Assembly: GCA_017557435.1 (NCBI GenBank)
Contig: JAFYYR010000022.1
Span: 1 to 35,124, forward strand
DNA: 35,124 nt
Source: Pseudobutyrivibrio sp.
GTDB lineage: Bacteria > Bacillota > Clostridia > Lachnospirales > Lachnospiraceae
Direction of reading: 5' to 3'
A program made the position numbers and the translations under genes. Below, piece after piece: positions 1 through 35,124 of this stretch (positions are counted from its first letter, which is position 1; each line of letters opens with the position of its first letter). The notes below the pieces were generated by a model. That model was given only the letters and a program-made list of their open reading frames with translations. It was not told where the DNA came from and did not search any database.

Positions 1-400
1 ATGGTTCTGAGGGTGTTTGGGGCGATTTTGGAATGAGCTTAGAAAAATATAAAGCAGGTTTTGTAATATATATGCAGCTGCCGCTAGGACGGCGGCAGCA
101 GTGGTCACGCTGAGACACGATGTCGAATGTGCCACGGTGCAGATATATACAAAACCTGCTTTTTAATTTTTCTTAGTGAATGTATCATGAGCCCCAAACA
201 CCCTCTTAAGAATCATTTTGTAAAACTGCCATTGTTACCAATAGGTGTCCACACAGGTCAGCTACATTTTTGAAAACAATGTATTCTTAAAAAGACGCAT
301 GCTAGATGTTCACTCTTTGCATATTGAAAAACTATAATATTCGCAAAAATTGTTCCTACCCCACGGTCTTCCAGCGGAAAGGGGTCATGGCTGGCCTGAG
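1..400 (+). repeat. Large palindromic element, copy A (core and right arm; left arm cut by window start)
   Basis: The core lies at 36-177. Within it, 77-84 pairs with 92-99 (GCTGCCGC/GCGGCAGC), 114-117 pairs with 121-124 (GACA/TGTC), and a long AT-rich stem brings roughly 40-76 against 140-175. Outside the core, 9-23 and 191-205 form a perfect 15-bp stem (GAGGGTGTTTGGGGC with its complement). The right arm continues to about 397 and holds the ordered blocks shared by all arms of the family, including GTGTCCACAC at 245-254. Bases 1-122 are identical to 35003-35124. The core differs from copy B at about three positions. No coding sequence with a ribosome site is visible. It could be a structured RNA gene or a hairpin-type mobile element; the sequence alone does not decide. 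Confidence 0.85.
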
Positions 401-445
401 AAAGTGATGAGGCTGCAAAAAGTAGCCTGAGCCACCTATTCAGTG

Positions 446-475
446 TTGATGGCCAATTCCCATATTTGATATAAT
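446..475 (+). promoter_or_regulatory. Sigma-A-type promoter for the HerA-like gene
   Basis: TTGATG (446-451) is followed after 18 bases by a perfect TATAAT (470-475), about 40 bases upstream of the start codon. It lies just outside the right arm of element copy A, so transcription of the downstream gene does not need to cross the element. Confidence 0.6.
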
Positions 476-513
476 GTTTAGTATCTAGTTGAGAAGAAAT
501 CGGGAGGGTTATT

Positions 514-2088
514 ATGATTAGAGATGGTAAAATCTGGTTAGCTAATAACGAAGGTGGAGAGCCTGTTTATTTGTTGCCAAAGATGGCTAATAGACATGGC
601 TTGATTGCAGGTGCTACAGGTACTGGAAAGACTATTACGCTTAAGGTTATGGCTGAGAGCTTTTCGGATATGGGTGTGCCTGTATTTCTTGCTGATGTAA
701 AGGGCGATATTGCTGGTATGCTTTGCCCTGGCGTGGATAGCGAGAATATGCAGGGCCGTATTAAGAAGTTTGGTCTTGATCAGTTTGGTTTTAGTTACCA
801 TAATTATCCAACTACACTTTGGGATGTATTTGGAAAGAATGGTATCCAGCTTAGAACGACAATTACTGAGATGGGCCCTACATTGTTGGCTCGTATTCTG
901 GATTTGAATGATACACAGACAGATATTCTTACTATTGTATATAAGATTGCAGACGATAATAATCTAGCTCTTATTGATACCAAGGATTTGAAGTCAATGC
1001 TTAATTATGTGTCTGAGAATAATGGTGAGTTTGCTGCTGATTATGGCAATATTAATAAGCAGAGTGTTGGCGCTATTATGCGTGCCCTTGTTTCTCTTGA
1101 GCTTGCAGGTGGAGAGACTTTCTTTGGTGAGCCAGCAATTGATATTAGAGATTGGTTCTCTACTGGCGAGCAGGGTAGAGGCATGATTCATATTCTCGAT
1201 AGCCAGAGCCTTATTAATAATGGAACACTTTATTCTATGTTCCTTCTTTATATGCTTTCTGAGCTGTTTGAGATAATGCCAGAGGTTGGAGACCTTGAGA
1301 AGCCTAAGATGGTGTTCTTCTTTGATGAGGCACATTTGCTATTTAAGGATACTCCTAAGCATTTGCTTGAGAAGATTGAGCAGGTGGTTAAGCTTATCCG
1401 TTCAAAGGGCATTGGCGTTTATTTTGTTACACAGAACCCTCGTGATATTCCAGATGGTGTGTTGGCGCAGCTTGGTAATAAGGTTCAGCATGCTCTTCAT
1501 GCATATTCTCCAGCGGAGCAAAAGGCAGTTAAGGCTGCAGCTGATTCCTTTAGAGAAAATCCTGCATTTAAGACAGCTGATGTGATAGAGGCTCTTGGTA
1601 CAGGTGAGGCTGTTGCTTCATTTTTGATGGAAGATGGTACACCAAGTATAGTTGAGAAGGTGGCTATCCTTCCACCACAGTCACTTATGGGTGGAATCGA
1701 TGATTCGGTGAGAGATTCTGCTATTAAGGGAAGCATTCTTTATACTAAGTATGCAAATGCTGTGGACCCTGAGTCAGCTTATGAGCTTCTCCTTAGAATG
1801 GGAGTTGAAAAGGCTAAGGCTGAGGCAGAGGCTAAGGAAGCTGAGGCGGCTGCTAAATTAGAAGCTAAGGAGCAGGCAGCCAAAGAGAAGGCTGAGCAGC
1901 GTGAAAAGGAAAAGGAAGCTAACAGAAAAAGACGTGCTGCCAAATCAGTTGGAACTACTGTGGCTGGTACACTAGGTAGAGAAGTTGGTAAGACTGTTGG
2001 CAAGAAATTTGGCAAGTTTGGACAGACCTTGGGAGGAAATACAGGAGCCCAGTTGTTTAGAGGTTTACTTAATACACTTCTCAAGTAA
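514..2088 (+). CDS. HerA-like P-loop ATPase/helicase (DUF853, YjgR family)
   Basis: A 524-residue cytoplasmic P-loop ATPase of the HerA/FtsK superfamily, matching the DUF853 (E. coli YjgR-like) group in length and layout. Walker A is GATGTGKT at residues 33-40. Walker B is a hydrophobic strand ending in DEAH, with the acidic pair at 271-272. Residues from about 436 to 485 are rich in Ala, Glu and Lys and look like a long charged helix. A Gly-rich basic tail with repeated GKTVGKKFGK-like turns follows. HerA proteins pump or unwind DNA in repair and defence, but the job of the DUF853 group is poorly defined. No NurA nuclease or other partner is adjacent. A strong ribosome site (GGGAGGG) lies about 6 bases before the ATG, and the gene has its own promoter at 446-475. 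Confidence 0.88.
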   Translation: MIRDGKIWLANNEGGEPVYLLPKMANRHGLIAGATGTGKTITLKVMAESFSDMGVPVFLADVKGDIAGMLCPGVDSENMQGRIKKFGLDQFGFSYHNYPTTLWDVFGKNGIQLRTTITEMGPTLLARILDLNDTQTDILTIVYKIADDNNLALIDTKDLKSMLNYVSENNGEFAADYGNINKQSVGAIMRALVSLELAGGETFFGEPAIDIRDWFSTGEQGRGMIHILDSQSLINNGTLYSMFLLYMLSELFEIMPEVGDLEKPKMVFFFDEAHLLFKDTPKHLLEKIEQVVKLIRSKGIGVYFVTQNPRDIPDGVLAQLGNKVQHALHAYSPAEQKAVKAAADSFRENPAFKTADVIEALGTGEAVASFLMEDGTPSIVEKVAILPPQSLMGGIDDSVRDSAIKGSILYTKYANAVDPESAYELLLRMGVEKAKAEAEAKEAEAAAKLEAKEQAAKEKAEQREKEKEANRKRRAAKSVGTTVAGTLGREVGKTVGKKFGKFGQTLGGNTGAQLFRGLLNTLLK

Positions 2089-2089
2089 T

Positions 2090-2118
2090 TTGACTATAAG
2101 ACCCATGATTGTTAAAAT
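2090..2118 (+). promoter_or_regulatory. Sigma-A-type promoter for the transglutaminase gene
   Basis: TTGACT (2090-2095), a 17-base spacer and TAAAAT (2113-2118) start directly after the stop codon of the HerA-like gene. A short inverted repeat (CGAGT 2125-2129 with ACTCG 2134-2138) sits near the expected transcription start. It separates the transglutaminase from the upstream gene as a transcription unit. Confidence 0.6.
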
Positions 2119-2153
2119 GGACTTCGAGTATTAACTCGGGAGATTTATTTGTC

Positions 2154-3410
2154 ATGGGAAATAGACGTAGAACTAATCGACATAGAAGAAGATATAGAAG
2201 ACGAAAAAATACCTATAGGCTTTTCGTGCCCTTCGCAGTACTTCTCGTAGTGTGCTTGGGCGTGGGGGCCTATTTTTATTACAATTATAAGGAAAGAGTC
2301 TACAGTAATTGTGTAGTTGAGCTAGGTACAGAGGTTAAGGCAACAGACTTTTTGAAGGATACTGATAAGCCAGCTGAGTTTACTGATGACACTGTGTTTA
2401 CCACTGATAGAGCAGGCACATATGAGGTAGGGATTAAGTCAGATTATTTCACCTACCACTGTACACTTGAGGTAACTGATACTGTGGCACCTGAACTTAC
2501 CACCAAGGATTTGACTCGTACAAAAGAAGAGATTCCAACTGCATCAGATTTTGTAGATACAGTATTTGATCTTTCTGGTGATGTTGATATTTATTATGGA
2601 AAGGCTTTTGATTCAGAAACCTACGGCACTAAAAATATAACTGTTGTTGCTGTAGATGCATCTGGAAATCGTACTGAGGCTGATGCTGTACTTAATTTGG
2701 TGGAGGAATACGATATTGAACCTCCTGTAATAGAGGGACAGCTGGATAAGGTAGTCTATGTTGGGGATGGAGTCAGCTTTAAAAATGGAATAGTTGTTAA
2801 GGATAACGTAGATACGGATATTCAGGTGGAGGTTGATAGCAGTCACGTAGATATTTATACACCTGGCGAATACACAGTTACTTATACTGCCACTGATTCC
2901 ATGGGCAATGTTGATTTGGCAGAGGGCGTTATTACTGTAATTGAGCAGCTTTATACAGAAGAGGAAGTATACGCTCTTGCTGATGAGGTATTGAGCGGAA
3001 TCATAACAGAGGACATGTCTGATTATGATAAGGCTCATGCAATCTATGTATGGGTTCAGGGTAATATAGGATATAGTGAGAGTGATGACAGCGGAGACTG
3101 GCTTAAGGGTGCCTATGACGGCCTTAAGAATCGTCATGGTGATTGCTACAATTTCTATGCTGTCAGCAAAGCGCTTCTTACTAGAGCAGGTATTAAAAAT
3201 GCAGATATAGAGATTATCCCTACAGCCACTCGTCATCATTATTGGAATGTGATAGACTGTGGCGAAGGATGGCGTCATTTTGATACAACCCCTAGAACTG
3301 ATAAATCATTTAAGGGATTTTATATTACAGATGAGGATTTGATGGCTTATTCAGATCAGCATTATCATTCTCATAATTATGATAGGGAGATTTATCCATA
3401 TTTTAATTAG
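2154..3410 (+). CDS. Membrane-anchored transglutaminase-like protein with Ig-like domains
   Basis: I place the start at 2154, where CGGGAG lies at proper distance, giving 418 residues. The N-terminus is very basic (Arg/His-rich, residues 4-18), followed by one membrane segment at about 24-43, so most of the protein lies outside the cell. Two or more Ig-like repeats of the DUF5011/HYR type follow (each with a pattern like DTVAPEL or DIEPPVI at its start). The C-terminal part is a transglutaminase-like cysteine protease fold with a readable triad: Cys331 in GDCYNFY, His362 in HHYWN and Asp377 in HFDTTPR. Such proteins act on surface peptides or crosslink wall proteins; the substrate here is unknown. 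It has its own promoter and is followed 28 bases later by the racemase gene. Confidence 0.85.
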   Translation: MGNRRRTNRHRRRYRRRKNTYRLFVPFAVLLVVCLGVGAYFYYNYKERVYSNCVVELGTEVKATDFLKDTDKPAEFTDDTVFTTDRAGTYEVGIKSDYFTYHCTLEVTDTVAPELTTKDLTRTKEEIPTASDFVDTVFDLSGDVDIYYGKAFDSETYGTKNITVVAVDASGNRTEADAVLNLVEEYDIEPPVIEGQLDKVVYVGDGVSFKNGIVVKDNVDTDIQVEVDSSHVDIYTPGEYTVTYTATDSMGNVDLAEGVITVIEQLYTEEEVYALADEVLSGIITEDMSDYDKAHAIYVWVQGNIGYSESDDSGDWLKGAYDGLKNRHGDCYNFYAVSKALLTRAGIKNADIEIIPTATRHHYWNVIDCGEGWRHFDTTPRTDKSFKGFYITDEDLMAYSDQHYHSHNYDREIYPYFN

Positions 3411-3438
3411 TCCATAGGGACACTATAGGTATAATGAT

Positions 3439-4155
3439 ATGAAAAAATTAGGAATTATAGGCGGCTTAGGACCAATGGCAACTGCATATTTTATGCAGCG
3501 TATAATTGAACTTACAGACGCTGAAAGCGATCAAGAGAATATTGAGATGGTTGTATATAATTGCCCATCTATTCCAGATAGAACAGGATATATCCTTGGC
3601 AGAAGCCAGGAGAGTCCTCTTCCAAAGATTTTGGAGTTAGCCCATGAGCTTGAGAGGCAAAATGTGGATTACATAGCAATCCCATGTATTACAGCTCATT
3701 ATTTCCACCCACAGATAGCAAAGGCAGTTTTTGTGCCGGTGGGCAATGGAATCAAGGAGACAGCTGAGTATTTGGTTTCAGCTGGAGTTAAAAAGGTAGG
3801 CGTTATGGCTACTGATGGCACTGTGCAGATGCATCTTTTTGACTCAGTGTTCAAGGATTTTGATATACAGTGTGTTTACCCAGATATAGAATGCCAAAAG
3901 CTGGTTATGAGCATTATCTATGATGATGTTAAGGCTGGTCGCAGGGTAAACATGGAAGAGTTTGACACAGTTAAGGAGCAGCTTTTTGAAGCTGGGGCTG
4001 AGGTAATAATTCTCGGTTGCACTGAACTATCTATATTAAAGAGAGACTATGAGGTGGGACCTAGAGTCCTTGATATTATTGATGTGCTTGCAGCAGATTG
4101 TGTAAATAAATGTGCTGTGGCAAGACCAGAGTGTCAAAGTCTTATTACTAAATAG
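3439..4155 (+). CDS. Aspartate/glutamate racemase family protein
   Basis: A 238-residue cytoplasmic protein of the PLP-independent Asp/Glu racemase family, which inverts the alpha carbon of acidic amino acids with two cysteines. The N-terminus carries the GIIGGLGPMAT signature. The two expected cysteines are Cys83 in IPCITAH and Cys194 in LGCTEL. Odd point: the residue after Cys83 is usually Asn (CNTAH), and here it is Ile, so activity or substrate may differ. The gene lies directly before the Dlt-like operon (45-base gap) and a few genes before dtd, which suggests a D-amino-acid theme. It could supply D-aspartate or D-glutamate for wall building, or act on another amino acid; this is inference. 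Confidence 0.85.
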   Translation: MKKLGIIGGLGPMATAYFMQRIIELTDAESDQENIEMVVYNCPSIPDRTGYILGRSQESPLPKILELAHELERQNVDYIAIPCITAHYFHPQIAKAVFVPVGNGIKETAEYLVSAGVKKVGVMATDGTVQMHLFDSVFKDFDIQCVYPDIECQKLVMSIIYDDVKAGRRVNMEEFDTVKEQLFEAGAEVIILGCTELSILKRDYEVGPRVLDIIDVLAADCVNKCAVARPECQSLITK

Positions 4156-4200
4156 GCTTATTTTTAGGGCATAGCCCTGTTTATATATGAGGTGAATTAA

Positions 4201-5709
4201 ATGCAAAATAATGTACTAGATTATCTGGATGACAGCTTAAAAAGAGTTCCAGATAAAATCGCATATGCGGATGATGAGGTTCAACTTTCATTTGCAGATG
4301 TTAAGAGGATTATGGATTCTGTTGGAACAGGATTATTAAATAAGGGTTGCAGCAGAGAGCCTGTAATCGTATTTATGAAAAAAAGTCCAAATACTATTGC
4401 TACATTTTTTGGAGTAATTAATGCTGGATGCTACTATGTTCCGATTGATAGTGAGATGCCAGCTACCAGAATTAATCTGATTTTGGATAACTGCAAGCCA
4501 AAGGTTATTATCTGTGATGATAGCACAGTAGAAATTGCAAAGGGATTTGATTATCAGGCAGATATCGTTCTCTTTTCTGAGATTAGCGAAACTGTAGCAG
4601 ATGCTGAGGCTCTAGCTCTTGTTAGGAAAAAGGCAATTGACACTGACCCTATTTATATTGTATTTACATCAGGCTCTACTGGTGTGCCAAAGGGTGTGTG
4701 TGCATGCCATCGCTCAGTTATTGATTACATTGAGCAATTATCTGAGACTCTTGGTTTCAGTGAGGAGACAATATTTGGTAATCAGACACCACTTTACTTT
4801 GATGCCTGCTTAAAAGAGCTTTACCCAACACTTAAGTTTGGTGCAACCACATACTTGATTCCACATTCATATTTTATGTTCCCAATCAAGCTTGTGGAAT
4901 ATATAAATGAGCACAATATCAATACAGTTTGCTGGGTTGTTTCAGCTCTTACAATGATTAGTGCATTTGCCACATTTGATACAGTGGTGCCACATACACT
5001 TAAGACTATAGCATTTGGTAGTGAGGTCTTTCCTATTAAACAGTTTAGACTTTGGAGAGCAGCAGTACCTGAGGCTAAGTTCTTTAATCTCTACGGTCCT
5101 ACAGAGGGGACAGGAATGTGCTGCTACTTCCCTGTAGACAGAGATTTTGCAGATGACGAGGTTATCCCAGTAGGATTCCCATTTAAAAATACTGAGATTT
5201 TACTTCTTAAGGATGACAATACACTTGCCGCTGATGGTGAGGAAGGTGAGATTTGCATTAGAGGAACTTCTGTTACACTTGGTTATTACAATAACCCAGG
5301 CAAGACCAGCGAGTCTTATGTACAGAATCCTTTAAATAATAATTACCCAGAAATCATTTATAGAACTGGAGATATAGGTCATCTCAATGAGAGAGGAGAG
5401 CTTATTTTCCATTCTCGTAAGGATTTCCAGATTAAGCACATGGGACACAGAATTGAGCTTGGAGAAATCGAGGCTAATGTTAACCTTGTTCCAGAGATTA
5501 AGCTTTCTGGTTGCATTTATGCCAAGGAGCAGGGTAAAATTGTTCTCTACTATGTAGGTGATATTACAGAGGGAGATCTAATCAAGGCACTGAAGACAAA
5601 GCTTCCACGTTACATGCTTCCAAACAAGGTCAATCGTTTAGAGGAGATGCCATTTACAGCAAACGGCAAAATCGACCGTGTAAAGCTAACTAAGATGTAT
5701 AATGGTTAA
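4201..5709 (+). CDS. DltA-like amino-acid adenylating enzyme (carrier-protein ligase)
   Basis: A 502-residue stand-alone adenylation enzyme of the ANL family, close in length to DltA (about 503-512). It should activate an amino acid with ATP and load it on the carrier protein encoded next. Visible motifs are FTSGSTGVPKG (155-165), the Asp that binds the amino group of the substrate (Asp201 in LYFDAC), NLYGPTE (296-302), YRTGD (387-391) and the catalytic Lys489 in TANGKIDR. In DltA enzymes a cysteine in the FCGEVLP motif contacts the methyl group of D-alanine; the aligned motif here is AFGSEVFP (271-278), with Gly273 instead. This points away from strict D-alanine use. Downstream carrier, MBOAT and SGNH genes complete a Dlt-like pathway, so surface modification is the likely role. 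Confidence 0.85.
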   Translation: MQNNVLDYLDDSLKRVPDKIAYADDEVQLSFADVKRIMDSVGTGLLNKGCSREPVIVFMKKSPNTIATFFGVINAGCYYVPIDSEMPATRINLILDNCKPKVIICDDSTVEIAKGFDYQADIVLFSEISETVADAEALALVRKKAIDTDPIYIVFTSGSTGVPKGVCACHRSVIDYIEQLSETLGFSEETIFGNQTPLYFDACLKELYPTLKFGATTYLIPHSYFMFPIKLVEYINEHNINTVCWVVSALTMISAFATFDTVVPHTLKTIAFGSEVFPIKQFRLWRAAVPEAKFFNLYGPTEGTGMCCYFPVDRDFADDEVIPVGFPFKNTEILLLKDDNTLAADGEEGEICIRGTSVTLGYYNNPGKTSESYVQNPLNNNYPEIIYRTGDIGHLNERGELIFHSRKDFQIKHMGHRIELGEIEANVNLVPEIKLSGCIYAKEQGKIVLYYVGDITEGDLIKALKTKLPRYMLPNKVNRLEEMPFTANGKIDRVKLTKMYNG

Positions 5710-5743
5710 TAAAATTATTAAGTAAAGTATATTATTAAATGAG

Positions 5744-5823
5744 TCAGTAGTTAACAATCTCTGAGGCCTCTGGAGAATGACATTAGTCATCGTAAGAGGC
5801 TCTCAGGATTGTTAATGTAACTG
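5744..5823 (+). promoter_or_regulatory. Conserved-looking intra-operon hairpin before the carrier protein gene
   Basis: Two 20-base arms (5752-5771 and 5795-5814) pair almost fully, with pairing continuing outward to about 5744/5823. A small apical hairpin (ATGAC 5777-5781 with GTCAT 5786-5790) caps it. There is no T-run after it, so it is not an ordinary terminator. It fills the 136-base gap between the adenylating enzyme and the carrier protein. A role in mRNA stability, processing or differential expression of the small carrier is plausible but unproven. Confidence 0.55.
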
Positions 5824-5845
5824 GTGGACTAAGGAGGATAATAAA

Positions 5846-6079
5846 ATGAACGAGTTATTAGAGATTTTAAGTGATTTACATCCAGAGGTTGATTTTTCAA
5901 CAGCCACAAATTTAGTAGATGGAGGAATCCTTGATTCCTTTGATATTGTATCGCTTATTTCAGAGATTAATGAGGAGTTTGATGTTACAATCGGTGCAGC
6001 AGAGCTTACTCCAGAGAATTTCAATTCTGCAGAGGCAATTTACGAACTCATCAAGGCAAAGTTAGACGACGAGGATTAA
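5846..6079 (+). CDS. Acyl/aminoacyl carrier protein (DltC-like)
   Basis: A 77-residue acidic carrier protein. The phosphopantetheine attachment site is Ser31 in LDSFDIVSLI, at the start of the expected helix, followed by the usual EINEEFDVTI segment. DltC proteins often show DSM and fatty-acid carriers DSL at this site; DSF occurs in dedicated carriers. A clear AAGGAGG site precedes the ATG. It ends only 3 bases before the MBOAT gene. The neighbours indicate that it carries an activated amino acid from the adenylating enzyme to the membrane acyltransferase, by analogy with the Dlt pathway. It has no features of the main fatty-acid ACP locus. Confidence 0.9.
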   Translation: MNELLEILSDLHPEVDFSTATNLVDGGILDSFDIVSLISEINEEFDVTIGAAELTPENFNSAEAIYELIKAKLDDED

Positions 6080-6082
6080 TAG

Positions 6083-7675
6083 ATGTTATTTACAAGCTAC
6101 GAATTCTTAGGATTTCTGTTAGTAGTTTTTGTAATGTATTACTTATTGCCAGGAAGGGCCCAGTGGTCCTTCCTGCTTATTGCAAGTTATGCATTTTATT
6201 TTATGGCAGATCCTAGGTATCTTATTTTTATAATGATTACCACTGCAAGTACCTTCCTTGCGGCAAAATCCATTTCCGACCATAAGGCATCCTTTGATGT
6301 TTGGTTTAAAGAACATAAAAAGGAAATGGAAAAAGAGGAGAAAAAGGCTGCAAAAGCTAAGGAGCATTCTCTTGAGAAAAAGATTTTCCTTTGCTGCTTG
6401 CTTTTTAACTTAGGTATTCTTGCAGTTACAAAATATACCAATTTTACCATTTCAAACATCAACTCACTGCTTAGTGCTTTTGGCAGGGCAGATGGACTTT
6501 CATTTGTAGATTTGGTTATCCCAATGGGTATTTCCTTCTACACATTCCAGTCTATGGGATATTTGATTGATGTTTACAATGGTAAGTTTGAAGCTCAGAA
6601 GAATCCACTGAAGTTTGCTCTTTTCGTGTCATTCTTCCCTCAGCTTGTACAGGGGCCTATCAGTAGATATGCTGATTTAAGCCAGACTTTATATGAGGAG
6701 CATAGATTTAACTGGAAGACAGTTTCATTTGGTTTAGAGAGAATTCTCTGGGGCTTTTTCAAAAAGCTTGTTATTGCAGATAGAATCCTAGTTCCAGTTA
6801 AGGCAATCATTGCTGATACTGATGCTTATTCAGGATTTTATGTATTTGCGGGAGCTATGTTTTACGCCCTAGAGCTTTACTGCGATTTCACAGGTGGAAT
6901 CGATATTACTATTGGTGTGGCTGAGACTATGGGTATTAAGGTTACTGAGAACTTTATTCGCCCATACTTTTCAAAGAACATCAAGGAATACTGGAATCGT
7001 TGGCATATTACAATGGGTACATGGTTTACTGACTATATTTTCTACCCAATTTCAGCCAGCCAGTTTATGATGAAACTTTCTAAGAAATCAAGAGCTCGCC
7101 TTGGCAATAACCTAGGTAAGAGAGTTCCTGTATATCTTTCAAGTTTTATTGTTTGGTTTACAACGGGTATCTGGCATGGAGCTAGCTGGAACTTTATAGT
7201 ATGGGGTCTTGGTAACTTTGTAGTTATCATGATTTCTCAGGAGCTTGAGCCATTCTATAGATGGTTCCATAGCAAGGTAAATGTGGCAGGTACATTCGGT
7301 TGGAAATTATTCCAGGTTATTAGAACTGTGCTTATTATGTCATCACTTCGTATGTTTGACTGTTATAGAGATGTACCTCTTACAATTAAAATGTTTGGCA
7401 GCATCTTTACAGATACACATTTGTGGCAGTTTAATCCAGAAGCTTTTGTTGCAATGGGAATTACCATAGACGATTACATTGTAGTTTTTGTAGGACTTAT
7501 TGTTCTTGTAACAGTCAGCCTTCTTCAGAGAAGCGGTTCTGTTAGAGAAAAAATTGCAGCCACAGCTGCACCGGTTCGATTTATTATTTGGTATGTTCTT
7601 TTCATGGCAACATTGATTTTTGGAGCTTACGGAATTGGTTATTCTGCAAGCCAGTTTATATATAATCAGTTTTAG
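6083..7675 (+). CDS. MBOAT family membrane O-acyltransferase (DltB/AlgI-like)
   Basis: A 530-residue polytopic membrane protein with about ten hydrophobic segments. MBOAT signatures are clear: NRWHITMGTWFTDYIFYP in the middle and WHGASWNFIVWG later, the latter holding the conserved catalytic histidine. The GISFYTFQSMGYLIDVY and FFPQLVQGPISR segments are typical of the AlgI/DltB/PatA group. A charged, Lys/Glu-rich cytoplasmic stretch at residues about 75-97 separates the first helices from the rest. It should move an acyl or aminoacyl group from the carrier protein across the membrane onto a surface polymer. Gene order here is ligase, carrier, MBOAT, SGNH, unlike the usual dltABCD order. Translation is likely coupled to the carrier gene 3 bases upstream. 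Confidence 0.92.
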   Translation: MLFTSYEFLGFLLVVFVMYYLLPGRAQWSFLLIASYAFYFMADPRYLIFIMITTASTFLAAKSISDHKASFDVWFKEHKKEMEKEEKKAAKAKEHSLEKKIFLCCLLFNLGILAVTKYTNFTISNINSLLSAFGRADGLSFVDLVIPMGISFYTFQSMGYLIDVYNGKFEAQKNPLKFALFVSFFPQLVQGPISRYADLSQTLYEEHRFNWKTVSFGLERILWGFFKKLVIADRILVPVKAIIADTDAYSGFYVFAGAMFYALELYCDFTGGIDITIGVAETMGIKVTENFIRPYFSKNIKEYWNRWHITMGTWFTDYIFYPISASQFMMKLSKKSRARLGNNLGKRVPVYLSSFIVWFTTGIWHGASWNFIVWGLGNFVVIMISQELEPFYRWFHSKVNVAGTFGWKLFQVIRTVLIMSSLRMFDCYRDVPLTIKMFGSIFTDTHLWQFNPEAFVAMGITIDDYIVVFVGLIVLVTVSLLQRSGSVREKIAATAAPVRFIIWYVLFMATLIFGAYGIGYSASQFIYNQF

Positions 7676-7684
7676 AGGTGTTTG

Positions 7685-8746
7685 ATGAAAAAATTATTGG
7701 CAATAGTTCTTTCTATCGTAATTACGATATCTGGACTATGGTTTGCAACTAGATTACTTATGCCAAAGTACATGAGTGGTATTTTGGAAGGAGCCATGAT
7801 TGCTGAATATTACGATGACCCAACAGATCACAATGTGGTTTTCATTGGAGACTGTGAGTTATACGAGAATATTTCTCCAGTATATCTCTGGGAGAATTTC
7901 GGTATTAATTCGTATATACGTGGTAGTGCCCAGCAGTTGATATGGCAGTCATATTATTTGGCAGAGGAGACAATAGAAAGAGAACATCCTGATGTAATAG
8001 TCTTTAATGTCCTTTCTATGAAATACAATACTCCTCAAAATGAGGCTTACAACAGAATGACTCTAGATGGCATGAAGTGGAGCAGCAGTAAGGTGGATTC
8101 CATCAAGGCTTCTATGACTGAGGAGGAAAGCTATATAGAGTATATTTTCCCAATTCTTAGATATCATAGCCGTTGGAGTGATTTAAATTCTGATGATTTC
8201 AAGTATCTTTTCCATAGGGATAAGGTTACATTTAATGGCTATTATATGCGTGTTGATGAGAATCCTGCGGAGGATAACATTCCAAAGGGTAGACCTATAC
8301 TTGATTATCAATTCGGTGATACATCATACGAGTATTTGGATAAGCTGACAAAGCTTTGCAAGGACAATGACATTGAACTTATTCTTGTGAAGGCGCCTAG
8401 TCTTTTCCCTTACTGGTATCCACAGTGGGATAAGCAGATGGAAGACTATGCTGCAGCAAATGATTTAACCTATATCAACTTCCTTGAATATCAGGACAGC
8501 ATTGGACTTGACTGGGATAAGGATACTTATGATGGTGGACTTCATTTGAATCTTTCTGGTGCAGAAAAGCTTTCGGAGTATTTTGGACAGATTCTTTCTA
8601 ATGATTTTAATGTTCCTGACCGTAGAGGTGAGGAGAAACTTGAGAAGTACTGGGATGGTGTAACTGAAAGATATGATGCAGAGATTCAGAGACAGACTAC
8701 CAATTTAGAAAAGTATGGTTCAGTACATGGACCAGATGGAAAGTAG
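7685..8746 (+). CDS. SGNH-hydrolase-like surface protein (DltD-like) with Cys at the nucleophile site
   Basis: A 353-residue protein from the ATG at 7685, which has AGAGGTG upstream; a TTG three bases earlier is less likely. One N-terminal membrane segment (about 4-25) anchors it, with the rest outside. The SGNH fold is supported by block I at [13 protein letters not shown] and block V at DGGLHLN (Asp283, His287). In block I the usual nucleophilic serine (GDS) is cysteine (Cys57). This is either a changed catalytic mechanism or loss of hydrolysis. Similar anchored SGNH proteins accompany MBOAT enzymes in polymer acylation (DltD, AlgX/PatB-like), where they help final transfer. It ends 8 bases before dtd and is probably in the same operon. 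Confidence 0.8.
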
Positions 8747-8754
8747 GAATACCT

Positions 8755-9204
8755 ATGAAATTTGTAATTCAAAGAGTAAATGAAGCTTCTGTAAAGGTTG
8801 ATGGCAAAATAATTGGCCAGATAAATAAGGGCTTTTTAGTCCTTATAGGTGTAGGTCAGGATGACACAAAAGAAATTGCCGACAAGATGGTGAAGAAGCT
8901 TTTGGGACTTCGTATATTCGATGATGAGAATGACAAGATTAATCTTTCTCTTACAGATGTTGGAGGAGAGCTACTTTTGATTTCTCAGTTTACTCTTTAT
9001 GCAAATTGCAAGAAGGGCTACCGCCCATCCTTTATCGAGGCAGGCGCTCCTGACATGGCAAATGAAATGTATGAGTACATTGTTGAAAAATGCCGCCAGG
9101 GAGGATTTCATGTTGAAACAGGAGAGTTCGGAGCAGATATGAAAGTATCCCTTTTGAATGACGGTCCATTTACTATTGTGCTTGACTCAAAAGATATATG
9201 TTAG
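8755..9204 (+). CDS. dtd: D-aminoacyl-tRNA deacylase
   Basis: A 149-residue cytoplasmic enzyme of the usual Dtd length. It hydrolyses D-amino acids wrongly attached to tRNA. The N-terminus [18 protein letters not shown] is typical, as are [10 protein letters not shown] (the SQxT motif, around residues 77-86) and the GP-containing loop near [11 protein letters not shown], which stands for the Gly-cisPro motif (here residues Gly-Pro at about 139-140). It is placed directly behind the Dlt-like genes and downstream of the racemase. That fits a cell that makes or uses D-amino acids and needs to keep them out of proteins. The placement may also simply reflect a long operon. Confidence 0.95.
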
Positions 9205-9216
9205 AGGATTATTGAC

Positions 9217-9573
9217 ATGAATTTAGTTCGTACAATTACTAATATGGAACGCTGTTCTAATGAATCTTTAGAGATATTATGTAAGAAAATATCAGAAGGA
9301 TTAAGAAAGAAACTGCACGATCCAACATTTATCTACGTAAATATAGATAGAATAGAGAACACACATCAATTGACAATGTGTATTCGTAAAAACGAATGGA
9401 TGATTGAAAATGTGGATGTTATACTAATAACAATAAATAGTATATCATGTCACCAAAAGGCAGTAATAACATCTTGCTTTAATTATGTCCAGAAGACAGC
9501 TGAGGTTTTGGCTGAAATAGGTTTTACTAAATTAGATAGTTATAGTTTTGACTCCATGGATTATGAGTATTAA
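9217..9573 (+). CDS. Hypothetical protein, 118 residues
   Basis: I do not recognise this protein. It is 118 residues, without signal peptide or membrane segment, and contains four cysteines (including one in MERCSNE and one in SISCHQK). Secondary structure looks mixed alpha/beta. AGAGGA lies about 8 bases before the ATG, and it fits between dtd (12 bases) and the RpiB-like gene (26 bases), so it is likely co-transcribed. Codon use is richer in ATA and other AT-ending codons than in its neighbours, which may hint at later acquisition or weak expression. Confidence 0.6.
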   Translation: MNLVRTITNMERCSNESLEILCKKISEGLRKKLHDPTFIYVNIDRIENTHQLTMCIRKNEWMIENVDVILITINSISCHQKAVITSCFNYVQKTAEVLAEIGFTKLDSYSFDSMDYEY

Positions 9574-9599
9574 AAACATGGAAACAGGAGGGAAAGAGT

Positions 9600-10061
9600 A
9601 TGAAAATTGCAATGGCAAATGACCACGCTGGTACACAAATGAAAGAGGAGATTAAGGCTTATCTTATCAAAGAAGGATACCAAGTAGAGGACTTTGGAAC
9701 CTATGATGAGAATAGCTGCGATTTATCTGATTTTGTTTATCCTGCAGCTCTTGCAGTAGCAAAGGGTGAATGCGATAGAGGAATATTCTGCGATGGGGTA
9801 GGCTATGGAAGCGCATTAATTGCAAATAAGATTAATGGTTGCTACGCAGCGGTATGTCAGGATCCTCTTTGTGCAACACTTGCTAGAGAACATACAGATT
9901 CCAATATCCTTTGCCTTGGAGCAAAAATTATTGGAGGTCTTATGGCTATGGAAGTGGTAAAGACATGGCTTAAGACAGAACCACTTATGGAAGAAAAATA
10001 TCGTCGCCGTGTTCAGAAGGTTTGCGACATCAATGATAAGCACTGTGTGCCTATTGTATAA
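9600..10061 (+). CDS. RpiB/LacAB family sugar-phosphate isomerase, variant active site
   Basis: A 153-residue protein of the RpiB/LacA/LacB family, which interconverts aldose and ketose phosphates. Family marks are DHAG (residues 8-11), the GVGYGSALIANK loop (66-77) and EHTDSNILCLG (97-107). In E. coli RpiB the catalytic base is the Cys of ICGTGVG; the aligned position here is Asp65 in FCDGVGYG, with a Cys one residue earlier. Mycobacterial RpiB also lacks that Cys and uses an acidic residue, so catalysis is possible. Ribose-5-phosphate isomerase is one option; a tetrulose or other sugar phosphate is another, so I give no symbol. A GGAGGG site precedes it, and a terminator follows. Confidence 0.85.
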   Translation: MKIAMANDHAGTQMKEEIKAYLIKEGYQVEDFGTYDENSCDLSDFVYPAALAVAKGECDRGIFCDGVGYGSALIANKINGCYAAVCQDPLCATLAREHTDSNILCLGAKIIGGLMAMEVVKTWLKTEPLMEEKYRRRVQKVCDINDKHCVPIV

Positions 10062-10076
10062 TGATAAAGTAATAAC

Positions 10077-10110
10077 AAAAGAGACATCCTAAAAGGATGT
10101 CTCTTTTTTA
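10077..10110. terminator. Bidirectional intrinsic terminator between the isomerase and citrate synthase genes
   Basis: A-rich tract, 9-base GC-containing stem (GAGACATCC 10081-10089 with GGATGTCTC 10095-10103), short loop and six Ts. A-run on one side and T-run on the other let it stop both converging genes. Confidence 0.92.
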
Positions 10111-10117
10111 TTATTCT

Positions 10118-11491
10118 TTAATCTACAATTCTGTCTTCGATTGGAATGTATTTCTTGTGCTGACATACTGTCATGTAGGCAGGACGCATGATTTTGCCCT
10201 TGTGGCAGATTTCTTCCATGCGGTGAGCACTCCAACCAGCGATACGTGCAATGGCAAAGATAGGAGTAAATAATTCTCCAGGGATGCCAAGCATCTGATA
10301 AACAAATCCTGAGTAGAAGTCTACGTTTGGTGAAACACCCTTGTAGATTTTTCTCTCTTCGGCGATGATCTTTGGAGCAAGCTTAGCAACAAGCTCGTAA
10401 AGATTGTATTCTTTTTCCATGCCCTTTTCCTTAGCAAGATCCTCTACGAAAGAGTGGAATGTAAGAGCACGAGGATCAGATACTGAATAAATAGCATGTC
10501 CCATACCATAGATAAGACCTGCATTGTCAAAGGCCTCTCCATGGAGAAGGGCACGAAGATAAGTTGCAACTTCTTCCTCGTCTTCCCAGTCATTAAGATG
10601 AGCCTTCATGTCTTCGAACATCTTAACAACTTTTATGTTAGCACCACCGTGTTTAGGTCCCTTAAGAGAACCAAGTGCTGCAGCGATAGCAGCGTATGTG
10701 TCTGTACCTGATGATGAAACAAGGTGAGTAGTGAATGTGGAATTGTTACCGCCACCGTGTTCCATATGTAAAATCAATGCCACGTCAAGGAGCTTAGCCT
10801 CAAGTGGAGTGAATTTGCTATCTGGACGTAAGCAGTGCAAAATATTCTCTGCTGTAGAATAATCAGGTCTTGGCTGATGGATAATCAGTGAGTTCTCATT
10901 GTAGTAATAATCGTATGCTGCATAGCTATAAACTGAAAGTAGTGGGAAATTAGCAATGAGCTGTAAGCACTGTCTAAGTACATTTGGCTCTGATGTGTCA
11001 TCAGCATAGTCATCGTATGAGTAAAGTGCAAGAACTGATCTGGCAAGTGAGTTCATCATATCCTGTGATGGACTCTTCATAATCATATCGCGAACAAAAT
11101 TTGGTGGTAAAGAGCGATAGCTTGCAAGTATGTCTTTGAACTCCTCTAACTGATCTGTGGTAGGAAGATTACCAAAAAGTAAAAGGTAAGCACATTCCTC
11201 AAATCCGTAATGCTGCTCCTTTGGAAGATTCTTAACAAGGTCTCTTACATTGTAGCCTCGATAGAAGAGCTGACCATCGCAAGGAACTTCCTTCCCGTCA
11301 ACGAATTTCTTTGAGTTAACCTCAGATATCTCAGTAATACCAACCAGAACACCCTTACCATTTAAATCACGAAGTCCTCTTTTTACGTCGTAAGTAGTGT
11401 AAAGCTCTGGATCTATATAAGATGATTTCTTGGAGAGCTCAGCAAGCTTTTCCAACTCAGGAGTAATCTCGCTATAATTTTCAATTACCAT
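10118..11491 (-). CDS. gltA: Citrate synthase
   Basis: A type with 457 residues from the ATG at 11491, chosen because AAGGAGG lies 11 bases upstream; a longer reading would start at a TTG and swallow that site. It condenses oxaloacetate with acetyl-CoA. Expected active-site segments are present: HGGGNNSTFTTH (first catalytic His region), GPKHGGAN (second His) and the late RIAGWSAHRMEE segment with substrate-binding Arg. The N-terminal extension before RGLRDLNGKGVLVG is common in clostridial forms. It runs convergently with the RpiB-like gene and divergently from pckA. The shared 380-base upstream region may coordinate oxaloacetate use by both enzymes. A methylcitrate synthase role cannot be ruled out. 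Confidence 0.92.
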   Translation of the reverse strand: MVIENYSEITPELEKLAELSKKSSYIDPELYTTYDVKRGLRDLNGKGVLVGITEISEVNSKKFVDGKEVPCDGQLFYRGYNVRDLVKNLPKEQHYGFEECAYLLLFGNLPTTDQLEEFKDILASYRSLPPNFVRDMIMKSPSQDMMNSLARSVLALYSYDDYADDTSEPNVLRQCLQLIANFPLLSVYSYAAYDYYYNENSLIIHQPRPDYSTAENILHCLRPDSKFTPLEAKLLDVALILHMEHGGGNNSTFTTHLVSSSGTDTYAAIAAALGSLKGPKHGGANIKVVKMFEDMKAHLNDWEDEEEVATYLRALLHGEAFDNAGLIYGMGHAIYSVSDPRALTFHSFVEDLAKEKGMEKEYNLYELVAKLAPKIIAEERKIYKGVSPNVDFYSGFVYQMLGIPGELFTPIFAIARIAGWSAHRMEEICHKGKIMRPAYMTVCQHKKYIPIEDRIVD

Positions 11492-11561
11492 TAAAATATT
11501 GTCCTCCTTCAAGTGTTATCACAATATGGCCTTATAAAGTCTAAGTATAATTGTTTTACAC

Positions 11562-11575
11562 TTTAGCGTGCTAAA
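11562..11575. promoter_or_regulatory. Candidate operator in the gltA-pckA intergenic region
   Basis: TTTAGC and GCTAAA flank a two-base centre, a 14-base near-perfect inverted repeat. It lies upstream of a TATACT-like -10 on the minus strand (about 11545) facing gltA, in the place of a -35 box. A related half-site (TTTAGCGAAAATTAG) occurs near pckA at about 11789-11803. The regulator is not known. Confidence 0.35.
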
Positions 11576-11754
11576 TTGCGATTTAAAGTATAGTAACATA
11601 AATATATGTAATTATACAAGTAAAATTGTGCCATTTTTAGGAGTAGGATTGCAAGTTATTTGGGCAAATTTTAGAAAAAGTTAATACTTGGCAATTTGCT
11701 CAAAAATGGGCACGAAAATTGTACAAATCGGAAAACAGTTTTTGGCTGATTTCG

Positions 11755-11783
11755 TTGACAATAAAATAACGAATATATAAAAT
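11755..11783 (+). promoter_or_regulatory. Sigma-A promoter for pckA
   Basis: Consensus TTGACA (11755-11760), 17-base spacer, TAAAAT (11778-11783). The leader to the pckA start is about 85 bases. The rest of the 11492-11873 gap is AT-rich, and I see no further gene in it. Confidence 0.8.
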
Positions 11784-11873
11784 GTTATTTAGCGAAAATT
11801 AGTTTTTAGCCCTTATTATACGGGGTTAGCTAATAAATAATTAAATAAAATTAGAAAAGTGAGGTAAGACAAG

Positions 11874-13487
11874 ATGGCTAATGTTGATTTAACAAAGTAT
11901 GGCATCACAGGAACAACTAACATCGTTCACAATCCTTCATACGAGGATCTCTACAAGGCAGAGATGGATTCTTCTCTTGAGGGTTATGAGAAGGGCGCAG
12001 AGACAGAGCTTGGTGCTGTTAATGTTATGACAGGTATCTACACAGGACGTTCTCCTAAGGATAAGTATATCGTTGTAGATAAGAACTCAGAGAACACAGT
12101 ATGGTGGACATCTGAGGAGTATCCAAATGACAACCACAGAATGTCAGAGGAGACATGGGCAACTGTTAAGGAAATCGCTAAGAAGGAACTTTCAAACAAG
12201 GACCTTTATGTAGTAGATCTTTTCTGCGGTGCTAACAAAGATACACGTATGGCAGTTCGTTTCATCGTTGAGGTTGCTTGGCAGGCTCACTTTGTTGAGA
12301 ATATGTTTATTAAGCCTTCAGCAGAAGAGCTTGCAAACTTCGAGCCAGATTTCGTAGTTTACAATGCATCTAAGGCTAAGGTAGAGAACTACAAGGAGCT
12401 CGGACTTAACTCTGAGACATGTGTAGCTTTCAATATTACATCTCGTGAGCAGGTTATCATCAACACATGGTACGGTGGAGAGATGAAGAAGGGTATGTTC
12501 TCTATGATGAACTACTTCCTTCCACTTAAGGGCATGGCTTCAATGCACTGCTCAGCTAACTGCGATATGGATGGAAAGCACACAGCTATCTTCTTCGGTC
12601 TTTCAGGAACAGGTAAGACTACACTTTCTACAGATCCTAAGCGTCGTCTTATCGGTGATGATGAGCACGGCTGGGATGATAACGGCGTATTCAACTTCGA
12701 AGGTGGTTGCTACGCAAAGGTTATCGGTCTTGATAAGGAATCTGAGCCAGATATCTACAACGCAATCAAGAGAGATGCTCTTCTTGAGAACGTAACAGTT
12801 GATGGCGCTGGTAAGATTGACTTTGATGACAAGAGCGTTACAGAGAACACTCGTGTATCTTACCCAATCGATCACATTAAGAATATTGCAGCTGAGGTAA
12901 ATGGTGTTTCTGCAGGTCCAGACGCAGACAATGTTATCTTCCTTTCAGCTGATGCATTTGGAGTACTTCCTCCAGTATCTATCCTTACACCAGAGCAGAC
13001 AAAGTACTACTTCCTTTCAGGATTTACTGCTAAGCTTGCTGGTACAGAGAGAGGTATCACAGAGCCTACTCCTACATTCTCAGCTTGCTTCGGCCAGGCA
13101 TTCCTTGAGCTTCACCCAACAAAGTATGCTGAGGAGCTCGTTAAGAAGATGGAGAAGTCTGGTGCAAAGGCTTACCTTGTTAACACAGGTTGGAACGGAA
13201 CAGGAAAGAGAATCACAATTAAGGATACAAGAGGTATCATCGATGCTATCCTTAATGGCGATATCAAGAATGCTCCTACAAAGACAATTCCAATGTTCAA
13301 CTTCGAAGTTCCTACAGAGCTTCCAGGTGTAGATCCTAAGATCCTTGATCCTAGAGATACATACGCTAACGCTTCTGAGTGGGAAGAGAAGGCAAAGGAT
13401 CTTGCTGCTAGATTCAACAAGAACTTTGTTAAGTACACAACAAATGAGGCTGGTAAGGCACTTGTTTCTGCAGGTCCACAGCTTTAA
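11874..13487 (+). CDS. pckA: Phosphoenolpyruvate carboxykinase (ATP)
   Basis: A 537-residue ATP-dependent enzyme, the normal length for this family. It interconverts oxaloacetate plus ATP with PEP plus CO2; in fermenting gut bacteria it often runs toward oxaloacetate. Visible signatures are [12 protein letters not shown] (residues about 50-61, substrate arginine), [13 protein letters not shown] (kinase-1a P-loop, about 241-253), GDDEHGWDD (metal-binding) and [11 protein letters not shown] near the C-terminus. Codon choice is highly biased (ACA, CTT, AAG, GGT), as expected for a strongly expressed gene. It has a consensus promoter upstream and its own terminator downstream, so it is probably a single-gene unit. 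Confidence 0.98.
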
Positions 13488-13584
13488 AACAATTTATTTA
13501 GCGAGAACACACTAATGAGCAAAAGGAAAGCAGTGTAACTGCGATTTTTCGAATTGGTGCTGAATTGTTTGTATAGGTATTATT

Positions 13585-13622
13585 ACCCATCTTGTGACGA
13601 AAGTTACAAGATGGGTTTTTAT
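13585..13622 (+). terminator. Intrinsic terminator of pckA
   Basis: ACCCATCTTGT (13585-13595) pairs with ACAAGATGGGT (13606-13615 region), followed by a T-rich run. It ends pckA transcription and separates it from the downstream small RNA gene. Confidence 0.9.
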
Positions 13623-13691
13623 TTGTAATACTATACTTTTAAGTAACTATGTTGAAAAATAGTTCTTTATTTAAACACATTTATGGTGTAA

Positions 13692-13697
13692 TATAAT
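13692..13697 (+). promoter_or_regulatory. -10 box of the probable 6S RNA gene
   Basis: A perfect TATAAT about 7 bases before the expected RNA start. The -35 region is AT-rich without a good consensus. Confidence 0.5.
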
Positions 13698-13703
13698 TGC
13701 AGG

Positions 13704-13910
13704 TACAAGATACCGACTTTTTCCTAACCTGGGATGTACGATTTAACTTATCCTTTTTGAACCTACATTTACTTTAAACGGAATGCCTATATTTCTAATT
13801 GGCTGTCAGGCCTCCTTTGCAGTGGAAGACAAAAGATTAGTTGCGGCGATCCACCTAGCTAGAGCTAGGAGTCAATTGATAGGCCCGGCATTTTGGGTTA
13901 GGTTTTATTA
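13704..13910 (+). ncRNA. ssrS: Probable 6S RNA
   Basis: A stand-alone RNA of about 200 nt with a -10 box and a strong hairpin after it, and no reading frame. The ends pair: CCTAACC (13723-13729) with GGTTAGG (13896-13902). Inner pairings include CCTAT/ATAGG, AATTGGCT/AGTCAATT, GTGGA/TCCAC and a CCTAGC/GCTAGG hairpin. These give the rod-like, repeatedly bulged shape of 6S RNA. The segment GCGGCGATCCACCTAG recalls the conserved 3' side of the 6S central region. 6S RNA binds sigma-A RNA polymerase as a promoter mimic in stationary phase. The assignment rests on shape, size and partial motif memory, not on a covariance search. Confidence 0.6.
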
Positions 13911-14095
13911 TTCAAAGTAGTAAAAAATAAGAGTTATCTATCTTCCAAATTTATTTGGGAAGTAGATAACTCTTATTTTTTGCTAACTTGAATAAGTTCG
14001 CCTATTCCATGAGTAACGGCCACGTTACGAATGGGATGGGCAGACTTTGAATAATAAAACTCGAATTGGGTGAGAGAACTTTGAATAATAAAGTT
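13903..14095. repeat. Threefold ACTTTGAATAATAAA repeat enclosing two hairpins
   Basis: The 15-16-base sequence occurs at 13903-13919 (minus), 14044-14061 (plus) and 14078-14095 (plus). The first two form an inverted repeat around 157 bases. Inside are the terminator hairpin and a second stem-loop (14001-14018 with 14023-14040). The whole could be a small MITE-like insertion behind the RNA gene or a cluster of binding sites. No reading frame is present between 13488 and 14171 other than these features. Confidence 0.5.
13922..13981. terminator. Strong bidirectional terminator hairpin after the 6S candidate
   Basis: A 25-base arm (13922-13946) pairs with 13957-13981 with one unpaired base, flanked by A-run and T-run. 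It is longer than needed for termination and lies inside the repeat-rich stretch that follows the RNA gene. Confidence 0.85.
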
Positions 14096-14171
14096 ACGAA
14101 CATTAGGAAATCTAACACTTTAATAAAGTCACCGATTTTGGTAGAATCTGTGATTAAGGAGATTATTATTT

Positions 14172-15041
14172 ATGTGGACTTTTTTAGGTTACGGTAAAAC
14201 ATATCTTGATAAGTGCGGTAGAGATAATATCGGTGCGTATGCTGCTCAGACAGCATACTTTATGATTATGTCATCTATTCCATTTATGATGCTTTTGGTA
14301 TATATAGCGGGTTTCGTGCCACCTATTAAGCAGTATATGAATGAGCTTGTTTATAATGTGCTTCCAGATACAATTGAGCCATATATGATAAAGGTCTATG
14401 CCATGATTACGCAGGCTTCTGTTGGTATGATTTCTATTGCGGTTGTTATGGCAATCTGGGCTTCTGGTAAGGCTTTTCAGAATCTTATGGTAGGTCTTAA
14501 TCAGGTTAATAAAATCGAGGAAACTCGAAATTGGTTTGGCCGTAGATTTAGAGCTATTTTTTACACTATGATTATTCTTAGCGTCATTGTGGTTATCATG
14601 TTTATGATGGTCTTTACTCAGCAGCTTCAGTACTATGCTAAGAATTATTATGGCTTTCTTGCATATGTTGTAGGAATCAGACCTCTCTTTAGGGGCGCTT
14701 TTGTATTTGTATTCTTGGTTATAGTTTTTACATTTTTATTTACAGTATTGCCTAATAAGCATCTATCATTCTTTAGTCAGTTGCCAGGCGGTGTTATCTG
14801 CGCTGTGAGCTGGTATGTATTTAGCTTGCTTTTGGCTGGATGGGTGAGAGTGTTCAATAACTTTTCTATGTATGGAGCACTGGCTACCATGATGCTGTTT
14901 ATGTTCTGGCTATATTTTTGTATGTACTTTATGTTGATGGCGGCGGAGGCCAATGTTTTCTTTTCTGATGCCTTTGGTTTGGCATGGGAAAATCACAAGA
15001 AGAACCTTAGCATGAAAGGCCGCCCAAAGTGGAAAAATTAA
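14172..15041 (+). CDS. YihY/BrkB family inner-membrane protein
   Basis: A 289-residue polytopic membrane protein of the YihY family (earlier wrongly named RNase BN), with about six hydrophobic segments. Family marks are the N-terminal NIGAYAAQTAYFMIMSSIPF segment and the LPGGVICAVSWYVFSL and YGALATMMLFMFWLYF segments near the end. The C-terminus is short, basic and cytoplasmic. The molecular role of this family is not settled; transport has been suggested. TTAAGGAG precedes the ATG. Its stop lies 26 bases before queA, so co-transcription is likely. Confidence 0.9.
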   Translation: MWTFLGYGKTYLDKCGRDNIGAYAAQTAYFMIMSSIPFMMLLVYIAGFVPPIKQYMNELVYNVLPDTIEPYMIKVYAMITQASVGMISIAVVMAIWASGKAFQNLMVGLNQVNKIEETRNWFGRRFRAIFYTMIILSVIVVIMFMMVFTQQLQYYAKNYYGFLAYVVGIRPLFRGAFVFVFLVIVFTFLFTVLPNKHLSFFSQLPGGVICAVSWYVFSLLLAGWVRVFNNFSMYGALATMMLFMFWLYFCMYFMLMAAEANVFFSDAFGLAWENHKKNLSMKGRPKWKN

Positions 15042-15067
15042 ACCTATTGTGATAGAATGTGTGGGTT

Positions 15068-16102
15068 ATGTTAGTAAAAGATTTTGATTATGAACTTCCT
15101 GAGGAACTTATCGCTCAGGATCCTTTGGAAAAAAGAAGCAATTCAAGATTAATGGTCTTGGATAAAAATACGGGAGAGATTTCTCATCGTCATTTCTATG
15201 ATATCAAGGAATATCTTAAGCCAGGTGATTGCCTGGTTATCAATAATACTCGAGTTATTCCAGCAAGATTATATGGAGCTAGAGTTGGTTCCGGTGGAAA
15301 GGTAGAGATTCTTCTTTTAAAGAGAATTAGCGACAATCAGTGGGAGTGTCTGGTTAAGCCTGGTAAGAAGGCAAGACCTGGCATGGAGATTTCCTTTGGC
15401 GACGGTCTTTTAATAGGAAAGATTGTAGACATCGTTGATGAGGGCAATCGTATCATTGAGTTTAGCTATGATGGTATTTTTGAGGAGATACTTGATAAGC
15501 TTGGAGAGATGCCACTTCCACCATATATTACACACAAGCTCAAGGACAGAGATAGATATCAGACTGTATATGCTAAATATGATGGTTCGGCAGCTGCTCC
15601 TACAGCAGGTCTTCACTTTACACCAGAGCTTTTAGATGAAGTGAGAGCGATGGGAGTAAAAATTGCCGAGGTTACTCTTCATGTGGGACTTGGTACATTT
15701 AGACCGGTTAAGGAAGAAGAAGTCTTAGATCATCACATGCATTCTGAGTATTATGAGCTCACTAAGGAAGCTTGCGATATTATAAACGAGACTAAGGCAA
15801 ATGGAGGGCGAGTTATTTCTGTTGGTACCACAAGTACTCGTACATTAGAGTCGGCAGCAGAACCTGGTAAGCCACTTTCTCCAAAGAGTGGATGGACTCA
15901 GATATTTATTTATCCAGGCTATGAGTTTAAGGTGATTGATGGACTTATTACTAATTTCCATTTACCACAGTCTACACTTATTATGCTTGTGTCGGCTTTG
16001 GCTGGAAGAGAGCATGTGCTTGCGGCTTATAATGAGGCTGTTAAGGAAAAATACAGATTCTTCTCCTTTGGAGATGCCATGCTTATTGCGGATTTAAAAT
16101 AA
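15068..16102 (+). CDS. queA: S-adenosylmethionine:tRNA ribosyltransferase-isomerase
   Basis: A 344-residue cytoplasmic enzyme that moves and rearranges the ribosyl part of SAM onto preQ1 in tRNA, making epoxyqueuosine. The start is placed at ATG 15068, because the family begins close to the [15 protein letters not shown] segment; an upstream GTG at 15059 is less likely. Typical segments are [32 protein letters not shown] and [17 protein letters not shown]. Length agrees with the family. No tgt or other queuosine gene is in the window. A stem-loop follows (16142-16169). Confidence 0.96.
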
Positions 16103-16141
16103 GCCTTTTAAATATAGCTGTCTTTTGATAGGCAGATAACT

Positions 16142-16182
16142 GTTAAGTGTTGTTTTTACAATACTTAACTGATAAAATTTTT
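16142..16182 (+). terminator. Possible terminator or attenuator between queA and pheS
   Basis: GTTAAGTGTTGT (16142-16153) pairs with ACAATACTTAAC (16158-16169), followed after seven bases by AATTTTTATTT. The delayed T-run makes it a weaker candidate. I see no T-box features before pheS. Confidence 0.45.
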
Positions 16183-16234
16183 ATTTAGTTGAGTAGGTTA
16201 TTAAGCCTTAATATATGATTTTAGGGAGGAAGCT

Positions 16235-17290
16235 ATGATAGACATCATATCTGAATTGAGCACCAAGTTTGAGACTGAGCTTTCGAATATCAAGAATTCT
16301 GAAGAACTTGAGAATATTCGTGTTTCATATCTGGGCAAAAAGGGTAGCGTTACAGCTGCCATGAAGGAAATGGGCAAGCTCTCTGCAGAGGAGAAAAAAG
16401 AGTTTGGCCAGAAGATTAACATTCTTAAAAATTCTGTTGCAGACAAAATCGCTGCTAAGAAAGAAGAGTTAGCTGCGCTTGAGCTTCAGCGTGAGATTGA
16501 CAAGGTTCCTGAGTTTGATATTTCCCTTCCAGAGCAGTTTGATCAGGGAAGCTATCACCCAATTACACTTGTTCAGCGTCAGTGCGAGACAATCTTTAAG
16601 TCTATGGGATTTACAGTTGAGGACTATAGCGAGGTTGTTACTGATTATGAGTGCTTTGAGTCAGTAAATATCCCTAAATATCATCCTGCAAGAGATATGC
16701 AGGATACATATTATCTTGAAAATGGTCAGCTTCTTAAGTCACAGACTACTGCGGCTCAGAATGCTATCTATAAAAAGTATCGTAAGCAGCTTATCGAGGA
16801 TGGCACACCTATTAAGGCTATCTTCCCTGGACGTTGCTTTAGAAACGAGGCTACTGATGCATGTCATGAGAACACTTTCTTCCAGATGGAAGGTGTTATG
16901 GTTGGTAAGGATATCTCTATTTCTAACCTTATCTACTTCATGAAGACTATGCTTTCAGAAGTGTTTAGACGTGATATTAAGGTACGTCTTCGTCCTGGTT
17001 TCTTCCCATTTGTGGAGCCTGGTTTTGAGCTTGATATCAACTGCCTTAACTGTGGCGGTAAGGGATGCCCTTCATGTAAGCATTCTGGATGGCTTGAGCT
17101 TTGCCCATGCGGTATGGTTCATCCAAAGGTATTAGAAGAGGGCGGAATTGATCCTGAGAAATATACAGGCTTTGCCTTCGGTCTTGGTCTTACAAGACTT
17201 GCAATGATGAAATATGGTATTAAAGACATTCGTGATCTGAACAGCGGTAATCTTAATAGCTTAGCTCAGTTCACAGATGATGAGCAGTAA
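16235..17290 (+). CDS. pheS: Phenylalanyl-tRNA synthetase alpha subunit
   Basis: A 351-residue catalytic alpha subunit of the alpha2-beta2 enzyme. The N-terminal coiled-coil arm (about 1-90) is followed by the class II core with HPARDMQDTYYL (motif 1-2 area), GRCFRNEATDACHENTFFQ (motif 2) and GFAFGLGLTRLAMMKYG (motif 3). A Cys-rich insert, CLNCGGKGCPSCKHSG with a further CPC, is present around residues 270-295; it matches the zinc-like insert of many Firmicute PheS proteins. GGGAGG precedes the ATG. pheT follows after 15 bases, so the two subunits are made from one message. Confidence 0.98.
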   Translation: MIDIISELSTKFETELSNIKNSEELENIRVSYLGKKGSVTAAMKEMGKLSAEEKKEFGQKINILKNSVADKIAAKKEELAALELQREIDKVPEFDISLPEQFDQGSYHPITLVQRQCETIFKSMGFTVEDYSEVVTDYECFESVNIPKYHPARDMQDTYYLENGQLLKSQTTAAQNAIYKKYRKQLIEDGTPIKAIFPGRCFRNEATDACHENTFFQMEGVMVGKDISISNLIYFMKTMLSEVFRRDIKVRLRPGFFPFVEPGFELDINCLNCGGKGCPSCKHSGWLELCPCGMVHPKVLEEGGIDPEKYTGFAFGLGLTRLAMMKYGIKDIRDLNSGNLNSLAQFTDDEQ

Positions 17291-17305
17291 GGGAGGGCTA
17301 GATAG

Positions 17306-19666
17306 ATGTTTATTTCAATGAATTGGATCTCTGACTTCGTTGACCTTAGTGGTCTTGATAAGATGGACCTTATTGCTAAGTTTTCTCTTTCAACAGCAGA
17401 GGTTGAAAATGATATTTTCCACAAGGGTGAGGATTTATCAGGTGTTGTAGTTGCTGAGATTAAGTCAGTGGAGGAGCACCCTGAATCTAAGAAGCTTCAT
17501 CTTTTAAAGGTAGATGCAGGTGATGGTAAGCTTACAGATGTTGTCTGCGGCGCACCTAATGTACGCGTTGGTATGAAGACTGCATTTGCTAAGGTAGGTG
17601 CACAGATTGGAGACATTACTATTGCTCCAAGACCACTTGCTGGTTTTGACTCGTTTGGTATGTGCTGTTCTGAAAAGGAAATCGGTATCTCTGATAACAA
17701 TGACGGCATCATGGACATCACTGAGGATGTAGCTAATGGTACAGATATTAAAGACTTATATGAAATCGATGATATTATCTTCGAGGTAGATAATAAGTCA
17801 CTTACAAATAGACCAGATCTCTGGGGACATTATGGTATTGCAAGAGAGTTCGCTACAATTGCAAAGCGTCCTCTTAAGGAGCTTCCTACAATTGACTTGA
17901 GCCAGTACGATAATCTTGAGAAGATTGATCTTAAGATCGAGGATGAGCTCTGCCAGAGATATTCTTCAATTAAGGTAGAGAATGTTGAGAAGAATGTTGC
18001 TCCAATGAACATGAGAATTCGTCTTTACTATTGTGGTATGAGAGGAATCAATCTTCTTACTGACCTTACTAACTACCTTATGCTTGAGATGGGTCAGCCA
18101 ATGCATGCTTTTGATTCTCGTAAGGTTGGCAAGATTCGTATCAAGAGATTTGATAAGCCATTTACATTCACAACACTTGATGGTGTTGAGAGAAATATAG
18201 ATGAGAACACTCTTATGATTTGCAACGACAACACACCAGTTGCTATTGCAGGTATCATGGGTGGTCTTGATTCTGAGATTGTGGAGGACACTACTACACT
18301 TACTCTTGAGTCAGCTACATTCAATGCTGCTTCTATTAGAAAGAGTGCAGTTCGTCTTGCTCATCGTACAGATGCATCTGCTCGTTATGAGAAGAGTCTT
18401 GACCCTGAGATGACTACAGTTGCTATAGCTCGTTTCATGAAGCTTCTTCTTGAGATTGACCCAGGTGTTAAGGTCGTTTCTGCTCTTACAGATGAGTATG
18501 CATTCCACTATCCAAAGATTGCACTTGATTTCGATAAGAAGTTTGTTGATAAGTATACAGGTATTGAGATTACAAATGAGCATATCGTAAATACACTTAC
18601 AGCACTTGGCTTTGGTGTGACACAGGATGGAGATAACTTCCATGTTGATGTACCTTCATACCGTGCTACCAAGGATATCAGCTTAAAGGCAGATATCATT
18701 GAGGAAATCACACGTATTTACGGATATGATAATTTCGAGCTTTCTACAACTACAGCTCCTCTTTATCCAGTTCGCATGGCAGAGGACAAAAATGTAGAGG
18801 ATAGAATTAAGGATATTCTTGTTAAGAGATTTAGAATACATGAGGTTCACTCTTATGTATGGCAGTATGCTGATGAGTACAAGAAACTTGGTATGGAAGT
18901 AGAGGAGAACATTAAGCTTGCTAACTCTACAAATCCTAATATTGAGACTCTTAGAAACTCAATTATTCCTACACAGCTTTGCCAGGTTAATTACAACACA
19001 GGCTATGCTACAGATTTCGGTATCTTTGAGGTAGGCCATGTGGTTGAGGGACTTAAGTCAGACGGTCTTTGCGATGAGAAGAAAAAGCTTTGCATTACAC
19101 TTTTCTCTAAGACAAAGTCACTTGAGAGCCTTTACTTAGAGCTCAGAGATATGATTGCTGAGGTGGTTGATGATATTAGACATAAGCCACTTACATACAA
19201 GAAGCTTGAGGCTAACCATTCATACGAGCATCCAAAGAATCTTAACGCTATTGTTTTGGATGATACAGTAATTGGTAAGCTTGGTGTGGCACATCCACTT
19301 GTTTCTAAAAAGATTGATAAAAAGGCATCTATTGTATTTGCAGAAATCGATATCGAAAGCCTTGCAAATATTGTAGCTGAGCCAATTAAGTATGTTGAGC
19401 CTTCGAAATATCCATCAATTGAAGTAGATTTATCATTTGTAGCAGAGAAATTTTCTGAAATAAATGATACAATAAAGGAGAGTGCTGAATCTATTCTTAG
19501 AAAAGTTGGCGTTGCCGATGTATATAATGATGGAAACAGCAAGTCAATCACAGTTAGACTTCTCTTTGGTGATGATGAGCGTACACTTACTCACGAGGAA
19601 GTTCAGACTGTAGTTGATAAAATTATTGAGAAGCTTAAGAATAAGGGTATAAATCTTAAAGCGTAA
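17306..19666 (+). CDS. pheT: Phenylalanyl-tRNA synthetase beta subunit
   Basis: A 786-residue beta subunit, normal for the family. Domains in order: N-terminal B1, an OB-fold tRNA-binding domain (about 40-150, with HPESKKLHLLKVDAG), the B3/B4 editing domain (about 210-380, with GIMGGLDSEI), a B5 domain, the inactive catalytic-like module, and a C-terminal ferredoxin-fold anticodon-binding domain (from about 690, with YPSIEVDLSFV). Residues around FEVDNKSLTNRPDLWGHYGIAREF are a family hallmark. A GGGAGGG site precedes the ATG. Confidence 0.98.
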   Translation: MFISMNWISDFVDLSGLDKMDLIAKFSLSTAEVENDIFHKGEDLSGVVVAEIKSVEEHPESKKLHLLKVDAGDGKLTDVVCGAPNVRVGMKTAFAKVGAQIGDITIAPRPLAGFDSFGMCCSEKEIGISDNNDGIMDITEDVANGTDIKDLYEIDDIIFEVDNKSLTNRPDLWGHYGIAREFATIAKRPLKELPTIDLSQYDNLEKIDLKIEDELCQRYSSIKVENVEKNVAPMNMRIRLYYCGMRGINLLTDLTNYLMLEMGQPMHAFDSRKVGKIRIKRFDKPFTFTTLDGVERNIDENTLMICNDNTPVAIAGIMGGLDSEIVEDTTTLTLESATFNAASIRKSAVRLAHRTDASARYEKSLDPEMTTVAIARFMKLLLEIDPGVKVVSALTDEYAFHYPKIALDFDKKFVDKYTGIEITNEHIVNTLTALGFGVTQDGDNFHVDVPSYRATKDISLKADIIEEITRIYGYDNFELSTTTAPLYPVRMAEDKNVEDRIKDILVKRFRIHEVHSYVWQYADEYKKLGMEVEENIKLANSTNPNIETLRNSIIPTQLCQVNYNTGYATDFGIFEVGHVVEGLKSDGLCDEKKKLCITLFSKTKSLESLYLELRDMIAEVVDDIRHKPLTYKKLEANHSYEHPKNLNAIVLDDTVIGKLGVAHPLVSKKIDKKASIVFAEIDIESLANIVAEPIKYVEPSKYPSIEVDLSFVAEKFSEINDTIKESAESILRKVGVADVYNDGNSKSITVRLLFGDDERTLTHEEVQTVVDKIIEKLKNKGINLKA

Positions 19667-19695
19667 TTACAATTATTTGTATTGGGAGGCGGAGC

Positions 19696-20043
19696 ATGGA
19701 AGAGAAGAGAAAAAATAAGCGTCTGGATATTGACGTAAAGGTTGAAATCGAGCGTATCGATGAGGCTAACATCACCACTGTTAAGTACATGGAGGTTGAG
19801 GTTACGAATATATCTAAGACAGGGTTGGCTTTTAGGGTACCAGATGTTGAATTTGAAGTTGGGGCATGCTTTGATGCTAGAATTCAGATTTGGACTAAGG
19901 AGACAATCGACACTATTTTCAAAGTGGTTCGTGTGAACAAGCTTGAGAATGATGTTTATGAATACGGATGTATTTTCGTAGGCATGACTGACACAGACGC
20001 ATTAAAAATCGAAATCTATCAGCTCTTTAATGATGTAGAGTAG
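19696..20043 (+). CDS. PilZ-domain protein
   Basis: A 115-residue, single-domain PilZ-type protein. It starts with a basic RKNKRLD segment that resembles the RxxxR part of the c-di-GMP-binding motif, and continues with TNISKTGLAFRV, which resembles the D/NxSxxG part. It could therefore bind cyclic di-GMP, although the first motif is not a perfect match. It has a strong GGGAGG site, lies 29 bases after pheT and 23 before lgt. Its link to translation or lipoprotein genes is unclear; position may only reflect shared transcription. Confidence 0.8.
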   Translation: MEEKRKNKRLDIDVKVEIERIDEANITTVKYMEVEVTNISKTGLAFRVPDVEFEVGACFDARIQIWTKETIDTIFKVVRVNKLENDVYEYGCIFVGMTDTDALKIEIYQLFNDVE

Positions 20044-20066
20044 TTGTAATGAGGGAGAGTAGTTAA

Positions 20067-21002
20067 GTGGATACTAGTATTATTTTCCCACATCTTCATA
20101 TCACATTGAATAACGTTGAAAAAGGATTCCATATTGGATCCTTTTTCATTGCTTTTTACGGCGTTATTATTGCAATTGGTATGCTTGTGGGTGTTTCGTT
20201 TATATTAAAAGAAGCTAAGCGAGTTGGATTTGACGAGGATGGCTTTTTAGATATTTGTATCATCACTATTATAGTTGGCGTAATTGGAGCTAGGCTTTAC
20301 TATGTAATATTTGCATGGGATTACTACAAGTCTAATCCTCTCAGTGCTTTTAATATCAGGCAAGGCGGTCTTGCTATCTATGGTGGTATTCTTGCTGGTA
20401 TTGCCAGTGTAATGGTCCTTTGTAAGCTGAAGAAGCTTAAGTTCTTAGCTGTTGCAGACGTGGCTATATTTGGCGTAATCATAGGTCAGATATGTGGACG
20501 ATGGGGCAATTTCTTTAATAGAGAGGCATTTGGTGCTTACACAGATGGACCTTTTGCAATGCTGCTTCCACTTAATGCTATACGCTCTTTGGATGATACT
20601 ACTGCAGAGATGATGGAGCATGTTACATCTATTAATGGTGTTGATTTTATTTCTGTTCATCCTACATTTTTATATGAGTCTCTTTGGAATTTAGGACTTC
20701 TTGTATTTCTTTTATTCCTTAGAAAGAAAAAGAAGTTTGATGGCCAGATATTCATCTTGTATTTGATTATTTATGGTGCAGGAAGATTCTGGATTGAGGG
20801 ACTTAGAACTGACCAGTTGAAGCTATGGGCTTCGGGACTTCCAGTTTCACAGCTTCTTGCTGGTTTATTAGTTGTTTTAGGTACAGCTCTTTATGTGTAT
20901 TTCCTTAAGAGCGGGGCGACGGTTTCTACAGTGAGCGTAGATACTGTTAAGAATGAGAAAATAGAAGAAGAGCCAGAAAAAGAACAAGAAAATAAAGAGT
21001 AA
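20067..21002 (+). CDS. lgt: Prolipoprotein diacylglyceryl transferase
   Basis: A 311-residue polytopic membrane enzyme that transfers diacylglycerol from phosphatidylglycerol to the lipobox cysteine of prolipoproteins. It starts with GTG at 20067, with GAGGGAGAG upstream. About seven membrane segments are visible. The Lgt signature is GRWGNFFNREAFG in the middle, with IRQGGLAIYGGI before it and HPTFLYESLWN and GAGRFWIEGLRTDQL after it. The C-terminal tail is Glu/Lys-rich and cytoplasmic. A terminator follows, so lgt closes the transcript that comes from pheST. Confidence 0.97.
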   Translation: MDTSIIFPHLHITLNNVEKGFHIGSFFIAFYGVIIAIGMLVGVSFILKEAKRVGFDEDGFLDICIITIIVGVIGARLYYVIFAWDYYKSNPLSAFNIRQGGLAIYGGILAGIASVMVLCKLKKLKFLAVADVAIFGVIIGQICGRWGNFFNREAFGAYTDGPFAMLLPLNAIRSLDDTTAEMMEHVTSINGVDFISVHPTFLYESLWNLGLLVFLLFLRKKKKFDGQIFILYLIIYGAGRFWIEGLRTDQLKLWASGLPVSQLLAGLLVVLGTALYVYFLKSGATVSTVSVDTVKNEKIEEEPEKEQENKE

Positions 21003-21026
21003 TTTGTATTTTTTTAGATACAATCC

Positions 21027-21057
21027 AAGACATCGGTTAATCCGATGTCTTTTTTTG
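21027..21057 (+). terminator. Intrinsic terminator after lgt
   Basis: GACATCGG (21029-21036) pairs with CCGATGTC (21042-21049), followed by eight Ts. It isolates the division cluster from upstream transcription. Confidence 0.92.
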
Positions 21058-21149
21058 TGTCTTTTTTTAAGTTTCACCACTATATTTTGGGGAATTCCCA
21101 CCACTTGTCTCCACAGGCAAAAAACATTGATTTTTCACGGGTTTAGGGG

Positions 21150-21178
21150 TTGTCATCACCTGCCGAATGGTATAAAAT
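21150..21178 (+). promoter_or_regulatory. Promoter of the division (dcw) cluster
   Basis: TTGTCA (21150-21155), 17-base spacer, TAAAAT (21173-21178). The expected start lies at about 21185, so the MraZ-box repeats begin at the start site and extend into the leader. Confidence 0.7.
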
Positions 21179-21185
21179 GTAGTTA

Positions 21186-21223
21186 AAAGTGGAGGAAAGT
21201 GGTAGAAAAGTGTCACAAAGTGG
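21186..21223 (+). promoter_or_regulatory. MraZ-box array (AAAGTGG direct repeats)
   Basis: AAAGTGG occurs at 21186, 21196 and 21217, with AAAGTGT at 21207, so spacing is 10, 11 and 10 bases, about one helical turn. This matches the known MraZ-binding layout of several TGG-type direct repeats with roughly 10-base period ahead of mraZ. MraZ would thus repress its own operon. Two further CCACC-type half-sites in reverse orientation (around 21075 and 21100) lie upstream of the promoter and may be additional sites. Confidence 0.8.
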
Positions 21224-21244
21224 TGGAAAGGAGGAGTGAGTCTC

Positions 21245-21676
21245 ATGTTCATGGGCGAATACAGTCACAATCTAGACGCGAAGAATCGTCTTATTATGCC
21301 TGCTAAGTTTCGTGAGCAGTTGGGAGAGCACTTCGTAGCCACTAAGGGACTTGATGGTTGCCTTTTCGTTTATCCACTTAGTGAGTGGCAGACCATCGAG
21401 GAGAAATTTAGAGAGATACCACTTACCACCAAGGACGCTAGAAAGTTCTCACGTTTCTTCTTCGCAGGAGCTGCAGAGTGTGACATCGATAAGCAGGGCA
21501 GAGTTCTTATTCCTGGAAACTTAAAAGAGTATGCGGGGATAGATAAGGAAGTTGTTTCTGTAGGTGTTCTCAATCGAATTGAAATCTGGTCTAAGGAAAG
21601 ATGGACCACAGAGGGCACTTATGATGACATGGATGAGATAGCCGAGCACATGGCTGAGTTAGGTTTAGGAATTTAA
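21245..21676 (+). CDS. mraZ: Transcriptional regulator MraZ
   Basis: 143 residues from ATG 21245. I chose this start because GGAGG (21230-21234) is 10 bases upstream; an in-frame GTG at 21236 is too close to that site. The protein has two AbrB-like (SpoVT-AbrB) half domains, seen as [21 protein letters not shown] at the N-terminus and [20 protein letters not shown] at about 80-100, each with the DAK/D-K-x-R-x-x-x-P pattern. MraZ forms rings and binds direct repeats ahead of its own gene; a fitting array is at 21186-21223. It ends right next to the rsmH start. Confidence 0.97.
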
Positions 21677-22618
21677 ATGGAGTTTAATCATTATTCAGTT
21701 CTCTTAAATGAGACAATCGACAATCTGAATATTAAACCTGATGGCATATACGTAGATGGTACATTGGGGGGCGGCGGTCACTCATACGAGATTGCAAGCC
21801 GACTTACCACTGGTCATTTATATGGATTCGATCAGGATACCGATGCATTAAAGGCAGCAGGTGAGAGGTTAGCTCCTTTTGGAGATACCGTAACGAGGAT
21901 TCATAGCAATTATGAATTTATGAAGGAGCGTTTAGCTGAGCTTGGTGTTAGCAAGGTAGACGGAATCATGCTTGACCTTGGAGTTTCAAGTTTCCAGCTT
22001 GATGAGGCAGAGAGAGGCTTTACATACAGAGTTGATGATGCTCCTCTTGATATGAGAATGGACAAGGACAATCCAAAGACAGCAGCAGATATAGTTAACA
22101 ACTATTCTCCAGAGGATTTGGTGAGAGTTCTTTATACATACGGCGAGGAGAAGTTTTCAAAGCAGATTGTTAAGAACATCGTCAAGGCAAGAGAAAAGGC
22201 GCCAATCCTTACAGCAGGACAGCTTAACAAGATAATAGCTGAGAGCATCCCCAAGAAAGCTCAGGTAGGTCAGGGACATCCATCGAAGAGAACCTATCAG
22301 GCACTTAGAATTGAGCTTAATCGAGAACTTACAGTTCTTGAGGATCATATAGATGACATGATTGATTTGTTAAATCCAGGAGGCAGGTTATGTATCATCA
22401 CCTTCCATTCACTGGAGGACAGAATCACAAAGGTAGCATTTAAGAGAAACGAAGACCCATGCACATGCCCAAAGAATTTTCCAGTATGTGTTTGTGGAAA
22501 AAAATCAAAAGGCAAGGTAATCACTAGAAAGCCAATCTTGCCAAGCGAAGAAGAACTTGCAGTGAATTCTCGCTCCAAGAGTGCAAAGCTTAGAGTCTTT
22601 GAGAGAGGAACACTTTAA
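21677..22618 (+). CDS. rsmH: 16S rRNA (cytosine(1402)-N(4))-methyltransferase
   Basis: A 313-residue SAM-dependent methyltransferase (MraW) that methylates C1402 in the 16S rRNA P site. Signatures are [12 protein letters not shown] (SAM loop), [32 protein letters not shown] and [17 protein letters not shown] Cys-rich segment ([13 protein letters not shown]) near residues 263-275 is usual for the family. It begins on the base after the mraZ stop, so translation is coupled. Confidence 0.98.
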
Positions 22619-22669
22619 AGCAATTCTTTATAACTAGTTTTAGATACGCAATGTTTTAGGAGTTTTATT

Positions 22670-23155
22670 ATGCAGGAATTACAGACTTATTATTACAATC
22701 AGGGAAATGCAGTTAGAAAAGAAGAAGTATATGTGCGTCCTACTAGAAGTCTGCCTACAAGAGAGCAGCGTGAGCGCGAGAAGAGAGAGGAAGCTTTAAG
22801 ACGCCAGAAGATTACAGATAGAAAAAGAGCAGCTGCACTTAGAAAAAATAGACTCTTAACAGGATATATGATTGTTGCAGTAATTGCTACAGTATCGATG
22901 TTGGTAGGATATGTTGCACTTCAGACAAATGTTTCTACTAGAATGGATCATGTTGCAGAGCTTGAAAGCCAGCTTTCAAAGGTCAATGCAGACAACAAAG
23001 CAGCAGAGAGCAGAATAGCTACAACAACAAATCTTTCAGAAATTAAGGATAAAGCCATAAATGACCTTGGAATGGTGTATGCAACTAGCAACCAAATAGT
23101 GTATTATAGTGTAGATGGTTCTGACTACATGAGTCAGTATCATGACATTCCATAG
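22670..23155 (+). CDS. ftsL: FtsL-like cell division protein
   Basis: A 161-residue bitopic protein with a long, highly basic and acidic cytoplasmic part (about 1-60, RER/REK-rich), one membrane segment (about 63-83) and a short extracellular heptad-like coil (VAELESQLSKVNADNK) ending near residue 130. This is the FtsL layout and its place between rsmH and the transpeptidase is diagnostic. FtsL joins DivIB and DivIC to activate the septal synthase. Sequence conservation in this family is low, so the call rests on topology and context. The spacing to the next gene is under 16 bases. Confidence 0.8.
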   Translation: MQELQTYYYNQGNAVRKEEVYVRPTRSLPTREQREREKREEALRRQKITDRKRAAALRKNRLLTGYMIVAVIATVSMLVGYVALQTNVSTRMDHVAELESQLSKVNADNKAAESRIATTTNLSEIKDKAINDLGMVYATSNQIVYYSVDGSDYMSQYHDIP

Positions 23156-23170
23156 AATTGAGTGGCAGTT

Positions 23171-25213
23171 ATGGCTGATAATAATAAACGAAGAAGGATA
23201 AAACCAAATAATAAAATTTTAAAAAGAATGCAACGCAAGCTCTGGCTGGTATTTGGAGTTGTTTGTATTCTTTTTGTTATTCTTATAGGTCGCGTAATGT
23301 TTATCCAATATACTAGCGGAGACAAGTACGAGAAAATCATACTTGCCCAGCAGCATTACGATAGTACCATTATCCCATTCCAAAGAGGCGACATAATCGA
23401 TGCTAGAGGCACAGTACTTGCCACATCGGTTGATGTATACAATGTAATCCTAGATAGCAAGGTGCTTAATGCTAAGGAAAGCAAAAAGCCAGGTACTATT
23501 GCTTCTACGGTTAAGCTTGTTACAGAGTGCTTTGAGGAAATCGACGAGGATAAGATTAAAAAGCAGTTATCTGACAATCCAGGTTCCCAGTACTTTATCT
23601 TAGCTAAAAAGGTTTCCTATGAGGAGATGGCTAAGTTTGAGGAAATAAAGGAAGATGAAGCCCACAAGGGAAGTATTTTTGGAATTTGGTTTGAAAAGGA
23701 ATACATTAGACAATATCCATATGGCACACTTGCAGCATCTACCATTGGTTATGCCAGCAGTGGTAATGTGGGTGTTATTGGTTTAGAGAATAAATATTCC
23801 AGCGTACTTAATGGCGTCAATGGTCGTACCTATGGCTATCTTAATTCTGACAGTAATTTGGAGCAGACTACTGTTGATGCCACTAACGGATGCAATATAG
23901 TACTTTCTTTGGATGTTAATATCCAGACTATTGCTGAAAAGGCCGTTGCGGACTGGAACAAAAAGACTATGGATAAATGGAACGAAGAACATCCTGACGA
24001 GCCAGAGGCCTTTGGTTCTTTGCATACAGCAGTACTTGTTATGAATCCTAACAATGGAGAAGTGCTTGCAATGGCACAGTATCCATCCTTTGATTTAAAT
24101 AATCCTAGAGATTTGAGTACTTATTATTCCGAGGAGGATATAAGTGCTATGACAGAGGATGAGAAGATGGATAGGCTTAATCAGATATGGCAGAATTTCT
24201 GTATTACCTATACATACGAGCCAGGTTCTACATTTAAGCCATTTACAGTTGCAATGGGACTTGAGACAGGAGCCTTAAATGGTGATGAGACTTACTTCTG
24301 TGATGGAGGCGAGCAGATTGCTGATTATTTTGTTCACTGCGTTAATAGAAATGGTCATGGCCAGCAGACGATTGCTGATGCACTTTCTAATTCCTGCAAC
24401 GATGCTATGATGCAGATGTCTTATGATATTGGTGCTACGACTTTTGCTGAATATCAGTCGATTTTTGGATTTGGACAAAAGACAGGTATTGATCTTACCG
24501 GAGAGGCTAGTACCGCAGGACTTATTTACAGTCAGGCTGATTTGGCCAAAACACTTAACTTGGCTACTAATTCATTTGGCCAGAACTTTAATACAACCAT
24601 GATACAGTTGGGCACAGGTTTTTGTTCCCTTGTTAATGGGGGATATTTGTATGAGCCTCATCTGGTTACCAAAATAACTGATTCTAGCGGTAATACAATT
24701 CAGGATATTGAGCCTACCGTTTTAAAGCGCACAATATCTGATGAGACCGGAGAATTGCTTAAGGGTTATCTTGAGTACGTTGTAGCTGAGGGTACTGGTA
24801 AGGCTACACGTGTTGATGGTTATAGAATTGGTGGTAAGACAGGTACAGCCGAGAAATTACCTCGTGGTAACCACAAATATTTAGTTTCTTTTATAGGATT
24901 TGCACCTGTTGATAATCCTCAGGTTGTTGTATATGCAATTATAGATGAGCCGGGTGTAGGAGCTATTGGAAATAATCAGGCCCACAGTAGTTTCGCTCAG
25001 GAAATCTGTCATGAGATTTTTAAGCAGATTTTACCATATATGGGAGTTGAGTCTTCTCTTTCAGAAGAGGAGGAGGCAGAGGCTGCAGCCAGTCTTACAG
25101 AGCAGGCTCAGACACCTGTTGAGGAAGCAACAGATGATACACCTGAGACAGAAGCTCCAACAGCTAACCCTGAAGCAGTCCCAGAGCCAGAAGTTGAAGA
25201 AGAAAATAATTAA
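23171..25213 (+). CDS. Class B penicillin-binding protein (FtsI/PBP2B or SpoVD type)
   Basis: 680 residues from ATG 23171 (an in-frame GTG lies 9 bases earlier). A basic N-terminus and one membrane segment (about 20-42) are followed by the dimerisation domain and the transpeptidase domain. Catalytic motifs are STFK (Ser353), SNS (406-408) and KTGT (Lys556), in the right order and spacing. It crosslinks septal peptidoglycan together with the FtsW encoded two genes on. The tail beyond residue about 630 is rich in Glu, Ala, Pro and Thr and has no PASTA domain, unlike SpoVD or some PBP2B proteins. Context favours the division enzyme. Confidence 0.93.
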   Translation: MADNNKRRRIKPNNKILKRMQRKLWLVFGVVCILFVILIGRVMFIQYTSGDKYEKIILAQQHYDSTIIPFQRGDIIDARGTVLATSVDVYNVILDSKVLNAKESKKPGTIASTVKLVTECFEEIDEDKIKKQLSDNPGSQYFILAKKVSYEEMAKFEEIKEDEAHKGSIFGIWFEKEYIRQYPYGTLAASTIGYASSGNVGVIGLENKYSSVLNGVNGRTYGYLNSDSNLEQTTVDATNGCNIVLSLDVNIQTIAEKAVADWNKKTMDKWNEEHPDEPEAFGSLHTAVLVMNPNNGEVLAMAQYPSFDLNNPRDLSTYYSEEDISAMTEDEKMDRLNQIWQNFCITYTYEPGSTFKPFTVAMGLETGALNGDETYFCDGGEQIADYFVHCVNRNGHGQQTIADALSNSCNDAMMQMSYDIGATTFAEYQSIFGFGQKTGIDLTGEASTAGLIYSQADLAKTLNLATNSFGQNFNTTMIQLGTGFCSLVNGGYLYEPHLVTKITDSSGNTIQDIEPTVLKRTISDETGELLKGYLEYVVAEGTGKATRVDGYRIGGKTGTAEKLPRGNHKYLVSFIGFAPVDNPQVVVYAIIDEPGVGAIGNNQAHSSFAQEICHEIFKQILPYMGVESSLSEEEEAEAAASLTEQAQTPVEEATDDTPETEAPTANPEAVPEPEVEEENN

Positions 25214-25256
25214 TAAGAATATGTAGTCTCAGACTACGAGAAATTGGAGTTATATT

Positions 25257-26204
25257 ATGTTACAAGTTTTTTTACCTATGTTGGTTTCGTTTATTATAGT
25301 TTGTGTTATTTCACCTTTTGTTATTCCTGTTCTTCGCAGATTAAAAATGGGAAATACTGAAAGAGAGTATATTAAGGAGCACAAGCTTAAAAATGGCACA
25401 CCATCTATGGGTGGCATAATGATTCTTATAGGATTTGCAGTTGTTGGATTTTACTATGCAGCTGATTGCAAAGAGATTTATCCAATTCTTTTCCTTACAC
25501 TAGGATTTGGTGTTCTTGGATTTGTTGATGATTTTCTTAAGGCTATCAAGAAGAGCTCTGATGGTCTTAAGGCTTGGCAGAAGATGGCAGGACAGCTTAT
25601 TCTTACAACAGGATTTGCCGTTTTCATGACAAGATTTTCAGATATTTCAATGGAACTTAGAATTCCATATACAAGAGCATACGTAGACATAGGGTGGCTT
25701 ACAATTCCTCTTTTGTTTTTAGCTGTTCTTGGTACTGTTAATGGTTCCAATTTTACAGATGGACTTGATGGACTTGCTACTTCAGTAACTCTTGCAATTG
25801 CAGGATTTTGGGGCGTTGTTTCATTGACACTTGGCTCTGGCATTACACCAGCGATTGCAGGTATGATGGGGGCACTTTTTGGATTCTTGATGTTTAATGT
25901 TCACCCAGCAAAAATATTTATGGGAGATACAGGTTCCCTTGCCCTTGGCGGATTTGTTGTTAGTACAGCATATGTTCTTCAGATGCCTATTTTTATAATC
26001 ATTGTTGCACTAATTTATCTTGTAGAGGTTCTTTCTGTAATTTTACAGGTGGGATATTTCAAGATGACAGGTGGCAAAAGAATATTTAGAATGGCACCTA
26101 TTCACCATCACTATGAGCTTGGTGGATGGTCAGAGGTCAAGGTAGTTGCTGTATTTACAACAGTTACAATTTTCTTATGCATATTTGCTTATTATCTAGT
26201 TTAA
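25257..26204 (+). CDS. mraY: Phospho-N-acetylmuramoyl-pentapeptide transferase
   Basis: A 315-residue membrane enzyme that makes lipid I from UDP-MurNAc-pentapeptide and undecaprenyl phosphate. About ten membrane segments. Key motifs: GTPSMGG near residue 48, FVDDFLK (metal-binding aspartates) near 88, NFTDGLDGL near 166, FMGDTGSLALGG near 222 and MAPIHHHYELGGWSE near 280. It lies 43 bases behind the transpeptidase gene, with TTGGAG before the ATG. It is followed directly by ftsW rather than by murD and murG. Confidence 0.97.
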   Translation: MLQVFLPMLVSFIIVCVISPFVIPVLRRLKMGNTEREYIKEHKLKNGTPSMGGIMILIGFAVVGFYYAADCKEIYPILFLTLGFGVLGFVDDFLKAIKKSSDGLKAWQKMAGQLILTTGFAVFMTRFSDISMELRIPYTRAYVDIGWLTIPLLFLAVLGTVNGSNFTDGLDGLATSVTLAIAGFWGVVSLTLGSGITPAIAGMMGALFGFLMFNVHPAKIFMGDTGSLALGGFVVSTAYVLQMPIFIIIVALIYLVEVLSVILQVGYFKMTGGKRIFRMAPIHHHYELGGWSEVKVVAVFTTVTIFLCIFAYYLV

Positions 26205-26223
26205 AAGAGTGGGGATAGAGTTT

Positions 26224-27381
26224 ATGGCTAAAGACAGAGAGCTTGCTGCATCTAGGCAGGAAGCCAGGCAGCGAAAGAAAATTAAAAAGCTTTTGAACTT
26301 CGATTACACATTGCTGTTAATCGTTATCTTTATTCTCGCTTTTGGACTAGTTATGCTTTATAGTACCTCAGCCTATGCTGCATCCCTCAAGATGGGTAAT
26401 TCTGTTTTCTACCTTAAAAAACAAGCAGTAGCAGCTGCTCTTGGCTTTGTTGGTATGTTTTTTTCTACAAAAATAGACTATAGAAGATGGGCGGCTCTTG
26501 TTTGGCCAATATATTTAGTCGCTACAGCCCTTTGTATCTTGGTTATTTTTGCAGGTACTACAATTAATGATTCAACCAGATGGCTTCGTATTGGAGGCCT
26601 TTCCTTTCAGCCATCAGAGCTTGCTAAGGTAGCGGTTATTCTACTTATTGCAAGTATTATTGATAGGGCACCAAAGGCCCAGAGGACATTTCAGGGTTCT
26701 ATTATGACAATAGCACTTGTTATTCCAGTGTTTACAATTGTCGCGTATAGTAACCTTTCTACAGCTGTAATTATCCTTGGTATTGCATTTTTAATGGTAT
26801 TTATAGCTTCTCCAAAATATGGATATTTCCTTGGCCTTGCAGCTGCAGGCTTTTCACTTATTGTTATTTATATAGCTTTTGAGAGTTATCGAGCAGGTCG
26901 TATTGGAGCATGGCTTCATCCTGAGGACTTTATAGATAGCAATGGATTCCAAATTTTACAGGGATTATATGCTATAGGTAGTGGCGGATTATTCGGTAAG
27001 GGCCTTGGCGGAAGTATGCAAAAATACATAGTTCCTGAGGCTCAAAACGATATGATTTTCTCCATTATTTGCGAGGAGTTAGGAGTATTTGGTGCGGTAT
27101 GTATCATTTTGCTTTATATTCTTATGCTTTATAGATTGCTTTATATTGCCAATCACGCAAAAGATATGTTTGGCTCATATATTTGCGTAGGCATTATGGC
27201 ACATGTTGCTCTTCAGGTAATTCTTAATATTGCCGTTGTTACTAATTCGATTCCAAATACAGGTGTTACCTTACCACTGATAAGCTACGGTGGTACATCT
27301 GTTGCTATATTACTTACAGAACTAGGATTAGCTCTTAGTGTATCTAAGAACATGGAATTTGAGGAGGATGACGATGTCTAG
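26224..27381 (+). CDS. ftsW: Septal peptidoglycan glycosyltransferase FtsW (SEDS family)
   Basis: 385 residues from ATG 26224, preceded by a GGGGAT purine stretch; a GTG at 26209 would overlap this site. It is a SEDS polymerase with about ten membrane segments. It polymerises glycan strands from lipid II and pairs with the class B PBP in this cluster. Signatures are GLVMLYSTSAYAA, NDSTRWLRIGGLSFQPSELAK and QNDMIFSIICEELG, ending in the GVTLPLISYGGTS segment. SpoVE is a close relative, but context supports FtsW. Its last 8 bases overlap the divIB start. Confidence 0.94.
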   Translation: MAKDRELAASRQEARQRKKIKKLLNFDYTLLLIVIFILAFGLVMLYSTSAYAASLKMGNSVFYLKKQAVAAALGFVGMFFSTKIDYRRWAALVWPIYLVATALCILVIFAGTTINDSTRWLRIGGLSFQPSELAKVAVILLIASIIDRAPKAQRTFQGSIMTIALVIPVFTIVAYSNLSTAVIILGIAFLMVFIASPKYGYFLGLAAAGFSLIVIYIAFESYRAGRIGAWLHPEDFIDSNGFQILQGLYAIGSGGLFGKGLGGSMQKYIVPEAQNDMIFSIICEELGVFGAVCIILLYILMLYRLLYIANHAKDMFGSYICVGIMAHVALQVILNIAVVTNSIPNTGVTLPLISYGGTSVAILLTELGLALSVSKNMEFEEDDDV

Positions 27382-28138
27382 GCGCAGAAAAAAGCGTAAA
27401 AATAAAGGCATTGTGATTGCCATAATTGAGTTCGTACTTGCCATTGTAATTATTGGCGCTCTACTAGCTATGGCAGCCTACTTTTTTTGCCCGTTGAAAA
27501 AAGTAACTGTCGAGGGAACAGATCTTTATACCTCTAAAGAGGTTTCTGATTATATTTTAGATGATAAGTATTCTAGTAACACAATCTATGTATTTGTTAA
27601 AAACAAGCTGTTTCCAAAAGGGGATGCTGAGTTTATTGAACGATTTGATGTTCAGATTACAGGCATGCATTCTGTGAATATTGTCTGCAAGGAAAAGGCA
27701 ATACTGGGATACATGACTCAAGATGATGGTAAATATGTCTATTTTAACTACGAAGGTAAAATTGCAGAAATCAGTGAGACTTATATTGAACGTGGCTACA
27801 TGAAAGTTGATGGAGTGACCTGTGAGGAGCCAAAAGTAGGAGATAAGCTTTCTATAGGTTCTGATCAGATTGGCTATCTTACTTCGTTGATTAAAATTTT
27901 AAAAAAGAATTCGCTGATGCCAAATGAGATTTCTTACGATGAGAATAATCATATAACACTTGTGTATGATACCTATAATATTTCCCTTGGTAATCGCTCT
28001 CGTTTAGAGGAGAAAATAGAGCGAGTGATGCTGATACTTCCTAAAATAGAAGGAATGCAAGGTACACTACATCTAGAGAATTATTCGAATCAAAACACAG
28101 ATATTGTATTTGAAAAAGATACTGAGGCTGAGCAATAA
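27374..28138 (+). CDS. divIB: FtsQ/DivIB-type division protein
   Basis: 254 residues from ATG 27374, the start served by GAGGAGG, which lies inside the last codons of ftsW; the two genes overlap by 8 bases. A very basic N-terminus (SRRRKKRKNKG) and one membrane segment (about 13-36) precede the extracellular POTRA domain (from about 37, starting KKVTVEGTDLYTSKEV) and a beta domain. This is the FtsQ/DivIB layout. It forms the FtsQLB-type complex with FtsL. An Asn/Glu-rich short tail ends the protein. Confidence 0.88.
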   Translation: MSRRRKKRKNKGIVIAIIEFVLAIVIIGALLAMAAYFFCPLKKVTVEGTDLYTSKEVSDYILDDKYSSNTIYVFVKNKLFPKGDAEFIERFDVQITGMHSVNIVCKEKAILGYMTQDDGKYVYFNYEGKIAEISETYIERGYMKVDGVTCEEPKVGDKLSIGSDQIGYLTSLIKILKKNSLMPNEISYDENNHITLVYDTYNISLGNRSRLEEKIERVMLILPKIEGMQGTLHLENYSNQNTDIVFEKDTEAEQ

Positions 28139-28162
28139 AATCATATTTTTGATAAAAAACGG

Positions 28163-28292
28163 TTGCGTAATAGGTCGAAAAACTATAATATTATAATAGT
28201 ATTTTGTATAGAGGCGGAGAGTATCTCTTCGTAGCTCTGTTTTTGGTATTAGAGATTTTTCGACCTCCCTTAGAGGTTTAATAAAAAGGAGG
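28163..28292 (+). promoter_or_regulatory. ftsZ leader with promoter-like boxes and inverted repeat
   Basis: Two TATAAT boxes lie at 28184-28189 and 28192-28197; TTGCGT (28163-28168) is a poor -35 with short spacing to the first. AGGTCGAAAAACT (28172-28184) is an inverted repeat of 28253-28266, which brackets the possible start. A strong AAGGAGG lies at 28286-28292. This suggests that ftsZ has its own promoter, but the -35 elements are weak. Confidence 0.5.
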
Positions 28293-28300
28293 ATATGGTT

Positions 28301-29518
28301 TTGATTAACATTACGACTGACGAGACAGGTGCTCCTGTCAGAATCATTGTTGTAGGCGTCGGCGGAGCAGGCAACAATGCAGTAAAGCGTATGGTTGAAG
28401 AGGGTATTGGGGGAGTTGAGTTTATTGGAATCAACACTGATAAGCAGGCACTTGATTTATGCAAGGCGCCTACTCTTTTAGCTATAGGCGAGAAAACTAC
28501 AGGTGGAAAGGGCGCAGGTGCTAACCCTGAGGTAGGCCAGAAGTCTGCTGAGGAGAGCGCAGAGGATATCTCTGCAGCTATTAAGGGCGCTGATATGGTA
28601 TTCATCACATGTGGTATGGGTGGTGGTACTGGTACTGGTGCTGCTCCAGTTGTAGCTAGAATCGCTAAGGAACAGGGTATCCTTACTGTAGGTATTGTTA
28701 CTAAGCCTTTCCAGTTCGAAGGAAAGCCTCGTATGAACAATGCCCTTAACGGTATTGAGAGACTTAAGGAGAGTGTAGATACACTTATCGTTATCCCTAA
28801 CCAGAAGCTTGTAGAGATCTGCAACAAGTCTATGGGCATCGGTGAGAGCTTTAGAATGGCTGATCAGGTTCTTCACCAGTCTGTACAGGGTATCACAGAC
28901 CTTATTACTAAGAATTCACTTATTAACCTTGACTTCGCTGATGTTCAGACAGTTATGAAGGACAAGGGATTAGCACATGTAGGTATCGGTTCTGCTAAGG
29001 GTGATGAGAAGGCACTTGAGGCTGTTAAGGCTGCTGTTGCTTCTCCACTTCTTGAGACAAGCATCCAGGGTGCTACTGATGTTATCGTTAACATCTGTGG
29101 TGACGTTGGACTTAACGATGCTAATGAGGCTACATCATACGTTCAGGATATGACTGGCGCTGATGCTAACATCATTCTTGGTATCACAGTTGATGAGAAT
29201 ATGGATGACGAAGTATCTGTTACAGTTATCGCAACAGGACTTGGTGAGCCAGCTGCTACACCAGCAGGTTCATTCCGTTCATCTACAGGTATGTTATACA
29301 ATTCACAGCCTAAGCCAACAGGCGCTGATATGCTTTCAGGCATGAGAAATGCAGCTCCGGCTAGCCAGGCAGGTGTTACTAATACACCACCAGTTGTTAA
29401 CAGACCAGTTACACCTAATCCAGTACAGAGACCTGTTACTCCTACAGCACCTACAGAGAGCAGCGTACCTGAGCTTAACATCAAAATGCCAGACTTCATG
29501 AGCTCAATCAAAAAGTAA
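28301..29518 (+). CDS. ftsZ: Cell division protein FtsZ
   Basis: The tubulin-like GTPase that builds the division ring. The GTP-binding signature [10 protein letters not shown] and the N-terminal [13 protein letters not shown] are clear, as are NTDKQAL and the T7-loop region [16 protein letters not shown] Pro/Thr/Val-rich linker (about 325-385) leads to a C-terminal peptide [15 protein letters not shown] that would contact membrane anchors. Start choice: ATG 28295 is only 2 bases after AAGGAGG, too close, whereas TTG 28301 is 8 bases away; I take the TTG, giving 405 residues. The ATG reading adds two residues. No ftsA precedes it, so the ring anchor must be encoded elsewhere (for example SepF). 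A terminator follows. Confidence 0.97.
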
Positions 29519-29534
29519 TTTAATCAAAAATTAT

Positions 29535-29560
29535 GGCACCGCATCTGCGGTGCCTTTTTA
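29535..29560. terminator. Terminator between ftsZ and the thioesterase gene
   Basis: GGCACCGC (29535-29542) and GCGGTGCC (29547-29554) pair perfectly around ATCT, followed by TTTTTAAA. A-rich sequence on the other side allows use by the converging thioesterase gene too. Confidence 0.93.
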
Positions 29561-29573
29561 AATGCTAAATATT

Positions 29574-29957
29574 TTATTTATGTCCTTCGGCCTTAGCCAT
29601 GAACTTCTCGTTGTTGATAATGAATCTCTCGTGTGTACCCATACCAACCATACCGTTTTCATCTGAGCAAACAACTTCAAAGGTAAGCTTACGACCGTCA
29701 ATCTCTATAAGAGTGGCCTCACACATAACAGTCTTACCTATTGCACTAGGTGCCATGTGGCTTACATTAACCTTTGTGCCTACAGATCCAAGTCCTTCCT
29801 CAAGCTCTGGCTGAATCATCTTCCAGCAGGTCTCCTCCATCAGTGAAATCATAGCAGGAGTAGCAAAAACCTCCAGGGCTCCACTAGTAAATGCCTTAGC
29901 AGTATTATCAATAGTCACAACAGTTTCGGCGGACCCCTTCATTCCAATCTCAAGCAT
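29574..29957 (-). CDS. FlK-like hotdog-fold acyl-CoA thioesterase
   Basis: A 127-residue hotdog-fold protein. It closely follows the layout of FlK, the fluoroacetyl-CoA thioesterase family: the FATPAMISLMEETCW segment, then VGTKVNVSHMAPSAIGKTV. The three catalytic positions of FlK (Thr, Glu, His) match here as Thr33, Glu41 and His67, with identical spacing (8 and 26). Fluoroacetate itself is an unlikely substrate; clearing another short acyl-CoA is more plausible. AAGGAG lies before the ATG. It is transcribed toward ftsZ and away from argS, and its promoter region is occupied by the left arm of the palindromic element copy B. Confidence 0.85.
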   Translation of the reverse strand: MLEIGMKGSAETVVTIDNTAKAFTSGALEVFATPAMISLMEETCWKMIQPELEEGLGSVGTKVNVSHMAPSAIGKTVMCEATLIEIDGRKLTFEVVCSDENGMVGMGTHERFIINNEKFMAKAEGHK

Positions 29958-30007
29958 AGTAAATTATCTCCTTAATCATATTTTATATAAACTCATTATA
30001 AAACCTT

Positions 30008-30793
30008 CGGAGAAAAATTAAACCCATGTTTCCGCATTTATCCACTTTTCGGCGCAAGTCCATCTGCCCCGCCTCCCAAAGAAGACCCCGGGCCGCCTGC
30101 CCCTGTTATATGATTGGAATGGACCCACCTGCTGTCCAAGGGTATCTTGCTATCAATTCAGCGAATATTTGTAGTTTTTCTTTACGCCAAAAATTGACGA
30201 CGCCGGGTGTCTTTTGAGGAATGAACCTTTTTCAAAAGTGTTAGATTTAGGTGCGGACACATTAATTATTCATACAGCTTCTACAAATGGTTCTCAGGGG
30301 GGGAGGGGCTCATTATACATTCGCTAAGAAAAATTAAAAAGCAGGTTTTGTATATATCTGCACCGTGGCACATTCGACATCGTGTCTCAGCGTGACAACT
30401 GCTGCCGCCATCCTAGCGGCAGCTGCATATATATTACAAAACCTGCTTTATATTTTTCTAAGCTCATTCCAAAATCGCCCCTCCCCCCCTGAGAATCATT
30501 TGGAAGCTGTATTTTCAGTATTTTTTAGTGTCCGCACATAAACTACACTTTTGAAAATTGTACAGGCCTACAAAAGACACCGAAATAGCGGCGTCAATTT
30601 GCGTATTAGAAAAACCAAATATTCATGCTGTGATAGCAAGATACCCTTTTAGATAGTAGGTGGGTCCGTGTTTATTTTTTGCAAATAGGGGCAGGCGGCC
30701 CGGGGAGAGAGTTGGAGGGGCAGGTGGAAGGGGCGAAGATAAAGTGGATGGGAGATTGTGGAAACATGGGTTTTGTGTTATAATTTCTCTCCG
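30008..30793 (-). repeat. Large palindromic element, copy B (complete)
   Basis: The whole 786-base stretch is one imperfect palindrome. The outermost pair is CGGAGAAA (30008) with TTTCTCTCCG (30793 end). CCCATGTTTCC, CCGGGCCGCCTGCCCCT, GGGTATCTTGCTATCA, GGTGTCTTTT, TTTTCAAAAGTGT and GTGCGGACAC (30251-30260 with 30528-30537) each recur as complements in the other arm in mirrored order. The 142-base core (30323-30464) is in reverse orientation to copies A and C and nearly identical to them. Next to it is a perfect 17-bp stem, CTCAGGGGGGGAGGGGC (30293-30309) with 30477-30493, which differs in sequence from the stem of copy A. Open reading frames inside have no ribosome sites and mirror each other. 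No transposase is present. Confidence 0.93.
30756..30784 (+). promoter_or_regulatory. argS promoter inside the palindromic element
   Basis: TTGTGG (30756-30761), 17-base spacer, perfect TATAAT (30779-30784). These bases belong to the outer end of the right arm of copy B. The left arm has the equivalent GGAAACATGGG block but not the TATAAT at that position. Confidence 0.65.
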
Positions 30794-30838
30794 TGAGTTT
30801 GTATAAATTATTGTGATTATTTATAGATGGAGGATACG

Positions 30839-32599
30839 ATGAAAGAGATTCTTATGCAGATTAAGGAGGTCGTAGTCGAGGGCTTTAAGGCTGCGGGCTA
30901 TGATGAGAAGTACGGTATGGTTTCGCTTTCCAATAGACCAGACCTTTGCCAGTTCCAGTGTAATGGTGCTATGGCAGCTGCCAAGGAATACAAGAAGGCT
31001 CCTATTGCTATTGCAAATGAGGTAGTGGAGAAGCTTTCTGCTAATTCTATGTTTTCTAAGTGTGAGGCATGTCCTCCAGGATTTATTAATATGAATTTGT
31101 CGGATGAATTCATTTCTGAGTTCGTATCGACTATGGCTGATGATACAGAGCGCTTTGGTGTAGACAAAGTTTCTTCACCTAAAAAGGTTATGATTGATTA
31201 TGGCGGACCTAATGTTGCTAAGCCACTTCACGTTGGTCACCTTCGTTCTGCTATTATTGGTGAGTCAATTAAACGTACAGCTCGTTTTATGGGCGATGAG
31301 GTTATCGGTGATGTGCATCTTGGAGATTGGGGTCTTCAGATGGGTCTCATCATTACTGAGCTTAAGCTTCGTAAGCCAGAGCTTGTATATTTCGATGAGA
31401 ATTATGATGGAGAGTATCCAACAGAGGCTCCATTTACTATTTCAGAGCTTGAGGAGATTTATCCATGCGCTTCTGGTAAGTCAAAGGAAGACGAGGCTTA
31501 TAAGGAGGCAGCTCTTAAGGCTACATTTGAGCTTCAGCATGGTAGAAGAGGCTATCAGGCACTTCTTTCACATATTCTTAATGTTTCAGTTAATGACTTG
31601 AAGCGTAACTATGAGAAGCTTGACGTTACATTTGACCTTTGGAAGGGTGAGTCAGACGCACAGCCTTACATTCCTGACATGGTTCAGAAGATGAAGGATG
31701 AAGGATTTGCCTATATTTCAGAGGGTGCACTTGTTGTTGATGTTAAGGAAGAGACAGATACAAAAGAAGTTCCACCATGTATGATTCTTAAGTCAGATGG
31801 TGCTTCACTTTACAATACAACAGATCTTGCTACTATGGTTTGGAGAATGAAGGATTACAATCCAGATTCTATCGTGTACGTAGTAGATAAGAGACAGGAG
31901 CTTTACTTTACACAGGTATTTAGATGTGCGAAAAAGACTGGTATCGTTCCAAATAGCACTAATCTTTACTTCGTAGGCTTCGGTACTATGAATGGCAAGG
32001 ATGGTAAGCCATTTAAGACACGTCAGGGTGGCGTTATGAGACTTGAGTATCTTCTTCAGGAGGTTGAGGATAAGATGCTTGAGAAGATTAAAGAGAATGG
32101 CACAATGAATGATGAGGATGCTGAGAAGACAGCAGCTATTGTTGGTCTTTCAGCTGTTAAATATGGTGACCTTTCTAACCAGGCTTCAAAGGATTATATC
32201 TTCGATATCGATAGATTTACATCTGCCGAGGGTAACACAGGTCCATATATCCTTTATACAATCGTTAGATGTAAGTCAATCCTTACAAAGGCAGGAGTAA
32301 GCACTTTCGATGGCAAGATTCTTCCTGCTCACTCAGATTCAGAGAGAGCTCTTCAGCTTGAGCTTACTAAGTTCATGGCTGCTCTTTCATCAGCTTACGA
32401 GGAGATGGCTCCTCACAAAATTTGTGCTTACATTTACGATTTAGCAAATGCTTTCAACAGATTTTACCATGATACTAAGATTTTGGCTGAAGAAGATGAA
32501 GCTGTTAAGGCTAGCTACTTGAAGCTCTTATGGCTTACAAGAGGTGTGCTTGAAAAGGCTATCGAACTTCTCGGCTTTAATGCACCGGAGCGTATGTAA
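30839..32599 (+). CDS. argS: Arginyl-tRNA synthetase
   Basis: 586 residues from ATG 30839; the ATG at 30827 overlaps the GGAGG that serves the later start. It is a class I synthetase with the N-terminal Add-1 domain (about 1-95), the HIGH-type motif as HVGH in GGPNVAKPLHVGHLRSAIIG (about 127-140), and a late KMSK-like loop in which the region reads FKTRQGGVMRLEYLL. The C-terminal DALR anticodon domain begins near SADS/ERALQLELTKFM. It attaches arginine to tRNA. The methyltransferase gene starts on the base after the stop, so the two are translationally coupled. No T-box leader is visible; regulation may involve the palindromic element in which the promoter lies. Confidence 0.97.
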   Translation: MKEILMQIKEVVVEGFKAAGYDEKYGMVSLSNRPDLCQFQCNGAMAAAKEYKKAPIAIANEVVEKLSANSMFSKCEACPPGFINMNLSDEFISEFVSTMADDTERFGVDKVSSPKKVMIDYGGPNVAKPLHVGHLRSAIIGESIKRTARFMGDEVIGDVHLGDWGLQMGLIITELKLRKPELVYFDENYDGEYPTEAPFTISELEEIYPCASGKSKEDEAYKEAALKATFELQHGRRGYQALLSHILNVSVNDLKRNYEKLDVTFDLWKGESDAQPYIPDMVQKMKDEGFAYISEGALVVDVKEETDTKEVPPCMILKSDGASLYNTTDLATMVWRMKDYNPDSIVYVVDKRQELYFTQVFRCAKKTGIVPNSTNLYFVGFGTMNGKDGKPFKTRQGGVMRLEYLLQEVEDKMLEKIKENGTMNDEDAEKTAAIVGLSAVKYGDLSNQASKDYIFDIDRFTSAEGNTGPYILYTIVRCKSILTKAGVSTFDGKILPAHSDSERALQLELTKFMAALSSAYEEMAPHKICAYIYDLANAFNRFYHDTKILAEEDEAVKASYLKLLWLTRGVLEKAIELLGFNAPERM

Positions 32600-33922
32600 A
32601 TGGATACATCTTTTTTACCAATTGATTTTATTAATCGCATGGAGCAGGACCTAGGTCCTGACTTCCATGCGTTTTTGCGTTCTTATGAGAAGAGTAAGAT
32701 ATCTGCCCTTAGATTTAATCCTATTAAGGCAGACGATAAAGCTATAGAAAAAATTAAGGATATGCTGACAGGCTCAGTACAGTGGAGTCCTAACGGCTAT
32801 TACTATGATGATGAAAATAGTCGTCCTGGGGTACATCCATATCATCACAGCGGAATCTATTATATTCAGGATGCATCGGCCCAGCTTCCAGTGGAGATGC
32901 TTTCTCCAAAGCCTGGTGATTATTGCCTTGATCTATGTGCGGCACCAGGAGGCAAATCTACCCAGATAGCCGGATATTTAAATGGTCAGGGCATTTTAGT
33001 TTCTAACGAGCCTATGAAAAATCGTGCCAAGATTCTCTCTGAGAATGTGGAGCGACTAGGCATCAGAAATGCCATAGTTACTTCTGAGTACCCAGACAAG
33101 CTGGCAGAGAAATTCCCAGAGTACTTCGACAAGATTATGGTGGATGCCCCTTGTTCTGGCGAGGGTATGTTTAGAAAGAACCATGATGCTTGCACAGAGT
33201 GGTCCCTTGAATCTGTTGAGATGTGTGCTGCTCGTCAGGCTGAGATTTTGGATAGAGCCTACGAGATGCTTATACCAGGTGGTCGAATTTGCTACAGTAC
33301 CTGTACTTTTGCAAGGCTTGAGGACGAGGAGGCAGTAGCTGCCTTTATCTCTCGTCATCCAGATATGACCCTCATTGAGGAAAAGCGACTTTGGCCTCAT
33401 GAGGTGGAGGGCGAAGGCCACTATGCAGCTCTTCTTGAAAAAGCTGACCCTGAAAATAGGGCAGAGGACTTAAGAGATGAAAGAGAGACCTTTAGCTTTA
33501 AGAAAATTAATGATAAAATATTAAATGATTATTTAATATTTATAAAAGATACTTTAAATGACAAATGGCGTGATAATCTACTTCTTCTTGGGGACTTGCT
33601 ATACATGCTTCCTGAAGGTTGTCCTGATTTCGAAGGACTTCATGTACTAAGGGGAGGTCTTTTCATGGGGACATTGAAGAAGAACAGATTTGAGCCAAGC
33701 CATGCGCTAGCACTTGCCTTAAAGGCAGAGGAGGTAAAGCGCAGTTTTAATGTGTCATCGGACAGCAAAGAAATCGATGACTATCTTAAGGGCCAATCAT
33801 TAATGGGAGATGTATCAGATGGTTGGACTCTTATCACTGTGGACGGATATTCTATTGGTTGGGGTAAGGCTGTAAAAGGCCAAATTAAAAATCATTATCC
33901 AAAAGGATTGAGAAAAGTATGA
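32600..33922 (+). CDS. RsmF-like rRNA (cytosine-C5-)-methyltransferase (NOL1/NOP2/Sun family)
   Basis: A 440-residue SAM-dependent m5C methyltransferase. The core shows LCAAPGGKSTQIA (SAM-binding loop, about 112-124), DAPCSGEGMFRK (about 181-192) and the two-cysteine motif ICYSTCTF (about 233-240) that holds the catalytic Cys. The C-terminal part, with GLHVLRGGLFMG and a final YSIGWGK segment, matches the RsmF/YebU type of C-terminal RNA-binding extension. Substrate in rRNA or tRNA is not readable from sequence. It starts directly at the argS stop and overlaps the next gene by 4 bases (ATGA). Confidence 0.92.
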   Translation: MDTSFLPIDFINRMEQDLGPDFHAFLRSYEKSKISALRFNPIKADDKAIEKIKDMLTGSVQWSPNGYYYDDENSRPGVHPYHHSGIYYIQDASAQLPVEMLSPKPGDYCLDLCAAPGGKSTQIAGYLNGQGILVSNEPMKNRAKILSENVERLGIRNAIVTSEYPDKLAEKFPEYFDKIMVDAPCSGEGMFRKNHDACTEWSLESVEMCAARQAEILDRAYEMLIPGGRICYSTCTFARLEDEEAVAAFISRHPDMTLIEEKRLWPHEVEGEGHYAALLEKADPENRAEDLRDERETFSFKKINDKILNDYLIFIKDTLNDKWRDNLLLLGDLLYMLPEGCPDFEGLHVLRGGLFMGTLKKNRFEPSHALALALKAEEVKRSFNVSSDSKEIDDYLKGQSLMGDVSDGWTLITVDGYSIGWGKAVKGQIKNHYPKGLRKV

Positions 33923-34785
33923 TACATAGAATATACAAGCACAAGCAACAAATTTACGAATACATCATGTTTACCGTAGCATCCATCGTGATGGTAATCG
34001 GTATCTATTTCTTTAAATTCCCGAACCACTTTTCATTTGGTGGTGTCAGTGGTCTTTCTATTGTGTTGTCTGAGCTTTTGCCTCAGACACCAGGCTACAT
34101 TAACCTGGTTATAAATATTATTCTTTTAATCTTAGGCTTTATTGTCTTCGGTAAGAACTTTGGCGTGAAGACTACCTATATTACATTGCTTGTATCATTT
34201 GGCCCAAGCATCTTAGAGGAGATTCATCCTATGAATGGACCTCTCACTGATCAGCCAGTACTAGAGCTTATGTTTGCAATTGCACTTCCAGCTTTTGCAT
34301 CAGCAGTATTTTTCAATCTTGGCGCATCATCAGGCGGTACTGACATTGTGGCCATGATTCTAAAAAAATATACCAAAGTAGACATTGGTACAGCACTTTT
34401 TATGTCAGATGTATTTATCGTCATAAGTGCATGCTTAGTTTTCAACGTAGAGACAGGTCTGTTCTCGCTAGTTGGCTTACTTGCCAAGTCCCTAGTGGTG
34501 GACGAAACCATCGAGAATATTAACCTTGCCAAGTACTTCACTATTATATGTAATGACCCAGAGCCTATCGTCAACTTCATAATGAAGGACTTAGGAAAGG
34601 GCGCCACAGTCTACAAGGCCGTAGGCGCATACGGCCACCAGGAAAAGACCGTAGTACTTACAATACTTAAAAGACAACAGGCCGTGGAACTTAAAAACTT
34701 CATCCGAAGAAACCAGCCTAGCGCATTTATAGCAATCACCAACAGTAGCGAAATCATAGGCAAAGGATTCCGAGGCTATAATTAA
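33919..34785 (+). CDS. YitT family membrane protein (DUF161/DUF2179)
   Basis: A 288-residue protein with about five or six membrane segments (from about 12 to 190), holding the YitT-type SFGGVSGLSIVLSELLP, FFNLGASSGGTDIVAMIL and ETGLFSLVGLLAKSLVVDE segments. A soluble C-terminal DUF2179 domain (about 205-288) follows, with ATVYKAVGAYGHQEKTVVLTIL. Function of this family is unknown; transport has been suggested. It overlaps the methyltransferase by ATGA, so it ends the argS operon. No ordinary terminator follows; the left arm of element copy C begins shortly after its stop. Confidence 0.92.
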   Translation: MIHRIYKHKQQIYEYIMFTVASIVMVIGIYFFKFPNHFSFGGVSGLSIVLSELLPQTPGYINLVINIILLILGFIVFGKNFGVKTTYITLLVSFGPSILEEIHPMNGPLTDQPVLELMFAIALPAFASAVFFNLGASSGGTDIVAMILKKYTKVDIGTALFMSDVFIVISACLVFNVETGLFSLVGLLAKSLVVDETIENINLAKYFTIICNDPEPIVNFIMKDLGKGATVYKAVGAYGHQEKTVVLTILKRQQAVELKNFIRRNQPSAFIAITNSSEIIGKGFRGYN

Positions 34786-34799
34786 TTACCCTCTAGGAT

Positions 34800-35124
34800 T
34801 CACAGCAAATCCAAGTGTGTGTTCCTAGGCCCTGGCCCATGCCCTGCCGGCACCCCTGGCTGGTAACTTTGCAAGAATATTATGTTTTTCATATATGCAA
34901 AGTTCACATCTTTTATAGGCATGTGTCTTTTTCAAGCCTCCACAGTTTTCAAAAAAGTAGCTTCTGTGTGGACACACTGTACACTTAGATGGCAGTTTAA
35001 AAATGGTTCTGAGGGTGTTTGGGGCGATTTTGGAATGAGCTTAGAAAAATATAAAGCAGGTTTTGTAATATATATGCAGCTGCCGCTAGGACGGCGGCAG
35101 CAGTGGTCACGCTGAGACACGATG
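34800..35124 (+). repeat. Large palindromic element, copy C (left arm and part of core; cut by window end)
   Basis: The left arm runs from about 34827 to 35010, with GAATATT at 34875, GTCTTTT at 34924, TTTTCAAAA near 34946 and GTGTGGACAC at 34966-34975, followed by GGCAGTTT at 34991. The core starts at about 35038 and is cut inside its apical hairpin at 35124. Bases 35003-35124 equal 1-122. The arm is complementary to the right arm of copy A (for example GTGTGGACAC with 245-254, GGCAGTTT with the AAACTGCC near 224-231), more so than to copy B. This is what would be expected if A and C are two parts of one element. The short reading frame at 34882-35115 runs through this fold and is not a gene. 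Confidence 0.85.

Follow-up and report, generated by a model that had tools for sequence, protein, structure and literature searches.

The 35-kb contig of Pseudobutyrivibrio sp. analysed here (35,124 nt in full, hereafter the window) carries chromosomal housekeeping genes, among them what appear to be ftsZ, argS and pckA. Between two of its genes lies a long quasi-palindrome, element B, which raises the question of what kind of element it is and what keeps its arms complementary. The palindrome of 786 nt that a sequence-only reading had placed at 30008-30793 was borne out at close to these coordinates. A BLAST comparison of the region with itself pairs approximately 30020-30773 (71% over 801 columns), and a looser self-alignment, at 82.6% identity over 397 aligned pairs with 75 gap columns, extends over 29932-30871. 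Self-complementarity scored 166 here, whereas 60 shuffled controls averaged 15.1 and never exceeded 21.5. The outer arms contain closely paired stretches (e.g., 30120-30155 with 30631-30667) and, by eye, extend to promoter-like sequence on both sides. The features of B and of two partial elements at the contig ends are collected in Table 1.

Table 1. Elements A, B and C of the window, with the parts and gene neighbours of element B.
Feature	Position	Strand	Remarks
Element B, whole quasi-palindrome	30008..30793	-	divergent intergenic region between the thioesterase gene and argS
FlK-like thioesterase gene, left neighbour of B	29574-29957	-	
argS, right neighbour of B	from 30827	+	
Core, TwoAYGGAY RNA (Rfam RF01731)	30313..30473	-	full model (1-168) matched at 62.9 bits; gathering score 43
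Core hairpin 1	30401..30423	-	9-bp stem, GGA in loop (AGGAT); putative CsrA site; stem covaries
Core hairpin 2 region (approximate)	30362..30399	-	no GGA hairpin found there in B
Inner arm, low-coordinate side	30160..30312		mismatches and bulges against its partner; conserved in G008 copies
Inner arm, high-coordinate side	30474..30627		conserved in G008 copies
Outer arm, low-coordinate side	30008..30159		sequence private to B among the genome's seven copies
Outer arm, high-coordinate side	30628..30793		end adjoins the argS promoter-like region
Element A	1..470	+	end approximate; left half missing at contig end; partial core (~24-190) and right arm
Element C	34788..35124 (start approximate)	+	right half missing at contig end; left arm and part of core

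The centre of the palindrome proved to be a known RNA motif. At gathering score, only two Rfam families match in the window, 6S RNA and TwoAYGGAY (RF01731), and the latter is the core of B, whose RNA strand is the minus strand, read from 30473 to 30313. The claim that no named family fits, which the sequence-only reading had itself tied to the core matching no Rfam family, is thus overturned: the core is RF01731, at 62.9 bits for a cut-off of 43. The same reading had seen no likeness to group II introns, OLE, GOLLD, ROOL or HEARO RNAs, and here the scan agrees, none of these reaching gathering score anywhere in the window. With relaxed settings, 29900-30900 gave two additional matches that lie far under their cut-offs. 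Four further copies in the same genome match RF01731 at 48.4-64.5 bits.

TwoAYGGAY was described as probably an RNA and probably not cis-regulatory, occurring in human gut sequences, gamma-Proteobacteria and Clostridiales, and as a motif without assigned function (Weinberg et al. 2010, PMC2864571). The family has since been given an improved structure (PMC11701678), and a proposal of 2014 holds that it binds CsrA (PMC4333381); in the passages seen here, no function has been shown for the motif since 2010. The elements of Pseudobutyrivibrio resemble it in matching the full model above gathering score and in having covarying hairpins. They differ from it in two respects. Here the motif lies in the middle of a palindrome that occurs in many copies and has both inner arms and private outer arms. 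In addition, the two GGA hairpins that characterise the motif are reduced in B to a single one (AGGAT), a second GGA hairpin being rare in Pseudobutyrivibrio; because it is missing, B is regarded as a derived TwoAYGGAY relative by score. No description of a palindromic multicopy setting for TwoAYGGAY was found in the titles, abstract openings and passages of the literature searched, so that within this literature a known RNA motif appears inside a kind of multicopy palindrome not found described.

Elements A and C share the core of B, as had been proposed: A matches B at 95% identity over 195 nt, and A and C have 122 identical nt. Element A lies upstream of a herA-like helicase gene (514) and element C directly after a YitT-family gene. 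A circular element, suggested by the 122-nt repeat at both contig ends, was rejected. The outer arms of A and C look unrelated by eye, so that A and C are taken as two separate elements and the contig as no circle; the apparent chromosomal housekeeping genes also speak against circularity. The shared 122 nt probably mark the point at which the assembly broke.

In the genome that contains the window the copies number no fewer than seven (A, B, C and L001-L004), and other genomes, in which the core was to be sought, also hold dispersed copies. RF01731 was found in 27 of 29 Pseudobutyrivibrio genomes, with 0 to 49 matches each as lower bounds, and in 65 of 397 genomes of the family, likewise a lower bound with 6 candidates scored per genome; 14 control genomes gave no match. 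All copy numbers are lower bounds, the Rfam search having missed a copy in the window and having found 10 sites in G002 where DNA queries found 16. The impression that G002 and G003 have only half of their copies in common was rejected as a product of this undercount, both extra loci that were checked being shared. An exact 21-base core motif occurs in 39 stretches of named genomes, 36 of them in Pseudobutyrivibrio, and the remaining three are probably chance matches.

The core bears the marks of a structured RNA. Covariation, which had been put forward as a check, is present: in an alignment of 54 of the 144 cores, from which the structure was also drawn, the core scores 0.699, compared with 0.204 when shuffled and at most 0.204 when slid. 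In the same 54 cores, 87.3% of hairpin cells are paired (58.1% shuffled) and both sides have changed in 308 cells (115 shuffled), while two of the five covariation measures, pairs and types, do not exceed the shuffles. Hairpins with GGA in the loop are confined largely to one strand. Among the genus cores they occur in 111 of 114 on the RNA strand, in 5 on the other strand and in 26 after shuffling, and in other genera in 26, 7 and 8 of 30, respectively; the GGA count is biased upward, since the copies were collected with the Rfam model. Of the two strands of the core, the RNA strand is the more stable in 102 of 114 copies of the genus; for other genera the figure is only 17 of 30. Hairpin covariation and strand-specific GGA loops together argue that the RNA of the core matters, and the core is presumably transcribed.

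These loops point to the RNA-binding regulator CsrA. Its consensus from SELEX is RUACARGGAUGU, the GGA of which lies for the most part in hairpin loops, according to the passages available (PMC7652899). A CsrA match (PF02599) is present in 62 of 65 family genomes that carry RF01731 and in 148 of 332 that do not (Fisher p = 4e-16), a statistic that ignores phylogeny and motility. The genome of the window encodes csrA. The three carriers without a match are G195, G346 and G385, of which G346 is a 99%-complete single contig. Judged from loops and co-occurrence, the core most likely binds CsrA. A binder with two CsrA sites is a weakened proposition, because just 16 of 114 genus copies, B not among them, have a pair of GGA hairpins; in other genera, 11 of 30 copies have two or more. 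Dedicated CsrA-sequestering RNAs are known in Gammaproteobacteria, as the consulted text states (PMC4333381). The present elements would resemble such RNAs (CsrB and RsmZ), with binding as a prediction, in their GGA hairpin loops and in their near-restriction to csrA-bearing genomes, but would offer one or two putative sites per copy over many loci rather than many sites in one small RNA. If the core is indeed a CsrA ligand, many copies per genome would amount to scattered CsrA-binding sites or a distributed CsrA sink, and the co-occurrence with csrA makes the hypothesis directly testable outside Gammaproteobacteria.

The arms around the core consist of two parts. The palindromic span is 580-945 nt in 65 of 73 genus copies, 199-415 nt in seven and longer in one; in other genera the element spans 220-470 nt in 27 of 30 copies (the 30 loci include four cut by contig ends), likewise with private arms. 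In G008, the inner arms (~150 nt per side) are conserved among copies, arm mismatches included, and the outer arms are not. This alignment used 45 of the 49 matches of that genome, L012 and L016 (cut by contig ends and, alone among 34 loci, without palindrome) and L022 and L029 (shorter than 3000 nt) being excluded. In the outer segment, identity among the left arms of different copies is 48%; with the reverse complement of its own partner a left arm agrees at 77%, compared with 46% for the partners of other copies, and by this identity the own partner is the best match in 34 of 45 copies. A young subfamily of G008 copies has similar outer arms and ends.

A test of each arm against its own and foreign partners extended this result to 113 of 114 genus copies and 30 copies from other genera. 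One G008 copy was omitted (44 of 45), and seven duplicate loci, the versions with longer flanks, were removed. For outer arms, the scores within and between copies were 43.2 and 12.8 in G008 (own partner top in 33 of 44), 40.5 and 9.8 in the other genus genomes (50 of 69), and 34.1 and 9.8 in other genera (27 of 30), the top counts being reduced by related copies. Outside G008, the inner arms are also specific to the copy and match their partner (73.6 within, 22.6 between, top in 49 of 69). The earlier statement that the core is almost invariant and the arms are not thus holds widely, over all copies tested, but needs refinement: the inner arms are conserved among the copies of one genome and differ across the genus. 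Outer arms have a GC content of 55% compared with 41% in the flanks, and C exceeds G on the left outer arm in 100 of 114 copies.

Close species (argS identity 95.5-97.3%) make it possible to follow how such arms change. In eight orthologous pairs, the outer paired positions had changed on both sides with pairing kept in 14 cases and lost in 2; 30 had changed on one side, 527 were unchanged and 91 were lost to gaps, 63 of these coming from the first element of L235/L242, the outer window of its G006 copy not being palindromic. Inner positions gave 13 changed on both sides and paired, none unpaired, 37 changed on one side, 814 unchanged and 27 lost to gaps. In the clearest case, one G011/G006 pair, about 40 nt of the same changes appear on both G011 arms, which agree with each other and differ from both G006 arms; in L241/L250 the outer window is non-palindromic in both genomes. 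Relative to the flanks, the interior has opposite orientations in the two members of 5 of 12 orthologous pairs (L221/L228, one of two in L235/L242, L238/L243, C/L163 and L214/L229) and has the same orientation in the others (L222, the second in L235, L236, L241, L172, L213 and L217), the pair L216/L225 being excluded. By eye, arms also extend into host DNA: at the right end of L003 the last part of the upstream gene recurs in inverted form, and in the G002 counterpart of L217 the left flank is repeated.

The explanation that we favour, with moderate confidence and from sequence comparison, is a CsrA-binding core in a partly mobile palindromic repeat whose arms would be maintained by template switching of DNA. 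The element is a dispersed, non-coding palindromic repeat of three layers. The first is the TwoAYGGAY core, with one or two hairpins that have GGA in the loop as a putative CsrA site. The second consists of the inner arms, an imperfect, bulged hairpin conserved among the copies of one genome, and the third of the outer arms, a near-perfect C-rich/G-rich stem whose sequence is private to most copies. During replication, the polymerase may switch template at the palindrome, so that changes in one arm are copied into the other; sometimes it may copy adjacent host DNA, and often invert the interior. Most copies have a private stem because both arms change together. At least one subfamily, with 8-bp target duplications, probably entered new sites by transposition, presumably through a transposase acting in trans, and another copy occupies a position at which a relative has a terminator hairpin. 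Core identity, multicopy spread, private complementary arms, their concerted change in sister species, interior inversions and csrA co-occurrence are seen in the sequences themselves, and template switching, CsrA binding, transcription and the transposase are deduced from them.

Reported effects of template switching, as far as the consulted passages of both papers go, are a homogenisation of the arms of inverted repeats together with spacer inversion (PMC8604942) and the origin and upkeep of stems (PMC8794818). The likeness to quasipalindrome template switching in the parts of these papers and of PMC7202029 that were seen consists in arm homogenisation, multi-base compensatory change and spacer inversion. 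The present case differs in involving many loci of one repeat, arms that exceed 200 nt and a centre that is conserved, and in being drawn from sequence comparison only. Template switching cannot be the sole force, because inner-arm mismatches persist. Private self-complementary arms, their change in step between sister species and the frequent inversion of the centre offer a natural experiment on template-switch mutation and warn that covariation within a stem need not imply selection on RNA.

A bolder form of this explanation is tentative and rather doubtful: the elements may represent mobile repeats of a new class, namely self-templating hairpins with a CsrA-binding RNA as their cargo. If true, arms rewritten in concert would give each copy a private stem, and interior flips would create tens of invertible CsrA-binding loci in a genome, which could adjust the activity of CsrA and evolve with no recombination among them.

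It is unlikely that the elements are simply MITE-like, the long hairpin being the substrate of a transposase or single-strand recombinase in trans and the RNA core incidental or regulating the element. The elements share several traits with MITEs and REP palindromes: like those in the text consulted (PMC3733652), they are dispersed, non-coding and palindromic and lie more often in convergent than in divergent gene contexts, and some copies have terminal repeats and 8-bp target duplications. GTTACC-like ends resembling GTTACCATTCACAG flank ten copies on both sides, nine in G008 and one in G009, and four of the ten have exact 8-bp target duplications (none of 90 mismatched pairings reached 7 bp or more). 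An element of 192-193 bp that lacks the core is bounded by a nearly identical terminal repeat. Element L002 of the window's genome is missing at the corresponding sites of two relatives, G018 and G022, the latter having a terminator hairpin there. The inner-arm bulges seen by eye would also suit such an element. However, ends of this kind occur on both sides in only these 10 of 114 copies, B excluded, and at B no target duplication was noticed by eye. The covariation of the core hairpins and the strand-specific GGA loops also speak against it, as does the transposase ORF beside such ends, which has ends of its own and sits within the repeat. This IS4-type transposase was accordingly rejected as the owner of the GTTACYATTCACAG ends, since its own ends are CAATGTCATT... 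and it lies inside the repeat. The earlier suggestion of a hairpin-type mobile element moved in trans is therefore supported in part, given the dispersed copies, the 8-bp duplications and the empty site of L002, but no transposase could be assigned to it, the DDE_Tnp_1 ORF beside GTTACTATTCACAG in G028 having other ends. REP/BIME units measure 20-40 bp in the passages available (PMC3733652) and lack the private arms found here, and the spans of most genus copies uphold the description of B as far longer than REP.

At the site of B, the 330 nt that precede argS in G022 retain, by eye, remnants of the outer arms and no core. These arms without a centre suggested nested insertion of the core into ready-made palindromes, a candidate that was rejected; because the site is lopsided, it is read as a probable central deletion. 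In a survey of 26 loci upstream of argS, of which L138 and L152 do not extend over that region, L139 (G009) carries at this position what looks by eye like a degenerate TwoAYGGAY-like element, which may be either an old element or an independent insertion; in the other regions no such sequence was noticed by eye within the last 330 nt.

Decidedly improbable is the large structured RNA of 600-900 nt, in which the whole hairpin would be transcribed and its arms kept paired through RNA selection. The length over which most genus copies are complementary, the compensatory changes and the more stable RNA strand of most genus cores would be in accordance with it, as would the isolated mismatches of the inner arms, which favour G.U over A.C (85 vs 49; 238 vs 219 among all mismatches). 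In the outer arms of 100 copies, however, G.U is not favoured, with 170 cases against 202 A.C and 507 transversion mismatches, nor is it in other genera (36 vs 46), and the 786-nt RNA that the sequence-only reading had contemplated finds no support in these counts. Isolated outer-arm mismatches comprise 50 G.U, 65 A.C and 66 transversions, that is, 115 transitions against 66 transversions; the pattern looks like perfect palindromes under ordinary mutational decay, not like selection on one RNA strand. The inversions of the interior, indifferent to strand, and the short elements of other genera also weigh against a giant RNA. Because G.U is not favoured in the outer arms, DNA-level rewriting, likely by template switching, is the preferred source of their complementarity.

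The least probable explanation, a bidirectional transcription terminator grown into a long palindrome with arms kept for termination only, could draw on the gene contexts (28 convergent and 12 divergent among 100 copies with genes on both sides), on the terminator hairpin that takes the position of L002 in a relative and on the other hairpin at the L001 site in G022, but B itself lies between divergent genes, the conserved core and inner arms are left unexplained, and terminators are far shorter than these palindromes. In the same 100 copies, both neighbours are in sense orientation in 23 cases and in antisense in 37. Orientation toward neighbours thus gives no sign of sense read-through, and a 3' UTR element on the mRNA strand was ruled out by the absent orientation bias.

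Several side observations concern the exchange of hairpins. The L001 site in G022 was considered as an empty site; the element is absent there, but another hairpin occupies it (L313), of ~100 nt and of other sequence, where G000 has TwoAYGGAY. Orthologous elements may carry different types of core hairpin with inner arms alike, as in C compared with L163 and in L003 (L172) compared with L165; in L003 and its G022 counterpart, the inner arms are very similar, the outer arms changed and the core hairpins different. Four G022 copies have cores about equally near one core type of G000, which suggests concerted core replacement.

A second small repeat of 192-193 bp with GTTACTATTCACAG ends occurs at L077, L079, L087, L090 and L100 (G000, G001 and G028). 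It has no Rfam match at these loci, and its inner hairpin arms, by eye, differ between copies yet stay complementary. In two places in G028 (L261 and L262), an IS with a DDE_Tnp_1 transposase is inserted in the middle of the GTTACTATTCACAG inverted repeat, which thus serves as a target for other mobile DNA. Within the window, the 6S RNA (RF00013, 81.4 bits) lies at 13723-13903 and is immediately followed, at 13908-13995, by a 43-nt inverted repeat with 86% complementarity.
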